The notes under the pieces: model-generated | Databases searched by the model: none | The model's input: the letters and a program-made list of their open reading frames with translations, nothing else | What the model was told of the DNA's origin: nothing | Program-made: the position numbers and the translations under genes | In this document: positions 1-62,744 of the stretch, piece by piece | Layout of the letters: each line of letters starts with the position of its first letter | Position numbering within the stretch: position 1 is the first letter of the stretch | Assembly (NCBI GenBank): GCA_003229305.1 | Contig: QIDH01000072.1 | Location: forward strand, 1 to 62,744 | Source of the DNA: Acidimicrobiia bacterium | GTDB taxonomy: Bacteria; Actinomycetota; Acidimicrobiia; Spongiisociales; Spongiisociaceae | Direction of reading: 5' to 3' | Length of the DNA: 62,744 nucleotides

Positions 1-287
1 GTCCATTTCTCGGTCCCATCTGCGTCGCCTGCGTTGGTCGAATCATTGGCTTTCAAGAGAGCCTTTTTGGCCATCTCTCTTGTCTCGCCAACGGTATCTG
101 CCGACTTTTCGATCTTGCGCTCGAGCTGAGCACGATGGGCGATCACCTTGGCAGCCTGCTCGCGCAAGGCCTGGTTCTGCTTCTTGGCCTCCTGGATGGC
201 CTGTTCGATCTCGATCTCCGGCTTCATTGCGTTCTCAGCAGTGGTCCGGAAGAGGGCCTTGAGGTAGCCCCAAATACGCTTCAGCAT
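1..287 (-). CDS. pspA: PspA/IM30 family protein, N-terminal part (cut by window edge)
   Basis: Read on the minus strand from an ATG at 285-287, the first 95 codons are open to the window edge. The protein begins MLKRIWGYLKALFRTTAENA and continues as a long charged, heptad-like helix rich in Lys, Glu and Gln. This is the N-terminal amphipathic helix plus coiled coil of the PspA/IM30/Vipp1 family. Family members coat the inner face of the cytoplasmic membrane and protect it under envelope stress. A Shine-Dalgarno-like AGGAACG lies just upstream of the ATG. The gene is downstream of, and probably co-transcribed with, proC and the TPM-domain gene; pspA beside a TPM-domain gene is a common bacterial arrangement. 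The C-terminal part is outside the window. Confidence 0.8.
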   Translation of the reverse strand, partial: MLKRIWGYLKALFRTTAENAMKPEIEIEQAIQEAKKQNQALREQAAKVIAHRAQLERKIEKSADTVGETREMAKKALLKANDSTNAGDADGTEKW

Positions 288-353
288 CGGCGTCGTTCCT
301 CCCGATCTTCGGTACTTTCTTCCATCATAAAGAATCAGGTCAGACGGCGCAGA

Positions 354-1589
354 TCAACGTTTGCGTCTGGCCCTGCCTCGCATCGATTTCGACCCTGATC
401 CAGACGAAGGGCGGGGGGACCTCGATGACGACCGGCTCGATCGCCTGGTCGACCGGCCGCCCCCGAGATTGGGCAGGTTGATTCCAGAACTCCCGCCGCC
501 GGAAATCCGACCGGAGGTCGAGGCTCTGGATCGAGGGCTGCTCCTCCTGCCTCCGGAAGTCTGTCGCAGTCCTTTCAGGATGGTGGCCGCAGTGCCGAGT
601 CCGCCAAGCCATCCACCGGATCGACGCCTGGGCCGCGGACCCCCGCTCGGAATGCGCTGTCCACGCTCCCGCCGCATCTGCAGATCAGGAGGAAGGTCAG
701 CTCGGCCAGGCCGCGATGAAGGCTGGGCCGGTTGGTGGTCGCCGTGCTCCTCCGGTTTGGGGGGGATCGCCTTGCCATCAACCAGTGCCTCGGCCGCCGA
801 CAGTTGCCACTGGGTCATGTCCAGGCCGTCGACCAGGTCATGCAGTTCCTTGGGCGACGAGGCGGCTTCGAGTTTCTCTTCGAACTCCGCGTATGCAGCC
901 GAACCGGTCGCATAGAAGTCCTTGGCCTGTGAATTGTCTGACAGTAGAACCTCGTCCTCGAGTTCGAGGATGTCGTTGGCTACGTCGCCGAGTTGTCCCC
1001 GCACCTCGGCCTTGATCTCGTCGATGCGGTCGCCGAACGCTTGCTCCTGGCTCTTCTTGCTGCGCCGCACCATGAACAAGATGAGGGCGCCGATAACGAC
1101 GATGATCAGCAGGAATACGAACCCACCGCCTCCGCCTCCACCGGATGTCTCCGACGCCCCGGGGAGGGCGTCGGCGAACGCCGAGAAGCCATCTGCGTAG
1201 GAGCGATCCAGGGCGTCGAGCGAATTGTCGATCGCACCGTTGAGCTGTTGGTCGCCATATTCGGTGCTTCTCGCGCCGATCTCGCCTGGCGAGACAACTA
1301 CGACGGTTCCGACTCCCTGGATCCGATCAAGCACCTTGGAAGCGAAAAGATCGGCCCCTTCGACCGGATCCTCGTCGAGCGCGACAAAATAGACCGCCTC
1401 AGGGCCATCGGAAATCGAGGCAACCAAACGCTCCAACTCGTTGATATCGACGTCTACGCCAGGATCGACGTAGTAGCCACGCAAGTCGATCTGGGCAACC
1501 GTATCGGTCGGCTCGGTTGCCGCCATGGCGCCGACCCCGACCATCAACAGCGCTGCAACCGCCACAATCACAACCCTGACCCCGCGCAT
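354..1589 (-). CDS. TPM-domain membrane protein (TLP18.3/Psb32/MOLO-1 type)
   Basis: This 411-residue protein has a signal peptide (about residues 1-23) and an extracytoplasmic TPM domain (about 30-145). A poly-Gly linker precedes one transmembrane helix (about 157-174), which is followed by a cytoplasmic helical, acidic region (180-285). The tail (about 290-411) is rich in Arg, Ser and Gly and probably disordered. TPM domains occur in thylakoid and bacterial envelope-stress proteins, some with phosphatase activity; the activity here is unknown. The start codon overlaps the proC stop (TAATG), so the two genes are translationally coupled. The pspA-like gene downstream supports a role in membrane stress. 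Confidence 0.75.
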   Translation of the reverse strand: MRGVRVVIVAVAALLMVGVGAMAATEPTDTVAQIDLRGYYVDPGVDVDINELERLVASISDGPEAVYFVALDEDPVEGADLFASKVLDRIQGVGTVVVVSPGEIGARSTEYGDQQLNGAIDNSLDALDRSYADGFSAFADALPGASETSGGGGGGGFVFLLIIVVIGALILFMVRRSKKSQEQAFGDRIDEIKAEVRGQLGDVANDILELEDEVLLSDNSQAKDFYATGSAAYAEFEEKLEAASSPKELHDLVDGLDMTQWQLSAAEALVDGKAIPPKPEEHGDHQPAQPSSRPGRADLPPDLQMRRERGQRIPSGGPRPRRRSGGWLGGLGTAATILKGLRQTSGGRRSSPRSRASTSGRISGGGSSGINLPNLGGGRSTRRSSRSSSRSPRPSSGSGSKSMRGRARRKR

Positions 1590-2410
1590 TATTGGCCTCC
1601 AACCGCTTCGCCCAACTCTTTCGATCTTTCCGTGGCGGCCTTCACCGCTTCGGCCACCAGCTCCCTGAATCCGCCCGCCTCGAACCGCTCCAACGCAGCC
1701 GCCGTAGTGCCACCTGGAGATGTGACCTGTTGACGTAGAAGGGCAGCCTCCGTATCCGTCTCGACCATCAACGCTCCCGCTCCTCTGATCGTCTGGGCCA
1801 CCAGACTGACAGCAACCGGTCGCTCCAAACCCTCGGCGACGCCTGCTTCGATCATCGCCTCTGCGAGGAGAAATACATAAGCTGGTCCAGAACCTGAAAC
1901 TCCGGTCACCGCGTCGATTTGTGTCTCATCTACCTGCTCGACACCACCGACGGCTCCAAGAATCGACATGGCCACGTCAATGTGTCTTTGCGTCGCCAAT
2001 GTGCCGCCGGCCACCGCGGCCGCCCCCTCCCCCACCAGGGCAGGCGTATTGGGCATCGTCCGTACGATCGGAAGTCCAGGCAGTGCCGCTTCGTAAACCG
2101 ACGTAGGCACCCCCGCAACCAACGAAACAACCAGCTGAGTCGTCTCCACACTCCCGGCGATCTGGGAGAGCACGTCGCCGATGCCTTGGGGCTTTACGGC
2201 CACAACGATCACATCGGATCCGGCGAGGGCCTCTGACGGGTCGGCCACACAACGGCATCCTGTTTCTGTACGGAGTTGCTCGGCACGCTCTGGGCGGGCT
2301 TCGGCGAGGGTCACTTGTTCAGGGGTCCACCCGGCTGCCAGCAGGCCAGTGACCAGGGCTCCTCCCATCGCACCGACCCCAAGGACGGAAACGGTCGGTC
2401 GATCAATCAC
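1589..2410 (-). CDS. proC: Pyrroline-5-carboxylate reductase
   Basis: ProC reduces 1-pyrroline-5-carboxylate to proline with NAD(P)H, the last step of proline synthesis. The N-terminal Rossmann motif VLGVGAMGGAL and the C-terminal family signature SGSGPAYVFLLAEAMIEAGV are both present. The length (273 residues) is normal for the family. I place the start at GTG 2410 because homology begins right there and a TATACT -10 box (2418-2423) sits 7 nt upstream, so the transcript is probably leaderless. The longer open frame upstream has no family similarity and overlaps the divergent DUF3179 gene. Confidence 0.92.
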   Translation of the reverse strand: MIDRPTVSVLGVGAMGGALVTGLLAAGWTPEQVTLAEARPERAEQLRTETGCRCVADPSEALAGSDVIVVAVKPQGIGDVLSQIAGSVETTQLVVSLVAGVPTSVYEAALPGLPIVRTMPNTPALVGEGAAAVAGGTLATQRHIDVAMSILGAVGGVEQVDETQIDAVTGVSGSGPAYVFLLAEAMIEAGVAEGLERPVAVSLVAQTIRGAGALMVETDTEAALLRQQVTSPGGTTAAALERFEAGGFRELVAEAVKAATERSKELGEAVGGQ

Positions 2411-2471
2411 GAATGTCAGTATATGGACTGAACAGGAACCACCCTGCCCCCGGATCGAGTTGTCAACACTG
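2411..2471. promoter_or_regulatory. Divergent intergenic region proC / DUF3179 selenoprotein
   Basis: These 61 bp separate the two divergent starts. On the minus strand, TATACT at 2418-2423 is a good -10 box for leaderless proC mRNA. No convincing -10 box or Shine-Dalgarno was seen for the plus-strand gene. Confidence 0.5.
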
Positions 2472-3497
2472 ATGCCACGTGTACTTGTCGTCGCCCTGGC
2501 CGCGGTCGCCTTCCTTGGATTCGTGTTTTTTGCTCTCGAGCCAACGGATCCCCAGCCGACCACGTCTTCGGCAGCTGAAGCGGAGCGAGCAGATCCCGAG
2601 GAGGTCTACGACCCGTTCACGGCAGGTGAAGAACTGCCAAGCGGCTACCGCCAACTCATCAGACGGGACGACATCCGCCCGATCTATGACCCAACATATG
2701 TCCCCGCAGCCGAGGCCGACTGGCCCGATGAGCTCCTGGTGATCGGGGTAGAGGTCAATGGCGATGCGCGGGCGTACCCCGTTAGCTTCCTCACCCGCCG
2801 AGAGATGGTCATCGACGAGATCGGAGGGGACCCGGTCCTCGTCACCTGGTGACCGATTTGTGCGACGGCGATGGTCCATCGCCGAGAACTCAACGGAGAG
2901 GTTCTCGTCCTCGGCAACCAGGGGGCGCTATGGGGCAGGGCGATGACCTGGTTCGACTACTCCACCGGATCGATCTGGAGTCAACCCCTTGGCGAGGCAA
3001 TCGCTGGACCACTCAAAGGCGAGCGGCTCGAACCTCTTCCGGTATCGCTCGGCGACTGGTCCACGTGGCGGGACGCCCACCCCGAAACACTCGCTCTCGA
3101 CACGCCTGCCCGTAGCGCCCGCTTCCAACTCGCAGACATGGCGATCGCCCTCGAACTGGGACCTGAAGCCACCGCCTGGTTGGTCCCCGCCCTCCAAGAA
3201 GCCGGCGTGGTCAACGACGTGGTCAATGGGCTCGAAGTGGTGGCGGTCACCGACCCGAGTGAGCCGGACCGCTGGGCTGTGTTCTCTCGGGTCCTCGATG
3301 ACACGACCGTCGAACTAGAAGTGCGAAACGGGGAGGTTGTCGACATCACCACCGGAACAGTTTTCGACCCGGTCCGCGGCACGGCGCTTTCAGGACCGCT
3401 GGTTGGCCAGGACCTGGACCTGTTGCCGGGTTTCACGGTCTTTCCCAGAAACTTCTTCACCTTCTGGCCAGACGGCCGCCTCTGGACGGGCGAATGA
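2472..3497 (+). CDS. DUF3179 family protein, probable selenoprotein with in-frame UGA (Sec127)
   Basis: One continuous frame runs from ATG 2472 to TGA 3497, interrupted by a single in-frame TGA at 2850-2852. Upstream of it is a signal anchor (about residues 1-24) and the typical DUF3179 start, with ...YPVSFLTRREMVIDEIGG and DPVLVTW. Downstream the same domain continues as PICATAMVHRRELNGEVLVL and ends in FTVFPRNFFTFWPDGRLW. DUF3179 proteins normally read VTYCPLC at this point, so the TGA replaces the first Cys of the conserved CPxC pair, giving VTW-U-PIC. The hairpin right after the TGA fits a bacterial SECIS. The full product would be 341 residues, exported or membrane anchored, and of unknown biochemical role, probably redox. 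A nonsense mutation or sequencing error is the alternative but explains neither the exact position nor the hairpin. Selenocysteine genes (selA, selB, selC, selD) are not in the window. Confidence 0.82.
2850..2884 (+). promoter_or_regulatory. Putative bacterial SECIS element with Sec UGA codon
   Basis: After the UGA (2850-2852) a perfect 8-bp stem forms between CGGCGATG (2866-2873) and CATCGCCG (2877-2884), closed by a GUC loop, or a GGUCC loop if the top pair opens. Twenty to 21 nt separate the UGA from the loop. The best-known bacterial SECIS (E. coli fdhF) has a GGU in the apical loop at nearly the same distance, and published bacterial models require a G at the loop start and roughly 16-37 nt spacing. 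The hairpin lies inside the coding frame, as expected in bacteria. Confidence 0.75.
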
Positions 3498-3601
3498 GGG
3501 CACGACGAACAGGTGCCAATCGCCGGTTCGTCTCAGGCCTCGGCGACCGATGAGCGGATCGCCCCACGACGGATCAGTTCCGCCTCCAACACTGCCAAAA
3601 G

Positions 3602-4282
3602 TCAGGCCCTTCGCACCACGTCTCGGATCATCGAGATGACGGTTCCGACCGCGCCGAGGTTGTAACCCTCCGGGATGAGGATGTCTGCGTGGCGCTTGGA
3701 CGGTTCGACGAACTGGAGGTGCATTGGCCGCACCGTCGTCTCGTACTGGGCGAACACCGATTCGAGGGTCCTCCCCCGCTCAGTCACGTCCCGCTCGACG
3801 CGGCGCATCAACCGGAGGTCTGCATCCGTGTCGACATAGATCTTGAGATCCATCAGATCCCGAAGCTCCTTCTCCACGAGCACCAGGATGCCCTCGAGCA
3901 TCACGACGGGGCGAGGTTCGATGGTGACCGTCTCCTCCGCTCGCAAATGGTTCGCGAAGTCGTAGACGGGTCGCTGAATTGTCACGCCCAACAAGAGATC
4001 GGAAACGTCTTGGACCATGAGGTGGGTTTCGAGCGAGTCAGGGTGGTCGTAGTTGACCTTCACCCGCTGCTCGTAGGTGAGGTCTGGGCGGTGGCGGTAG
4101 TAGGCGTCATGGGGGATGAGCGCCACCCTGTCTGGACCGATCTGTTCGACCACGGAAGCGGCGATGGTGGTCTTGCCGGAGCCAGAGCCACCCGCCATAC
4201 CAAGAACGAATGGCTTGACCCCGCCCTGACGAGGCCAACCTGCCGCGATCGCGTCGAGTTTCTGCTGAAGGTCGGGAGGCAC
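3602..4282 (-). CDS. udk: Uridine kinase
   Basis: Uridine kinase phosphorylates uridine and cytidine in pyrimidine salvage. The 226-residue protein has the P-loop GGSGSGKTT (31-39), the DAYYRHRPDLTYEQR segment and the NYDHPDS motif of the Udk family, plus YDFANHLRAEETVTIEPRPV and LEGILVL. Its length is normal. The GTG start at 4282 is supported by TAGCCT (4289-4294) 6 nt upstream, a leaderless arrangement. The gene is convergent with the DUF3179 gene; the 100 bp between them show no clear terminator hairpin. Confidence 0.9.
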   Translation of the reverse strand: MPPDLQQKLDAIAAGWPRQGGVKPFVLGMAGGSGSGKTTIAASVVEQIGPDRVALIPHDAYYRHRPDLTYEQRVKVNYDHPDSLETHLMVQDVSDLLLGVTIQRPVYDFANHLRAEETVTIEPRPVVMLEGILVLVEKELRDLMDLKIYVDTDADLRLMRRVERDVTERGRTLESVFAQYETTVRPMHLQFVEPSKRHADILIPEGYNLGAVGTVISMIRDVVRRA

Positions 4283-4347
4283 AGCCCCAGGCTAGAACCT
4301 CCGGCCGGCCAATGGTCAGGCGAGTTACAAACGGAATCAGGTCAGCC

Positions 4348-5781
4348 TCACCAGCTCTTTTCCGCTCGATCACCATTGCCGGCGAGAACTTCTATCCGTT
4401 TTGGCAGCTTGTACCGGGCGAGATGGGTGGCAAGGTGGTCACGGATCTCGTCTGGGGCGAGCGGCCCGATATCCGGCCGCCATGTGACCTGGGCGGTCAC
4501 AATTTGCCCCCACTTGGGGTCTGGCTCGCCTCGCACAACGGCCTGATCGACGCCATCGATATTGCTGAGGGCAGCCTCGATTTCGGCCGGGTAGACGTGA
4601 AAAGCTCCTGTGTTGATCATTCCGTCAAGTCGACCTTGCAGGTAGTAGTAGCCATCCGCATCACGCTTGGCGAGATCCCCGAGTTCGTACCAGCCCTCTG
4701 GATCGGCTTGTTCAAGAATCACCATCGGACTACGCACCCAAAGTTCTTCGGCACCCTCGGGGTGGCCGGGGACCGGCCGCAGGGATAGTTCGACGCCCGG
4801 AGCCACCCTCCCGCAGCTTGTTGCCAAGGCCTTGTCACGATCACGCACGATCTCGTCATGATCGCCCTGCGTGAGCACGGTTAGAGGCCAACCCCCATCC
4901 CACTTGCCGTAGTGCTGGACGAGCACCGACCCGAGGGCGTCCATGGCCTTCTCCATGTCTTCCAACGACATCGGCGCTCCGCCATACAGGAGGCGTTTCA
5001 GGCCCGTGATTCGTCGCCCTGCCGACAGAGAATCGACAAGCCGTGCAATCATGGCAGGGACCATGAATGTACTGGTGATTCTGAACCGATCGATGGCTTC
5101 GGTGACAGCGGCGGCATCGAATTGGTCAACAAGTACTTGAGGCAGTTCCATGCGTAGAAACGGCATCAGGCCGATGATGCTGGTGCCGTGCAAGATCTGC
5201 TGGGTATTGAGAAACACGTCGTGGCCATCGATTGCAGGCCCGTACCAATCACTCCGGTACAAGTTGGAGTTGTGAGCAATTGATGCTTCCCAATTTGCGT
5301 AGGTCATCGGCACGCCTATCAGCACATCTTCGGTGGTCGCGCGTGCAAACAACACTGCCATCTGGCCCGAACCCACCTCGCGCGGCACGATTCCCTTCGT
5401 CCCGCAGAAATCCGCGTCCGCGGAGTGCACGACTGTTGGTACCTCGGCGTCCACCTGCCGATCACCGTCGGTTACGACTGCGACGACACCGGTGAGCCGA
5501 AAGACTCTTTCGGCTTCGCTGGCCGGCGCGCCGGGGTCAATAGGAACGCGAGCAGCTCCGATTCGTTCCAACGCGAGGTGGCTCTCTACAGCCTGCAAGG
5601 AGTTCTGATACCAGATTCCAACCCGCCTTCCAGTGAATCCGGCATCATCAAACGAGGCCGCAAGTCGCGCAATGCGATCATCGAGTTCGGCCCCGGTTCG
5701 AGTCGATCCATCCAACATTGACACTGCCACAGCCTCAGCACGCGAGACCAGGGCCCGGCTCGTCGCATGTCCAGCGATCAT
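4348..5781 (-). CDS. Acyl-CoA synthetase-like adenylate-forming protein with degenerate P-loop
   Basis: The 477-residue protein has the overall plan of class I adenylate-forming enzymes. A large N-domain is followed by the A8 hinge motif WYELGDLAKRDADGYYYLQG, the NTGAFHVYPAEIE segment and a C-terminal HLARYKLPKRIEVL. Two catalytic regions look eroded. The usual TSGTTGxPKG loop reads FARATTEDVLIGV (about 145-157). The C-terminal Gly-Lys motif that carries the catalytic lysine is replaced by NGDRAEKSW at the very end. It overlaps the upstream paralogue by 4 nt (ATGA), so the pair is one operon controlled from the 7.37-kb operator. The protein may bind a carboxylate or acyl-CoA without full ligase activity, or act together with its partner. 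Substrate unknown. Confidence 0.7.
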   Translation of the reverse strand: MIAGHATSRALVSRAEAVAVSMLDGSTRTGAELDDRIARLAASFDDAGFTGRRVGIWYQNSLQAVESHLALERIGAARVPIDPGAPASEAERVFRLTGVVAVVTDGDRQVDAEVPTVVHSADADFCGTKGIVPREVGSGQMAVLFARATTEDVLIGVPMTYANWEASIAHNSNLYRSDWYGPAIDGHDVFLNTQQILHGTSIIGLMPFLRMELPQVLVDQFDAAAVTEAIDRFRITSTFMVPAMIARLVDSLSAGRRITGLKRLLYGGAPMSLEDMEKAMDALGSVLVQHYGKWDGGWPLTVLTQGDHDEIVRDRDKALATSCGRVAPGVELSLRPVPGHPEGAEELWVRSPMVILEQADPEGWYELGDLAKRDADGYYYLQGRLDGMINTGAFHVYPAEIEAALSNIDGVDQAVVRGEPDPKWGQIVTAQVTWRPDIGPLAPDEIRDHLATHLARYKLPKRIEVLAGNGDRAEKSW

Positions 5782-7355
5782 CGAGAGCTTGCCTGGAGCT
5801 GTTCCTTTAGGACAGATCGCTGGACCTTCGCGCCGCCGAGCACCGTCGGAAGCTCATCCACAAATACAACTCGGGTGGGTCTCGCCGGCTCATCGAGACT
5901 TCGCGAAGCCTCGCGAATGATGGCATTGGCCAAATCGTCCGAGCCTTCTTGACCTGCATCGAGCAACACCGCAGCGGTTACTTCCTGGGCAAGGTCTGGG
6001 CCGAGTCCGACAACGCCGCAGTTCACGACCGCTTCGTGTCGAAGTAGAGCACTCTCAACCTGATGCGGGTAGACCACCCCGATTTCTGTCTGTATCTTGT
6101 CGCCGGCCCGATCCGAATAGTAGAGGAACCCGTCTTCATCGATGTAGCCGACGTCGAATGGCCGAAACCAATCGCCCGGAAAGAAGGCTTCCGCAGTCTT
6201 GTCCGGCAGGTCCCAATAGCCCCCGATCGACATCGCACTGCGGACAGCAATCTCGCCCACTTCACCAGGACCGAGTCGATTGCCCTGGTCATCGAAGATC
6301 CCCACCTCGATGAACGGTGACCCAACCCGGCCGACGCTTTCGATCCGATCGGGATGTCCAGCCAGGTCGCTCGCCAGCAATCGCGTTGTGACCGCTCCTT
6401 GCTCAGTAGAACCAAAACCATGACACCAAACCGGGCCAAGAACATCGTTGGTGCGTACCAGCTGTTCCGGCGTTGCAAAAAAGAGCACAATCCGTCGGAA
6501 CCGACGCTCCGATTCGGGCAGTTCCTCTAGTTCGTCGAGGATCGGGGGCCACATCGGTGCTGGAACCAGAGCTCCGGTTGCTCCTTCGGCCAAAAGAGTT
6601 CTGGCTAGCGACGGTGGATCAAATACTTCATCGTCCACAAGCACTGTCGTCGCACCCCTCACCCAGTATGGGTACAAGGTCTGGAAGCCACTCGCCCATT
6701 GAATCGGATGAAAGTGCACGTTGACATCGTTGCTATCGACATGCTGAGAGCCCGGTCCGAAATCGTCGAGATGAATGAGATTCTGATTGATGACCGCTCG
6801 CCAGGTTCGGTGCGTCTCAATCCAGACCTTCGGAACGCCCGTCGTGCCGGTGGTGAGCTGGAGAAACGCTGGATCGTTTTCGTCGACGTCGAGCATGGGT
6901 TCTTCAGCAGACGCTTCTGCGATGAAATCGTCGAAAGCGATAGCCCAAGTTGGGCAGTCTGGGCCAATGCCCACGAAATGATCCACCGACCGAAACGACC
7001 CGCGATGCGCTCCAACCTCTTCGGCGAACCGGGTGTCGAATAACAACGCCCGAGCCTCGACGTGGTCGAGGGACGCAACATGTGCAGACATTTCGAAGTG
7101 ACTGTGCAGTACGACCCGCACCAGTCCGTGCTTTTCGAGCCCCAGCCAGGCGTATACGACCTCAGGAGTGTTGTAGGCCAGCACTCCGATCCGGTCGCCG
7201 ATGGACATCCCCAGGGACCGAAACGCTGCGCCGGTACGGTTCGCCGCAGAGTTGGCTTCGGCGAACGTTGCTGATCCACCGTTCCATTTCAGCGCTGTCC
7301 GATCACCAAATGTGCGCACCGTCTGGCGAATCATCGAACCCGCTTCCACCCTCAA
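5778..7355 (-). CDS. AMP-dependent synthetase/ligase (acyl-CoA synthetase family)
   Basis: Full-length class I adenylate-forming enzyme, expected to activate a carboxylic acid with ATP and transfer it to CoA. The phosphate-binding loop LTTGTTGVPKVW (about 168-178), the GFGSTEQGAVTT motif and DWFRPFDVGYIDEDGFLYYS are intact. The C-terminal lysine lies in VLGGAKVQRSVL. I start at TTG 7355 because a strong AAGGAGG (7361-7367) lies 5 nt upstream. GTG 7349 and ATG 7334 are alternatives; the further open frame towards 7979 overlaps the divergent regulator and has no family similarity. The gene is divergent from a TetR regulator and followed with a 4-nt overlap by the degenerate paralogue. Substrate cannot be told from sequence. 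Confidence 0.85.
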   Translation of the reverse strand: MRVEAGSMIRQTVRTFGDRTALKWNGGSATFAEANSAANRTGAAFRSLGMSIGDRIGVLAYNTPEVVYAWLGLEKHGLVRVVLHSHFEMSAHVASLDHVEARALLFDTRFAEEVGAHRGSFRSVDHFVGIGPDCPTWAIAFDDFIAEASAEEPMLDVDENDPAFLQLTTGTTGVPKVWIETHRTWRAVINQNLIHLDDFGPGSQHVDSNDVNVHFHPIQWASGFQTLYPYWVRGATTVLVDDEVFDPPSLARTLLAEGATGALVPAPMWPPILDELEELPESERRFRRIVLFFATPEQLVRTNDVLGPVWCHGFGSTEQGAVTTRLLASDLAGHPDRIESVGRVGSPFIEVGIFDDQGNRLGPGEVGEIAVRSAMSIGGYWDLPDKTAEAFFPGDWFRPFDVGYIDEDGFLYYSDRAGDKIQTEIGVVYPHQVESALLRHEAVVNCGVVGLGPDLAQEVTAAVLLDAGQEGSDDLANAIIREASRSLDEPARPTRVVFVDELPTVLGGAKVQRSVLKEQLQASSR

Positions 7356-7368
7356 GATGCCCTCCTTA

Positions 7369-7388
7369 TATACAGACAGGTCGGTATA
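7369..7388. promoter_or_regulatory. Probable TetR-family operator
   Basis: The 20-bp site TATACAGACAGGTCGGTATA matches its reverse complement as TATACnGACnnGTCnGTATA, a near-perfect palindrome of TetR operator size. It lies between the divergent ligase operon and the tetR gene. It sits directly beside the ligase Shine-Dalgarno sequence, so bound repressor would block that promoter. Confidence 0.7.
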
Positions 7389-7445
7389 GTAAACAAACTC
7401 GAATACAGTGTCAATCAGCATTGGACACCGAAAGGCGACATTGAC

Positions 7446-8054
7446 GTGAGAGAAGCTGACGGGGGCCGAAGCGACCGCTTCCGACACACTCACCGGTTGA
7501 TCATTGACGTAGCGGCAGAGCTCTTTTACCGCAAAGGCATCCACACGACAGGTGTCGACACTATCTGCAGAGAGGTCGGCATCACCAAGGCCACCCTCTA
7601 CAGCCATTTCGAGTCGAAGGACCACCTCATCGGGGACTGCCTCGAGGTTCTCGACTCGCGATACCACGATTGGTTCGTTCGAGAGTTGACGAGTCGGACT
7701 GCGGACCCAGTCAGGCGACTCCATGTGGCTTTCGAAGTGCTGGACGAGTGGTTCAAAAGGGAGAGTTTCCGCGGCTGCGCATTCATGAAGGCGACCATCG
7801 AACTCACGGACCCCAAACATCCCGCTCGTATCCATGCGATGGAACACAAGCGGAGAACAGTCGACTACCTCCGAGAATTGACATTTGACGCGGGAGCGCC
7901 AGACCCCCAAGGACTGGCGTCCGCCCTGATGCTCCTGATGGAGGGAGCGATAGTCACTGCCCTCGTCCAGGGTGATCAATCCGCAGCGCTAACCGCGGGA
8001 AGCGTCGCAGCACGCCTGATTGAAGCGGAGCTCCCGCTTGGTTCCGACGCATGA
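7446..8054 (+). CDS. TetR/AcrR family transcriptional regulator
   Basis: The 202-residue protein has an N-terminal TetR HTH. It includes AAELFYRKGIHTTGVDTICR, then EVGITKATLYSHFESKDHLI (about 24-64), followed by a helical ligand-binding domain containing FRGCAFMKATIEL. The start is GTG 7446 with AAAGGCG upstream. It is divergent from the two adenylate-forming enzymes, and the palindrome at 7369-7388 is its likely operator. By analogy with other TetR-ligase pairs it may sense an acyl-CoA or the free acid; that is inference. Confidence 0.85.
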   Translation: MREADGGRSDRFRHTHRLIIDVAAELFYRKGIHTTGVDTICREVGITKATLYSHFESKDHLIGDCLEVLDSRYHDWFVRELTSRTADPVRRLHVAFEVLDEWFKRESFRGCAFMKATIELTDPKHPARIHAMEHKRRTVDYLRELTFDAGAPDPQGLASALMLLMEGAIVTALVQGDQSAALTAGSVAARLIEAELPLGSDA

Positions 8055-8226
8055 CGCCTCACACACACCTTTCATGGTTGCACGAAAAGCCCCGATCGAA
8101 CTCCGCCGCCCAGCCACCGTGCGGGCGTCAACCGATCACGATTCGCGCAGGGGATGAATTTTCAGAGCGTTCCCAGGCCGATCTCACCGTCGCGTGCTTT
8201 GGCATCGGCTACTTCCGCTATATGGC

Positions 8227-8360
8227 CTGAGGCAGCGAGAGGCAGACACGATCATCGGGCACTAACCACCAGCGGGGGCAACAGGCTTGAAGCTGCCGGG
8301 CTCCTCGGTATTTCGAGGGCCACTCTCTACAGCCCGATCGCCGGCTACGGTCTCGAGGAC
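8227..8360 (+). pseudogene. Remnant of a Fis-type HTH domain (frameshifted)
   Basis: In the 8055-8422 interval no intact gene is present, but one frame reads SGGNRLEAAGLLGISRATLY followed by a YGLED end. This is the classic C-terminal Fis-type HTH of NtrC-like activators (family pattern: xGGNxxxAAxLLGISRxTLYxxLxxYGL). The preceding helix reads LRQREADTII in a neighbouring frame (8227-8256), so a frameshift lies near 8257. The arginines normally after TLY are lost (TLYSPIAGYGL). No ATPase domain precedes it, so this is a decayed tail of a former regulator. The rest of the interval shows nothing recognisable. Confidence 0.5.
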
Positions 8361-8422
8361 GCCAAATATTGCCCCCGGCCGTCGCGATGAAGGTATCGCG
8401 AATCCACTGGATTCCAACGCAG

Positions 8423-10195
8423 TCAGGCCAGGAGCCGGGCAGATGAGTGATATGGATAGATCGGGAGGCGGATGGCGTTGCGCAGCGCGGTCTGGCCTGC
8501 CTGCCACCGCTCCGGTGTGAACAGGTCCTTGTGAGCGTTCAGAAACGCTTCACGAAGTTCCCCTTGGAGGCCAAGGTAGGCAGGGAATTCTTCAGGAAAT
8601 ATGTCGTTTATGCCTACCGGGAACCATGGTGCGTCTGACATTTCATCTTCGGGGTACCTGGCCTCCGGGATCGCCCGGAATGAGCAACCCTCCAGCAATT
8701 TGAGTTCGTCGTAGTCGTAGAACACCACCCTGCCATGTCTGGTCACACCGAAGTTTTTGAGCAGCATGTCACCAGGGAAAATACCGGCGGCCATCAGATC
8801 TTTGATCGCCTGGCCGTACTCCAAGACCGCAGCCAGGCAGAGTCCCAGAGTTTCACGACGCAAGTAGACATCCAGAGGAGTGACCCGTCGCTCGACATAG
8901 ACACGGTGCAAGGTCACGGTCTGATCGCCGATCGACACGTCCCGACCGCATTGCTCATCGAGCATCTCCAACAACTCCGCGCTGAATCGATTGCGAGGGA
9001 ATTCGAGATGTTCAAACTCGTACGCATCGACGAGTCTCCCGACCCGATCGTGATTGAACACGATGTGGTACTGCTGCCTCACCTCGGATGGGGTCACCTG
9101 TTTCTGACGAGGAAAGGTGTCCTTGATCACCTTGAACACCACCTCAAAGCCTGGCAGGGCAAAAACGCTCATCACCATGCCCTCTGCGCCCTCTGCGACC
9201 ACGAACCGATCATCAGTAGATTCGAGGTGGCCTGTCAGGGCCCTGAACAGCTCTGTCTTACCGTGCTTGTGAAACCCGATCGACACATAGAGCTCTGCGA
9301 TACGTTTGCGTGGCATCAGCTCACTCAAGAAGCCGACAAGAGCGGCAGGCTCGTCCACCACAACGTGAAAGTACGAGCGAGTGAATGAGAAGAGGATCGA
9401 CAGCTCCGGCTCAGTTGTGAGCACTGCGTCCACATGGACACCCCGCTCGTCGTGCAGCAAGGCGACCGCAAAGGGATCTGAGCGGTCCTCCCGCCAAATC
9501 CGACCGACCACGTAGGCACCCATCCCTCTGTAGAAGACAGACGGGGACCATTCCACCCTCGTGATCTCCCCACCTGTGGTCTCGCGCAGCCGTTTCGAGA
9601 CAACCGCGCAGTCTTCAGCGAGGTCAGCCCAATCCGCCTCCAACAACGCAGCAGTCAGGATCTCGAAAAGAGTTTCATCCAATGAGCCGTTCACGGGTAG
9701 CCAGGACCGCACCGGCTCCCGACCGCCGCCCCGGGAATCGAAATGGAAGTCGCTCGAGACAAACTCGATCTGCTGGTCGACTCCCTGAGTGACGAATATC
9801 CGTCTGGCGATCGAGTTGAAGAAAGTCTCCGCGAGTTCACTCTGACCACTCGACTCGATCAGGCCGGAGAACACGGCCTTGATCCCGGTCCAGATCGCGA
9901 CTCGGGTCAGCCGGCCGCCGCAGACGAGCGCCAGCTCATCAATGGCCTCGTCTACCTGAGTGTCATACTCAGCAAGCCGCCGAACGCTGTCATCGGCCAT
10001 GCCTGTCCAGTCGGCTGATGCGAAACGTCGGGCGGCCAGATCGGTCAGGTCACCAAACTCGACCCAGAACCGATCGAAACGCGCCTTGATCAACCGGGCC
10101 GCATGGTTCGCGAGTCGACTATCGGATAGCTCCGACCTGTCGGGCGCCAAGGCGGGTGGCGAACCGCCAAAGGCAACGACCGGGGGGGCAGCCAT
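8423..10195 (-). CDS. aceK: Isocitrate dehydrogenase kinase/phosphatase
   Basis: AceK phosphorylates and dephosphorylates isocitrate dehydrogenase, steering isocitrate into the glyoxylate shunt. The 590-residue protein spans both the regulatory and kinase parts. Visible motifs are the nucleotide loop EGAEGMVMSVFALPGF (335-350), lysine in VVFKVIKDTFPRQK (K355), catalytic Asp in IFPGDMLLKNFG (D476) and YDYDE (493-497). It follows aceA with a TGATG overlap, so aceB-aceA-aceK form one operon as in enterobacteria. AceK is typical of Proteobacteria and uncommon in actinobacteria, so transfer is possible, although base composition looks like that of its neighbours. The icd target gene is not in the window. 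Confidence 0.93.
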   Translation of the reverse strand: MAAPPVVAFGGSPPALAPDRSELSDSRLANHAARLIKARFDRFWVEFGDLTDLAARRFASADWTGMADDSVRRLAEYDTQVDEAIDELALVCGGRLTRVAIWTGIKAVFSGLIESSGQSELAETFFNSIARRIFVTQGVDQQIEFVSSDFHFDSRGGGREPVRSWLPVNGSLDETLFEILTAALLEADWADLAEDCAVVSKRLRETTGGEITRVEWSPSVFYRGMGAYVVGRIWREDRSDPFAVALLHDERGVHVDAVLTTEPELSILFSFTRSYFHVVVDEPAALVGFLSELMPRKRIAELYVSIGFHKHGKTELFRALTGHLESTDDRFVVAEGAEGMVMSVFALPGFEVVFKVIKDTFPRQKQVTPSEVRQQYHIVFNHDRVGRLVDAYEFEHLEFPRNRFSAELLEMLDEQCGRDVSIGDQTVTLHRVYVERRVTPLDVYLRRETLGLCLAAVLEYGQAIKDLMAAGIFPGDMLLKNFGVTRHGRVVFYDYDELKLLEGCSFRAIPEARYPEDEMSDAPWFPVGINDIFPEEFPAYLGLQGELREAFLNAHKDLFTPERWQAGQTALRNAIRLPIYPYHSSARLLA

Positions 10196-11478
10196 CAGAA
10201 CTGCTTTTGCTCTGTCGAGCCTTCCAGGGCGAGTGTGGACGACCGGCCGCCCGCGACAACGTTCGACACCTGATCGAAATACCCGGCGCCGACCTCACGT
10301 TGGTGCCGGGTGGCCGTGTAGCCGAGCCCCTCCATGGCGAATTCGGACTGCTGAACCTCAACGTATGCAGACATCCCATCCCGCGCATACCCGTTGGCCA
10401 GATCGAACATAGAAGCGTTCAGAGAGTGGAAACCGGCCAAGGTTATGAACTGGAATCGGTAGCCAAGCGTGGCCAACTCCTTTTGGAACGAAGCGATCTC
10501 GTCGTCACTCAGATGCTGCTTCCAGTTGAAAGACGGCGAGCAGTTGTAGGCCAGCATCTTGTCCGGAAACTCCGCATGGATCGCGTCCGCGAACTCGGCC
10601 GCTTGACCCAGATCCGGGGTCGCAGTCTCACACCACAGAAGGTCGGCGTATGGGGAATAGGCGAGACCTCTCGCCACTGCGGACTCCATGCCGTTGTGAA
10701 TGTGGAAGAAGCCCTCCGGAGTACGTTCCCCTGTCACGAAACGGCGATCGCGCTCATCGACGTCACTCGTCAGCAGAGTCGCGGCCAACGAGTCTGTTCT
10801 GGCGACTATCAGTGTCTGCACGCCCATCACATCCGCTGCCAGGCGAGCTGCCGACAAGGTCCGCACGTGCTGCGACGTCGGAACCAGGACCTTCCCGCCC
10901 ATATGGCCGCATTTCTTTTCGGAGGCGAGCTGGTCTTCCAGATGGACTGCTGCGGCTCCTGCGGTGATGTAGCTCTTGACCAACTCGAAGACGTTGAGCG
11001 CTCCCCCGAAGCCGGCCTCGGCGTCTGCGATGATCGGAACCATCCAATCGCCGTCCTCGTTGCCTTCAGACCATTCGATCTGGTCCGCCCTGCGCAGCGC
11101 GTTGTTGATCTTGCGGACCAGTTCCGGTCCGCTGTTGACTGGATAAAGGGACTGGTCCGGATAGACCTCACCTGCCGAGTTCGCGTCGCCGGCCACCTGC
11201 CACCCTGACAAGTAGATCGCCCGCAGTCCTGCCTTGACCATCTGAACGGCTTGGCCACCCGTCATCGCCCCAAGGGCGTTGACATAGTCCTTGATGCGCA
11301 ACATTTTCCAGAGTTGTTCGGATCCTCTGGCGGCCAGTGTGTTTTCGATGACAAACGACCCCTGGAGTCGGACGACCTCATCCGGCGCATAGTCGCGGGT
11401 GATCCCACTCCAGCGGGCATCATCTTTCCACCTGGCGCGGATCTGTTCGACCCGTTGGATTGTCGTCTGGCTTTGCAC
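10195..11478 (-). CDS. aceA: Isocitrate lyase
   Basis: Isocitrate lyase splits isocitrate into succinate and glyoxylate, the first reaction of the glyoxylate shunt. The 427-residue protein carries the active-site motif KKCGHMGGK (188-196, catalytic C190), the Mg-binding ADAEAGFGG and the NCSPSFNW segment. Its size matches the short bacterial form. It lies 23 bp downstream of aceB and overlaps aceK by 1 nt, so all three are probably co-transcribed. Confidence 0.95.
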
Positions 11479-11501
11479 GTTTGGTTCCTCCCAGTTGGTG
11501 C

Positions 11502-13091
11502 TCAGTCGATGAATTCGTATGCGGGGATGGTCAGAAAATCCTCAAAATCGGGGGCGAAGATGAGCTGTTCGAGCAGCGACCAGGATGCTTCGAACCTGCC
11601 GCGGTCAAACTCCTCTGGTCCAAATTCGCTCGCCAGACGAGCCAACTCTTCAGCAGCTATCTCGCGGATGAACGGTTCGTCGACCTTGCGGTCTTCAACT
11701 GTGACCACTCCGTGGTGAACCCACTGCCAGAGCTGGGAACGAGAGATCTCGGCGGTGGCCGCGTCCTCCATGAGGTTGTAGATCGCCACCGCTCCGTTGC
11801 CACAGAGCCACGCCGCCATGTAGCGAATGGCCACGTCGACGTTGGTTCGTACCCCGGCTTCGGTGATGAGCCCACCCTCGACAGTGAAGTCGAGGAGCGC
11901 AGGCGTATTCGCCTCCACATCGTCGCGTCGACGGTCGATCTGGTTCGGTCTGTCGCCCAACCTGGCGGTAAATGCCTCTCTGGCCACTTCGATGAGGTCC
12001 GGATGGGCCACCCAGGTGCCGTCGTGCCCGTTTGCGGCCTCCCGTTCTTTGTCCTCGGCTACTTTGGCCATGGCCGTCCGGTTCACTTGTTCGTCACGGC
12101 GGCTCGGAATGAATGCAGCCATTCCACCCATGGCGTGCGCACCTCTGCGGTGGCAGGTCTTGATCAGGAGATCGGCGTAGGCCGACATGAATGGCACCGT
12201 CATGGTGATCTGGGCCCGGTTAGGCAAAACCGCATCTGGGTGCGAGCGGAACTTCTTGATGATCGAAAATATGTAGTCCCAGCGACCGGCGTTGAGCCCT
12301 GCGCAATGGTCACGCAACTCGTAGAGAATCTCGTCCATCTCGAAGGCAGCGAGGATCGTCTCGATCAGCACCGTGGCCCTGATCGTCCCGTGGGCGATGC
12401 CCAGTTCGGCCTGGGAGTATACGAACACGTCGTTCCACAGGCGCGCCTCCAGGTGGCTTTCGAGTTTCGGCAGGTAGAAATATGGGCCGGACCCCCGCTC
12501 GACCAGTTCGGCCGCGTTGTGAAAGAAATAGAGTCCGAAGTCCACGAGGCTCGCCGACAGTGGCTTGCCGTCGATCCTGAGGTGTCGCTCGGAGAGGTGC
12601 CAGCCGCGGGGACGCACCATCAACGTCGCGAGATCGGTGCCGAGCTCGTAGCGCCTACCGTCCGAGTTGGTCACTGCCAGACGTCGCCGCACCGCCTCCA
12701 TCAGGTGGCGCTGGCCATTGACCATCACGTCCCAGGTCGGCGACGCCGAGTCCTCGAAATCGGCCATGAACACGTTTGCACCCGAGTTGAGGGCGTTGAT
12801 GATCATCTTGGCGTCCACCGGGCCGGTGATCTCGACTCGCCTGTCTACGAGATCGACAGGTGGGCTGGCAACCTTCCAGTCTGCGGTGCGAATGGACACC
12901 GTCTCGTCGGAAAAATCAGGCATCTCTCCGTCATCTATCCGGTGCTGCCGCTGCGCCCTCGCTTTCATCAAATGACGTCGTCGAGCACCGAAAGACTCCT
13001 CGAGTCCGGCCAGGAAACGGAGCGCATCGTCGGTGAGGACCCCATCGCGGCCTGACGACGAGGTCGAGGCAATTTCGATCGGTCCGTTCAT
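11502..13091 (-). CDS. aceB: Malate synthase A
   Basis: Malate synthase condenses glyoxylate and acetyl-CoA to malate. The 529-residue length and sequence ([56 protein letters not shown]) identify isoform A rather than the longer GlcB type. I choose ATG 13091 because homology begins near it and the length then fits the family; AGGA lies about 12 nt upstream. A longer frame to 13166 adds only unconserved residues. It is the first gene of the aceBAK operon. Confidence 0.93.
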
Positions 13092-13430
13092 TTCGGAACA
13101 TCCTGGCTTCGGTGGATTTCCAGCTTCGGGCACCCGGTGAGACAGACATAGTCTTTCGTGCTGCAATTATGTACAAAATTTCGCATTCTGTTAAATTCGA
13201 AACAATACAGAGGATAATTTCAGATGTTATTATGCATGACCGAGACTCCATGGCCCCCAGCCGACAGCTCGCCAGCTGCGGGTTTCGGGCGACTCGTGCC
13301 CACCACGTGACTATTTTCCAGGTAGTTGGAAGTAGCCACGAAGATCGGCGATAATCTCATCTCACACCCCTGCCAGCCGATAGTCATAGGTAGGGGTCGC
13401 AAATACTCTCTCCGCTTGCCAGGAATCAGC
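13092..13430. promoter_or_regulatory. Divergent control region aceBAK / hlyIII-like gene with AT-rich core
   Basis: No gene is seen in these 339 bp. From about 13165 to 13240 the sequence is strikingly AT-rich for this genome. It contains TTTCG (13179-13183) and CGAAA (13198-13202) as an inverted repeat with a 14-nt spacer. This is a plausible promoter and activator/repressor site for the glyoxylate operon; the regulator is unknown. Confidence 0.45.
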
Positions 13431-14096
13431 ATGGAACGAATGACACTTGGCCGAATGCAGAATCCCGTCCGGGGGTTCATGGACGCCGGCGCCGCCATCG
13501 CGTCGGTGGCGGGTGCAGTGGCTCTAGTCATCATGACCCGCTCTGACGTTCCACGCCTGATAAGCATGGCCGTCTTTGGAGCGAGCCTGGTGGCCCTGTT
13601 CACCACCAGTTCTTTGTATCACTCGATCCAATGGGGCGAAATATGGAGAAAGCGGATGCAGCGCCTCGATCACTCGATGATCTTCTTCCTGGTCGCCGGC
13701 AGCTACACGCCCCTGGCGGTAAACGTGCTTACAGGTGCATGGCGCTGGTCGGTCCTCGTGGTGGTCTGGTCGGTAGCCATCGTCGGCATGGTGCAAAAGC
13801 TCGTCCTACCGAAGGTCAAGGCCTGGTTCTCGATCACCCTCCAGACCACGCTCGGCTGGTTCGCAGTGGTTCCCATCGTGGAAATGGTGAATCTCTTGTC
13901 CGGCGGGGCCATCGTTCTGATGGTGGCCAGCGGACTGTTGTACACCGCAGGGATGATCGCCTTCACCACGAAACGACCGCGTCTGTCCCCGAGGGTGTTC
14001 TCATATCACGAGGTATTCCACGTCTTCGTGATCAGCGCCGCGGCGCTGCATTTCGTGATGCTCGTTATCTACATCGTGCCTTACCAGGGCGCCTGA
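13431..14096 (+). CDS. Hemolysin III / PAQR family membrane protein
   Basis: The 221-residue protein has seven predicted membrane helices. It carries family motifs: SSLYHS with the conserved His (about residues 60-65), RLDHSMIFFLVAGSYTP, and HEVFHVFVISAAALHF near the C-terminus. These histidine-containing motifs define the YqfA/hemolysin III branch of PAQR proteins, whose bacterial function is unsettled (membrane homeostasis or metal-dependent hydrolase). ATG 13431 is chosen because AGGA lies 6 nt upstream and the conserved N-terminus begins there. Confidence 0.85.
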   Translation: MERMTLGRMQNPVRGFMDAGAAIASVAGAVALVIMTRSDVPRLISMAVFGASLVALFTTSSLYHSIQWGEIWRKRMQRLDHSMIFFLVAGSYTPLAVNVLTGAWRWSVLVVVWSVAIVGMVQKLVLPKVKAWFSITLQTTLGWFAVVPIVEMVNLLSGGAIVLMVASGLLYTAGMIAFTTKRPRLSPRVFSYHEVFHVFVISAAALHFVMLVIYIVPYQGA

Positions 14097-14210
14097 CCGA
14101 TCGCAGTTGTTCAGGCCCCGCCGAACACTGACGCCTGTACGACAAAGTAGAGCAAATCCCGCCGCTGCGGTCGTAGAACCTCCTCACGACTCTTCAAACA
14201 GGAATCCTGG

Positions 14211-15329
14211 GTGTCTACCTCTACTACAGCGCGGTGGCGCCAGATCGCGATCTGGGCGCTGCCTTCGTTTGTCACGTTCGTCTGGCTGGCCGTCGTCGTC
14301 TCTGGCGACCATTGGGGACGGATCGCCGCCGTTTGGCAGTCGACCGTCACGATGATCTTCGGCAGTTTCGTGGCCGGCTCGACACCCCAGGGAGGCGGTG
14401 CCGTCGCCTTCCCGGTGTTCACCAAGATCCTCGAAGTGCCAACCCCGGTCGCGAGGACGTTCTCGCTGAGCGTGCAGGCGATCGGCATGACCACTGCTTC
14501 AGCAATCATTCTGCTGGCCGGCCGAAGGATCGACCGTCGGGCGGTGGTCGCAGCCGGGGGCGGAGGTTTGGCCGGCTTCTTCTTCGGACTCTTTGCCCTG
14601 TCTGACCCTGACGGTCTTTTCTGGCCTTCGAAGATGTCTGCCCCGTACGTCAAGGTGACCTTCACGGTCATGTTGGCTGCGATGTCCTACATCGTGTTCC
14701 TGTCGTTGCGGGCCAAGGAGCAGGGGACGGATTCGATCGAGGAGTGGAACGATCGGGTGTGGATGGGCCTGGTGGCGGCAGGATTCATCGGCGGTCTCGC
14801 ATCCGCATTCACAGGGTCGGGTGTCGACGTTCTGCTGTTCCTCTTCGCCGTGGTCATGTGCGGTCTTCACCCAAGGGTCGGGGTACCTTCGAGCATCATC
14901 GCCATGGCCATGACCTCGGTGGTCGGGTTCGTGATCCTGGGTGTGATCAACGGCCAGCTCTCGGTCATGCTCGACGAGGCAGGAGCGGTCATCTCGGTCG
15001 GGGGCCAGGCCGTCGAGGCCCTGCCCGCCCGCCAGTACGACGTGTTCGGATTGTGGATGGCCGCAGTGCCGGTGATCGTCTGGGGCGCGCCACTGGGCGC
15101 ATACGCTGCCCACATGATGACCGAGCACAGGCTCATCAGATTCGTCGCCGGCATGGCCGCCCTCGAGGTGCTCAGCACAATCATCTTCCTCGACGCCCTG
15201 CGAACCGACTACGCCCTAGCCATCTACGGAGTGCTCGGCCTGCTCACCGCCATCGCCGGAATCCGCTACATGTCAATCCGCCGAATCTCGATCCTCAACC
15301 TCAAAGAACGAACAAGCGAAAACGTTTAA
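14211..15329 (+). CDS. TauE/SafE-type membrane transporter, long form
   Basis: This 372-residue polytopic protein has about eight to nine hydrophobic helices. The first half contains GSFVAGSTPQGGGAVAFPVF and the second half GGLASAFTGSGVDVLLF, the two related glycine-rich repeats of the TauE/SafE (sulfite/organosulfonate exporter) family. A 70-residue insertion between the halves and the length are greater than in the usual 250-residue members. It starts at GTG 14211 with AGGA about 8 nt upstream. The substrate is unknown; sulfur or C2 anions are only suggested by family. The 114 bp before it show no further feature. Confidence 0.7.
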   Translation: MSTSTTARWRQIAIWALPSFVTFVWLAVVVSGDHWGRIAAVWQSTVTMIFGSFVAGSTPQGGGAVAFPVFTKILEVPTPVARTFSLSVQAIGMTTASAIILLAGRRIDRRAVVAAGGGGLAGFFFGLFALSDPDGLFWPSKMSAPYVKVTFTVMLAAMSYIVFLSLRAKEQGTDSIEEWNDRVWMGLVAAGFIGGLASAFTGSGVDVLLFLFAVVMCGLHPRVGVPSSIIAMAMTSVVGFVILGVINGQLSVMLDEAGAVISVGGQAVEALPARQYDVFGLWMAAVPVIVWGAPLGAYAAHMMTEHRLIRFVAGMAALEVLSTIIFLDALRTDYALAIYGVLGLLTAIAGIRYMSIRRISILNLKERTSENV

Positions 15330-15422
15330 GGCCTGCTGCGGTCACCTCCTGTCTCACGTAGATGCACAGCTCAGTCACATCTGCCGGTGTCGGGCCCGAG
15401 GTTGAACTGATAGCGTGTGCGA

Positions 15423-15569
15423 ATGAACAGGTGGGAATACGAAGAGATGTTTGTGCAAAGTCGGTCAGGGCGGGCGGGTGCTCTGATCGGCCGCCGGCTT
15501 TCGTACTTCATAGGGGCCATCATCCTGGCGTCCATTCCAGTAGCGATCTGGAACCTCGCAGGCGGATAA
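15423..15569 (+). CDS. Small single-span membrane protein, hypothetical
   Basis: A short open frame encodes 48 residues: a charged N-terminus (MNRWEYEEMFVQSRSGR), then a basic segment and one hydrophobic helix (YFIGAIILASIPVAIW), ending NLAGG. This is a clean N-in/C-out single-span pattern, and codon use resembles its neighbours. There is no obvious Shine-Dalgarno sequence and no known family recognised. It could be a real small membrane protein or chance. Confidence 0.4.
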   Translation: MNRWEYEEMFVQSRSGRAGALIGRRLSYFIGAIILASIPVAIWNLAGG

Positions 15570-15847
15570 CAGCAGGCGCTTGTCGAATCGTCGCAACCAC
15601 CTCAACAGCCTCGGGCAGCGCACGGTGGTAGATTTGGCTGGTCGAAGGCTACAGGTACGTTTCCTAGTGCCGCCCCCACACCGAACCTCTGAGTTCTCTC
15701 GCCTGGAAATCACCAACAACGGCCCACGAGCCGGGTTTGGGCCTCAGTTCTCGATCACGCCGGAAAAAGGCCTTGGACATACCGACCCCCGCCGCCGGGA
15801 CGTCACGCCGAGCATGCGGGCGATTGGTATGGCGACAGGCGCTGCGA
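15570..15847. other. Non-coding interval, nothing recognised
   Basis: Between the small membrane gene and hepT I see no credible gene, RNA or repeat. Short open frames exist on both strands but lack start signals and family resemblance. Confidence 0.4.
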
Positions 15848-16195
15848 TCATGCTGGAGGGTGGTCGCCGATAGCTTTAAGCAGTTTGAGCAGGTCCGGTA
15901 GCTGGTTGCGGACGGTAACGGCGATGATGTCCAGGTCGACATCCCAATATCCATGCACAATCCGATTCCGAAGCTGAGCAGGCGACCGCCAAGGAATGCC
16001 GGGATGGCTCGACTCGAATTCGTCGCTCACCTGGCTCGCCGCCTCACCGAGCACTGTCATGTTCCAGAGCAACGCGTCTCGGCGTAGTCGGTCTTGTGCC
16101 AGGCCATCCCCGTCCAGCGTGCCGAGGACTTCGATGGCGTTCTGTGCAGCCGCGATCATCTCTGCAATGAGTACTAGGTCACGCCGCATACACAA
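15848..16195 (-). CDS. hepT: HepT-like ribonuclease toxin (DUF86)
   Basis: The 115-residue helical protein ends its conserved core with RNRIVHGYWDVD. This contains the Rx4-6HxY motif of HEPN RNases, here R-N-R-I-V-H-G-Y. HepT toxins cut RNA and are neutralised by MntA antitoxins that AMPylate the tyrosine of this motif. The gene overlaps the 3' end of mntA by 17 nt, the usual arrangement. The start may be 16195 or the internal ATG two codons later. Confidence 0.85.
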   Translation of the reverse strand: MCMRRDLVLIAEMIAAAQNAIEVLGTLDGDGLAQDRLRRDALLWNMTVLGEAASQVSDEFESSHPGIPWRSPAQLRNRIVHGYWDVDLDIIAVTVRNQLPDLLKLLKAIGDHPPA

Positions 16196-16499
16196 TGACT
16201 GCGTCGCGAAGGATCTGATCTCGGAGCAGCCTGTTGAGATACTTTTTTGAAACGAGATCCACCTGGCGGCCCAACGCCACCGCTAGCTGGTCGTTCAGCT
16301 CTTCGATGGCCCACCCGAGCTCGCTATCGGGATCGAGCGTGTACAGCAGGTCGACATCGCTGTCCGGCCCGTCCTCATGCCTGGCGACAGAGCCAAACAC
16401 CGAGAGTTCGGCAATGCCGAACAAGCGGCATAGCCGGCCCAGTTCCTCGGGATCGACCGAGAGGTATTCTGCGGCTGCCGATGACGATACGGTGGACAT
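16179..16499 (-). CDS. mntA: MntA-like nucleotidyltransferase antitoxin
   Basis: The 106-residue protein has the minimal nucleotidyltransferase signature GSVARHEDGPDSDVDLL (GSx10DxD), which binds ATP and metal. In studied HepT/MntA systems this protein poly-AMPylates HepT and so silences it. It is the first gene of the pair. A TACAAT -10 box on the minus strand (16506-16511) lies 6 nt before the ATG, suggesting a leaderless mRNA. Confidence 0.85.
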   Translation of the reverse strand: MSTVSSSAAAEYLSVDPEELGRLCRLFGIAELSVFGSVARHEDGPDSDVDLLYTLDPDSELGWAIEELNDQLAVALGRQVDLVSKKYLNRLLRDQILRDAVIVYAA

Positions 16500-16511
16500 A
16501 TCACAATTGTA
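16500..16511 (-). promoter_or_regulatory. mntA promoter with overlapping palindrome
   Basis: The -10 box TACAAT (minus strand, 16506-16511) overlaps the perfect palindrome ACAATTGT (16503-16510) directly before the mntA start. This position would suit autoregulation by the toxin-antitoxin complex, although the palindrome is short. Confidence 0.4.
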
Positions 16512-16575
16512 TAGCGTGAATCAGCGGTTCACCGGCGCCAGGCGGCCCAGCCTCGACGAGTCACCGACACCCGGA

Positions 16576-17337
16576 TCAGAATGCGAATGTGCGGATGAGA
16601 CCGACCACTGAAATAGTGACCAAAAGGCCGAGGGTGCCGCGTCTCACCGATTCGAGGGTGGAGCGGCGGAAGACTTTCGATCCGATGAAAATGCCTACCG
16701 CCAACAGAGGCAGAGCAATAACAACGCGGTTCCAGAGCGAGCCGGAGATCGACCCGTTGGCTGCCAACAGGCCAATGACCACAGCATCTGAGGCGAAGAA
16801 ATAGACAATCAAAGTGGCCCGCATCTCCGCCACTGCAATTGTCGTGAAACTGATCGCCAGCACCAGAACCAGCCCGGAAAGTGCTGTCGCCCCATTGACC
16901 ACTCCTGCCACGAATCCGACCACGAACAACAGAACTGAGGTGGGGGCCAGGCGACCCCGATGGCTGACCAGCATTGCGAAGCTCAGAACGAGCAGCACAC
17001 TGAACGTCACGGCTCGCAACACGTCCCCGTCTGCCCGAGTCAACAACAGCACACCGATCGGGTTCCCAACTGCCGCAGCGGCCAAGAGCACCCAGAAGTC
17101 ACGCCACCGCACTTCGCCCCAGATCGACGGCGCCTGCAAGACACTCGCCACCACCTCGAAGACGATCGCCAGGGGAACGGCTGCCAGCGGTTCGATCATG
17201 AAGGCCAACCCGGCCACCAACACCGCTGAGAAACCGAACCCCGAATAGCCCCGCACAAAGGCTGCCAGGGCCAGGACCGCGCCGGCGAAAACGGCCTCGG
17301 CGACCGTGAAATCGAGGCCCGACCACAGGTCGATCAA
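16576..17337 (-). CDS. TauE/SafE family membrane protein
   Basis: The 253-residue protein is mostly hydrophobic with seven to eight helices and standard family length. The N-terminal repeat FVRGYSGFGFSAVL and the second repeat FVAGVVNGATALSGLVLVL are the two half-domain motifs. Family members are thought to export sulfite, sulfoacetate or similar anions. The start is TTG 17337, preceded by GGAG. It lies 52 bp downstream of the aminotransferase and may be in one transcript with it. Confidence 0.8.
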   Translation of the reverse strand: MIDLWSGLDFTVAEAVFAGAVLALAAFVRGYSGFGFSAVLVAGLAFMIEPLAAVPLAIVFEVVASVLQAPSIWGEVRWRDFWVLLAAAAVGNPIGVLLLTRADGDVLRAVTFSVLLVLSFAMLVSHRGRLAPTSVLLFVVGFVAGVVNGATALSGLVLVLAISFTTIAVAEMRATLIVYFFASDAVVIGLLAANGSISGSLWNRVVIALPLLAVGIFIGSKVFRRSTLESVRRGTLGLLVTISVVGLIRTFAF

Positions 17338-17389
17338 ACCGGCTCCATCGCGGCCGTCGCATCATCGCCGAGAGTCAAGGAGATGATCC

Positions 17390-18535
17390 TCATTGAAGGT
17401 AACCGTTCAACGCGGCCAGAGCACTCACGATGTCGGCGTCTCCGTTGTAGAAATGCGGAGCGAGCCTGATCTTGCCCATCCGAGCAGCGACGTCAACCCC
17501 TTCGGTTTCGAGGTGCAGCGAAACGTCCTCGACAGAGCCGGCCAGAGGACGCAGAAGGACAATGCTGGAAAGCCGGTCGGGATCGCCCCGGTCGCCCACG
17601 TCGTAGAGACTTCGGTCGACGCCATCGACTAAGTGAGACGCGAGCTCCAGATTGTGCTCATGGATCCTTGCTACGCCGGTACTGGCGACCAGGCCAACCG
17701 ATTCAATAAGTGCCGCGAAATTGAAGAAGTTGGCCGTTCCGAAGATGTCGTGGCGACCGGTGGCAGAAGGAGTGATCGTGCTCAGGTCGAGGCCGGGGTT
17801 CACCAGATCATCTGCGGTGAGGGCGTTGAGCCAGTAGAGCTTGGCCGGGCTCACTCGATCCGAAGCGCGGGGTCCCAGCCAGCAGAAGCCGGTTCCGTAC
17901 GGACCGCACAGCCATTTGAACCCGACGCCGGTCAGCACATCGATGGGCAAATCGGCCGGCGAGATCGGCAACGCCCCGACCCCCTGCGATCCGTTCACGA
18001 CGAACAGAGCGTCCACGCTGCGACTGACTTCGCCGATGCCTGCGAGGTCGGTGACCTGGCCGCTGAACGAGTGCACCCAAGTCAGGCAGACAACCTTCGT
18101 GCGGACGGTGATGGCCTGCCTAACCTCATCGACGCTCAGCACCTCTCCGGCCGGTTCGACCTGGACGACCTTCAAACCCGAAGCTTGCAAGCGAATCCAG
18201 GGGAGGATGTCGGAGGGGAAGTCGTTGGCTGCGACGATGACCTCGTCACCCTCGCCGAGATCGAGCCCGTTGGCGACGAGGTGGAGCCCGTACGACGAAC
18301 TGTTCGCCAACACCAACTCGGAATCCGGCACTGCGATGAGGTCGGCCAACACCGACCGCAAGCGGCCAGGAATCTCGGTGAAAGGCTTCGATGTCTTCAG
18401 ATTGTGAGGTTGCTGCTTCCAGCGAACCATCTCGGCGACTGCCTGCGCAGCGATTCCCGGCAACGGCCCCTGATGGGCGGCGTTCAGCCAAACTCGTTCT
18501 GGCGGTAGGTCGAAGTCACCAGCGATGTCCAACAC
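17390..18535 (-). CDS. Aminotransferase class V-fold PLP protein
   Basis: The 381-residue protein has the class V fold. It carries the N-terminal WLNAAHQGPLP, the ANSSSYGLHLVANGL cofactor-phosphate region, the lysine motif GVGFKWLCGPYGTG (K207), and a C-terminal RLAPHFYNGDADI typical of the isopenicillin N epimerase/cysteine desulfurase-like branch. One key position is odd. The Asp that normally contacts the PLP ring nitrogen (VDxxQ) is Asn in VVNGSQGVGAL (N181), so catalysis may be altered. The start is GTG 18535. Reaction unknown. Confidence 0.75.
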   Translation of the reverse strand: MLDIAGDFDLPPERVWLNAAHQGPLPGIAAQAVAEMVRWKQQPHNLKTSKPFTEIPGRLRSVLADLIAVPDSELVLANSSSYGLHLVANGLDLGEGDEVIVAANDFPSDILPWIRLQASGLKVVQVEPAGEVLSVDEVRQAITVRTKVVCLTWVHSFSGQVTDLAGIGEVSRSVDALFVVNGSQGVGALPISPADLPIDVLTGVGFKWLCGPYGTGFCWLGPRASDRVSPAKLYWLNALTADDLVNPGLDLSTITPSATGRHDIFGTANFFNFAALIESVGLVASTGVARIHEHNLELASHLVDGVDRSLYDVGDRGDPDRLSSIVLLRPLAGSVEDVSLHLETEGVDVAARMGKIRLAPHFYNGDADIVSALAALNGYLQ

Positions 18536-18636
18536 GAAGGTCAGTCAAGCATTCTCGACCAGCCTTCCATGGCCAACAGCAATGTCGATCCTGGCCGTCC
18601 GCAATCGACGTACGTATGACAACGAGAGGCGCGGGC

Positions 18637-18987
18637 GTGCAATATCTCCTGCTCATCTACGACGAAGAGAGCGCTAGACCACAACCAGGGACTACCGAAC
18701 ATGGGGCTATGTGGTCGGAGTACCAACACTTCACCACCACCATCCGCGAGCGTGGCGAGTTCGTCGCGGGAGGCGCGCTGCGCCCAACGACTGCCGCCAC
18801 CACCATCCAGGTTCATGAGGATGTAACGCTCGCCAGCGATGGTCCGTTCGAAACCACCGATCGCCAACTCATCGGGTACTACCTGATCGATGTCACTGAT
18901 CTCGACGAGGCGATAGCAACCGCGTCTAGGTTGCCTGGTGCCAGGCACGGTTGTGTAGAAGTGCGGCCGGTGATGGAGGTTCCCTGA
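18637..18987 (+). CDS. YCII-related (DGPF domain) protein
   Basis: A 116-residue alpha-beta protein beginning QYLLLIYDEE with the DGPFETTDRQLIGYYLID segment that names the DGPF family. It ends one base before the sigma factor start. DGPF proteins directly upstream of an ECF sigma factor with a C-terminal extension define the ECF42 group, where the small protein is the usual partner gene. GTG 18637 is preferred because GAGAGG lies about 7 nt upstream; ATG 18616 lacks such a site. Confidence 0.82.
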   Translation: MQYLLLIYDEESARPQPGTTEHGAMWSEYQHFTTTIRERGEFVAGGALRPTTAATTIQVHEDVTLASDGPFETTDRQLIGYYLIDVTDLDEAIATASRLPGARHGCVEVRPVMEVP

Positions 18988-20232
18988 ATGGTCGAAAACA
19001 TCCGCGCAACCATCGAGGAGACGTTCAGACGCGAAACGGGCGCAGTGTTGGCGACCCTGATCCGATATGTCCGGGATTTCGATCTCGCGGAGGATGCCCT
19101 CCAGGATGCCTACGTCGACGCCCTGCGAACCTGGCCGACCAACGGCATTCCCGACAAGCCGGGCGCATGGTTGACCACCGCGGGTCGCAGAAGGGCCATC
19201 GACCGACTGCGCCGGTCCGCCACCCTCGCTCGGAAGCAGGAGGAGATCCTGGCCGAGCTGGTTAGCAGGGAGCACATCGGACCGAGCGAGGTGGAAGACG
19301 CGAGCGCGATCACAGACGACCAACTCAAGTTGATCTTCATGTGTTGCCACCCAGCGCTTTCGACTGATTCGCAGATAGCGCTGACCCTTCGCAGCATCGG
19401 GGGCCTGGCCACGCCGGAGATCGCCGGCGCCTTCCTCGTCCCGGAGTCGACAATGGCGCAGCGCATCGTGCGCGCCAAACGCAAGATCAAGGACGCCAAT
19501 ATCCCGTACAAGGTCCCGCCCGATCATCAACTCCCTGACCGGCTCAACGCGGTGCTGGCTGTCATCTACCTGATCTTCAACGAAGGGTACGCCGCCTCTA
19601 CCGGACCACAGCTTCTGAGAACCGATTTGGCCGAGGAGGCAATCCGGCTGGGCCGTTTGCTCACTTCGCTGATGCCTGACGAACCCGAGCCGATCGGTCT
19701 GCTGGCGCTGATGTTGCTCAACCACGCAAGAGCGGCGGGTCGGGTAGACGACGTTGGAGACCTCGTCCTGCTGGAAGACCAGGACCGCTCGGCCTGGGAC
19801 AACGAGCTGATCGAAGAAGGTGGCGCTATGACGGAGCGAGCGCTCCGGATGGGTCGGGCCGGTCCGTACCAGGTGCAAGCAGCCATCTCCCACCTGCACT
19901 GCGGATCGCCATCGCTCGCCAGGACCGATTGGCCTCAAATCCTCGGCCTCTACACAGAGCTCGCCAAGATGGGCGCCTCTCCGGTCGTTGAACTCAATCG
20001 GGCTGTCGCCGCCTCGATGGTCGTTGGACCAAAGAAGGCGCTGGCAGCAATTGATCGGCTCTCGGACCATCTCGACGGCTACCGGCACTTTCACTCCGCC
20101 AGGGCAGACATGCTGCGCAGGCTCGACCAGCCCTCCGAGGCCACGATCGCCTATAGGCGGGCGTTAGATCTCACAGAAAACGACCGCGAGGTCCGCTTCC
20201 TGCAAAAGCGCCTAGCGGAAGTCAGCGCGTAG
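18988..20232 (+). CDS. ECF42-type RNA polymerase sigma factor with C-terminal extension
   Basis: The 414-residue protein has sigma region 2 (about 10-75, with [20 protein letters not shown]) and region 4 (about 115-165, [20 protein letters not shown] then [10 protein letters not shown]). A long helical, TPR-like C-terminal domain (about 185-414, [29 protein letters not shown]) follows. This plan is the ECF42 group (COG4941). The extension takes the place of an anti-sigma factor in controlling activity. Start and stop of the two genes abut, so DGPF protein and sigma factor are co-translated. Confidence 0.9.
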
Positions 20233-20371
20233 TCCGCGCTCCGCCCACTCGTTTTCGTCTTGCGGACGCGAGGTTCACCGAGAGCGCTATGACTGATGCT
20301 GCACGAGCGGGTGCCTACTGGCGCGCGCTCTTCGGCCGGGCTGTGACCCTCGGCCCGCTAGTTGCCGTTGG

Positions 20372-23149
20372 TCAGCCGGCTAGAAACAGTCGGGCGAGGA
20401 AGGCAGCCATCTGTATTCGGGTCACTTCGTCGCCAGGCGAGAACGTTGTCGATGACGTGCCGGTCGTGATGCCAAGCCCGAAAATGCGGGCGATATCGTC
20501 GCTTGCAAACGAGGCAGCAGGCACGTCCGTGAACGGCGTCGCCACAATCGGAGCATCGGACCCAGTGGCCGCCTTGTAGAGCCTGGAGAGGAAGGCGGCC
20601 ATCTGCTCACGGGAAACGTCGTCGCCAGGTGAATACGTGGTCGAAGACGTGCCTGTGGTGATACCGAGCCCAAAGATGCGGGCGATATCGTCGCTGGCGA
20701 ACGAGGCAGCAGGCACGTCCGTGAACGGCGTCGCCACAATCGGAGCGTCGCCACCGGTCATTGACTTGTAAAGCCGGGACAGGAAGGCGGCCATCTGCTC
20801 ACGCGTGACATTGTCGCCAGGTGAGAACGTCGTCAACGACGTGCCGGTGGTGACGCCCAGGTTGTAAATGCAGGTCACGTCGTCGCGGGCGAATGATGAC
20901 GCTGGTACGTCGGTGAATGGGTCAGCACTCAGGTCACATGCCGCGACCTCGAAACCGGCCGTGTCCGAATGCGTGAAGCCGTCTGTGTCGGTGACGGTCA
21001 GCGTCAGGTCTCCTGTCGTCGCTTCGCTGCACGAGACGGAGGGGGTGGCCGAGTCGGCTCCTGAAACCGTGCAGCCCGCCGGAGCTCCTGACCACGCATA
21101 TTTGGCAATCGAACCCCAAGCGTCCGAAGACGCTGAACCATCGAAGACCGCATTGGCCACCGTCTGACTCCCGGCATCTGGGCCGGCGTCGGCCTTCAGC
21201 GCATCCTGTGCGTACCAGAGCGTGGAGTCGGAGTCGTTCTGGAACGTAACAGCCATGCGTCCATCTGGCAGCCAAGCCGCGCCGAACTCCCGCGTGGTCC
21301 AGACCGCCCTCGTACCTGCGTAGTCTGGCCCGGTCGGGTCGAGGACCTGGGCGACGATGTCATAGACTCTCCAATTGCCGTTGGTGTCCCTGGTCGACAT
21401 GGCGATGGAGCCAGACAGGTTGCAGTCCGTCCACGGAATGAAGAGGGTGTCACCGCCGTCGATCAGGAGCTCAGGACGCGAACATTCGAAGTCGAGTTCT
21501 CCAAGTTTTCGGTCGGCATTATCCCATTCGATGTCCCAGCTCGTGCCGTTCCACCAACCCAAGACATGGTTGCCCTGTCCTATGTCCGTTGCAGCGACCA
21601 CGGGATTGCCAACGCTGTCGACAACCGTGCCAGCGCCGATAGGGACGTTTCCGTCGGCGTCTGTGTAAACGGTCTCGTCTGACCACGTTCCCCCTGTCAT
21701 ACGAGCGAACCGGATCTGAGCGTTTGTAGCATCGACATACGAAACGCCGAGGTCGCCGTTGGCGAATTGGACGAGCCCTGGATGACGGCCAACGCTCGTG
21801 GAGGTACCGTCACCGTCTGCGTCGACGAGAGCGTCGGTCCAGACACCGCCGCTACGGGTCGCAAAACGTAGTTCAAGGTTGGTCGAATCGTAATAAGCGA
21901 CCGCCGGCTCGCCGGAAGCGAGCACCAACAACGAAGGCTGCCCACCTACATCTGTCGACGTACCGTCACCATCCGCGTCGACCAACGTGTCCGCCCAGAC
22001 ACCACCGCTACGGGTCGCATATCGCAGTTCCTGGTTGGTCGAATCGTAATAAGCGACAGCCGGTTCGCCGGAGGCGAGGATTGCGATCGACAGGGAACGA
22101 CCAACGTTCGTGGACGTGCCGTCACCATCCGCGTCGACCAACGTGTCCGCCCAGACACCACCGCTACGGGTCGCATATCGCAGTTCCTGGTTGGTCGGGT
22201 CGTAATAAGCGACAGCTGGTTCGCCGTCGACGACCGCAAGATCGGAAAAATTGCCGACATCGGTCGAGGTTCCGTCTCCGTCGGCGTCGACCAGAGTGGC
22301 AGTCATTGGGATGGGCGCCGGCTCGGCGCGCACAACGACTGGTTCGCTGGTGGTGATCAAGCCGATTCGGATGCGGTAGGTGCTGCCTGCCTCGAGGTCC
22401 GCGACGACAGCAATACGATTGACGGTTGCACAATCCAACAACGAAAGCGCGCCGACCGAGCTCCCGGAGTAGACCGCGATATCGGTCGATTCGGTCGACT
22501 TGGACTCGAACATCCAGCTCCCGGATTCGGGCGCCACGAAATTGAGCCAGGCTGATTCTGCGTCGAGGGTCTCCAAGCCACATACAACCGATTCACCCGC
22601 CTCGGTGGCCTCGGTCCCCGCGAACTCCAACCCGATCACCGCTGTAGTGGCGCCGGATCGGAACGTCAGATCCGTGGCGCTCGCAAAATCGTCTGCCGCC
22701 GCTACGACAGCCGTAACGCCAACACCTCCCGTCCCGACGTCGTCGGTGCTGTTGACGCCCATCTGGACGAACTCCTGCTCGGCGGGCGCGAACGTGCGCT
22801 GTTCCTCAACCGCGTCGTAAGAGTCAGCCGCATCGTCGTTGCAGGCACCGGTGCTGTTGTCAACTGTGTCGTTCCAACCGATCTCGGTGTCGTGATCCGA
22901 ACCGGTCGCGTACGCAACGTACTCTCCGGCGGTCGCTGCCGTGAAAGTGAACCACACGGTATTGTCACCGTCGCACACGTCCTCGGTTGCTTCGATCGTC
23001 GCATCGATTGTGCTGAAGCGTTGTTCGACGCCTTCGGTCAGGGCTATTGCGTCGGCTATGTCGTCATTGGCCGCAGGTGCAGCCAGGGCGACGGTGGCGG
23101 TGATGACCACGGCGGCAATGGCCAGCGCGAGTATGAATCGAGTACGCAT
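20372..23149 (-). CDS. Large secreted protein: internal beta-type repeats, PKD-like domain, three C-terminal SLH-like repeats
   Basis: The 925-residue product starts at ATG 23149 (GAGGAG 5 nt upstream) with a signal peptide. N-terminal beta-sandwich-like domains (about 25-290) resemble bacterial pre-peptidase domains. Four tandem 51-52-residue repeats follow with motif DADGDGTSTxVG...GEPAVAYYDxTNxELR, each with a possible calcium-binding DxDGDG loop, probably beta-propeller blades. Next come a PKD-like domain (VFDGSASSDAWGSIAKYAWS) and three SLH-like repeats of about 55 residues (FTDVPAASFASDDIARIFGL, then TTFSPGDxVTREQMAAFLSR). It is likely an anchored cell-surface protein; its role is unknown. 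It converges with the sigma factor gene, and the 139 bp between hold nothing clear. Confidence 0.8.
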   Translation of the reverse strand: MRTRFILALAIAAVVITATVALAAPAANDDIADAIALTEGVEQRFSTIDATIEATEDVCDGDNTVWFTFTAATAGEYVAYATGSDHDTEIGWNDTVDNSTGACNDDAADSYDAVEEQRTFAPAEQEFVQMGVNSTDDVGTGGVGVTAVVAAADDFASATDLTFRSGATTAVIGLEFAGTEATEAGESVVCGLETLDAESAWLNFVAPESGSWMFESKSTESTDIAVYSGSSVGALSLLDCATVNRIAVVADLEAGSTYRIRIGLITTSEPVVVRAEPAPIPMTATLVDADGDGTSTDVGNFSDLAVVDGEPAVAYYDPTNQELRYATRSGGVWADTLVDADGDGTSTNVGRSLSIAILASGEPAVAYYDSTNQELRYATRSGGVWADTLVDADGDGTSTDVGGQPSLLVLASGEPAVAYYDSTNLELRFATRSGGVWTDALVDADGDGTSTSVGRHPGLVQFANGDLGVSYVDATNAQIRFARMTGGTWSDETVYTDADGNVPIGAGTVVDSVGNPVVAATDIGQGNHVLGWWNGTSWDIEWDNADRKLGELDFECSRPELLIDGGDTLFIPWTDCNLSGSIAMSTRDTNGNWRVYDIVAQVLDPTGPDYAGTRAVWTTREFGAAWLPDGRMAVTFQNDSDSTLWYAQDALKADAGPDAGSQTVANAVFDGSASSDAWGSIAKYAWSGAPAGCTVSGADSATPSVSCSEATTGDLTLTVTDTDGFTHSDTAGFEVAACDLSADPFTDVPASSFARDDVTCIYNLGVTTGTSLTTFSPGDNVTREQMAAFLSRLYKSMTGGDAPIVATPFTDVPAASFASDDIARIFGLGITTGTSSTTYSPGDDVSREQMAAFLSRLYKAATGSDAPIVATPFTDVPAASFASDDIARIFGLGITTGTSSTTFSPGDEVTRIQMAAFLARLFLAG
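21670..22300 (-). repeat. Tandem 156-bp intragenic repeats
   Basis: Within the large surface-protein gene, near-identical copies start at about 21819, 21975, 22131 and 22284 (spacing 156, 156 and 153 bp, exact multiples of three). Two copies (21975 and 22131) are almost identical over about 100 bp, showing recent duplication or homogenisation. The region is a likely site of repeat-number change. Confidence 0.8.
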
Positions 23150-23422
23150 CTCAGCTCCTCTGAATACAAGGCCAGAAGCTCCCCTCAGCTTCGTGACAAG
23201 CAATGGCCGTCGGTGGGCGGCACCCTACACGCCAGGCCGGTGACGCGCCTGCCTATCGAACCGTCCGCCAACCGGCGGAACAGGCACCTTTTCAGTCAGT
23301 TTCGCCGACCGCGGAACGGACGTCCGCTGATCGGTCGAACGAAGCCGTCAGGGTTCATGTTTCAGTTGGATCGACCCCGCCTTGAAGATCTCCCAGCCGT
23401 CTAATGTCGGTATCGTCTGGGC

Positions 23423-24193
23423 ATGAAGATCCGAGACAAGGTCTGCGTGGTGACAGGGGGTGCCAGCGGGATTGGGGCGTCGCTGGCCGAGCGGTTCGTC
23501 GTAGAAGGGGCGAGGGCGGTGATCATCGCCGACCTGCACGAGGATCGAACGATGGATGCCGCAGAGCGGATAGGGGTCAGCGGCATTGCCTGCAACGTGA
23601 CGGATGAGGCTCAGATCGGTCAGCTGGTCGAAACAGTGGAACACCGGCACGGCCCAATCGACCTCTTCTGCTCCAACGCAGGGTTCTCGATCGACGGGGG
23701 CCTGGAGGTAGATGACGACGGCTGGATACAGCTCTGGAATCTTCACGTCATGGCTCATCTGTATGCGGCTCGAGCTGTCGTCCCGTCAATGAAGGCCGCC
23801 GGTGGCGGCTACCTGCTGCAAACGGTATCCGCAGCCGGACTGCTGTCTTCACTGACCAGCCTGCCGTACACAGTTACGAAACATGCATCTCTTGCGTTCG
23901 CTGAGTGGCTGGCGATCACCCATCGGGAGCACAACATCAAGGTGTCCGCCCTCTGTCCCCTAGTCGTCGAAACGCCGCTGACCGATCGATTCGAGCTGGA
24001 CAAGTCGGCGGGTGCGATCGCCACCACCGACCAGGTCGCAGATGCGGTGATTGCCGGACTGGCTAAAGAGACCTTCCTGATCCTCCCGCACCCCGAGGTC
24101 GCAGACTTCGTGCGTCGCAAGGGTGAAGACGAAGACCGCTGGCTGACCGGCATGTCACGCTGGTGGGCATCGGTGACCGGCAAAACGATCTAG
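23423..24193 (+). CDS. Short-chain dehydrogenase/reductase
   Basis: A 256-residue SDR of the classical type with the cofactor motif TGGASGIG (11-18), NAG (85-87), catalytic Ser136 in TVSAAGLL and YTVTK (Y149, K153). An acidic residue follows the second strand (ADLHE), which favours NAD(H) over NADP(H). ATG 23423 has TATCGT 6 nt upstream, so it is probably leaderless. The stop codon shares a CTAG with the stop of the convergent downstream gene. Substrate not predictable. Confidence 0.88.
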   Translation: MKIRDKVCVVTGGASGIGASLAERFVVEGARAVIIADLHEDRTMDAAERIGVSGIACNVTDEAQIGQLVETVEHRHGPIDLFCSNAGFSIDGGLEVDDDGWIQLWNLHVMAHLYAARAVVPSMKAAGGGYLLQTVSAAGLLSSLTSLPYTVTKHASLAFAEWLAITHREHNIKVSALCPLVVETPLTDRFELDKSAGAIATTDQVADAVIAGLAKETFLILPHPEVADFVRRKGEDEDRWLTGMSRWWASVTGKTI

Positions 24194-25608
24194 TTCGCGT
24201 CTGCCCAATCCAATGCGCGCAGGATCAGGGTGGCAGCCTGGCCTCGAGTGAGGGTGTCACCAGGGCAGGCAGTGCGCGCTTCGCAACCGGCCATTACACC
24301 TGCCCCTGCCAGGGCATTCAGGACATCCTCGGCCCAATGTCCATTGTCATCGTCGAAGGCGTCCTCGGTGGTGGCGGGGAACTCGAACGCCCGATCGAGC
24401 ATGGCTGCGAACTGGGCGCGGCTGATCGTATCGTCGACGCAGAACAGCCCATCCTCACACCCGAGAGTGATTCCAGCAGCGGCAAGGCGGTTGATCGCCT
24501 GTTCCGCCCAATGCCCCTCATCGTCGGTGAAAAAGTCTTCAGACGTACCGGGCAGATCGAGCGCCCTATCCAATAGAACCGCCATGGCGTAGCGGGCCAG
24601 GCCGTCCGATATGCAACTCTCGAGCTCGGCACATCCGAGATAGATATCCCGATTCCGGAGCTCGGTCAGGGCCGGCTCGTGGACGCTGCCGTTGTCGTCC
24701 TCGAACGGGTCGACACATCCGAGCCGGTTGCTGTCCGAGATGAGGAGCTGGTCAATGGTGATGCCGAGATCGGTCGCCGCTGACACGACTCCGCCGTAGA
24801 ACAAGTTCAGCCAGAACTCACGCACTCTGACATTGTCCTCGTCAGCTCTTCGGAATTCGAGATTGGTGCGCTGGATCGCCAGTTCTCCGTCCAGCCATCC
24901 CTCCAATATGCCGTTGGCCTGGCCCAGGTCGTTGAGCTGCACCCGCCCCTCGATGCAGGTCCATCGACCATGGTCAATCAGACCTGGCCCCCACAACATG
25001 TTCTCACCACAATTGCCGGGCTGGTTGACGTGGTAGACGTAGTAGCCGATCTGGGTCTGATCTGTGCTCGTGCCGTTGTAACCGCTGGCCTTGTAGAGAA
25101 TACGAGCGGACCATCCCTGATTGGTGGGCGTTGAAGGAATGCACCCCCTAGCCGAGGAGCCATAAAGGCCCGCCAGACCGGGCAGCTTCCCGTCGACGGT
25201 CGAGAACCAATCGTCGAAGCGCAACATATAGCGGAAGTAGACCTGCTCCGGGTCCTCCTCGAGCAGGAAGCGGTACCTGGCCCCAACCCCTCGCTGGGTA
25301 CCGGCCGGGAGCGTGATGTCCAGACCACCACCGAAATATCCGGCAGCGCCCGTCGTGTTGTCCTTGTCCGCCGTTCTGATATCAATCCAGTTCGGCTCCC
25401 ACGGCGCCGGGCCCGGATCGGGTATTTGCTCGCCCTCAGAGTCCAGCGGAGGCCATTCCGGGAACGGATCCTGGTCGAAGGACTCGTCGTAGAGGGTGTC
25501 GGCGAGCGCGGCCGACCCAAGGCTCGAAATCAAGAGCCCCACCATCAGGAGAACCGCCAAGCCCCTGCGCTGTGAGCGGCCACCCCTAGGGGCGGAGAAA
25601 GTGCGCAT
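24190..25608 (-). CDS. Secreted polysaccharide lyase-like protein with cysteine-type SLH-like repeats
   Basis: The 472-residue protein has a signal peptide (about 1-36). A jelly-roll domain (about 40-300) contains VYFRYMLRFDDWFSTVDGKL, PGLAGLYG and GWSARILYK, resembling alginate lyase family PL14. Three SLH-like repeats follow (about 310-470), each with the paired-cysteine form GITLGCEDGLFCVDDTISRA. It is probably a cell-surface enzyme or binding protein for an anionic polysaccharide such as alginate; activity is not proven and the catalytic residues were not verified. The stop overlaps the convergent SDR stop by 4 bp. Confidence 0.72.
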   Translation of the reverse strand: MRTFSAPRGGRSQRRGLAVLLMVGLLISSLGSAALADTLYDESFDQDPFPEWPPLDSEGEQIPDPGPAPWEPNWIDIRTADKDNTTGAAGYFGGGLDITLPAGTQRGVGARYRFLLEEDPEQVYFRYMLRFDDWFSTVDGKLPGLAGLYGSSARGCIPSTPTNQGWSARILYKASGYNGTSTDQTQIGYYVYHVNQPGNCGENMLWGPGLIDHGRWTCIEGRVQLNDLGQANGILEGWLDGELAIQRTNLEFRRADEDNVRVREFWLNLFYGGVVSAATDLGITIDQLLISDSNRLGCVDPFEDDNGSVHEPALTELRNRDIYLGCAELESCISDGLARYAMAVLLDRALDLPGTSEDFFTDDEGHWAEQAINRLAAAGITLGCEDGLFCVDDTISRAQFAAMLDRAFEFPATTEDAFDDDNGHWAEDVLNALAGAGVMAGCEARTACPGDTLTRGQAATLILRALDWADAN

Positions 25609-25670
25609 GACGTGAGCGATACGTTAGGAGCAACACCCCAATACCGGAAGCCCACGCCCTGGCCGTCGCG

Positions 25671-26153
25671 TCAGATCGGCCTTCTCCGGCGGGAGGAGAT
25701 GACGCCGGTGTCGAAACCGCCCAGGTGTAAGCCACCGGCAAACCTGGCATGTTCGATCTTCAAACACCGGTCCTGGACTACGGACAGACCTGCGTCGATC
25801 GCCGTGCGGGCTGCCACGTCATGGCGGAGACCAAGCTGAAACCAGACGACCTTGGCGCCAATCGCGACTGCTTCGTCGACTACGCCCGGCAGTTCGTCTT
25901 GTTTGCGGAATACATCGACGATGTCAGGGACCTCTGGCAGATCGGCAAGTGATTCGTAACATTTCATCCCAAGAACTTCTTCGTAGAAGGGGTTGACCGG
26001 ATAGACCCGGAGATGCGTCCTGGTGATGTATCGCGCGACGAAATTTGACGAGCGCAGCTCGTTGTTGGACACACCTACGAGGGCGACGGATTCCGCGGTC
26101 CTGATGATCCGGAGTCGGTCACGTTGGTCTGATTCGAGAACTTGGGTAGTCAC
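25671..26153 (-). CDS. CoA-binding domain protein
   Basis: The 160-residue protein is a single Rossmann-type CoA-binding domain (YccU type). It shows SVALVGVSNNELRSSNFVAR, VYPVNPFYEEVLG, DIVDVFRKQDELPGVVDEA and KVVWFQLG. Such proteins are often found beside metX and metY. The GTG start overlaps the metY stop (GTGA), so it is the third gene of the methionine operon. The function is unknown; it may bind an acyl-CoA related to homoserine acetylation. Confidence 0.85.
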   Translation of the reverse strand: MTTQVLESDQRDRLRIIRTAESVALVGVSNNELRSSNFVARYITRTHLRVYPVNPFYEEVLGMKCYESLADLPEVPDIVDVFRKQDELPGVVDEAVAIGAKVVWFQLGLRHDVAARTAIDAGLSVVQDRCLKIEHARFAGGLHLGGFDTGVISSRRRRPI

Positions 26154-27430
26154 GTCCGCTCCAGTGCTTGTTTCAGATCCCAGATTATGTCCTCCACGTC
26201 TTCGAGTCCCACGGAGATGCGAATCATGTCGTTTCCCACGCCGGCGGCTTCTCGTTCTTCGTTCGGGACCTGCTGGTGGGTAGTGCTGGCGGGATGAATC
26301 ACAAGAGTCTTGGCGTCACCAACGTTGGCGAGGTGGCTGGCCAACTCGACACTCTCGATGAATCCGACGCCTGCCTCGAACCCGCCCTTCAGCCCAAATG
26401 TGAACACTGCCCCTGGTCTGCCATCCAGGTACTTCTCGGAGAGGCCGTAACTCTGGTGATCCTCAAAGATCGGAAAGCTGACCCACTCGATCTGTGGGTG
26501 GCTGGACAAAAAGCGGGCCACCGTCTCCGCGTTGGCGGCGTGGCGGTCCATTCGCAGCGAGAGGGTCTCGAGACCGAGCAGCATCACAAAGGAGTTGAAA
26601 GGTGAGATCGCCGCCCCGACGTCCCGCAACAGTTCGGTCCTGGCCTTGGTCAGATAGGCGTACTCGCGAAAGTTCTCCCAGAATCGCAAGTCGTGATAGG
26701 CCGAAGATGGTTCAACGATCGCCGGGAAATTGCCGTTGTCCCAAGGAAACGTGCCACTCTCGACGATCACTCCCGCGATCGCGACACCATGGCCTCCGAT
26801 GAACTTGGTCGCCGAATGCACCACAACGTCTGCACCCCATTCGATCGGCCTACACAGGGCGGGGGTCGCGAACGTGCTGTCGACGAACAGAGGCAGACCA
26901 TGGTCGTGGGCCAGATCGGCCATCGGCTCGATGTCGAGCACAATGGCGCCAGGGTTGCCGATCGTCTCTCCGTAAATGAGCCGAGTGGTCGGCCGAATCG
27001 CCGCCTGGATCGCGTCGAGATCGTTGGTGTCGACGAAAGTCGCCTCAATGCCCATCCGGCGTAGCGTTACATCGAACTGGGTATAGGTGCCGCCATACAG
27101 GGATCGGTTGGCGACCAGGTGGTCGCCCGCCTGACAGATGGTGAGAATCGACAACAGCTGTGCAGACATCCCAGACGCTGTCGCCAATGCACCGATCCCC
27201 CCTTCGAGCGAGGCCATCCGTTCCTCGAAGGCAGCTGTCGTCGGGTTTCCGATTCGGGTGTACAGGTTGCCGTAGGTTTGCAGTGCGAACAGGTCGGCGG
27301 CGTGTTGCGCGTCGTCGAACACATAGGACGTCGTCGCATAGATCGGCATTGCCCTGGCGCCGGTCTCGGGGTCCGGCGGCTGTCCTGCATGGATAGAGCG
27401 TGTGTTGAAGCCCCAATCGCGCGAAGTCAT
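26150..27430 (-). CDS. metY: O-acetylhomoserine sulfhydrylase
   Basis: A 426-residue PLP enzyme of the Cys/Met metabolism family that makes homocysteine from O-acetylhomoserine and sulfide. It shows SIHAGQPPDPETGARAMPIY, YTRIGNPT, the lysine motif VVHSATKFIGGHG and HPASTTHQQ near the C-terminus. The start overlaps the metX stop (ATGA). The length and YTRIGNPT context fit MetY better than cystathionine gamma-synthase. Confidence 0.9.
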   Translation of the reverse strand: MTSRDWGFNTRSIHAGQPPDPETGARAMPIYATTSYVFDDAQHAADLFALQTYGNLYTRIGNPTTAAFEERMASLEGGIGALATASGMSAQLLSILTICQAGDHLVANRSLYGGTYTQFDVTLRRMGIEATFVDTNDLDAIQAAIRPTTRLIYGETIGNPGAIVLDIEPMADLAHDHGLPLFVDSTFATPALCRPIEWGADVVVHSATKFIGGHGVAIAGVIVESGTFPWDNGNFPAIVEPSSAYHDLRFWENFREYAYLTKARTELLRDVGAAISPFNSFVMLLGLETLSLRMDRHAANAETVARFLSSHPQIEWVSFPIFEDHQSYGLSEKYLDGRPGAVFTFGLKGGFEAGVGFIESVELASHLANVGDAKTLVIHPASTTHQQVPNEEREAAGVGNDMIRISVGLEDVEDIIWDLKQALERT

Positions 27431-28626
27431 GCTATTTCGGCTCCTTGTCTTCCGGCGGTAGTCGCCGGCAGGCTCGGATCCCAGTTCTTTTCGAGCAAAT
27501 GCCTGAGGTGCGGGCTGAAGAGATCGACATCGAGCAGAAAGGAATCATGTCCCTTGTCTGAGTGGACCGTTACCCGCCTGCTGGGCAAACCCGCCGCCTT
27601 CAACGCTCCAACCAGATCGTGCTGATCCTCTGGGTAGAAACAAACATCCGAGTCGATCGAGAACAGCAGGTATTCATGACCGGCGTCGCTCGAGAGGAGC
27701 TCAGAAACCGAGATTCCCAATGCCTGAGCGTCTGCATAGAGATCGAAGTGCTGCCACATCCACATCGTGCGTAGATAGGCGTTCGCATCGAAACGTTCGA
27801 CGAATTTCTGCCCCTGGTGCCACATATAGGACTGGAGCGGAAGACGGATCCTGTCATCCGCACCGTCCAACACCTCGTCACGAGCCCGCTCCTGCATCGC
27901 CCTCAGCGAGACAAAGGTCTTGTGCATGATCATCCTGGCCAATGCCAGGCCGGCGTCTGGAGGTTTCCCTGCGTAGTAGTGGCCGCCTCGAAAATTCGGA
28001 TCGTCCATGATCGCGTTGACCTGTTCGAAGTTGTGAATAATGTGCAGCGGACTCGCTTTCAGCGCCGAAGCGATCGGAACGACATAGTGGACCCGCTCTG
28101 GATGGTGGGCTGCGAGGTGCAACGCCATCATGCCCCCCGTTGACCCACCTACAACCGCATGCAGTCTGGCGATACCGAGATGGTCGAGAAGGGCGAGTTG
28201 CGAGTTCACAATGTCGGCGACGCTGACCTCCGGAAAAGAGCCTCCGTACGGCCCACCCGTGTTCGGATCGATGTCTCTAGGTCCGGTCGACCCGTAACAA
28301 TGACCAACGTAGTTGACGCAGATCACCGCAAACTTGTCGGTATTGAGGGCGCGCGACGGGCCGATGAAGTCGTCCCACCAGCCAACATGCATCTCTTCGG
28401 TCCACAGCGATCCGACCCTCTCGATGGACGGGTTGTAACCGGCCGCGTGGTGGCTGCCGGTCAGGGCGTGGAACAGAAGGATGCCGTTGTCCTTGGCCTC
28501 GTTCAGTTCTCCGTAGACCTCATAAGCCAGAGTCACCGATGGCAGCGACGCTCCGCTCTCGAACACGAATGGGTCTGCCTCGCTACCCAAGGTAAAGAAC
28601 AGGGTCTCGACAGCCTCCGAATGCAT
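27427..28626 (-). CDS. metX: Homoserine O-acetyltransferase
   Basis: A 399-residue alpha/beta hydrolase-fold acyltransferase that activates homoserine with acetyl-CoA for methionine synthesis. Motifs are ALTGSHHAAG, the nucleophile elbow VGGSTGGM (S162), and an acid-His pair in DSDVCFYPEDQ and DKGHDSFL. I take ATG 28626 because family homology starts there; the longer frame upstream runs into the divergent MFS promoter. It is the first gene of the metX-metY-CoA-binding operon. Confidence 0.9.
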   Translation of the reverse strand: MHSEAVETLFFTLGSEADPFVFESGASLPSVTLAYEVYGELNEAKDNGILLFHALTGSHHAAGYNPSIERVGSLWTEEMHVGWWDDFIGPSRALNTDKFAVICVNYVGHCYGSTGPRDIDPNTGGPYGGSFPEVSVADIVNSQLALLDHLGIARLHAVVGGSTGGMMALHLAAHHPERVHYVVPIASALKASPLHIIHNFEQVNAIMDDPNFRGGHYYAGKPPDAGLALARMIMHKTFVSLRAMQERARDEVLDGADDRIRLPLQSYMWHQGQKFVERFDANAYLRTMWMWQHFDLYADAQALGISVSELLSSDAGHEYLLFSIDSDVCFYPEDQHDLVGALKAAGLPSRRVTVHSDKGHDSFLLDVDLFSPHLRHLLEKNWDPSLPATTAGRQGAEIA

Positions 28627-28865
28627 GGCACAACGATAGAGCGCTTTGTCAACTCCCCGAGCGAATGGCCGCCGCCAACCCAGGAGTCGACCAATGTTTT
28701 GCCAAAGCGCCCCGGCGAAGAACGACGAACCCAGGTTTCGTACGATTCGACCTGTGGAAGCCGCACATCCGATATCGTGCCGATCACTGATCTCGGGAGC
28801 GCGACCTGACCACCTCTTCCACAACTGCTGAAACCGTCGGTCGCACCTGGGGTCTATTCGCGGCT

Positions 28866-30062
28866 TTGGCGTTCATGATGCTCGGGAACGGGCTCCTCGG
28901 GATCGTGCTCGGCGTTCGGGCGGAACTCGAGGGATATTCGACACCGGTCACGGGCGCTGTCATGGCCGGATATTTTGTCGGTTTCCTGTTCGGAGCATTG
29001 CTGACCCCTCGCCTCCTTCAGGGAGTCGGCCACATCCGCGTTTACGCTGCCCTGGCTTCGCTTGCGTCAACCGCCACTCTGATTCACGCCCTCAACACCC
29101 ACCCCGCAGTCTGGGGGGCGATGCGGATCATCACAGGATTCTCGCTGGCCGGGCTGTACATCGTTGCTGAGGGGTGGCTGAACGACAGCGCGACGAACGA
29201 GACTCGGGGCCGGCTGCTTTCGATCTACATGATCATTGTGACCGGCGGATTCGCGGTGGGTCAGCTTCTCCTGAGCATTGGCGACCCTGCCGGGTTCTCG
29301 CCGTTCATCGCAGCATCAGTACTCATCTCACTGGCGGTCATACCCGTCACCTTGTCGGTCAACACAGCGCCAGACACCACCCAGAGGAGCCGTTTGTCCT
29401 TCATGGCGATCTGGCGGAGTGCCCCAATCGGCATTGTGGCCGGCCTTGGGACTGGCATCGTCGATGGGGCAATCCTCGGAATGGGGGCGGTCTACGGATC
29501 GCGAGTTGGCATGAGCGTCACCAGGATCTCCGTTTTCATGGGGGTGATCCTTGCCGGGGGAGCCATGCTCCAGTTCCCGATCGGAGCGTGGTCCGATCGG
29601 TTTCCACGGCGCCGCGTGCTGCTGATAGTCACAACCGCGGCAGCGATGCTCGGATTGAGCGCAGCACTGCTCGACCCTTTGAGCATCGGGATGTTGGTCG
29701 CCGTGTTCGTTCTCGGAGGACTTGCCTTTCCCATGTACGCGATCGCTCTCAGCCACATCAATGACATGTTTCCGCCAGGCAACGCGGTGGCGATCAGTTC
29801 GGCCTTCGTTCTCGTTACGGGGTTTGGGGCGATTGTCGGACCCTTGGCTGCCGGTTGGCTCATCGATGGATTCGGCCCGGCAAGTCTCTTCTGGCTGCTG
29901 GCCGGGACGCACGCGACGATCGGCGCCTTCGCCGTTGTCCGCATTCTCACAACTGAGGGGATTCCACTCGGGGACCAACGCCGCTTCCTGCAGGTTCCCG
30001 CCCGGACCGGCGGCAACGTCGACGCGGCGTTTCCAGCCGAACACACCGAAAACTCGCAGTAG
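28866..30062 (+). CDS. MFS transporter (YcaD-like)
   Basis: A major facilitator with about 12 helices and the YcaD-type features MLGNGLLGIVLGVRAE, GLYIVAEGWLNDSATNETRG and GAWSDRFPRRRVLL. From TTG 28866 it has 398 residues, but the first helix would then be clipped. In frame, CTG 28806 has GGGAG about 7 nt upstream and would add 20 residues; a stop codon at 28788 limits further extension. The true start is therefore uncertain and may be the rare CTG. It is divergent from metX, and its substrate is unknown. Confidence 0.82.
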   Translation: MAFMMLGNGLLGIVLGVRAELEGYSTPVTGAVMAGYFVGFLFGALLTPRLLQGVGHIRVYAALASLASTATLIHALNTHPAVWGAMRIITGFSLAGLYIVAEGWLNDSATNETRGRLLSIYMIIVTGGFAVGQLLLSIGDPAGFSPFIAASVLISLAVIPVTLSVNTAPDTTQRSRLSFMAIWRSAPIGIVAGLGTGIVDGAILGMGAVYGSRVGMSVTRISVFMGVILAGGAMLQFPIGAWSDRFPRRRVLLIVTTAAAMLGLSAALLDPLSIGMLVAVFVLGGLAFPMYAIALSHINDMFPPGNAVAISSAFVLVTGFGAIVGPLAAGWLIDGFGPASLFWLLAGTHATIGAFAVVRILTTEGIPLGDQRRFLQVPARTGGNVDAAFPAEHTENSQ

Positions 30063-30165
30063 GAGCGTTGTCTGATAACCAGCGTTTAGACATTGGGATG
30101 GCAGTACCAGCGGCGGCCGCCACCGGGCCCACCGTCTGCGACCAAGTCAGATCACTGATCGGGAT

Positions 30166-30876
30166 CTATTCGAGCATTCCCCATCTTGCTGCCTTGATGA
30201 GGGCCGACTGTCGATTGTCGGCCCCCATCCGGTCATACAATTCGGCCAGAAGTCGCGACATCTCGCGGGCGCTCACCTGGACCGAATCGGCGAGCTGGGT
30301 GTTGGTCGAGCCTGCCGCAAGAGTTTGCAGCCAGCCGATCTCTTCCATACTTGGTGCAAACTCGGTGGGAATCTCTGGTGCATCCAACGCCAATCGTCGA
30401 GCAACGGAAGCGGGCAGGATCGTCCGATCGGCCATAGCCGACCTGACGACGTCCAGCACCTCTTCGGCCGGTGCGTCGGCTGGGGCAGCAGCTGTCGCAC
30501 CGGCGCGCAGCGCCCTTCGATATGTGGCTTGGGAGGCGTCAGGCGTCAGCGTCACCATGACGAGATCCCACCGAGAATCGCGGAGGTCGACCACTAGGTC
30601 GTACGAGCTGTCGCCGTCCAAGACCTCGAGAACCAGAACCCGGCGGCCGGGACCGGCTACCCAGGAATCGATGTCGGTTGGCTGCTCGGCCACAACATCG
30701 AGATTAGAAAACGCTTCGACGAGACTGCCTATGCTGCCATTGGCGCCGATGACCGCGACCCGAACGTCTCCGGGCAGGGGTCGATTGGCGGCCGCCGGTC
30801 GACGGAACGCCGAAAAGGCACGTCGACCGGGCGTTTTACCACCCTGACGCGCCGCATTTCGAGTGGAGCGGAGCAT
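30166..30876 (-). CDS. LuxR-type DNA-binding regulator with atypical receiver-like domain
   Basis: A 236-residue protein. The C-terminal 60 residues (EEIGWLQTLAAGSTNTQLAD, then AREMSRLLAELYDRMGADNR) match the LuxR/GerE HTH pattern. The N-terminal part has the alternating strand-helix look of a receiver domain (VRVAVIGANG...VLVLEVLDGD...DLVMVTLTP) but no clear phosphorylatable Asp pocket. It may bind DNA without phosphorylation. AGGGGA lies 8 nt before the ATG. It is convergent with the MFS gene. Confidence 0.65.
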   Translation of the reverse strand: MLRSTRNAARQGGKTPGRRAFSAFRRPAAANRPLPGDVRVAVIGANGSIGSLVEAFSNLDVVAEQPTDIDSWVAGPGRRVLVLEVLDGDSSYDLVVDLRDSRWDLVMVTLTPDASQATYRRALRAGATAAAPADAPAEEVLDVVRSAMADRTILPASVARRLALDAPEIPTEFAPSMEEIGWLQTLAAGSTNTQLADSVQVSAREMSRLLAELYDRMGADNRQSALIKAARWGMLE

Positions 30877-31028
30877 TCAGTTGTTCCCCTGGCGCAGCGA
30901 ACTATGTGCGCTGCAAAGTTTCCCTGCCGTTGACACTATCGCGAGCAGACCGATCGCGCCAGGAAAATCTCGCCAATCCGTGACCTTACGACCACTTCTG
31001 GTGAGGTTGGCACAGGTTCCGTGCACGA

Positions 31029-32345
31029 TCACGGTCCTACGGCGCCAAAATCGACGCTCTGCAGCCAATACACTCCCGGCTGCCCACTACGGCTCCGCGT
31101 CCAGGTGACGGTGCCGTCAGCGGTGTGGCGGACCCAAACGATTGGGCGAGGATAGAAGGTCCCCGTGCCGTTGCTCCCGTTCGAGATGATCGGGATCCTC
31201 GAATCACCGGTTGAGCGCAGCACTCCAGAGTTGTCGAATGTCTCAGGCGAGATTGCCCCATCGACGGACTGCGTACCTGTCAACCCTCCGGTCGGGATCG
31301 ATCCGTCGGCAGCGAAGCGGTAGTCGACCGCGAGGTCGGGTTGGCTGTGCACGTAGACCTCAGCCGTCCTCGACTGCACATATTCGGCTCCGACGGCGAC
31401 GAAATTCTCGCTGGCGTTCTGATTCACGCCGTCTCCCAGGGTCCAGATCGCACCCTCCCAGCCATCTCCGAGTCCATTGTCGGTCGTCGTGCCATAGGCC
31501 AGTACAAACGTGTTCGCCCTCGACACCGCAGAGATTGCGGCTGTGTTGTATTCGCTGGTCTGATCCGATCCATTGCCGCCCGCGTTTCCAGTCACGGTCA
31601 CCCGTTGGATGGTCCAGCTCGAACCCCATTCCACCACGTAGGTTGAAAACGTCGTGGTACCACTCAGGGAACCGCCACCTCCGGCCTGACGGGCGTAGTT
31701 GATAGTGCTCGATCCACTCGGAAATACCCTCGCCCAAGCGGTCATGTGGTCACGTCTGATGTTGCTGGTGGTCGAGACACCGCCGCCGTAGTACCCGCCA
31801 TAAAGGCCAACCTTGGAAATGGATCCCCATGAGGTCGCAGACGAAGAGGCCGCTGATGTCGTGCCGGATGCCATGGACGTCTCAACCACGTCCAGAAGGC
31901 GGAAACTCGACCCGGTGGTATCCCGCAGCGCCTCAACCACAGTTATCTGTCCCTGCCAGGTCCCGGTTGCATTGCCTCTCGACAGCCTCAGGACGTTGGA
32001 GGCGGTGGTGGAGGCAAAGTTGCCGAAGGGATCCCCGGACACCCTCGCGTAGTTGGCATTCGGGTTCCGGTGGGTCCCGGAATCGTTGTTGCCGGCCGCC
32101 CCCCGCATGATGACGAAATAGTCGGACTGGAGATCGTTGTTGAGGCTGAGGTTGAAGGTGGTCCCGGTGAATGAGCCGCCTCCAGGCAGGAGCTGATAGG
32201 TTGTCGAGCGGATCGACGGCGCGAACATCGCGAAGCTGGAACCAGATGTGTCTGTCGAGCCGGACCAGGCGGCCCTCGAGCTAGGAATGGTCGAACCGGC
32301 CGCGATGAGGACAACGGCCAGCAATGGACCTACGTACCGCCTCAC
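31029..32345 (-). CDS. Secreted protein, probable SipW-processed surface protein
   Basis: From GTG 32345 (overlapping the signal peptidase stop as GTGA) the product has 438 residues. A signal peptide ends in SRAAWSGSTDTSGSSF, closely like the SRAAFTDTTDNNGNNF processing region of the TasA-like protein two genes upstream. The mature part is rich in Gly, Ser and Thr with predicted beta strands and looks like a beta-sandwich surface protein. No enzyme motif is recognised. The shared cleavage region and coupling suggest it is a second substrate of the SipW-type peptidase. Confidence 0.65.
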   Translation of the reverse strand: MRRYVGPLLAVVLIAAGSTIPSSRAAWSGSTDTSGSSFAMFAPSIRSTTYQLLPGGGSFTGTTFNLSLNNDLQSDYFVIMRGAAGNNDSGTHRNPNANYARVSGDPFGNFASTTASNVLRLSRGNATGTWQGQITVVEALRDTTGSSFRLLDVVETSMASGTTSAASSSATSWGSISKVGLYGGYYGGGVSTTSNIRRDHMTAWARVFPSGSSTINYARQAGGGGSLSGTTTFSTYVVEWGSSWTIQRVTVTGNAGGNGSDQTSEYNTAAISAVSRANTFVLAYGTTTDNGLGDGWEGAIWTLGDGVNQNASENFVAVGAEYVQSRTAEVYVHSQPDLAVDYRFAADGSIPTGGLTGTQSVDGAISPETFDNSGVLRSTGDSRIPIISNGSNGTGTFYPRPIVWVRHTADGTVTWTRSRSGQPGVYWLQSVDFGAVGP

Positions 32346-33391
32346 GAGCCGGCCGCCTCGACTTGAGCCTGACCGGTATCGCTCCAGGGGTTGTAGCGAT
32401 CCAGAAGGGCCCAGCGGCTGGCGGTGACCAGCCCCGCCGCCGCGATCGCCAAGAGCAAGACTGCCCACCAGGAGCCTGATTGGGCCCAGACCGACGGGTA
32501 CCCAGCGTAGGGAACCAGGATACGTCCGACCGTCCGAATATCTTCAGGATCTACCGCAGGACGGTCGGGATCGGAGTTCGAGTCGCCCCGTGTGATGTAG
32601 GCGCCGTCCTGGGTCGTCCCTACGACTCGGTGGGTGATGAGCTTTCCAGTGCTCGCTTCGAAGGTCACTACCGAACCGATGGCCAGATCCTCGGGAACGT
32701 CCGGATTGCCGATCACGACATCACCAGCGCGGATCGCCGGTTCCATCGATCCGGACGTGATCGCCGTTGGATCCCAGCCGAGCAACACAGTGGGAAGTGC
32801 CACCCAGAAGGCCGTTGCCACGATAAACGCCAAGAAGAAGAGGGCTGCTGACCCAAGGTAGAACCGAATCTCGGGCCACGGTGTGCCTTCTGCCGGTCTG
32901 GGTTCTCCACCCACGTCCGGTGGTTGTTCGCCAACCAAGGTCTCATGCGATTGCACGCCGGTGAGCAACTCTGCGGTGGAACGAGAAAGTTCGAATGGTT
33001 CCCAGCGCTCATCGGAACCCGGGCCTGACTCGTCGATCGACGCAGACAGGTCGACGATCCGCCTCCCGATTGGCCGCTCTCCACCTAGTTCGGCGACCGC
33101 CAATCCGGCCGGAACCAGTTCAGAGACGAGTTCGACATCCTCGGACGCCACCGACCGCAGATCCACAACCGCCATCGTGGTCAGGTCTTCTATACGAAAT
33201 GGCCCAGGACGCGGCCGAACCGCCGCTGGCTGCGGCGGTGGCGGGCCATTGGGGGGCGTCAGATTCAACTCCGAACGCCGGCCCCGGATCGGGGTAGGTC
33301 CTCGTGAGCGATCTTGCTCCGGCTGGGATGGGATTGTTTGATCCATCTTTGGGTGTTGGGCTGGTGGGTGGAATGATCGGGGTGAATCCAC
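32342..33391 (-). CDS. SipW-type signal peptidase I
   Basis: A 349-residue membrane serine peptidase of family S26B. After a long, charged and Pro-rich N-terminal extension (about 1-165) there is a membrane helix, then the catalytic Ser motif TSGSMEPAIRAGDVV, THRVVG and the TRGDSNSDPD box typical of the ER/SipW type (no general-base Lys). A second helix lies near the C-terminus. In Bacillus, SipW matures TasA; here the gene sits between a TasA-like gene and another secreted protein gene. The start is GTG 33391 with GGAGGAG about 12-14 nt upstream; ATG 33346 is possible. The extension is unusual for the family. Confidence 0.85.
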   Translation of the reverse strand: MDSPRSFHPPAQHPKMDQTIPSQPEQDRSRGPTPIRGRRSELNLTPPNGPPPPQPAAVRPRPGPFRIEDLTTMAVVDLRSVASEDVELVSELVPAGLAVAELGGERPIGRRIVDLSASIDESGPGSDERWEPFELSRSTAELLTGVQSHETLVGEQPPDVGGEPRPAEGTPWPEIRFYLGSAALFFLAFIVATAFWVALPTVLLGWDPTAITSGSMEPAIRAGDVVIGNPDVPEDLAIGSVVTFEASTGKLITHRVVGTTQDGAYITRGDSNSDPDRPAVDPEDIRTVGRILVPYAGYPSVWAQSGSWWAVLLLAIAAAGLVTASRWALLDRYNPWSDTGQAQVEAAGS

Positions 33392-33436
33392 CCACCAGCA
33401 CTTCTCCTCCCGAACTTCGGGGTAAGGCCTCGAGGC

Positions 33437-34060
33437 TTAGCTCTGGGCTTCCCAGACAAAATCGATCTGGGCGTCCATGCCCTGAAAGGCGTTCGTCGCA
33501 CCAGCATCGAGCTCAACTGTCACCCGATAGGCCCTGGCGTCGCTCGAACCGCCGAGCGGGGCCCACGCCGACACGCCAGAGGCGAAGTCGAAGTAGGTGG
33601 CCGCCACCGTGTCCATCGCAGTGGACGGGACCAAGGTGGAGCCGGCAACGAAACCGGTGCAGTCGCCTTCGCCGCCACCGAGTTCAGTAGCTACGAACGC
33701 TGCTCCTGTGCCTTCTTCGATGGTCACGTTGAGCTCAGGAGCCAGGTTGGTGGCTGTGGTCGTGGCCTGGTTGGCCGTGTAGAGCCGAACACCCGCGGTG
33801 TCGAGGCTACCGGTGTAGGTGACCAGGATGCAGTTGACGACGATGTCACCTGGAGCCATTCCGCTGACGTTGAACATCACCGAACCGGTGTCGTCATCGA
33901 CGATGCTGACAGTGCCGGCGCCGAAATTGTTGCCGTTGTTGTCAGTTGTGTCGGTAAATGCAGCCCGTGACGTGGTCAAGATGCTGAAGCTGGCCAAGAG
34001 GACAGCCAATAGAACGACGGTGGATCGCACCGCTGTGGCGCGGATTCGCGCAGTTTGCAT
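33437..34060 (-). CDS. TasA/camelysin-like secreted protein
   Basis: The 207-residue product has a signal peptide (AVRSTVVLLAVLLASFSILTT). A TasA-like N-terminus of the mature form (RAAFTDTTDNNGNNFGAGTV) is followed by a beta-sandwich domain. In Bacillus, TasA forms biofilm fibres and camelysin is related. It starts at ATG 34060 with GGAGG 8 nt upstream. The gene heads the three-gene cassette with the SipW-type peptidase, which probably processes it. Function as fibre is inference. Confidence 0.75.
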   Translation of the reverse strand: MQTARIRATAVRSTVVLLAVLLASFSILTTSRAAFTDTTDNNGNNFGAGTVSIVDDDTGSVMFNVSGMAPGDIVVNCILVTYTGSLDTAGVRLYTANQATTTATNLAPELNVTIEEGTGAAFVATELGGGEGDCTGFVAGSTLVPSTAMDTVAATYFDFASGVSAWAPLGGSSDARAYRVTVELDAGATNAFQGMDAQIDFVWEAQS

Positions 34061-34220
34061 AAAACATGCCTCCAAATCGGCCAACCCAGAGGCATCCCCA
34101 TACACGCAGGTCAGATTTTCACTCTCAGTGGTATCGGCGCCACGCGAGACCCGCCTTGAGCAAAATCCCAAACCAATCGCATCCAATAATTTCGGGCGGG
34201 AGACCACGGTGAGCGGACGG

Positions 34221-34301
<81 letters not shown>

Positions 34302-34302
34302 T

Positions 34303-35640
34303 TTACGCTACGTCAGGAAGATCTATCTCGATGCGTCGCAGGGCGGGCACCAGCCAACCCCAGACGGTTGCCGCGATCGTGATGAGACCGATGAGCACCA
34401 TTCCGGCGGCCGCTCCCCTTCCGTCACCGGTGCCCACTACCGCGGCCACTACACCAGACTCGCCGACCTCGGTGAACCTGCTCAAGAAGTTGTCGACAAC
34501 CGGTCCAGCGGCCAGGTAGGCGATCGGCATCGTGGCAGTGGAGGCGAATTTTCGGATCGAGAACACTCTGCCCTGCAGGTCTTCTTCCACTTTGCTCTGC
34601 CAAATCGGCTGAGTGGAGCTGTTGCCGATCGCCAGGGCAAAGAACAACAACACGAGAGAGAGACCCAACGTCACCGGCCGGCGAGCCAGCCCGAACGCCA
34701 GCATTCCGGCGCCCATCGCTCCCAGGCCGAAGTAGACGAGGGGCATTCGTCTTGTCGGTCCGCCCCAGACCGTGATCAAGGTAGCCCCTGCGATCATGCC
34801 AGCCGCCCCAAGCCCTGCCACGACGCCAAGCAGCCGCTCGTCTCCGATCCCCAGCAGCACCGGAAAGATGTATACGTTGAAAAAGGCGAGCGCAAAATTG
34901 GCCAACGAAATGTAGATGATCAGATAAATGAGCCCTGGCTTGGTGCGGAGATATCGCACGGAGGCGGCCGCCTCCGACCGCATCGTGCCTAGGCCTTTCA
35001 TGCCTTCGATGGTCCGCGCGGTTTTGGGGATGCGAACCTTGTACAGGGTCGTGACCGCCACCAAGAACGTGAACAGATCGATGTAGAAGACTCCCACAAT
35101 GCCAACGGCTGCGACCATTGCTCCTGCGATAATCGGACCGAGCACCGTTGGGACAGCCCGTCCGATCTGAGCCATACCGGCCGCCCGACCCCGATGTTCC
35201 CTACCGACCAGCGTCGTTCCGACCGCCTCGAAGGCCGGCGACTGAACACCCTGAAACAGAGACCCGACCGCCACGAACAGGCCGAGCGTGAGGATGGTCA
35301 GCTCGCCTCTCGCGAACATGACCAGCAGGATTCCCGTTACGACGGCCGCGCCCGTGTCGGAGACCAACATCATCTTTCGTCTGTCGTATCGGTCTATCAA
35401 CGCACCCGCGAATGGCAACACAGCGAGTTGGGGGAATAGAGCGGCGAGAATCACCAGGCTGAGCGAACTAGTAGACCCAGTCTCCTGGAACGTCCATATT
35501 CCGAGCCCGTAGTAGGTCGTCATCGTGCCGACTGCAGACGTCGTCTGACCAAACCACAAGATGAGGAACGAGCGCCAATCCGTCTTACGCCGCGGCGTAG
35601 AGAGGCCGAGCAGGCCCCCGACTTCTTCACCCTGGTTCAT
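34303..35640 (-). CDS. MFS transporter (EntS/MFS_3 type)
   Basis: A 445-residue major facilitator with about 12 helices. It shows ALIDRYDRRKMMLVSD between helices 2 and 3, FQGVQSPAFEAVGTTLVGRE and PIWQSKVEEDLQGRVFSIR, typical of the MFS_3/enterobactin-exporter branch that exports siderophores or drugs. I choose ATG 35640; the longer open frame runs through the divergent gene. Substrate unknown. Confidence 0.82.
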   Translation of the reverse strand: MNQGEEVGGLLGLSTPRRKTDWRSFLILWFGQTTSAVGTMTTYYGLGIWTFQETGSTSSLSLVILAALFPQLAVLPFAGALIDRYDRRKMMLVSDTGAAVVTGILLVMFARGELTILTLGLFVAVGSLFQGVQSPAFEAVGTTLVGREHRGRAAGMAQIGRAVPTVLGPIIAGAMVAAVGIVGVFYIDLFTFLVAVTTLYKVRIPKTARTIEGMKGLGTMRSEAAASVRYLRTKPGLIYLIIYISLANFALAFFNVYIFPVLLGIGDERLLGVVAGLGAAGMIAGATLITVWGGPTRRMPLVYFGLGAMGAGMLAFGLARRPVTLGLSLVLLFFALAIGNSSTQPIWQSKVEEDLQGRVFSIRKFASTATMPIAYLAAGPVVDNFLSRFTEVGESGVVAAVVGTGDGRGAAAGMVLIGLITIAATVWGWLVPALRRIEIDLPDVA

Positions 35641-35729
35641 CCCGCACAATGGTACACATCGACGCCCCACTCGGCCGGGAGCGCGGAGAGGTCGAGCCAG
35701 AAGATGGTTGGCCACTATCCTCCTCACCT

Positions 35730-36278
35730 GTGTCAGCGTTCGTCGGACCACTCTTCGTGTTTGCCGGGTTACTGGTGGCCGCTGGAGTCGCAAAGGGGAT
35801 CGCTCCGCAAGCGGCCGCCGGCGCCTTGCGGGGCATGCGTCTGCCTTCTTCGACGTTGCTCGTCCGTCTGCTTGGCCTGGGTGAGGTCGCGATCGGCCTA
35901 TCGGTCCTCACCGGAACCGCACTGGCCTCGGCAGGTATGGCATTCGCATACGGAGGTTTCGCCGTCTTCGTCGCAATCGCTCTCTACAAGGACCTCCCGA
36001 TCGGGTCCTGCGGATGTTTCGGCAAAGATGACACCCCACCGACCTGGGTCCACGTCACATTCAACGTCGTCGGCACCGGCGTCGCCTTCGCCACGTTTGC
36101 GAACCCGATCGGATCTCCGGCCGGTTGGTCCGCTGACCTCGGAGCCCTGACTATCCCGTACGTGATCCTCACCGCCGCTGCGACCTTTTTCTCCTACCTT
36201 TTGCTCGCCGAGCTTCCGAGAACGTTGGCGCTCACCAGCGACAAACGGGCCATGATTGCGGTTGGTGGGGGGTCGTAG
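35730..36278 (+). CDS. MauE/DoxX-like redox-associated membrane protein
   Basis: A 182-residue protein with four helices and the motif LPIGSCGCFGKDDTPPTWVH, the Cys-x-Cys loop typical of MauE-type proteins. MauE is required for disulfide formation and maturation of methylamine dehydrogenase small subunit. GTG 35730 is preferred. TATCCT (35716-35721) lies 8 nt upstream, a leaderless pattern, and an earlier ATG at 35649 would leave only 8 bp to the divergent MFS gene. It is the first gene of a tightly coupled operon reaching 40518. Confidence 0.75.
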   Translation: MSAFVGPLFVFAGLLVAAGVAKGIAPQAAAGALRGMRLPSSTLLVRLLGLGEVAIGLSVLTGTALASAGMAFAYGGFAVFVAIALYKDLPIGSCGCFGKDDTPPTWVHVTFNVVGTGVAFATFANPIGSPAGWSADLGALTIPYVILTAAATFFSYLLLAELPRTLALTSDKRAMIAVGGGS

Positions 36279-37606
36279 TGGCGACCAAGTTGATCGACCG
36301 GGCCAGCAATTTCCTCGCCAGAAGGACAAGCAGGCGCGGATTCCTGACCAAGGTGGCATTGGTCGGATCCGCCATTGCCGTCGCGCCGCTCAGGTACGCC
36401 ATGCGCCCCCAAACTGCCTACGCCACTGTCTGTTCCTGCAGCGGATCGTCCTGCGATTGCACCGACCTGTGTTGCGATGGATATACCGAATTCTGCTGCA
36501 CCTTGCACGGCAGCAACACTTGCCCGCCAGGAACGATCGCCGCAGGTTGGTGGAAGGCAGACGGTTCAGGCTTCTGTCGGGTGGACGGGGTCGACCAGGC
36601 CCGCTACTACCTCGATTGCAACACCGGCTGCAACGGGTGCGGGTGTGGTTCGAGTGGTCTTTGCTCCAACTCGTGTGCGAGTTGTGCTTGCGAGTGTGGG
36701 AACCGGAGCTGCAACAACCGCAAAAGCTGCTGCAACTCGTTCCGATACGGACAGTGCAACAACCAGGTTCGTTGTGTCGGACCGATCGTATGCCGCATCA
36801 TCACATGCACACCGCCATGGCAGCTGGAGGCGACCTGCACCACGGCCAGCGCAACTGACAACTTCACCCGTTTCCACAATCGTCCGTGCCTACAGGGCGA
36901 CATCCCGATGCTCGCCAGAGCGGGCGTCGTAAGAGGTACCCGCTGGTTCCTCGGTCAGAATGGTGGAGGGCCTAGCGAAGCCGAGTTCGGCTACGGTCAG
37001 GAAGAAGACGTCTTCGTCATGGGTGATTGGAACGGTGACGGCATCATGACGCCCGGAGTCATCAGGGGAGCCCGATTCGGCGCAGTCGGAGGACCACTCA
37101 CGTGGATGCTGAAGAACAGCAACGAACCAGGCGAACCGGACTTCGTCTTCGAGTTTGGCGAGGCAGGTGACATTCCCGTCGTAGGCGACTGGAGCGGACA
37201 GGGTTCAGATGCGATTGGGCTGTTTCGCAACGGTCGGTGGCTGCTCAAAACCAACCTCGAGACCGGCCCGGCCGATTCCGAGTTCATCTTCGGCGAACCA
37301 GGAGATGTTCCCATCGTCGGCGACTGGAACGCGGACGGAATCGATACGGTTGGAGTGAAGAGGGGAAGCGAGTGGCGGCTCCGCAACTCGAACAACGCGG
37401 GGGCGCCAAGCGTCACCTTCTCATATGCAGGACCTGACGATGTCCCGGTGGTTGGAGATTGGGATGGCGATGGGGTCGATACGGTCGGTGTGTTCCGTGA
37501 TGGGCAGTGGCTCGTGAAGAACTCCCATCGAGGCGGCAACGCTGACGATATCTTCAACTTCGGCACCGAGAGTGACTTGCCCGTCGTGTGGGGAGACAAT
37601 TCGTGA
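36278..37606 (+). CDS. Cysteine-rich MauA-like protein fused to beta-propeller-type repeats
   Basis: The 442-residue protein has a twin-arginine-like export region (RRTSRRGFLTKVALVGSAIA, about 15-34). A domain with about 30 cysteines (52-190) contains FCCTLHGSNTCPPGTIAAGW and ARYYLDC, matching the methylamine dehydrogenase light-chain pattern. Four to five repeats follow with motif GDWNGDGxDTxGVxRxGxW (about 210-442), like VCBS/FG-GAP blades. MauA carries a tryptophan tryptophylquinone made from two Trp. W91/W92 could match the first; no clear partner is seen except W181, so an active quinone is doubtful. No heavy chain gene is nearby. The start GTG shares a base with the MauE-like stop. It may be a redox or structural surface protein. 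Confidence 0.7.
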   Translation: MATKLIDRASNFLARRTSRRGFLTKVALVGSAIAVAPLRYAMRPQTAYATVCSCSGSSCDCTDLCCDGYTEFCCTLHGSNTCPPGTIAAGWWKADGSGFCRVDGVDQARYYLDCNTGCNGCGCGSSGLCSNSCASCACECGNRSCNNRKSCCNSFRYGQCNNQVRCVGPIVCRIITCTPPWQLEATCTTASATDNFTRFHNRPCLQGDIPMLARAGVVRGTRWFLGQNGGGPSEAEFGYGQEEDVFVMGDWNGDGIMTPGVIRGARFGAVGGPLTWMLKNSNEPGEPDFVFEFGEAGDIPVVGDWSGQGSDAIGLFRNGRWLLKTNLETGPADSEFIFGEPGDVPIVGDWNADGIDTVGVKRGSEWRLRNSNNAGAPSVTFSYAGPDDVPVVGDWDGDGVDTVGVFRDGQWLVKNSHRGGNADDIFNFGTESDLPVVWGDNS

Positions 37607-38358
37607 CAGCCGTAGTCATCATCATGGGAATCGCCCTGCTACTCCTGGGAGTTCTGGTGCTCGGCCTGCTCAGGAGTCACGCAGACATTCTCAAACAACT
37701 TCACGACCTTGGCGCAGGAGATCGAGCGAACCGAACCAGACCGCCGCTTCGGACTCGACCAGGGGTACCGACGCCACGAACCGGCGTGACCCCTGCCCAC
37801 GACATCATCGGCAGCACGCCGAGCGGTGGAACCCTCAAGATCGGGATCGAAGGCTCCACCGGACTCACCCTCTTGGCCTTCCTGTCTACTGGATGTTTGT
37901 CGTGCCGCGGGTTCTGGGAAGCCTTCGCGCGTGAGGACCTGGCCTTGCCTGGCGGACAAACCCGTCTGGTGATCGTCACCAAAAGTCTCGAGCAGGAAAG
38001 TACCTCCCAACTGAACAAATTGGCGCCTGCCCACCATCCAACCATCGCCTCCAGCGAGGCTTGGGACGCATACGACGTGCCGGTCTCCCCGTATTTCATT
38101 CTCATAGACGGGTCGAGTGGCATGACTTTGGGAGAAGGTGCCGCCGCTACATGGCCCCAGGTCGACAACTTGCTGACCCAGGCAATGGCCGACCTCGGAG
38201 TCGCCCCAAGCACTGATTCGCAGGGATCAGGCACCGCAGCCAGGAGTGGAGCGGCCAGAGAAGCCAAGGTCGATGAGGAACTCGCGGCGGCCGGGATCAC
38301 TCCTGGCCACCCGAGCCTGTACCCAGAAGATTCAGCCGACGAAGAGGAGTCCGAGTGA
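37603..38358 (+). CDS. MauD-like membrane-anchored thioredoxin-fold protein
   Basis: A 251-residue protein with an N-terminal membrane helix (AVVIIMGIALLLLGVLVLGL), a linker and a thioredoxin-like domain with the CxxC motif TGCLSCRGFW (C98, C101) and the cis-Pro region YDVPVSPYFILID. A charged tail follows. MauD has the same plan and is needed to form the many disulfides of MauA. GTG 37603 overlaps the preceding stop (GTGA) and has GGGGAG 7 nt upstream, so it is translationally coupled to the cysteine-rich protein, its likely client. Confidence 0.78.
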   Translation: MTAVVIIMGIALLLLGVLVLGLLRSHADILKQLHDLGAGDRANRTRPPLRTRPGVPTPRTGVTPAHDIIGSTPSGGTLKIGIEGSTGLTLLAFLSTGCLSCRGFWEAFAREDLALPGGQTRLVIVTKSLEQESTSQLNKLAPAHHPTIASSEAWDAYDVPVSPYFILIDGSSGMTLGEGAAATWPQVDNLLTQAMADLGVAPSTDSQGSGTAARSGAAREAKVDEELAAAGITPGHPSLYPEDSADEEESE

Positions 38359-38429
38359 GCGGCGCGATCACCGTTGCCGCCCTGGTGATGGCCGCCACTG
38401 GCGCGGTTCGGGCTACATGGTCGCCATGA
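38355..38429 (+). CDS. 24-residue hydrophobic peptide inside the Mau-like operon
   Basis: A short frame starts at a GTG that overlaps the MauD-like stop (GTGA) and encodes 24 residues, mainly one hydrophobic stretch (AITVAALVMAATGAV). It ends 9 nt before the next ATG, whose GAGGGGAG ribosome site overlaps its stop. The arrangement fills an otherwise unexplained 80-bp gap in a tightly coupled operon. It may be a real micropeptide or only a coupling device. Confidence 0.4.
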   Translation: MSGAITVAALVMAATGAVRATWSP

Positions 38430-38438
38430 GGGGAGTCG

Positions 38439-39041
38439 ATGCTGTCGAGCATCCATCCGTTCGGTGAACGGAGCCGCAACAACCGATACAGCATCACAGT
38501 CGCCGCCTACGTCATCGGATCGACGTTGGGAGGCGCATTGGCCGGGGCAGGGTTCGGTGTTCTCGGCTCCGCGTTGCGATCGGCGGTGGAGATCGACCAA
38601 AGCCTGATCCTGACGATCGGGGCGTCGTTGGCGGCGCTTGGCATTGCCTTCGACCTCGGCCTCGGCGGCCTCAAACTGCCGAGCCTGCACCGGCAGGTCA
38701 ACGAAGACTGGCTGACGACCTACCGAAGCTGGGTGTACGGGCTTGGTTGGGGGCTGCAACTCGGATTCGGGCTGATGACGATCGTTCCATCGGCAAGCAT
38801 CTACATGATGTTCGCTCTGATCCTCCTAAATGGATCGTGGCTCGGCGGAATCGTGGTTGGAACCTTTTTTGGCCTCGCAAGAGCCTCGATGATCTTCATG
38901 ATGGTGCGCGTCGACTCACCCGACCGGCTCAGGGCGGCCCATCGCAGCCTTCAGCGGTGGGCTGAGAGCGGACATCGTGTGGCCGTCGGAGGCCTCGGTG
39001 TGACCACCGTAATACTGGGAGGAGGTGCGTTGTGGCCCTGA
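38439..39041 (+). CDS. Polytopic membrane protein, possibly MauF/CcdA-like
   Basis: A 200-residue protein with about five to six helices. A central cytoplasmic-type segment (KLPSLHRQVNEDWLTTYRSW) is followed by YGLGWGLQLGFGLMTIV. Size and layout recall the CcdA/DsbD membrane domain and MauF, which pass electrons across the membrane, but no cysteine pair is present, so electron transfer by that route is unlikely. ATG 38439 has a strong GAGGGGAG. The similarity is weak and the assignment rests on context. Confidence 0.55.
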   Translation: MLSSIHPFGERSRNNRYSITVAAYVIGSTLGGALAGAGFGVLGSALRSAVEIDQSLILTIGASLAALGIAFDLGLGGLKLPSLHRQVNEDWLTTYRSWVYGLGWGLQLGFGLMTIVPSASIYMMFALILLNGSWLGGIVVGTFFGLARASMIFMMVRVDSPDRLRAAHRSLQRWAESGHRVAVGGLGVTTVILGGGALWP

Positions 39042-39508
39042 TCAGCGGTGGAGGCATCGAAGTGGACCTCCCATCCGGCTGGGATGCTGAGATCTACCAG
39101 CGGCCGGCAGACCAAGGTGCTTCTTCGGTTCTCGGCCTGCAAGAACAGACCAACGCGGTCCTGCACGCCGCCAACTTCGCATTGCCGAGCCTACGGGGCG
39201 ACTTCGGATCCGGGGCGGTTGAACTCATGACAGACGCCGATCTGCTGATCGTGCTGTTCGAACACAACCCAGAGGACGCAGCGGCCCCCTTGTTCGAAAC
39301 GCAAGGTATTCCGCTGCCCCTCAGTCCTGACGATTTCGCCCCAGGCCAGATGCAGCGGACGTTGAGTGGCCTGGCGGGTAGCCAGCGATTCTTCAACGCT
39401 GCTGGTCGGGCATGGTGCCTGTATGTGGTGGTCGCCGAGCTCGAACTCGCCGCCCTGGTCTCGATCGCCAACGATGTGCTGGCATCGTTGGACCTCCAGG
39501 AAATCTGA
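39032..39508 (+). CDS. Hypothetical protein of the Mau-like operon
   Basis: A 158-residue soluble-looking alpha-beta protein of no recognised family. It opens with ALISGGGIEVDLPSGWDAEI, which resembles the start of small proteins that fold as a beta sheet against helices, and includes a single Cys (AWCLYVVVAEL). GTG 39032 has GGAGGAGG upstream and overlaps the preceding gene by 10 nt; the stop overlaps the next ATG (TGATG). It probably acts with its operon partners. Confidence 0.6.
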   Translation: MALISGGGIEVDLPSGWDAEIYQRPADQGASSVLGLQEQTNAVLHAANFALPSLRGDFGSGAVELMTDADLLIVLFEHNPEDAAAPLFETQGIPLPLSPDDFAPGQMQRTLSGLAGSQRFFNAAGRAWCLYVVVAELELAALVSIANDVLASLDLQEI

Positions 39509-40518
39509 TGTGTATTCGACTTGGTTTGGTCGCAGCGATGATCGCCGTAGTCGGGGCGCTCGGGATCGCGAACTCGACCTCGCTGACGCAAGAACCGGAT
39601 CTACCTGGCGGACATTTCATCGATGACAATGGCAACCTTCACGAAGCCAACATCGAAGCTATCGCAATCCAGGGCATCACCCTCGGATGCAACATCGAGC
39701 GCACTGCGTACTGTCCCGATCTCGAGCTGAACCGAGCCCAGATGGCCTCTTTGCTGGCCAGGGCGTTCGACCTGCCGCCTGGCCCAGACGGGTTCGCGGA
39801 TGTGAGCGAAACCAACGTTCACAGCGCTTCGATCTCGGCTTTGGCCACGGCGGGGATCACCCAGGGTTGCGCGGCCGGTGCCAACCTATTCTGTCCATGG
39901 GACCCGGTGAGTCGGGCACAGATGGCATCGTTCCTGGCCAGAGCCCTCGAACTCGACCCAGATCCCAACATTCAATTCGATGATGTGAACGAGGCGTCGA
40001 CCCACGGTGCCAACATCACGGCGATCGCCGGTGCCGGAATCACGCTGGGTTGCGAAGCCACCGGCCAGTCCTTCTGCCCAGAAAACATCGTGACGAGATC
40101 GCAGATGGCATCATTCCTGGCCAGAGGCCTCGAACTACCCGCAACCGAGCTACCGATCAGGATCGACCTGCTTCCACCCGCAGCCGCCTGCTCGGGAGAT
40201 CCTCGATCGTGTCACGCAGACGTTTCGGTCACCTCGACGTCAGGCTTCTACGTCCTCGAAGGCTTCTTCTACAAGCTGCCATATCTCGAAGGGGACTCAT
40301 CGAGCTTCTCGAATGCCGAGTTCAGACTGTTTATGGACGGCATTGAGCTGACCGGGATGGCCAGCCACCCGAGAACGAGCTTTGGAACGACGGTGTTGCG
40401 CCTCGGAGGATGGGTTTTGGGCGATTTGGCGCCAGGCACATACGACGTCGAGGCGCAGTGGTGGTGGGAGGGCGAGCTTCTGATCAGCGGCTCCCTCGAT
40501 CTCACCGTCAACGGCTGA
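39508..40518 (+). CDS. Secreted protein with three cysteine-type SLH-like repeats and a C-terminal beta domain
   Basis: The 336-residue protein has a signal peptide (about 1-24). Three repeats of about 60 residues follow (about 35-210), each containing a GITLGC...FCP...SRAQMASFLARAL pattern. A C-terminal beta domain (about 215-336) ends in WWWEGELLISGSLDLTV. The cysteine-containing repeat is the same type as in the 24.2-25.6 kb gene. It is the last gene of the Mau-like operon and may anchor the cysteine-rich protein at the surface. Confidence 0.75.
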   Translation: MCIRLGLVAAMIAVVGALGIANSTSLTQEPDLPGGHFIDDNGNLHEANIEAIAIQGITLGCNIERTAYCPDLELNRAQMASLLARAFDLPPGPDGFADVSETNVHSASISALATAGITQGCAAGANLFCPWDPVSRAQMASFLARALELDPDPNIQFDDVNEASTHGANITAIAGAGITLGCEATGQSFCPENIVTRSQMASFLARGLELPATELPIRIDLLPPAAACSGDPRSCHADVSVTSTSGFYVLEGFFYKLPYLEGDSSSFSNAEFRLFMDGIELTGMASHPRTSFGTTVLRLGGWVLGDLAPGTYDVEAQWWWEGELLISGSLDLTVNG

Positions 40519-40566
40519 CCAACGGCTCATCGCACCCGCACCCAAGCCCAACTCGGCCCTCCCAGC

Positions 40567-40629
40567 GTCGCTATAGCGTCACTGGCAACCCTGGGTAGTG
40601 CCCAGGGTTCCTGGTGTCGCCATGGCGAC
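40567..40629. repeat. Long imperfect palindrome, copy 1
   Basis: A 9-bp inner stem AACCCTGGG/CCCAGGGTT (40587-40595 and 40601-40609, loop TAGTG) is flanked by outer arms GTCGCTATAGCG... and ...CGCCATGGCGAC that also pair imperfectly. Each outer arm is itself near-palindromic. A related element lies at 52820-52882. It may end the Mau-like operon transcript and/or be a REP-like element. Confidence 0.75.
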
Positions 40630-40714
40630 ACCTCGGCTCCCGAGTTCGTTTCGTGTTGGCGTATCGGCCTGTTTCTCATGTCGATCTCACCTCGGTTCGG
40701 TACCCTGCGCCTGG

Positions 40715-41395
40715 ATGGCGCCCAACGTTCTGATCGCTGAAGACGACCGCGCAGTGCGCGAGTCGCTCGATCGCGCCCTACGGCTCGACGGGTACGCCGT
40801 CACTGCTGTCGCCGACGGGGCTGCCGCCCTCTCATCGCTGGAATCCAGCGAACCCGAACTGATAGTCCTCGACGTGATGATGCCATACGTTGACGGGTTG
40901 ACCGTTTGCAGAACCCTGCGCTCTCGCGGGGACCGCACGCCGGTCTTGATGCTCACGGCCCGCCACGAAATCTCCGACCGGGTCGAAGGCCTTGACGCAG
41001 GCGCAGACGACTATCTGGTCAAGCCCTTCGCCCTCGATGAACTCCTCGCCAGGATGCGGGCCCTTCTCCGCAGGTCGAATGATGACTTGGCAGGCGATCA
41101 ACTCGTCTACTTAGACCTCAGTCTTGATCACGCGAGCAGGCGAGCCAAACGAGGCGACCGTGACATCGATCTGACAAAAACCGAATATGACCTGCTCGCA
41201 CTGCTGATGACGAATAAAGAGATCGTCCTAGAGCGCGATCTCATCTACGACCGGATCTGGGGATTCGATTTCGCCACTTCATCAAACTCCCTGGACGTGT
41301 ACATCGGGTATCTCCGACGCAAAACCGAGATGAACGGAGAGCCACGCCTCGTCCATACCGTACGCGGAGTCGGCTACGTTCTGCGGAGTCAATGA
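40715..41395 (+). CDS. Two-component response regulator (OmpR/MprA type)
   Basis: A 226-residue regulator with a receiver domain (phospho-acceptor D53 in [11 protein letters not shown]103 in LVKPF) and a C-terminal OmpR winged helix ([20 protein letters not shown], then [11 protein letters not shown] and VRGVGYVLR). ATG 40715 is chosen because the receiver starts there and TACCCT (40701-40706) lies 8 nt upstream. The histidine kinase gene follows with an ATGA overlap. Confidence 0.92.
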
Positions 41396-42750
41396 GCATC
41401 CGATGGCGGTTCGCGCTACTCCTGGTCGCCGGCGCCATCCTGGCGTCGGTTGTGGCTGCATCGGCCGCAGTCTTCACAACCAATCGCATACTCATCCGAG
41501 AGGTCGATGACTTTCTGAGGACCAGAACCCAGCTGGTACTGGAGATCAGGATCGGCCAGATCGTGGACGAGGCTGAAGGGCAGACGCCGGTCGTGCTCTC
41601 CTCGATCGACGACCTGGGACCGAGCCGACGATTCCTCGCCCAGGTACTGGCTCCAGATGTCGTGGTCCAATGGAACGACGTAGGCGGGGAGCTTCTCGTC
41701 GCATTCGGCGAAAAGACCGTTCTACCAGCGGCCAACCCCCCTCCCGAAGGGCGCCGAAGACTCGACACAATCACACTCGCCGACACCACGTACCGGAGAT
41801 CGGTTGTCGTCGGGCGTCACGGTGGTCTGGTCCAGGTGGCCAGGGACATCACGGCCGAACAATCGATAGTCAGCAGATTGAGAGCCAGGATCATCGCCGT
41901 CGGTATAGTCATCGCCGCGGTGGTCGGAGCTGGCGGCTGGCTGGCGGCCAAACGAATGGTCAAACCTATTGAGCAGCTGACGGAGGCTGCCGAAGAGGTG
42001 GCCAGGACTCCCGAATTGCTCAAGCCGATAGACGCCACTGGAGCGGCGGAGGTCGGCAGGCTGGCCAAAAGCTTCAATACGATGCTGGCCGCGCTCAGCG
42101 AATCCCGGGACCAACAGAGACGACTTGTCCAAGACGCCAGCCACGAGCTGAGAACTCCCCTCACCAGTCTTCGGACCAACATCGAGGTCCTACAGCGCGG
42201 CGCCCAGCTTCCAGAAGACGAGAAGGAGCGCTTGCTGGAGGACATCGATCTCGAGCTGAAAGAACTGACCAATCTGGTGACCGAGGTCGTCGGCCTGGCG
42301 ACTGATACGTCGCTCGATCGTGAGGAACGAGTCACCGTCGGACTGCGTCTGATTGTGGACGGAGTCGTTGAGCGAGCAAGGCGGCGGATCGAACAACCCA
42401 TCCAGGTCCACGGATCAGGACCGGAGCTGTCCATCCAGCGGGCGGATGTTGAGCGGGCGATCGGGAACTTGATCGAGAACGCCTCGAAATGGAGCGATCC
42501 TTCGACCCCGATAGAAGTCACCGTCGCGGGTGGGTCGGTTTCCGTTCGAGATCATGGATCCGGCATCGCCGAAGACGACATACCGTTTGTTTTTGATCGT
42601 TTCTTCAGGGCGGATCAAGCTCGTTCGAAACCTGGGTCCGGCCTTGGTCTATCGATCGTTCGTCAGGTGGTCGAACGCCATGGAGGGACTGTAAACGCCA
42701 CGAACGCACCCGATGGTGGAGCGATCGTAGGATTCGAGATTCCCCTCTGA
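41392..42750 (+). CDS. Sensor histidine kinase (MprB-like)
   Basis: A 452-residue kinase with an N-terminal membrane helix, an extracytoplasmic sensor of about 130 residues, a second helix (about 165-185) and a HAMP domain. The phospho-acceptor motif is [15 protein letters not shown] (His about 249), and the ATP-binding N, G1 and G2 boxes ([24 protein letters not shown]) are all present. It overlaps the response regulator by 4 nt. The signal is unknown; homologues such as MprB respond to envelope stress. Confidence 0.92.
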
Positions 42751-42992
42751 GCTTCGGCAGGCGTTATTGGTTGTGCCGAAATGTTGGCACCCGGGTCCGC
42801 AGAGACGAAGTGGCCCAATCTGAACAGCGGGCTAGCATTTGGCGCCGGCCAAGAGATCCGTAAGTCGCCATCCGTATTTGCAAAGGAGCGCTCTTGAGTG
42901 CGTTCACAAATCGGGATCACGATGTTTGCACCGCCGCACCGGTCCAGCCTCTTGTCGCCATTTGACCATCGATCTGATTTGGGCCGGCACCG
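42751..42992 (+). promoter_or_regulatory. Intergenic region before the sulfatase gene, with a possible 23-codon leader
   Basis: No gene of normal size is present. TTG 42894 to TGA 42965 encodes 23 residues (begins MSAFTNRDHDV) behind a good AAAGGAG, ending 27 nt before the sulfatase ATG. It could be a leader peptide, or the AAAGGAG may be chance. Confidence 0.3.
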
Positions 42993-45119
42993 ATGATTAG
43001 TTTCTTGGTCGAAACGGCCAAGCGCCGGATTCCTCGCAAAGACGTGTTGATCTCAACAACAGTGCTCTTTGTATTCGCTGTCGCCCAACCCCTTCTCGAC
43101 CTACTAGGTCGCAATGCGGAGTTCTTCTTGGCGAGGGCGTCGCCGTCCCTGGACCTAATACTCTTGTCGGTGCTCCTCGCGGTAGTGATGCCCATCGGAT
43201 TGGGGCTGTTCGTTTTGGTGGTCTACAGGTTCCACGAACCGACAGGCCAGATCCTGCATTGGGTTTTCATCACGTCCCTGGGAGGACTGTTCGCCGTCCA
43301 AGTCCTGAGCAAGACCCCGCTGGCAGGGGGAGCAGACTGGCCGGAGATAGTCCTTGCGGTTGTCATCGGATTCACGATTTCCGGCGCCGTCTACCGGTCT
43401 GAGGGTCTCAGGTCCGTCTTCAGAATCGCAGCGATCGCCCCGGTCTTGACGCTCGTGATGTTCACCTTCTTTTCCCCCGCTTCACAACTGATTTTTCGAT
43501 CCGGCGCAATCAACCAGCCAGCCGGTATCACCGTGGCAGATCCCGCCCCTGTCGTTATCGTGATCTTCGACGAGTTCCCAATCGTCTCGTTGATCGACGG
43601 AGAAGGAAACCTCGAAGAAGACATCTATCCGAACTTCGCAAGGTTCGCTGCAGACGCCACCTGGTACCGCAATGCGGTAACGGTCCAACAGCAATCGGAG
43701 CGATCAGTCCCGGTCATCCTGACCGGAAACAACACATCGAACGATCGACTTCCTTTTGCGGCCGACTATCCCGCGAACCTCTTCACGCTGCTCAGCGACA
43801 GCTACACCGTGAGAGCGTCAGAGGCCGTGACCGAGCTATGTCCGGAGTACGCATGTGAGAATCGAAGTAGGCCGCAACTTCCCCTTGGTCAACGTTGGCG
43901 ATCGCTGATCTCAGACCTCCTGGTTGTATATGGGCACGTTGTGGCACCCACCGAGATTCGGAGCGGTCTCCCCCCAATCGACCAGTCCTGGTCGAATTTC
44001 GGCGCAGGCTCGTCGGATGGAGAGCCTGAAGGGTTCGACGTCATCGCCAGATTCAACGAGGCAGTAGACGCTGACCGCAGGTTGCCGTTCCAGGCGTTCG
44101 TCGACAACATCTCCCCGCCGGACGAAGAACCCACACTCGATTTCATCCATGTTCTCCTCCCCCACATCCCGTGGCAATACGTGTCGACGGGCCAGAGGTT
44201 CTACTCAAGGGCGCCCATCCCAGGGTCGGCGACAACCGGATGGGGAGGAGACGAATGGCTGGTCAATCAGGCTCAGCAGCGACATCTGCTCCAGGTCCAA
44301 TATGCCGACACGATGGTTGGGACACTCATCGATCGGCTGGAAGAGATCGGTGTGTACGACGATGCTCTGATCGTCATCGCTGCCGATCACGGCGTGATCG
44401 TGCGCCCGAACATCGAACACCGACGAATCGCATTGGAAGACACCGTGGGAGAGATCGCTGCGGTCCCTCTTTTCATCAAATTGCCCAACCAGACGGAAGG
44501 CGGCATCGATGACTACCGAGTGGAAACGATCGACATCCTGCCGACCCTCATGGACGCGCTTGGGATTGTTTCACCTTGGGAAACAGATGGATCATCCTTG
44601 CTCGCCGAAGAAAGGCCTGAACGGACCGAGAGCCACATCAACGGCGCCAAGGGCGTGGTGACGTTCGGCGTCGACGGGTCCGAAAAGCTGGTCATCTCGG
44701 AACGAAAGATCGAAGCCTTTGGCACCGGGGGGCCGTTCGGCCTCGCACCTGAGGGTCAGCGCGACCTGATCGGCATGGCTATCGAAGACCTCGTATTGGA
44801 GGAGCCTCCAGACGTCACCGCAACCCTCGAAAACCAGACGCGCTATACGTCGATTGATACCGAGGCAGACCTGATCCCGTTGCTGGTCAGCGCGAAACTG
44901 GTCGCTGCCGAGCCCTTCGAAGGCGAATCGGTGATCGCAATCGGCATGAACGGTCGGATCGCCGCAGTGACCAGGACATACGACACCACAGCCCGTACCT
45001 CGACCTTCTACGCAATGGTGCCGCCTGGCACATTGGTAGACGGAGCAAATATCGTGACGTTCTACCTCGTGGAGGGGACCGGCAGCCAGCGCACCATTCG
45101 TGAGATCCCAACTTCCTAG
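42993..45119 (+). CDS. Membrane-anchored sulfatase/phosphoethanolamine transferase-like protein
   Basis: A 708-residue protein with about five N-terminal helices (to about residue 165) and a large extracytoplasmic alkaline-phosphatase-superfamily domain. It has VVIVIFDEFPIVSLIDGEGN with the first metal Asp, DFIHVLLPHIPWQYV, YADTMVGTLIDRLEEIGVYD, IVIAADHGV and the C-terminal ETIDILPTLMDALGI. The usual sulfatase C/S-x-P-x-R is not seen. The nucleophile may be Ser or Thr in TVQQQSERSVPVILTG. It may modify or cleave a surface glycolipid or polymer. Its place after the two-component system suggests control by it. Confidence 0.72.
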   Translation: MISFLVETAKRRIPRKDVLISTTVLFVFAVAQPLLDLLGRNAEFFLARASPSLDLILLSVLLAVVMPIGLGLFVLVVYRFHEPTGQILHWVFITSLGGLFAVQVLSKTPLAGGADWPEIVLAVVIGFTISGAVYRSEGLRSVFRIAAIAPVLTLVMFTFFSPASQLIFRSGAINQPAGITVADPAPVVIVIFDEFPIVSLIDGEGNLEEDIYPNFARFAADATWYRNAVTVQQQSERSVPVILTGNNTSNDRLPFAADYPANLFTLLSDSYTVRASEAVTELCPEYACENRSRPQLPLGQRWRSLISDLLVVYGHVVAPTEIRSGLPPIDQSWSNFGAGSSDGEPEGFDVIARFNEAVDADRRLPFQAFVDNISPPDEEPTLDFIHVLLPHIPWQYVSTGQRFYSRAPIPGSATTGWGGDEWLVNQAQQRHLLQVQYADTMVGTLIDRLEEIGVYDDALIVIAADHGVIVRPNIEHRRIALEDTVGEIAAVPLFIKLPNQTEGGIDDYRVETIDILPTLMDALGIVSPWETDGSSLLAEERPERTESHINGAKGVVTFGVDGSEKLVISERKIEAFGTGGPFGLAPEGQRDLIGMAIEDLVLEEPPDVTATLENQTRYTSIDTEADLIPLLVSAKLVAAEPFEGESVIAIGMNGRIAAVTRTYDTTARTSTFYAMVPPGTLVDGANIVTFYLVEGTGSQRTIREIPTS

Positions 45120-45241
45120 GAGCATGTGGGACGAGTGAATTGCGATCCGGAGACCGACGACCTTTCGCCGCTATCGGGTCGACGGCTCATGGCACACGTC
45201 ACCGCTCAACGGGCTGCCAGCCGATCCAGTGAACGCGCAGC

Positions 45242-45282
45242 CAGAGGGGCCCACCACCCCCTCGCGATGGCGGGCCCCTCTG
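45242..45282. terminator. Bidirectional terminator-like hairpin
   Basis: CAGAGGGGCCC (45242-45252) and GGGCCCCTCTG (45272-45282) form a perfect 11-bp stem with a 19-nt loop, between the convergent sulfatase and secreted-protein genes. There is no T-run on either side. Confidence 0.6.
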
Positions 45283-45288
45283 ATCTGG

Positions 45289-45888
45289 CTAGGCGCCGGG
45301 TGAGGTATCGGTGCCGGCCGAGGCTCCCTGCCCGAACTCTCGTACCCTGGAGGCAAACTCCGGATGGTCGATCTTCAAGTCGCCGTTGACAAGATCAGTG
45401 GCAACCTGCTCTGCCTTGACAAGCCGCTCGTCTGCGACCTCTTGGGTGATGCGCCCGTCTTCGACGGCGGCGGCGAGACGCACTTCGGCCTTGGCTACCA
45501 AAGCGTCGATCACGGCTTGTGGATCGACACCGTTCGCCTCAGCCACTTCGGCGATGGTGGATCCGTCGACGAGTTGAGTGACCAATTCGCTGGGCGGGAT
45601 TCCAATCACCTCGGCCGCCACGGCGAAGCCGTGCCTGGCAGGATGCCGCTCTCTTCGATCCCCGTCAAAGTTCTCGGCGAGTTTCTCGATGACTGCGTCC
45701 GCCTGATCTTGGGTGAGTACACCCTCGTCTACGAGCTCTTCGAGCGCCGCCCGTAGTGGACGGTCACGCCGAACAGACGACAGCTCAGACTCCTGGGCGG
45801 TAGCCGGGTCGGCGGTGACACCGACCATCATGATGCCGCCTCCGACGAGTACGGCTGTAGCAGTAAGTGAAGCGAGGATCTTCCTCAT
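45289..45888 (-). CDS. Secreted helical protein, hypothetical
   Basis: The 199-residue product starts at ATG 45888 behind AAAGGAG (7 nt) and has a signal peptide ending near ADPATAQ. The mature protein is predicted helical, with two related helix-turn-helix-like segments. These are ALEELVDEGVLTQDQADAVI near residue 60 and VEDGRITQEVADERLVKAEQ near residue 150, with IAEVAEANGVDPQAVIDALV between. This pattern is widespread in actinobacterial exported proteins of unknown role. Confidence 0.7.
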   Translation of the reverse strand: MRKILASLTATAVLVGGGIMMVGVTADPATAQESELSSVRRDRPLRAALEELVDEGVLTQDQADAVIEKLAENFDGDRRERHPARHGFAVAAEVIGIPPSELVTQLVDGSTIAEVAEANGVDPQAVIDALVAKAEVRLAAAVEDGRITQEVADERLVKAEQVATDLVNGDLKIDHPEFASRVREFGQGASAGTDTSPGA

Positions 45889-46013
45889 TCTTGGCTCCTT
45901 TCGGTGAAGGCCAACATGAACTCTGCCCAGTCTGGTTATGGACCACCTGAACGCAGGATGAAAAGAACATGAGAGTCTCGGATCGCACGTTTGGCCTTCC
46001 GCCCTCCGCCCTC

Positions 46014-46087
46014 CCGCTTTCCGCTTTCCGCTTTCCGCTTTCCGCTTTCCGCTTTCCGCTTTCCGCTTTCCGCTTTCCGCTTTCCGC
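46014..46087. repeat. 7-bp tandem repeat array (CCGCTTT, 10 units)
   Basis: Ten perfect CCGCTTT units plus CCGC, preceded by degenerate units (CCTTCCGCCCTCCGCCCT). On the minus strand the unit is AGCGGAA, one base from the AGCGGAG unit of the array at 34221-34300. It lies upstream of the secreted helical protein gene and of the membrane protein gene on the other side, so it could affect promoter spacing. Confidence 0.9.
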
Positions 46088-46209
46088 GGCGATGGTGCGA
46101 GCAAAAACCTCACGGCTGCGCAGCGCGAAATACAGCCGCCCATTCGGGATGACTGAGCGCAGGCTTGCTCCGGCGGAAGCAGCAGACATGCCGGTACTGT
46201 GTCCGTCCA

Positions 46210-47019
46210 ATGCTGACCCACCTCGCCAGGCCAATGAACCCCCGCTACCGATCGGTGCAGGTTGGTCTCTCCGCCACATTGACCTCCTGGCTTTTCGGCC
46301 TGGGTCTCGGACTGCAACAGGGAGACGGGTTGGGCGTGGCGGCGTCAAGAGCCTCGAATTTGGCCCTATCTGCGTTTCTTGGTTGGGCGCTCGCCCGCGA
46401 ACTCGATCCAGATGACCCGTCATCAGCGACGTTGGCCGCGGTCGCGGCCCCTATTCTCACCTGGTGGGCAGGGCCGACCACGGTGGCTGCCATGGCGGCG
46501 CTGCTCATTCTGACGAGGTTGGTCGCTCGCACGACCGGCAAGGCACCAACCGGTTTTGACCAGGTGGTTCTGGTGATTCTGGGGCTGTGGGCCTCACGGA
46601 GTCTGTCCGGTTGGCTGCTCGCCCTTGGCCTGTCCTTCGCCGTCGCCCGTGACGTCCGTCTGCCGGGCTCGACGTCACGCCTTCAGCTGATCACTGCTCT
46701 CGCGATAGGCTTCGCGTCAACCATCAGCCTCGCACTTTCTACTCCTGCGCCCGACCGAGATTGGACTGTCGCCCTCCTCGCGTTCACGGCGATCGCCTTG
46801 CTCAGCGGTGCCACGCTGCGAATCACCAGACCCCCGACGTCAACCGGCGACCTGACTGGCTCACCGCTTGACGTCACCCGCATCAGGTCGGCCAGGCGTC
46901 ACGTCGTCATGCTTTGCGCGGCCGCATGTCTGGTCCTAGGCGCATCGGCAGCGGTCGGTCTGGTCCCGGCACTGGCCGCACTTGTCGCAACCCGCTCGAG
47001 GCAACAACTCACCGGCTGA
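46210..47019 (+). CDS. Hypothetical polytopic membrane protein
   Basis: About 269 residues of mainly Ala-, Leu- and Ser-rich membrane helices (seven to eight) with no recognised family motif. ATG 46210 has TACTGT (46195-46200) 9 nt upstream; ATG 46234 is an alternative. It sits directly upstream of the type VII-like genes and could be a membrane partner of that locus. That is only positional: EccD-like proteins are polytopic but I see no sequence match. Confidence 0.6.
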   Translation: MLTHLARPMNPRYRSVQVGLSATLTSWLFGLGLGLQQGDGLGVAASRASNLALSAFLGWALARELDPDDPSSATLAAVAAPILTWWAGPTTVAAMAALLILTRLVARTTGKAPTGFDQVVLVILGLWASRSLSGWLLALGLSFAVARDVRLPGSTSRLQLITALAIGFASTISLALSTPAPDRDWTVALLAFTAIALLSGATLRITRPPTSTGDLTGSPLDVTRIRSARRHVVMLCAAACLVLGASAAVGLVPALAALVATRSRQQLTG

Positions 47020-47126
47020 CAGGGAATGGCGAAGTCAACGGCACCTTGCCCATATCCTCTTGATTATCGTTAACTACTGATTTACACTCCCAACAGTCCT
47101 GAGATCACTACAGAAAGGGGCTCAAT

Positions 47127-47411
47127 ATGGCAATTCGGGGTGATGGTGATCTGATCATCCAAACCGGCTCGAACTTCGGAACCTGGAGCGGAGAGATGGA
47201 GACACTCGTTGGCAACATCTCGGCCGCAGTTGCGACGCTGCGGGAAACGTGGGAGGCGGCGGCTGCCGACCAGTTCTCCGGTCTGGTAGACGAGGCGATG
47301 CCGCCTCTTCAGAATCTCGCCAACTTCATGGCCACCAACTCGGACGGTCTCGTCAAATACGGTGAGGATCTCAATTACCTCGCCAACACCTACTACGTGA
47401 CTGCCGGCTGA
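47127..47411 (+). CDS. WXG100-like small secreted protein
   Basis: A 94-residue protein with two predicted helices around a central turn TLRETWEAAAADQF. This is the WXG100 layout with Ala in place of the Gly (W-E-A). WXG100 proteins are exported as helical hairpin dimers by type VII secretion and bind the FtsK-like EccC ATPase. A C-terminal YxxxD/E signal could be YGEDLNY. AAAGGGG lies upstream of the ATG, and the EccC-like ATPase gene is two genes downstream. Confidence 0.8.
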   Translation: MAIRGDGDLIIQTGSNFGTWSGEMETLVGNISAAVATLRETWEAAAADQFSGLVDEAMPPLQNLANFMATNSDGLVKYGEDLNYLANTYYVTAG

Positions 47412-47424
47412 GGTAAGCCGACGC

Positions 47425-47766
47425 ATGTCCGCAGAGTTCTACAGGGGCGTAGCGGCCGACTTGGATCGATATGCGGCCGAAGCGGACCACTGCGAGGTGA
47501 CCTTGGTCACACCGTGCCGGCGGCGGCTCCCTGACGTTCTGCAGGGAGCCGCCACGGTGTGGCTCGCGGCCAGGCTCGAAGAATCGGCATCGGAGATCCG
47601 GTCGGCCTCCGCAGTCATGCACACCGCCGCCATTTCGGCCAGGTCGACCGCAGCCGCGATCGAGGCAGCCGAGATTGCTGCGGCGGCCGCTGGCGCCGAA
47701 GAGGCGGCTGCCGTCGAGGCTGCTGCGGAGTCTGAGCCTCTCGCCGAACCGGCTCTGTTCTACTGA
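47425..47766 (+). CDS. Small Ala-rich helical protein of the type VII-like locus
   Basis: A 113-residue protein predicted to be almost all helix. An N-terminal part resembles a WXG100-type hairpin without the WxG turn (EFYRGVAADLDRYAAEADHC) and a C-terminal half is very rich in Ala and Glu. No family recognised. It lies 13 bp after the WXG100-like gene and 2 bp before the ATPase gene, so it is surely co-transcribed. It may be a heterodimer partner or chaperone. Confidence 0.65.
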   Translation: MSAEFYRGVAADLDRYAAEADHCEVTLVTPCRRRLPDVLQGAATVWLAARLEESASEIRSASAVMHTAAISARSTAAAIEAAEIAAAAAGAEEAAAVEAAAESEPLAEPALFY

Positions 47767-47768
47767 TC

Positions 47769-50700
47769 ATGAGGCTGTCGATCAGCGAAGGCGAGCGGCG
47801 GAACGATATCGTGGCCGCAAACCTCCACCCATCCACCCTACTGGTGGATGTGATAACACCTTTGACAGAGACGACACCAAGCCACGTCCTCGTCGAGGGA
47901 GTCGAAACGCCTGTCAACGAACCGGTGAACTCCATCCAGGAAGGTTCCGTGGTCGAGATCGGTCGCCGGGCGGTCAGCCCACCAGGCGAGATCGTGGTCG
48001 AACTGCACTCGCTCGCCGGACCATCTGCAGGAAGAGTCTGGCGACTCACATCTGGAACCTACGTGCTTGGCGACAATCGTTCTGCCTCAATCCGGCTGGC
48101 CGGCTGCCCCACATTCCAGATCGAGGTCGACGAGCAAGGGGTGGTGTCCGCACCGGGAGTTACAACAGACCCGGCATTTTGGGCGGGTCCCCACCATCTC
48201 CAATTCTCGATTCCGGAACCAAAGGTGCTCGGATCATCAACACCCCGTTGGTACTTCAACCGCCCTCCCCGCCCGCGAAGAGCGGACGATTTCGCGCCCA
48301 TCGAGGCCCCGGCTCGAACTCCAATCCAGGGTCGATCGCGTCGGCTCAGCCCCATCACCCTCACGGTCCCGGTCTTGACCGGGGTATTTCTGGCTCTCGT
48401 GTTCGGGCGGTTGCTGTTCCTCGCGTTCGCGGTGATCTCGCCGGTCATGATGCTCGGCAACGCTTGGGATGACCGCAGAAGGCGCAGGAGAGAGACTGCG
48501 GAATCAGAGGCCGCGTTTGCTGCTGAATTCGAGGAATTCGCCAATACGGTTGAACGCCATCAAACGACCCAGGTTGAACATCGATATGCCGACGCCCCGT
48601 CCCTGGCCGCGTTGGTTTCGCGGTCTGATCGAGGAGCCGTGAACCTCTGGGAACGTAGACCGGAACACGACGATTTCGCCTCGTTGGTTGTCGGTTACGG
48701 ATCGGTCAGAACGCAGATTCCGATCGCCGGCTCGGCCAATCGTGAACCTGAGGTCGAGGAGTTGCTTGCAACCAGGGCGGCGCTGTCATGCGCGCCCATT
48801 CGAGTGGAACTCGTAGAAGCGCGCACCTTGGGACTTATTGGTGATCGGATCAGATGTGCGGCGCTGGCGAGATCGGTAGTCGGACAGGCGGCCGCACTCC
48901 ACGGACCCTCGGACTTGCGAGTCGCCGTAATAACCGAGAACACGGCCAGTTGGGATTGGGCCAAGTGGTTGCCGCACACCTGTGCAAACGCGGGGACCGA
49001 CGTCCGCCTGCTCTCTGGAAGCGATACCGAGGCCAGCCACATACTCGGGTTCCTGAGGGCGGCCCCCGCTGAAGGCGAACCCGGCCCCCTGACAATTCTG
49101 GTGGTCGACGACCCTGACCTCGATGACGAGCAGCGCAAGCTCGTCACCGCCATCCTGGCCGGCACCGGGCGACCGGTGGCGGGGATAATCATCGCAGGGG
49201 AACTGGCGAGCCTTCCGTCGCGCTGCACAACCGTCATAGATCTCTCCACCGCCGGCGCGTCGATGTGGCAACCGGGACGCGCGAACCGAGTCGAACGATT
49301 CATGACCGTCGAATCCAGACCCGAGATCGCCACTCGGCTCGCAAGGAGAATGACCCACCTCGACGACCCAGAAGCGGTCCATGCCGGCGCCGGCCTACCT
49401 GACTCGGTCAATCTCCTCGCGTTGCTGGGGATGCCGAAACCGACCGTCGCTGATATCACCAAACGATGGGAAGGGCCACCACGACTGGCGACCCCGGTCG
49501 GAGAGACAGAGGGCGGATCGCTGGTGCTCGACCTGATAGCCGACGGACCCCACGGACTGCTGGCCGGGACAACCGGATCCGGCAAGAGTGAGTTCCTGAG
49601 GACACTCGTCGCAGGCCTGGCGTCTTCCGTCGATCCGGATCACCTCAACTTCGTATTGATCGACTACAAGGGCGGAGCCGCGTTCGACGTGTGCGCAGAG
49701 CTACCCCACGTCGTCGGTTTGGTGACCGACCTCGATGAGCACCTAGGCCAGCGGGCGCTGGTGTGTTTGGAAGCGGAGCTCCACTACCGCGAAGGCCGCC
49801 TGCGAGACGCAGGAACAGGTTCGATCGACGAGTTCTGGGAAGCCGGCGCCGAGATGCCGTTGCCTCGCCTGGTCGTTGTCGTCGACGAGTTCGCGACCCT
49901 GGCGGCCGAGCTGCCTGATTTCATGGACGCGCTCCTCGACATCGCCCAACGAGGCAGGAGCCTCGGGGTGCACATGCTGCTCGCCACACAGCGGCCAGCC
50001 GGGATCGTAAAGGATTCCATCAGAGCCAACACCAATCTGAGACTGTCTCTGCGGGTCCAAACTCGAGCCGATTCCACAGACGTGCTCGGCTCTCCAGATG
50101 CCGCCAAGATCTCGAGATCGCACCCAGGTCGGGGCCTTGTTCGGCTCGGACCCGGGGAGCTGATTCCGTTTCAGACTGCCATGGTCAGCGGGTATGGCGA
50201 CGGTCCTGGCCCTCTGATGCAGATCGCACCGTTCATTTTCGGCATGCAGCAACCCGAAATTCCGACCCCAACTTCGCGCCTCATCCAGCAGCGGCAGACC
50301 GACCTGGCCAGGCTGGTCGAGGCCATCAATGACGCTTTCGTCGCCAGCGATAGGCCTGACCCAAGGCGACCGTGGCCAGATCCGCTCCCAGACTCGCTCG
50401 GCCCCGACGATCTCGACGGCGATAATGCACCTTTGACCGCACCCCTTGGACTCGTCGACCTGCCGAGCATGCAACGCCAAGACACATGGTGCTGGAATCC
50501 GGTGCGGGACGGCAATTTGCTCCTGGCCGGAATGCCTGCCTCCGGTCCAGGTATTGCAGCCACGACGGCTCTCGCCGAACTCGCAAGGCGAAGTCCTCCT
50601 GACGAGCTCCACGTGTATGGGATCGACCACGGGAGCGGTGACCTCTCGACCCTCGCCTCTCTCCCGCACGTTGGCACCATCGTGCCGGCTGGTTCGATTG

Positions 50701-51791
50701 AGCGTCAGATCAGGCTCCTCGAATTCCTGCGGCGCGAGATCGAACACCGCAGGGCCTCTGGAAGGTCTGGCCCGACGATCGTTTTCGCTCTCGATGGATT
50801 GTCAGGGTTCCGCTCCTCGTTCGACGATCCAGAGCTGGTTGTGTATCGAGATCGCCTGCAAGAGCTGGTCGCCTCCGGACCGGCCAGGGGCGTCTATTCG
50901 ATCCTCACTGCCGACCAGGCCCGATCAGTACCAGGGGCGCTTGCAGGGGCGTTGCCGAACCGCCTCGTCTTTTCGCTCGCTGACCGGCTCGACTATTCGA
51001 CGCTCGGCCTAGGTACCACCCCTCCGGTGCTGGGTGTCGGGCGGGCCGTCGAGGCCAGGACCGGTCGGATGATCCAGACGATCACCGCCACTTCTACATC
51101 TATCGCCGCCGCCGCGCAATGGCCGGCGCCTTCGTTGCCGCCCGACCCCATTGCCACTCTTTCACCTGACGTCGCGCTGCCGGACATCATCGAAGCCGGC
51201 CACCTCGGCGAGACGCTGTGGGAGATTCCGCTCGGAGTCGACGATCGACTGCTCCAGCCGGTGACCGTGCCGTTCTACGAAGGTGACCATCTTTTGATTG
51301 CAGGTCCGAGGCGCTCTGGTCGGTCGACCGCGCTAGCCACCATGGCTGCGGCGGTCGCCAAGCTCGACGAATCTGTTCGGATCGTGGCCGTTGCCGGGCC
51401 GAGAAGTCCGCTGGTCGCAGACCCGAACATCGCCGTTGTCGTGTGTCCGACGGACCTCGAGAGTTTGGGCGACTTGGAAGGGCCAACGCTAGTGCTGGTC
51501 GATGACGCCGACTCGGTCGAAGACGCAGATGGCGTCCTGGCCGGCCTGCTTTGTGCGGTTGGTTCCCAAGTTCACGTGGTAGCAGCGGGCCGGTCCGACG
51601 TCATCAGATCGCTGCCCCGTCACTGGACGAGAGCGTTCCGGTCGGCGAGGCGGGGGTTCGTGCTCCAGCCGGCGGATTCCTCAGACGGGGATCTGCTCGG
51701 AGTGAGACTCCCCCGGTCCGCCGCTGTGACCACGCCTGGCCGCGGCTACCTGATCGACGGTACGCCGACCCTCGTCCAAATCGCCAGGTAG
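47769..51791 (+). CDS. Type VII secretion FtsK/SpoIIIE-type ATPase (EccC/EssC-like)
   Basis: A 1340-residue protein. The N-terminal about 190 residues are beta-rich and resemble the FHA-type domains of EssC/YukB. Two membrane helices (about 197-235) follow, then a linker and three ATPase domains. The first has intact Walker A GTTGSGKSE (about 600) and Walker B LVVVVDEFATL. The second loop is degenerate (AGMPASGPGIAAT, about 920). The third is intact-like (AGPRRSGRST, about 1177) with LVLVDDAD. One active and two altered ATPase modules are typical of EccC/EssC, which drives WXG100 export. EccB, EccD, EccE and MycP are not nearby, so this is a minimal or split system. Confidence 0.85.
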   Translation: MRLSISEGERRNDIVAANLHPSTLLVDVITPLTETTPSHVLVEGVETPVNEPVNSIQEGSVVEIGRRAVSPPGEIVVELHSLAGPSAGRVWRLTSGTYVLGDNRSASIRLAGCPTFQIEVDEQGVVSAPGVTTDPAFWAGPHHLQFSIPEPKVLGSSTPRWYFNRPPRPRRADDFAPIEAPARTPIQGRSRRLSPITLTVPVLTGVFLALVFGRLLFLAFAVISPVMMLGNAWDDRRRRRRETAESEAAFAAEFEEFANTVERHQTTQVEHRYADAPSLAALVSRSDRGAVNLWERRPEHDDFASLVVGYGSVRTQIPIAGSANREPEVEELLATRAALSCAPIRVELVEARTLGLIGDRIRCAALARSVVGQAAALHGPSDLRVAVITENTASWDWAKWLPHTCANAGTDVRLLSGSDTEASHILGFLRAAPAEGEPGPLTILVVDDPDLDDEQRKLVTAILAGTGRPVAGIIIAGELASLPSRCTTVIDLSTAGASMWQPGRANRVERFMTVESRPEIATRLARRMTHLDDPEAVHAGAGLPDSVNLLALLGMPKPTVADITKRWEGPPRLATPVGETEGGSLVLDLIADGPHGLLAGTTGSGKSEFLRTLVAGLASSVDPDHLNFVLIDYKGGAAFDVCAELPHVVGLVTDLDEHLGQRALVCLEAELHYREGRLRDAGTGSIDEFWEAGAEMPLPRLVVVVDEFATLAAELPDFMDALLDIAQRGRSLGVHMLLATQRPAGIVKDSIRANTNLRLSLRVQTRADSTDVLGSPDAAKISRSHPGRGLVRLGPGELIPFQTAMVSGYGDGPGPLMQIAPFIFGMQQPEIPTPTSRLIQQRQTDLARLVEAINDAFVASDRPDPRRPWPDPLPDSLGPDDLDGDNAPLTAPLGLVDLPSMQRQDTWCWNPVRDGNLLLAGMPASGPGIAATTALAELARRSPPDELHVYGIDHGSGDLSTLASLPHVGTIVPAGSIERQIRLLEFLRREIEHRRASGRSGPTIVFALDGLSGFRSSFDDPELVVYRDRLQELVASGPARGVYSILTADQARSVPGALAGALPNRLVFSLADRLDYSTLGLGTTPPVLGVGRAVEARTGRMIQTITATSTSIAAAAQWPAPSLPPDPIATLSPDVALPDIIEAGHLGETLWEIPLGVDDRLLQPVTVPFYEGDHLLIAGPRRSGRSTALATMAAAVAKLDESVRIVAVAGPRSPLVADPNIAVVVCPTDLESLGDLEGPTLVLVDDADSVEDADGVLAGLLCAVGSQVHVVAAGRSDVIRSLPRHWTRAFRSARRGFVLQPADSSDGDLLGVRLPRSAAVTTPGRGYLIDGTPTLVQIAR

Positions 51792-51828
51792 CTCCTAGCA
51801 TCGTGGCCCTATCGATTGGGAGCGTGTG

Positions 51829-52803
51829 GTGAAGGCACAGGTTGTTCGGCAGCTCGGCGGCATCGAGTCGTTGCAGCTCGAGGAGGTGGCATCGCCCGCC
51901 GTACGAGGAGGGCAGGTCAAGGTCGAGGTCGAAGCCGTCGGACTCAACTTTCCAGACCTCCTGATGATCCAGGGGCTCTATCAGTTCAAGCCAGATCTTC
52001 CGTTCTCGCCCGGCGCCGAAGCCTGCGGTCGAGTCATCGAAATCGGCGAAGGCGTGACGGACGTGGCGGTCGGCGATCGGGTGATGGCAGTCAACATGGC
52101 GGGAGCCATGGCCGAACATTTTCTAGCCCACGAGTACAACACATTTCGGATTCCCGATGACCTGACGGCCGAGAAGGCGGCTGCCCTTTCGATGACCTAC
52201 GGGACCACCTACCACGCTCTCGTCGATCGGGCGCGGCTGGAAGAGGGTGAGACGTTGCTCGTGACCGGCGCTTCTGGTGGGGTCGGCACCGCGGCAATCC
52301 AGATCGGAAAGGCTCTTGGAGCGCGAGTCATCGCCGCGGTATCGACGGACGCCAAGGCCCAAGTGGCGGCCTCGCTCGGCGCTGACGCGACGGTCAACTA
52401 CGGAACAGGATCGCTCAAAGACGAGGTCAAGGAACTCACCGAAGGCAAGGGCGCAGACGTCGTCTACGAGCCGGTTGGCGGAGACATCTTCCTCCAGACC
52501 CTTCGCTGCGTTGCGTGGGAAGGACGCATCCTGGTGATCGGTTTCGCCTCCGGAAAGATCCCTTCGGCCCCGATGAACCTGCCGCTGCTGAAGGGAAGTT
52601 CGATCATCGGCGTGTTCTGGGGTGGATTCACCCGCCGCGACCCAACCAAGAACCGGGCCAACTTCACCCAGATCCTGGCCTGGGCGGCAGACGGCACGAT
52701 CGACCCACACATCTCGGAAACGTTTCCATTCGACGAGGCAAAAGAGGCGCTCTCCCAACTGGCCAACCGCACCGCCACCGGCAAGGTAGTCCTCCTCCTC
52801 TGA
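51829..52803 (+). CDS. NADPH:quinone oxidoreductase (zinc-independent MDR family)
   Basis: A 324-residue medium-chain reductase with LNFPDLLMIQGLYQFKPDLP, PGAEACGRVIEIGEGV, the cofactor loop VTGASGGVGTAAIQIGKALG and ADVVYEPVGGDIF. It lacks the catalytic and structural zinc ligands, as in quinone oxidoreductases. GTG 51829 has GGGAG 6 nt upstream; GTG 51826 is possible. The long plus-strand neighbour ends 37 bp upstream. Confidence 0.88.
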   Translation: MKAQVVRQLGGIESLQLEEVASPAVRGGQVKVEVEAVGLNFPDLLMIQGLYQFKPDLPFSPGAEACGRVIEIGEGVTDVAVGDRVMAVNMAGAMAEHFLAHEYNTFRIPDDLTAEKAAALSMTYGTTYHALVDRARLEEGETLLVTGASGGVGTAAIQIGKALGARVIAAVSTDAKAQVAASLGADATVNYGTGSLKDEVKELTEGKGADVVYEPVGGDIFLQTLRCVAWEGRILVIGFASGKIPSAPMNLPLLKGSSIIGVFWGGFTRRDPTKNRANFTQILAWAADGTIDPHISETFPFDEAKEALSQLANRTATGKVVLLL

Positions 52804-52819
52804 ACCTGGGATCCCCACG

Positions 52820-52882
52820 GTCGCTATGGCGACTCTGGGAACCCTGGGTACAACCCTGGGTTCCCAGAGTCGCTATAGCGCG
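52820..52882. repeat. Long imperfect palindrome, copy 2
   Basis: Arms of 22 nt at 52822-52843 and 52859-52880 pair at 21 of 22 positions. Each begins or ends with CGCTATRGCG and contains CTCTGGGAACC. The 15-nt loop repeats CCCTGGG. It shares GTCGCTATRGCG and AACCCTGGGT with the element at 40567-40629. It sits between the convergent oxidoreductase and PEP-synthase-like genes and could act as a terminator in both directions. Confidence 0.8.
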
Positions 52883-52961
52883 CATAGTGCCCTCGGAACA
52901 GGATGGCCGCGGGACGCTCACTCTCCCCCCTTTCGTGGGCGAGGTACGGCAGAGTTATCCG

Positions 52962-55331
52962 TTATACCGGTCCGGCCGTTGCGGGCACGACCGTCCCGGC
53001 CGCCCCGTCGACCGTGACGACCGTGCCGTCCGCAAACCGGCTGGTGGCATCACCAGTGGCGAGAACTGAGGGGATGTCGTATTCCCTCGTCAGAATCGCC
53101 GTGTGACTCAGCGGCCCGCCGGAATCGCATACGAAAGCGCCGGCGATTCCGAACAGGACTGCCCAGGTCGGATTGGTGACGGGACAAATCACCACGTCGC
53201 CCGGCTCGACCAGATCGAAATCAGCTTCGGAACGTACGATCCGGGCTGGACCGGTATACGTGCCGGCCGCCCCGGGAATGCCGGAGATGCCGTCAGCGAC
53301 GGATTCGGATGAAATCGTCGGCGCGAACTCCTGCCCGATCGCCCAAATCAAAGCGCGGTTGATTCGTCTCCCTGCCTCCGGGAGTCCCTTCAGGTCCGGT
53401 GGCGGGCCGTCTGGCTCGCCAAGCTGGAGCGGACCGGGATGGGTTGCCACCCAGGCACGCTCCGCTCTACGCCGTCGGACCAGTGGCTCTAGTGAACCGG
53501 ATTCACTCTTGAGGGCACGTGCCATCTCATCCCATTCGAGAAGAAACACGTCGTGTGGGTCGGCGATGGCTCCTGCCTTTTCTAGCCGAGATCCGACCTC
53601 GAGGTGAACCCGCCGAAGAAGGGCCCCAGGCACCATGGCAGTCCACTGGACGTTGTCCTCTCGGACCGGGGACACCGCACGAGCGGCGCCAAGCAACTTG
53701 TCGAATTCGGCTATACCATCTGGTTTGAGGGAGGCGCGAGCCTTGGCTTCGGCCTCCGCGTGGTCGCGAAGACCGGTCCCGCCTTGAATCTCGGCGCGGA
53801 TCATCAGTCCGATCAGATCGGGCCGTTCGGAGATCGTTGGAGATGACCAGTCGTAGTTGAAGGTCCGGAATCCGAAGACATCGATCCAATGCTCGATCGC
53901 TTTGGCCGATTCAGGATCAGCTTTTGAAATACGTTGCACCAACCCGCGGTCGCTTCCCTCGAGTGCCGCCATTGCTTCAGCAGAACGGTGGATCGTCTCG
54001 ACGACCGTTCGCATGGCGATGGTGGGTTCTGAGGACGCAGGCGAGTCGCCAGACAGCAACTCCATCGTCTGGCCGACATCCCATCCGAGTAACCGTTCAC
54101 AACTGGTCACGAGTTCGTAGATCCCAACCAGGTACGGCACGAACAGGTCGAAATGGATACCGAGGGCACGTTGCGCGAAGACGAATACCTCTTCGATGTG
54201 AGTCAGTAATTCATCATCACTGAGTGCCGCGACGTCAACAGCCCGCAGCTTTGACACAGAAGAGATGACCTCCGGTTTCCACTCCGCCTGCCACCGGGTG
54301 GGGGAGTCGTCAAGAGCACCCGATTCGACGTACCGCTTGGCGGTCGCCATTCGTTTGCGAATGGCGGGATGGATCCGGGCGACGATGCCCATCAGCCACC
54401 AGGGCGGCGGCTTGGCCGAGGCACTGCCTCCGCCGACCGGAATCGGCCGAACGTATACTTCGCCGCCCACCGACCGTTGCTCAAGCGTCTCGATGAGCAG
54501 GCCGGTCCGCTCCGTCCACCTCGATACAGCTGACTCGTCGCGGGCGAGGAGCGAAGCGACGAGGGGACTCAACGGGACAGGATGATGGGTGGCATCCTTC
54601 TGCCACGACCCCTCGGGGATATCGAGGTCCGGCTTGACAGGCAGGGCGGTAATCGGCCGGCACTGAAGCAGGTTGAGCACGGTCCCGTCGTGAGCCCATT
54701 CGATGTCGACCGGATACCCAAGCCTGGCGTGGAGATCGCCGGCCAGTTGGGCTACCTCCAATACGAGATGTTCCTTCATCTCTGTGCCGGAAATGTGAAC
54801 GGGCTTACCGCTGCGCACCAACCATTGGTCCCCGGTCACTGAGCCTTCCATCAGACGATCGCCCAGACCGGCTACCGCGGAGATAACGGCCTCGTCATCT
54901 CCGGTAACCGGGTTGGCGGAGAATGCGACGCCGGCCACTTTGGCATCGACCATTGTCTGCACGAGGACTGCCATCTGGGAGCCGCCGGCCGAGTCGACGA
55001 CCTGGCTCGCCGCGTCAAGCACGTCGACCGCTTGGGCGGGCACGTCAAGTACGGACTTGAACTCGCCTGCGTGTGATTCGTCCACCAAATCTTCGCCGAC
55101 CGCCGACGATCGGACCGCGACCGCGCCGTTGCCAAGAACCGCGAGGGCCTTGGCAACGGCGCCAGAGAGCGCCGCAGATCCGAGCGCCGCAGCACCGTCG
55201 GTGGTTATCACGAAGCCGTCCGGAATCTTCAGTCCGTCCTGTCGCAGCTTGGCGAGCATCGATGCCTTCGTCCCGGCAACCAACGGGCTGCTTGCCTCGT
55301 CGAGCCTCAGAACCGTTCGCGTGTCGCTCAT
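52962..55331 (-). CDS. PEP synthase/rifampin phosphotransferase-like enzyme
   Basis: A 789-residue protein with an N-terminal ATP-grasp, pyruvate-phosphate-dikinase-type domain (GTKASMLAKLRQDGLKIPDG, AVRSSAVGEDLVDESHAGEF, VDIEWAHDGTVLNLLQCRPI). A central variable domain follows, then a C-terminal swivelling PEP-utiliser domain with the phospho-histidine loop DSGGPLSHTAILTREYDIPS. This plan fits PEP synthase and the rifampin phosphotransferase branch; the central domain determines the acceptor and cannot be named. ATG 55331 is preferred (GGGGAG upstream). Confidence 0.82.
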   Translation of the reverse strand: MSDTRTVLRLDEASSPLVAGTKASMLAKLRQDGLKIPDGFVITTDGAAALGSAALSGAVAKALAVLGNGAVAVRSSAVGEDLVDESHAGEFKSVLDVPAQAVDVLDAASQVVDSAGGSQMAVLVQTMVDAKVAGVAFSANPVTGDDEAVISAVAGLGDRLMEGSVTGDQWLVRSGKPVHISGTEMKEHLVLEVAQLAGDLHARLGYPVDIEWAHDGTVLNLLQCRPITALPVKPDLDIPEGSWQKDATHHPVPLSPLVASLLARDESAVSRWTERTGLLIETLEQRSVGGEVYVRPIPVGGGSASAKPPPWWLMGIVARIHPAIRKRMATAKRYVESGALDDSPTRWQAEWKPEVISSVSKLRAVDVAALSDDELLTHIEEVFVFAQRALGIHFDLFVPYLVGIYELVTSCERLLGWDVGQTMELLSGDSPASSEPTIAMRTVVETIHRSAEAMAALEGSDRGLVQRISKADPESAKAIEHWIDVFGFRTFNYDWSSPTISERPDLIGLMIRAEIQGGTGLRDHAEAEAKARASLKPDGIAEFDKLLGAARAVSPVREDNVQWTAMVPGALLRRVHLEVGSRLEKAGAIADPHDVFLLEWDEMARALKSESGSLEPLVRRRRAERAWVATHPGPLQLGEPDGPPPDLKGLPEAGRRINRALIWAIGQEFAPTISSESVADGISGIPGAAGTYTGPARIVRSEADFDLVEPGDVVICPVTNPTWAVLFGIAGAFVCDSGGPLSHTAILTREYDIPSVLATGDATSRFADGTVVTVDGAAGTVVPATAGPV

Positions 55332-55353
55332 TGTCTTCTCCCCATGCTCGGTG

Positions 55354-56052
55354 TCATCTGTTGTGCCGCACCGCCACAATGCCCGAGGCGAGCATGAAAC
55401 CAAGCCCGACCGGCACCACAGGAAGACCTAGGGGGGCGGGAGCCCCGCTCACTACCGGGATCATGGCTACTCCTCCGAGGACGGCGGCCAGCATGCCCCA
55501 GCGGAACAGCCATTGTGGTACCCAAGTGTCGCGCCCCGCTACGGCGATGGAAGCAGCGCCGACGGCCACGATGAGAACGGTGGCAACCGAGTCTGCGATG
55601 GTTACCGCGTATCCGAGCGCCACGGCAGTCCCAACGACCTGTTGACCGGCAACATGGGCGGGAGCAAGGCCGACCACCATCCCCAACCAGATGCTGAAGA
55701 AGACGATGGAAGCCGCCGGACCCGCGCTGAACGCGAACCGAACAACGGACGTGGCCGGCGAGTCTGGATTGCCGTGGGTCGACAGCATGGTGCCACCGAT
55801 GCCGAGCAGGACTATGCCGAGAATCCAAAAGCCGAGGTTGGCGGACAGGACGGTCCCGTTCGCCGCAACATCGGTCAGGTAGTCGCCGACGGTTCCATCC
55901 TCAAGGGCAGCCTCGAGGTCCGTGCCTGAGGCGCCCCAAAAGGCGGTGCCGACGAGCATGGCGACCGCCCCGGCGATGGTGGTGGTACCTGCGGCACGCA
56001 GATTGGCGACCTTCCCAACTTGGCGGGCTTCGGTCAGAGTAGACGTGGTCAT
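55354..56052 (-). CDS. Hypothetical membrane protein under TetR control
   Basis: A 232-residue protein with about six to seven helices (GAVAMLVGTAFWGASG, ILGIVLLGIGG, FFSIWLGMVVGL, WGMLAAVLGGVAMIPVV). No family recognised with certainty; it resembles small actinobacterial DUF4386-type proteins in layout. It starts at ATG 56052 behind AAGGAGAAAGG. It lies just upstream of the PEP-synthase-like gene on the same strand (22 bp gap) and is divergent from a TetR gene, so TetR probably controls both. Confidence 0.65.
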   Translation of the reverse strand: MTTSTLTEARQVGKVANLRAAGTTTIAGAVAMLVGTAFWGASGTDLEAALEDGTVGDYLTDVAANGTVLSANLGFWILGIVLLGIGGTMLSTHGNPDSPATSVVRFAFSAGPAASIVFFSIWLGMVVGLAPAHVAGQQVVGTAVALGYAVTIADSVATVLIVAVGAASIAVAGRDTWVPQWLFRWGMLAAVLGGVAMIPVVSGAPAPLGLPVVPVGLGFMLASGIVAVRHNR

Positions 56053-56102
56053 GTGCCTTTCTCCTTTTCGGAGGCGAATGTCTACAGGTACTATACACAT
56101 AC

Positions 56103-56117
56103 TGCAGGACTCCTGCA
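56103..56117. promoter_or_regulatory. Probable TetR operator, perfect 15-bp palindrome
   Basis: TGCAGGACTCCTGCA is a perfect palindrome with 7-bp arms around a central C. It lies between the divergent membrane protein and tetR genes, next to a TATAGT-like -10 box on the minus strand (56089-56094) and upstream of the TAACAT box of tetR. Confidence 0.65.
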
Positions 56118-56147
56118 ATAAATGCGACAGGTGGTAACATAGTGCGA

Positions 56148-56756
56148 ATGGGATCACTCAGGGACGAACAAAAACGCATCGCACGGGACCGGATTCTCGA
56201 GGCACTGTCCGTTGAGATAGTGGAGAACGGACTACTTGATCTCTCGGTCCCGGCAGTGGCCGAACGCGCCGGGGTATCGCAAAGAACCGTCTACAACCAC
56301 TTCGCAAACAAGGAAGTCCTGGTAAACGCGCTCGGCACATGGGCAGAAGAGTGGATGGACGAGCGCGGTGGCCGGATCGTAGAACCCGACGTCGATTTGA
56401 TCCCGGAGGCGATCGAGATCAACTTCGCTCTGTTCTCCGAGATGGGTGACTTGACTGCGGCACTTGCTCGAATTCGCGACAGCATCGACAGGGAACACAG
56501 GTTCGACGCGACCGGAAGCCGTGATCGACGGACCGAGAATCTTCGGGTCGGGCTCGCTGAATCCCGGCCTGATCTCGACGATCGGCAACTGGATGCCATT
56601 ACAGCAATTTTCCGCAACGCCTTTCGATTCGAAACATGGAGCTTCCTTGCCAACGAGTCCGGCCTGTCGGGCGAAGACGCCGGCACCGTCGCCGCCTGGG
56701 CATACTCCGTCCTGTTCAAGGCCCTGCTGGACAATCAAGGCCCTTTCGACGCCTGA
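56148..56756 (+). CDS. TetR family transcriptional regulator
   Basis: A 202-residue regulator with a typical N-terminal HTH (RILEALSVEIVENGLLDLSV, then AERAGVSQRTVYNHFANKEV) and a C-terminal helical effector domain. ATG 56148 is supported by TAACAT (56135-56140) 7 nt upstream. The palindrome 56103-56117 is its likely site, and the divergent membrane protein and PEP-synthase-like genes are its likely targets. Effector unknown. Confidence 0.85.
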   Translation: MGSLRDEQKRIARDRILEALSVEIVENGLLDLSVPAVAERAGVSQRTVYNHFANKEVLVNALGTWAEEWMDERGGRIVEPDVDLIPEAIEINFALFSEMGDLTAALARIRDSIDREHRFDATGSRDRRTENLRVGLAESRPDLDDRQLDAITAIFRNAFRFETWSFLANESGLSGEDAGTVAAWAYSVLFKALLDNQGPFDA

Positions 56757-56836
56757 CAAGCCGCCAACTCTGAACCCGTTCGGGCGCTCCGCCAGAATGA
56801 TCGGCCGCGAGGCGTGCGCACCAACTAATCCCACTC

Positions 56837-57463
56837 TCATCGCCAGGCCCAGACCGGTTGCTCCAGGTGGGCGACCCTGGTCGAAAGCCCGTGCATTGCC
56901 ACCTCCCGAAACTGATACAGAATCGCGGCGGTCGGAGCATGAATCAGAGTGCCGACCAATGGCATCTGAATGACTGGACGCTCCGACTCTGCGATTGTGA
57001 TGAACCTTGGCGAATCCGGCCTGTCGAGGTCGGCGATCGGGACACGATGGATCTCGGCTACCTCATCAGGATTCGCGGTCATGTCGATCCCCTCGGCCCA
57101 AACAACGACGGGAGTGATCACGAACCCTGAGCGTGTCGAATAGTCGTCAAGGCGGCCAAGCACCGCATCATTTTCAAGGACAGCACCGACTTCCTCGCCC
57201 AACTCCCGAATGGCCGCATGCTCTGCGGTCTCGCCTTGATCGAGCCGGCCACCAGGCAAGGCCCATTGTCCAGCATGACGTCTCAGGTGATCTGCTCTGC
57301 GGGTGATCACAAAGGCGATTTGCCCGTCTTGCTCCACCAAAGTCACTGCGACCGCCGCTGACTGCACCTCATGTTCGATACCCTCTACGTCGTGACTAAC
57401 CAGGTTTGCTTCGATCAGATCCTTGGTCACGTCATCGAAAGAGAAAGGTGGGCCGACTCGCAT
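56837..57463 (-). CDS. Nudix hydrolase
   Basis: A 208-residue protein with a complete Nudix box GGRLDQGETAEHAAIRELGE continuing EVG (Gx5Ex7REUxEExGU). The segment RHAGQWALPGG before the box is typical of CoA/ADP-ribose pyrophosphatase-like members. It hydrolyses a nucleoside diphosphate linked to another moiety. ATG 57463 has TAACCT (57472-57477) 8 nt upstream, so it is probably leaderless; TTG 57472 is an unlikely alternative. Confidence 0.85.
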   Translation of the reverse strand: MRVGPPFSFDDVTKDLIEANLVSHDVEGIEHEVQSAAVAVTLVEQDGQIAFVITRRADHLRRHAGQWALPGGRLDQGETAEHAAIRELGEEVGAVLENDAVLGRLDDYSTRSGFVITPVVVWAEGIDMTANPDEVAEIHRVPIADLDRPDSPRFITIAESERPVIQMPLVGTLIHAPTAAILYQFREVAMHGLSTRVAHLEQPVWAWR

Positions 57464-57604
57464 ACGCGGCAAGGTTAGGTCGCCTGGATCGCTCGGCCCT
57501 CCCCACCCAGGCGATCTCCGGGATCGCTTAGGTCGACTCGGCGTCTTTGAGGATCAGCAGAATCGCCTGAAGCAGCCACCGCCGAGTCGCCGGTTTGAAG
57601 CTCT

Positions 57605-58411
57605 CTAGACCATCAGATCCCGGCGTTCGTAGCCGATCAGACCGACGGCGCCGACGGCCAGCGGTAGAACTGCCAGCATCGCTGTGCCGACCACATCGAA
57701 TCCCTGGCTGAGCGGGTTGTTGTCCATGTACCAGGAGAATGGGGACACGGCCATCATCCACCCGGCGTCGATGGTTGGACCGATCGCATCGAACATGAAC
57801 CCGACAACCGTGATCGCGGCAGCAACACCGATCGCAACAGGTCTGCGACCGGTCGCCGCGCCAACCGCCAGGGCAATCGTTCCGAAGCCGAGGACGAGTA
57901 GCCCGAGTCCGATCGAGGCAGCCACCAAATTCATGAACGCAACGTCGAGACTCAGCCCCACAACCATCGCCCACGTCACTGCCGAGACGACCGCAACCAG
58001 CAGGACGATGTCGGCCCACAATGCGCCTAGCCGCTGGACGTAGATCGCTCGCCGCGAGGTCGGACTGGCGAGTTCAAGTTCGAGGGTGCCGTCTTCCTCG
58101 GTGCCCGCGATCAGCCGCGATCCGACACCGATCGAAAACACCGCCAAGATGATCGGCGCGAGCAGGCCAAATACCGTGGAACTGATATAGCCAGAGGCTG
58201 TACCGATCTCGTTGTACCCGAGGGCTTCGACCAGGGCATCGGGGAAGCTGGAGACGAGAGCTTCGATATCGAGTCCACCCATCACGGGGAAGATACTCAC
58301 GTACATGACCGTGATCCCGGCCATTGCCGACCCCCACACGGTAAGCGATCGGCGTTGATCGTGCAGAACGCCGGCCGTTATCGGGTAGGTCTCATTGAAC
58401 ATTCGCGGCAT
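57605..58411 (-). CDS. ABC-2 type transporter permease
   Basis: A 268-residue protein with six helices and a large loop with TEEDGTLELELASPTSRRAI, the conserved feature of ABC-2 permeases of the drug/ABC-type export group. It follows the ATPase gene by 13 bp on the same strand. ATG 58411 or ATG 58402 may be used; GACGAGG lies just upstream. Substrate unknown. No clear terminator is seen after it, although GGTCGCCTGG and CCCAGGCGATC near 57479-57518 could pair. Confidence 0.8.
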   Translation of the reverse strand: MPRMFNETYPITAGVLHDQRRSLTVWGSAMAGITVMYVSIFPVMGGLDIEALVSSFPDALVEALGYNEIGTASGYISSTVFGLLAPIILAVFSIGVGSRLIAGTEEDGTLELELASPTSRRAIYVQRLGALWADIVLLVAVVSAVTWAMVVGLSLDVAFMNLVAASIGLGLLVLGFGTIALAVGAATGRRPVAIGVAAAITVVGFMFDAIGPTIDAGWMMAVSPFSWYMDNNPLSQGFDVVGTAMLAVLPLAVGAVGLIGYERRDLMV

Positions 58412-58424
58412 CCTCGTCCGGCCC

Positions 58425-59324
58425 TTAGGTTTCGTCTGGCATCCGATAGAAATCCATGAATAGCTCCTCCAAGTCCAGATTGCTGGCCGACCAAGAAACA
58501 ACCTCGTGGCGGGCGGCGGCCTTCAGGAGGCCATCAGGCGAACCACGCAACACTGCGCTCAGCGAGTGCCCGGTCACTTCCAGGTCGGTCAGTCCAGACA
58601 GCCCCGCAAAGTCCTCTTGGCTCACAACTTCGCCGAACTTGAACTCTACGTGCTGCCCGGCTCGGTTCCGCAGGACCCTGACGTTTTCTACATCAACGAT
58701 CTCGCCCGACCGAATGATCGCCACACGCCCGGCGACCTCCTCGACTTCTCGCAGGACATGAGAAGACATGAACACGGTCGCTCCGGCTTCACGGGCCTCC
58801 AGCAGAAGGTCGAGGAACTCACGTTGAAGCAATGGATCCAGCCCGCTGGTCGGCTCGTCGAGGATCAGCAACGCCGGCGAATGCATGAATGCCTGCACCA
58901 CGCCAACCTTCTGTTTGTTGCCCTTCGATAGACCTCGAAACTGTTTGTCGAGTTCCACGCCAAACCGCTCGGCGAGCGGCTCGAGCCGATTGGCACCTGA
59001 CCCACCTCTCAGTCGGACCATGTACTCGAGATGTTCCCGAGCTGTCCGGTTGCCCGACATTGCCAACTCGCCTGGCAGGTAGCCGATCCGGGAGCGCAAC
59101 TCAGGTCCTCCCGCAGCAGGATTCTGTCCCAGGACCTCCACCTCGCCAGAGGTAGGCCTGAGCAAATCGAGCAGAAGTCGGATGGTTGTGGACTTGCCTG
59201 CGCCGTTCGGACCTATGAACCCGAAGATCTCGCCATGCTCCACCTCGAGGTCGACACCTCGCAAAGCTCGAACCGACCCGTAGTCCTTCACGAGTGCCTC
59301 GGCCCTTATGACCACTGATGTCAC
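58425..59324 (-). CDS. ABC transporter ATP-binding protein
   Basis: A 299-residue ATPase with Walker A GPNGAGKST, signature LSKGNKQK, Walker B LLILDEPTSGLD and the switch His in SSHVLRE. A C-terminal domain of about 80 residues is typical of ABC-2 exporter ATPases. The start overlaps the tetR stop by 4 nt, and the permease follows, so the TetR-ATPase-permease genes form one operon. Confidence 0.9.
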   Translation of the reverse strand: MTSVVIRAEALVKDYGSVRALRGVDLEVEHGEIFGFIGPNGAGKSTTIRLLLDLLRPTSGEVEVLGQNPAAGGPELRSRIGYLPGELAMSGNRTAREHLEYMVRLRGGSGANRLEPLAERFGVELDKQFRGLSKGNKQKVGVVQAFMHSPALLILDEPTSGLDPLLQREFLDLLLEAREAGATVFMSSHVLREVEEVAGRVAIIRSGEIVDVENVRVLRNRAGQHVEFKFGEVVSQEDFAGLSGLTDLEVTGHSLSAVLRGSPDGLLKAAARHEVVSWSASNLDLEELFMDFYRMPDET

Positions 59325-59983
59325 GGGTTTTCCATCTCCTCTGAGCCAACACCCTCTACGAAGGCGCTCTTGATCTGCGATGCAGTCTCCTCCGTGAAGA
59401 CCCCGGTGCTCAAGATCTCGACCAGTGGACCCAGGTAGTCGCCCATGGCTGCGGGGTCTCCGCCTTGGCCAAGGAGGTCGACACCGAGAAGTCGTTCAAC
59501 GTGTTGGTGCATGGCGAGCGCCCCCAACGTCCAGGCGGTGAGCACCACGGCCCGCCCGCGCGGATATTCGGTCGGCTTGAGCATGCCGGCCTTGACCATC
59601 ATGTTCATATTGACCACCGCGTCTTCGACCAACTCGTCGAACAGGTCCTCCACGCCAGGCGAGTTCTCGGCGAACGCCCTGACCAAGTATTTCTCGAGGG
59701 GCGGTTGCTCCTTGGCTTCCCGAAGCGCCGCCAGCGGATCAAGGCCCTTACCACCCCCCGCGGTCTTCTGTTTGGCCTCGCGGATAGTGGCGGCGACGTG
59801 CCTGTCACAGGCGGCCCTGAGCCCGTCCATCGATTCGAAGTGGTGGATCACCAGAGCAGGTGAAACCCCGGCGGCCGCGGCGACCGCCCGCGCCGTGGTG
59901 CCCGCCTCCCCCAGGTCGGCGTACAACTCAAACGCAGCGTCGCGGATCTTGGCCTTTGTAGTGCGATCGCCCATCGCGCCCAT
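59321..59983 (-). CDS. TetR family regulator of the ABC exporter operon
   Basis: A 220-residue TetR regulator with the HTH AAFELYADLGEAGTTARAVA, then AGVSPALVIHHFESMDGLRA, and a helical ligand domain. It is the first gene of its operon, so it probably represses itself and the exporter. ATG 59983 is chosen; ATG 59974 or a leaderless TTG 60001 are possible. Confidence 0.85.
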   Translation of the reverse strand: MGAMGDRTTKAKIRDAAFELYADLGEAGTTARAVAAAAGVSPALVIHHFESMDGLRAACDRHVAATIREAKQKTAGGGKGLDPLAALREAKEQPPLEKYLVRAFAENSPGVEDLFDELVEDAVVNMNMMVKAGMLKPTEYPRGRAVVLTAWTLGALAMHQHVERLLGVDLLGQGGDPAAMGDYLGPLVEILSTGVFTEETASQIKSAFVEGVGSEEMENP

Positions 59984-60013
59984 CTCAGATCGACTGAACA
60001 ACCGTTCGGTATA

Positions 60014-60029
60014 TTGAACACTCGTTTAA
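60014..60029. promoter_or_regulatory. Probable operator of the TetR-ABC operon
   Basis: TTGAACACTCGTTTAA equals TTrAACnnnnGTTyAA on both strands, a 16-bp palindrome of the TetR type. It lies 30 bp upstream of the tetR start and overlaps the -10/-35 region of its promoter. Confidence 0.6.
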
Positions 60030-60074
60030 TGCCATTGTCAACCCAGCCTGCGCGTGACTGGTACGTTGCAGGCC

Positions 60075-61355
60075 ATGAGCTATCGACCCGACCCCTCGTA
60101 CTTCACAGGATCGTTGGCTGAGGTCGATCCAGCCATCGCCGCGGCGCTCGAAGCGGAGACGGCTCGCCAGCGCGAAGGGGTGGAATTGATCGCGTCTGAG
60201 AACCTGGTCAGCCGAGCGACCCTTGAGGCGATCGGCTCACCGATGGTCAACAAGACAGTGGAGGGGTACCCGGGCGGGCGCTACTACGGAGGGGCCGAAT
60301 ACGCCGACGTGGTCGAGCGGCTCGCCATCGAGCGGGCCAAGGAACTGTTCGGAGCGTCGTATGCGAACGTGCAGCCACACTCGGGGTCGCAGGCCAACCT
60401 GGCCGTTTTTCTCGCCTTCCTCGCTCCCGGCGACACCATTCTCTCGATGGACCTCTCGGCCGGCGGCCACCTCAGCCACGGCGCAGGTCCGAATATCTCG
60501 GGCAAGTGGATGAACCCTGTGCACTACGGGGTGAACGAAGACGGCTGGCTCGACTACGAGGATCTGAAGGCCAAGGCGCTCGAGCATCGCCCGAAGATGG
60601 TCATAGCCGGAGGCTCCGCCTATCCCCGTGCCATCGACTTCGAGACATTCCGCCAGGTTGCAGACGAGGTCGGGGCGATCCTGCTGGTCGACATGGCCCA
60701 CTGGGCCGGCCTGGTCGCGGTCGGCGCCCATCCTGACCCGCTGCCCCATGCAGACGTCGTGACCGCCACGACGTACAAGAACCTGAGGGGGGTCAGGGGT
60801 GGGTTGATCCTCAGCGGCCGCGACGACCTCGATCGCAAGCTCGACGCTGCGGTCTTCCCAGGCGTGCAGGGTTCAGTGATCCTCAACGCGGTCGCCGCCA
60901 AGGCGGTGTGCCTGGGAGAGGCTCTGCGTCCGGAATTTGCTGACTACGCACATGCGGTGCTGGCCAACGCCAGGGTGCTGGCCGCCACGCTCGTGGAGCG
61001 GGAGGTCGATGTGCTGACCGGCGGCACCGATACGCCGTTGCTGCTGATCGATCTGCGAAAGGTAAGGCTCACCGGAGCTGCTGCCTCAGACGCCTTGGAG
61101 GAAGCAGGGCTCACGGCGAACAAGAACGGTGTGCCGGACGATCCCCAGCCGCCCAAGATCACGTCCGGTCTGCGTTTCGGAACGTCGGCCGGGACCGCCC
61201 GCGGTTTCGGCGAGGACGAATTCACCGCCATCGGTCACGGCATCGCGGACGTGCTCGAATCGATGACCTCAGGTGACCAAGTCTCGGTCGCTTCCCGCAT
61301 CCGAGCGATGGTTGGCGAGATGTGCGAACGATTCCCGATCTACACGTCTGGTTGA
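60075..61355 (+). CDS. glyA: Serine hydroxymethyltransferase (divergent form)
   Basis: A 426-residue PLP enzyme of the SHMT family, which moves a one-carbon unit between serine and tetrahydrofolate. It shows IASENLVSRA, GYPGGRYYGG, QPHSGSQANLAV, DMAHWAGLVA and the lysine motif TATTYKNLRGVRGG (K235). Several usually invariant spots differ (TTTHKTLRGPRGG became TYKNLRGVRGG), so it may be a paralogue with another aldol substrate. ATG 60075 has TACGTT (60062-60067) 7 nt upstream. Confidence 0.85.
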   Translation: MSYRPDPSYFTGSLAEVDPAIAAALEAETARQREGVELIASENLVSRATLEAIGSPMVNKTVEGYPGGRYYGGAEYADVVERLAIERAKELFGASYANVQPHSGSQANLAVFLAFLAPGDTILSMDLSAGGHLSHGAGPNISGKWMNPVHYGVNEDGWLDYEDLKAKALEHRPKMVIAGGSAYPRAIDFETFRQVADEVGAILLVDMAHWAGLVAVGAHPDPLPHADVVTATTYKNLRGVRGGLILSGRDDLDRKLDAAVFPGVQGSVILNAVAAKAVCLGEALRPEFADYAHAVLANARVLAATLVEREVDVLTGGTDTPLLLIDLRKVRLTGAAASDALEEAGLTANKNGVPDDPQPPKITSGLRFGTSAGTARGFGEDEFTAIGHGIADVLESMTSGDQVSVASRIRAMVGEMCERFPIYTSG

Positions 61356-61483
61356 ATCACTCGACGCGACCGAGACACATCCCGGCGGTAAGGTTTACTT
61401 GACCGGGGGGGGATGACGTGAGCCCCGGATAGTGGTCCAGGTGTTGTGGGTGTCCTTACCCTGTGAAAGGGAGGATGACCACA

Positions 61484-61762
61484 ATGAAACGACATCGACA
61501 TACGCCGGAGCAGGCGGTGCGAAAGCTCCGTGAGGGTGAACGCCTGCTGAACGACGGCAAGGACATGACCGAGGTGTTGCGGCACCTCGAGGTCACCGAG
61601 TCGACCTGGAATCGCTGGCGAAGCCAATACGGCGGTATGAAAGCCGACGCCGCCAAACGTCTTAGGGAGCTCGAAGCCGAAAACGCCCGTCTGAAGAAGC
61701 TGTTGGCCGAGGCCGAGCTGGACAAGGCGATGCTCAAGGAGCTGGCCGAGGGAAAATGGTGA
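61484..61762 (+). CDS. IS3-family transposase OrfA
   Basis: A 92-residue HTH and leucine-zipper protein (HTPEQAVRKLREGERLLNDG, then VTESTWNRWRSQYGG and ARLKKLLAEAELDKAMLKEL) that binds the IS ends. ATG 61484 lies 9 nt after GGGAGG. The stop region overlaps orfB in the -1 frame, as usual for IS3 elements that make OrfAB by frameshifting. Confidence 0.88.
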   Translation: MKRHRHTPEQAVRKLREGERLLNDGKDMTEVLRHLEVTESTWNRWRSQYGGMKADAAKRLRELEAENARLKKLLAEAELDKAMLKELAEGKW

Positions 61763-62617
61763 CCCCGGATCGTCGCCGCCGCTCTGTGGTGGTACTTCAA
61801 GAACGGTTCGGGGTTTCGCAGCGAGCGGAGAGCGTGTCGGGTTGTCGGCCAGCACCGCTCCACACAGCGCAGACCGGCCCGACCTGTGCCGGCCGCCGAC
61901 GAGAAGCTGCGTCGTCGGCTTCGTCAGTTCGCCCGGAGCCATCCCCGGTTGGGATGGCGCAAAGCTCACGATGTGGTCCGCAGGGAGGGCTGGGCGGTGA
62001 ACCACAAGCGGCTACGCAGGTTGTGGCGCGAAGAAGGCCTGAGAAGGCCGCCACCACGTAAGAACAAGGTCCGCCGACCCGGCACTGCTGGCGGTGTCCT
62101 GCTGCGAGCCGAAGCTCCGAACCAGGTTTGGGCGTTGGATTTTCAGTTCGATGAGACCGCCGACCAGCGGAGACTGAAACTGTTGAACATTGTTGATGAG
62201 CACACCAGAGAAGCCCTCGCCATGGACGTGGCCCGCTCGATGGGCGCCGACCAGGTCGTTGAGGTCATCGAACGTCTCGTCACGGAGCGGGGCGCACCGC
62301 TACATCTGAGGATGGACAACGGTCCTGAACTGGTCGCTTGGGCGCTGCGGGACTGGTGCCGCATCACTGGTACCCACACCGCTTACATCGAACCGGGATC
62401 ACCCTGGCAGAACCCCTGGGTCGAGTCGTTCAACGGCCGAGCCCGCGACGAGCTGTTGAACATCAACGAATTCGGATCACTCACCGAAGCCCGCGTCGTC
62501 ATCGAGGATTGGAGGAACGAATACAACACCTGGCGGCCCCACTCGAGCCTCGGAGGGCTCACCCCCGCCGAGTACGCTGACCGATGCACCCACCGAAACC
62601 AGCCCAAACACCTATAA
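61756..62617 (+). pseudogene. IS3-family transposase OrfB, frameshifted by a 4-bp duplication
   Basis: OrfB starts at ATG 61756 (VTPDRRRRSVVVLQERFGVS) in the -1 frame relative to orfA. The tandem AGCGAGCG (61820-61827) then shifts the frame. Removing one AGCG joins it to RACRVVGQHRSTQRR and the remaining transposase. That part has the DDE catalytic core: D in VWALDFQFDE, D in LRMDNGPEL and E in NPWVESFNGRARDEL, then IEDWRNEYNTWRPHSSLGGL. The element is probably unable to make an intact transposase. Confidence 0.75.
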
Positions 62618-62646
62618 CGGCTGGACCAACTACCGGGGCCCCGTCA

Positions 62647-62744
62647 TTGCGAGCTCGGCTGGTGTGTCGCGTTGCGCGGTCGTTCGCATGCGTTGTTCGA
62701 CGGATGATGAGCTTGGTGCTGGCGCGTTGCCGGTGGTCACATCA
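62647..62744. other. Right edge, nothing recognised
   Basis: The last 98 bp beyond the IS element contain no feature I can support. Confidence 0.4.

Follow-up and report, generated by a model that had tools for sequence, protein, structure and literature searches.

The DUF3179 gene and its in-frame UGA

The stretch of DNA analysed here (the window) comprises 62,744 nucleotides from a MAG assigned to Acidimicrobiia, and carries on its plus strand a gene of the DUF3179 family. A direct read of the window gives one reading frame from the ATG at 2472 to the terminal TGA at 3495-3497, interrupted only by a TGA at 2850-2852; a search of the genome likewise counted exactly one internal TGA in this gene. 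The codon stands in the context VTW-U-PIC, at the place where relatives in the DUF3179 family have CPxC, and the position that the sequence-only reading had assigned to it, that of the family's Cys, proved exact. Furthermore, the match to PF11376 (DUF3179) spans both sides of the UGA (E 7e-50; 170.5 bits against a curated cut-off of 27), in agreement with the earlier proposal that the domain continues in frame past it. The features of the locus are as follows.

2472-3497, plus strand: DUF3179 gene, very probably Sec-containing; 341 residues with Sec127, stop codon at 3495-3497, and a full-length homologue in the same genus that is 88% identical
2475-2534, plus strand: hydrophobic helix at the N-terminus, residues 2-21, probably a membrane anchor or a signal that is not cleaved, from the sequence, an AF2 helix at 2-21 and similar N-termini in homologues
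2649-3116, plus strand: first copy of a duplicated domain, residues about 60-215, with UxxC and a predicted Rieske-like beta fold
2850-2852, plus strand: in-frame UGA, codon 127, predicted Sec127 of UPIC, in the place of the first Cys of CPxC in the family
2859-2861, plus strand: TGT codon of Cys130, which is invariant in the alignments and presumed to pair with Sec127 in UxxC
2866-2884, plus strand: putative SECIS hairpin of 8 bp with loop GUC at 2874-2876, from folding and conservation
3084-3494, plus strand: second domain copy, residues about 205-341, without UxxC, from hhalign

The hairpin is formed by the arms CGGCGAUG (2866-2873) and CAUCGCCG (2877-2884) around the loop GUC, with 13 nt between the UGA and the stem and 21 nt between the UGA and the loop, and folds with an MFE of -12.8 kcal/mol over 38 nt, or -11.7 as the bare hairpin. 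The bacterial SECIS model requires a loop of 3-9 nt, a stem of 4-16 bp, a G in the first two loop positions, a spacing of 16-37 nt and an MFE of -7.5 kcal/mol or lower (PMC13188914). All of these published constraints are satisfied here (a 3-nt loop that begins with G, an 8-bp stem, 21-nt spacing and an MFE of -11.7), and the perfect 8-bp hairpin with a G-containing loop that had been described 20-21 nt downstream was recovered as such. A comparable hairpin at that distance is present at about 0.4% of window positions, and at 9 of the 1815 TGA trinucleotides of the window, which makes the hairpin here unlikely to be a chance occurrence. The folding energy alone was unexceptional when compared with shuffles (z -1.6), so that the case for a SECIS is carried by the evolutionary evidence. 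No SECIS match at the hairpin was found with Rfam; a SECIS_3 match at 3494-3538 on the minus strand was attributed to chance.

Conservation of the UGA codon and of the hairpin

In a first alignment of 18 sequences, TGA was found at one column in 16 (window included) and TGC in two. When 84,980 species genomes were scanned, the motif was recovered at 76 loci, mostly from Acidimicrobiia together with Nitriliruptorales and Chloroflexota, and at the UGA column these public genomes have 72 TGA, 3 TGC and 1 TGT, which are the UGA/Cys pairs that the sequence-only reading had suggested looking for. Within a class-level set of 296 genomes, TGA was present in 26 of the 29 subfamily matches (counted from the table) and almost never in other DUF3179 subfamilies. 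In the tree the Sec forms all fall within a single set of 78 sequences (72 U, 6 C), separate from 32 sampled Cys paralogues with 100% SH-aLRT; its root is a midpoint root only, which does not give the direction of Sec/Cys change. One match to DUF3179 that does not belong to the main Sec subfamily (G211:C37:62082-62957, minus strand) also has one TGA, and a second origin of Sec is possible there.

Purifying selection persists 3' of the UGA. Against the same-genus homologue (88% identical), dN/dS was 0.096/0.93 before the UGA and 0.053/0.95 (about 0.06) after it, with zero changes in the hairpin codons. The hairpin codons are also frozen at synonymous sites. Across 66 Sec sequences from actinobacteria, the stem codons for Thr, Ala and His are 100% fixed, as against a mean share of 58% for the commonest codon at 41 other positions of the same sequences, and the stem His codon is CAT, whereas the His at codon +36 is CAC in 92% of them. 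Base pairing of the stem is kept in 99.4% of the cells scored. Two stem pairs show a double compensatory change, in two distant lineages, CGGGAAUG/CAUUCCCG in a member of Nitriliruptorales (L185) and CGGGCAUG/CAUGUCCG in a member of Chloroflexota (L193); since these compensatory events are few and most pairs hardly vary, the freezing of synonymous sites is the stronger argument. Five Chloroflexota members have a CCGGUC/GACCGG hairpin in a different register.

The hairpin is lost in the Cys members L076, L197, L199 and L203. A tandem of Sec and Cys DUF3179 genes was observed at L064:7138-9372 on the minus strand, where the Cys copy (the same gene as L133), next to the Sec copy of the same genome, retains an intact SECIS-like hairpin. 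Retention of the hairpin is what would be expected after a recent Sec-to-Cys change, which is the likely history of this copy. The clade offers a clean case of a SECIS maintained by RNA-level selection, with compensatory changes that affect the encoded protein as well, and also of hairpin decay in most Cys relatives.

Selenocysteine machinery and alternative readings of the UGA

The host MAG is 72% complete. It contains a complete selD gene with an in-frame UGA of its own in GAGUACK (L027:1381-2442, minus strand; G000 contig C1, about 63.8-64.8 kb) and a hairpin with a GGUCU loop 26 nt after that UGA, and its SelD is probably itself a selenoprotein. The arrangement of an in-frame UGA followed by a G-loop hairpin is shared with the DUF3179 gene, although the proteins are unrelated and the role of SelD is to supply the selenium donor. 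Searches of the 72% complete MAG for selA, selB and tRNA-Sec (selC) did not find them: tRNA-Sec matches on contig C73 were serine tRNAs, a partial SelA match on C99 fell below the cut-off and was judged a paralogue, and for selB there were only weak, partial matches to GTPases, interpreted as other translation factors. A genome of the same genus has overlapping selA and selB genes and a tRNA-Sec with a UCA anticodon. In the set of relatives, the selA cut-off was passed by 51 of 59 genomes and the selB cut-off by 50 of 59, and in most of them tRNA-Sec matches were well above the serine-tRNA background, the formal tRNA-Sec cut-off alone failing to separate tRNA-Ser; selA, selB and tRNA-Sec are present in most or nearly all of the order. 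The earlier claim that the host uses Sec is supported by selD in the MAG and by selA-selB with tRNA-Sec in its genus. Absence of these genes and of selD from a complete genome had been named as grounds for rejecting it, which does not apply to this MAG because it is 72% complete and selD is present.

The gaps in the MAG machinery would also fit a genuine stop at the UGA, the gene being either a pseudogene or split in two, with a downstream gene in the 208-aa ORF that begins at ATG 2871. Against this, the 3' part still shows a dN/dS of about 0.06, and dozens of species have TGA at the same codon. Translation from 2871 would begin within the hairpin and omit U-P-I-C. The hairpin, moreover, is conserved at synonymous sites where Sec is present and has decayed in most forms with Cys; we therefore regard a genuine stop as very improbable. 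Equally improbable is a suppressed or reassigned UGA, read as Trp or Cys under another genetic code. UGA is reassigned in some bacteria, but here TGA also serves as the terminal stop of the same gene and of many homologues and is limited to one codon within the gene, and the genus has selA, selB and a tRNA-Sec (UCA). Still less credible is a sequencing or assembly error in which TGC or TGT was misread as TGA. The gene comes from a single MAG and Cys is the alternative in relatives, as an error would require, but independent MAGs of many genera, obtained in many different studies, have the identical TGA.

The exchange of UGA and Cys, the selection past the UGA, the conservation of the hairpin and the machinery of the genus together make Sec insertion at UGA codon 127 very likely on comparative sequence grounds. 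SelB and tRNA-Sec would decode this codon as selenocysteine, recruited by the hairpin just downstream, and we infer that this insertion also takes place in the source strain itself.

Protein architecture, possible function and known families

The product would be a membrane-anchored, extracytoplasmic DUF3179 protein, the bulk of which probably lies outside the membrane. Comparison of its first half with its second half by hhalign (97.4%, E 1.5e-11) revealed an internal tandem duplication. UxxC is found in the first domain copy only, and neither CxxC nor UxxC is present in the second copy, which has probably lost its redox site. Sec127 and Cys130 would make up a selenol/thiol redox site, UxxC, in the first of the two tandem beta-rich domains, and a redox role of the protein, as first proposed, appears probable. 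TlpA-like and CcdA/DsbD-like genes occur within about 4 kb in 6-7 of 73 loci, as a raw count; Pfam bore out two of the TlpA-like assignments and one of two CcdA-like ones. Such neighbours are consistent with extracytoplasmic thiol chemistry, though they are not general. Gene neighbourhoods were mostly not conserved, the largest neighbour cluster covering 11 of 73 loci, and its neighbours in the window are proC and a gene for uridine kinase, which say little about function. Elsewhere in the window, Pfam identified adjacent genes on the minus strand (8423-13166) for AceK (isocitrate dehydrogenase kinase/phosphatase), isocitrate lyase and malate synthase. AceK is mainly proteobacterial, so that finding it in Acidimicrobiia deserves attention.

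The AF2 models had a pLDDT of 87 for the whole protein and 94 for the first domain. For both models the best high-probability Foldseek matches were Rieske [2Fe-2S] proteins (for example PDB 3gce, 5bok and 5cxm), with probabilities up to 1.00, target-normalised TM about 0.5-0.64 and E-values of 0.006 or worse, and no thioredoxin fold was among the structural matches listed for either. The only structural match with E <0.001 was BFVD A0A1V0SD44, a protein of unknown function from the giant virus Indivirus ILV1 (E 1.1e-6, TMt 0.55). A sequence search of the PDB gave nothing significant, and profile comparison by hhalign assigned Rieske homology a probability of 0.1-0.4% with narrow and broader alignments. 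Unlike Rieske proteins, the window protein lacks the CxH...CxxH ligand set, its invariant cysteines being those at the U/C127 and C130 positions only, with no CxxH after them. The models thus suggest a Rieske-like fold without cluster ligands. A more tentative proposal, which we consider possible and rather doubtful, is that DUF3179 arose by duplication of a Rieske-like fold whose [2Fe-2S] ligands were lost, with the Sec/Cys pair in the former cluster-binding loop acting as an extracytoplasmic redox centre; a selenol would then have replaced an iron-sulphur site.

DUF3179 (PF11376) is already listed as a selenoprotein family with the motif UxxC/T (PMC9312934, 2022; PMC13188914, 2026), as the sequence-only reading had guessed for some of its members, and the former review credits the DUF3179 selenoprotein to Zhang and Gladyshev 2007, from a deltaproteobacterial symbiont of Olavius algarvensis. 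The kind itself is therefore not new, which lowers the novelty of the finding; in the open-licence literature we found no mention of Acidimicrobiia for DUF3179 selenoproteins. The window protein has the Pfam family and the UxxC motif in common with the known selenoproteins, but its Acidimicrobiia/Chloroflexota clade has a strongly conserved SECIS of its own. Cys-containing DUF3179 proteins (CPLC and similar) have the domain in common but carry Cys where the window protein would have Sec; both further DUF3179 loci of the MAG (contigs C39 and C43) are of this Cys type, C43 having PYCTLC here. The window protein is a well-supported addition to this family of selenoproteins; new are the large Acidimicrobiia/Chloroflexota Sec clade with its SECIS data set, the internal domain duplication, the probable N-terminal membrane anchor and the predicted, unproven, Rieske-like fold without ligands.

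Standard-code annotation splits the Sec DUF3179 gene in two at its active site, and dozens of Acidimicrobiia genomes would suffer the same error. The predicted Rieske-like fold provides a testable biochemical hypothesis for a domain of unknown function.
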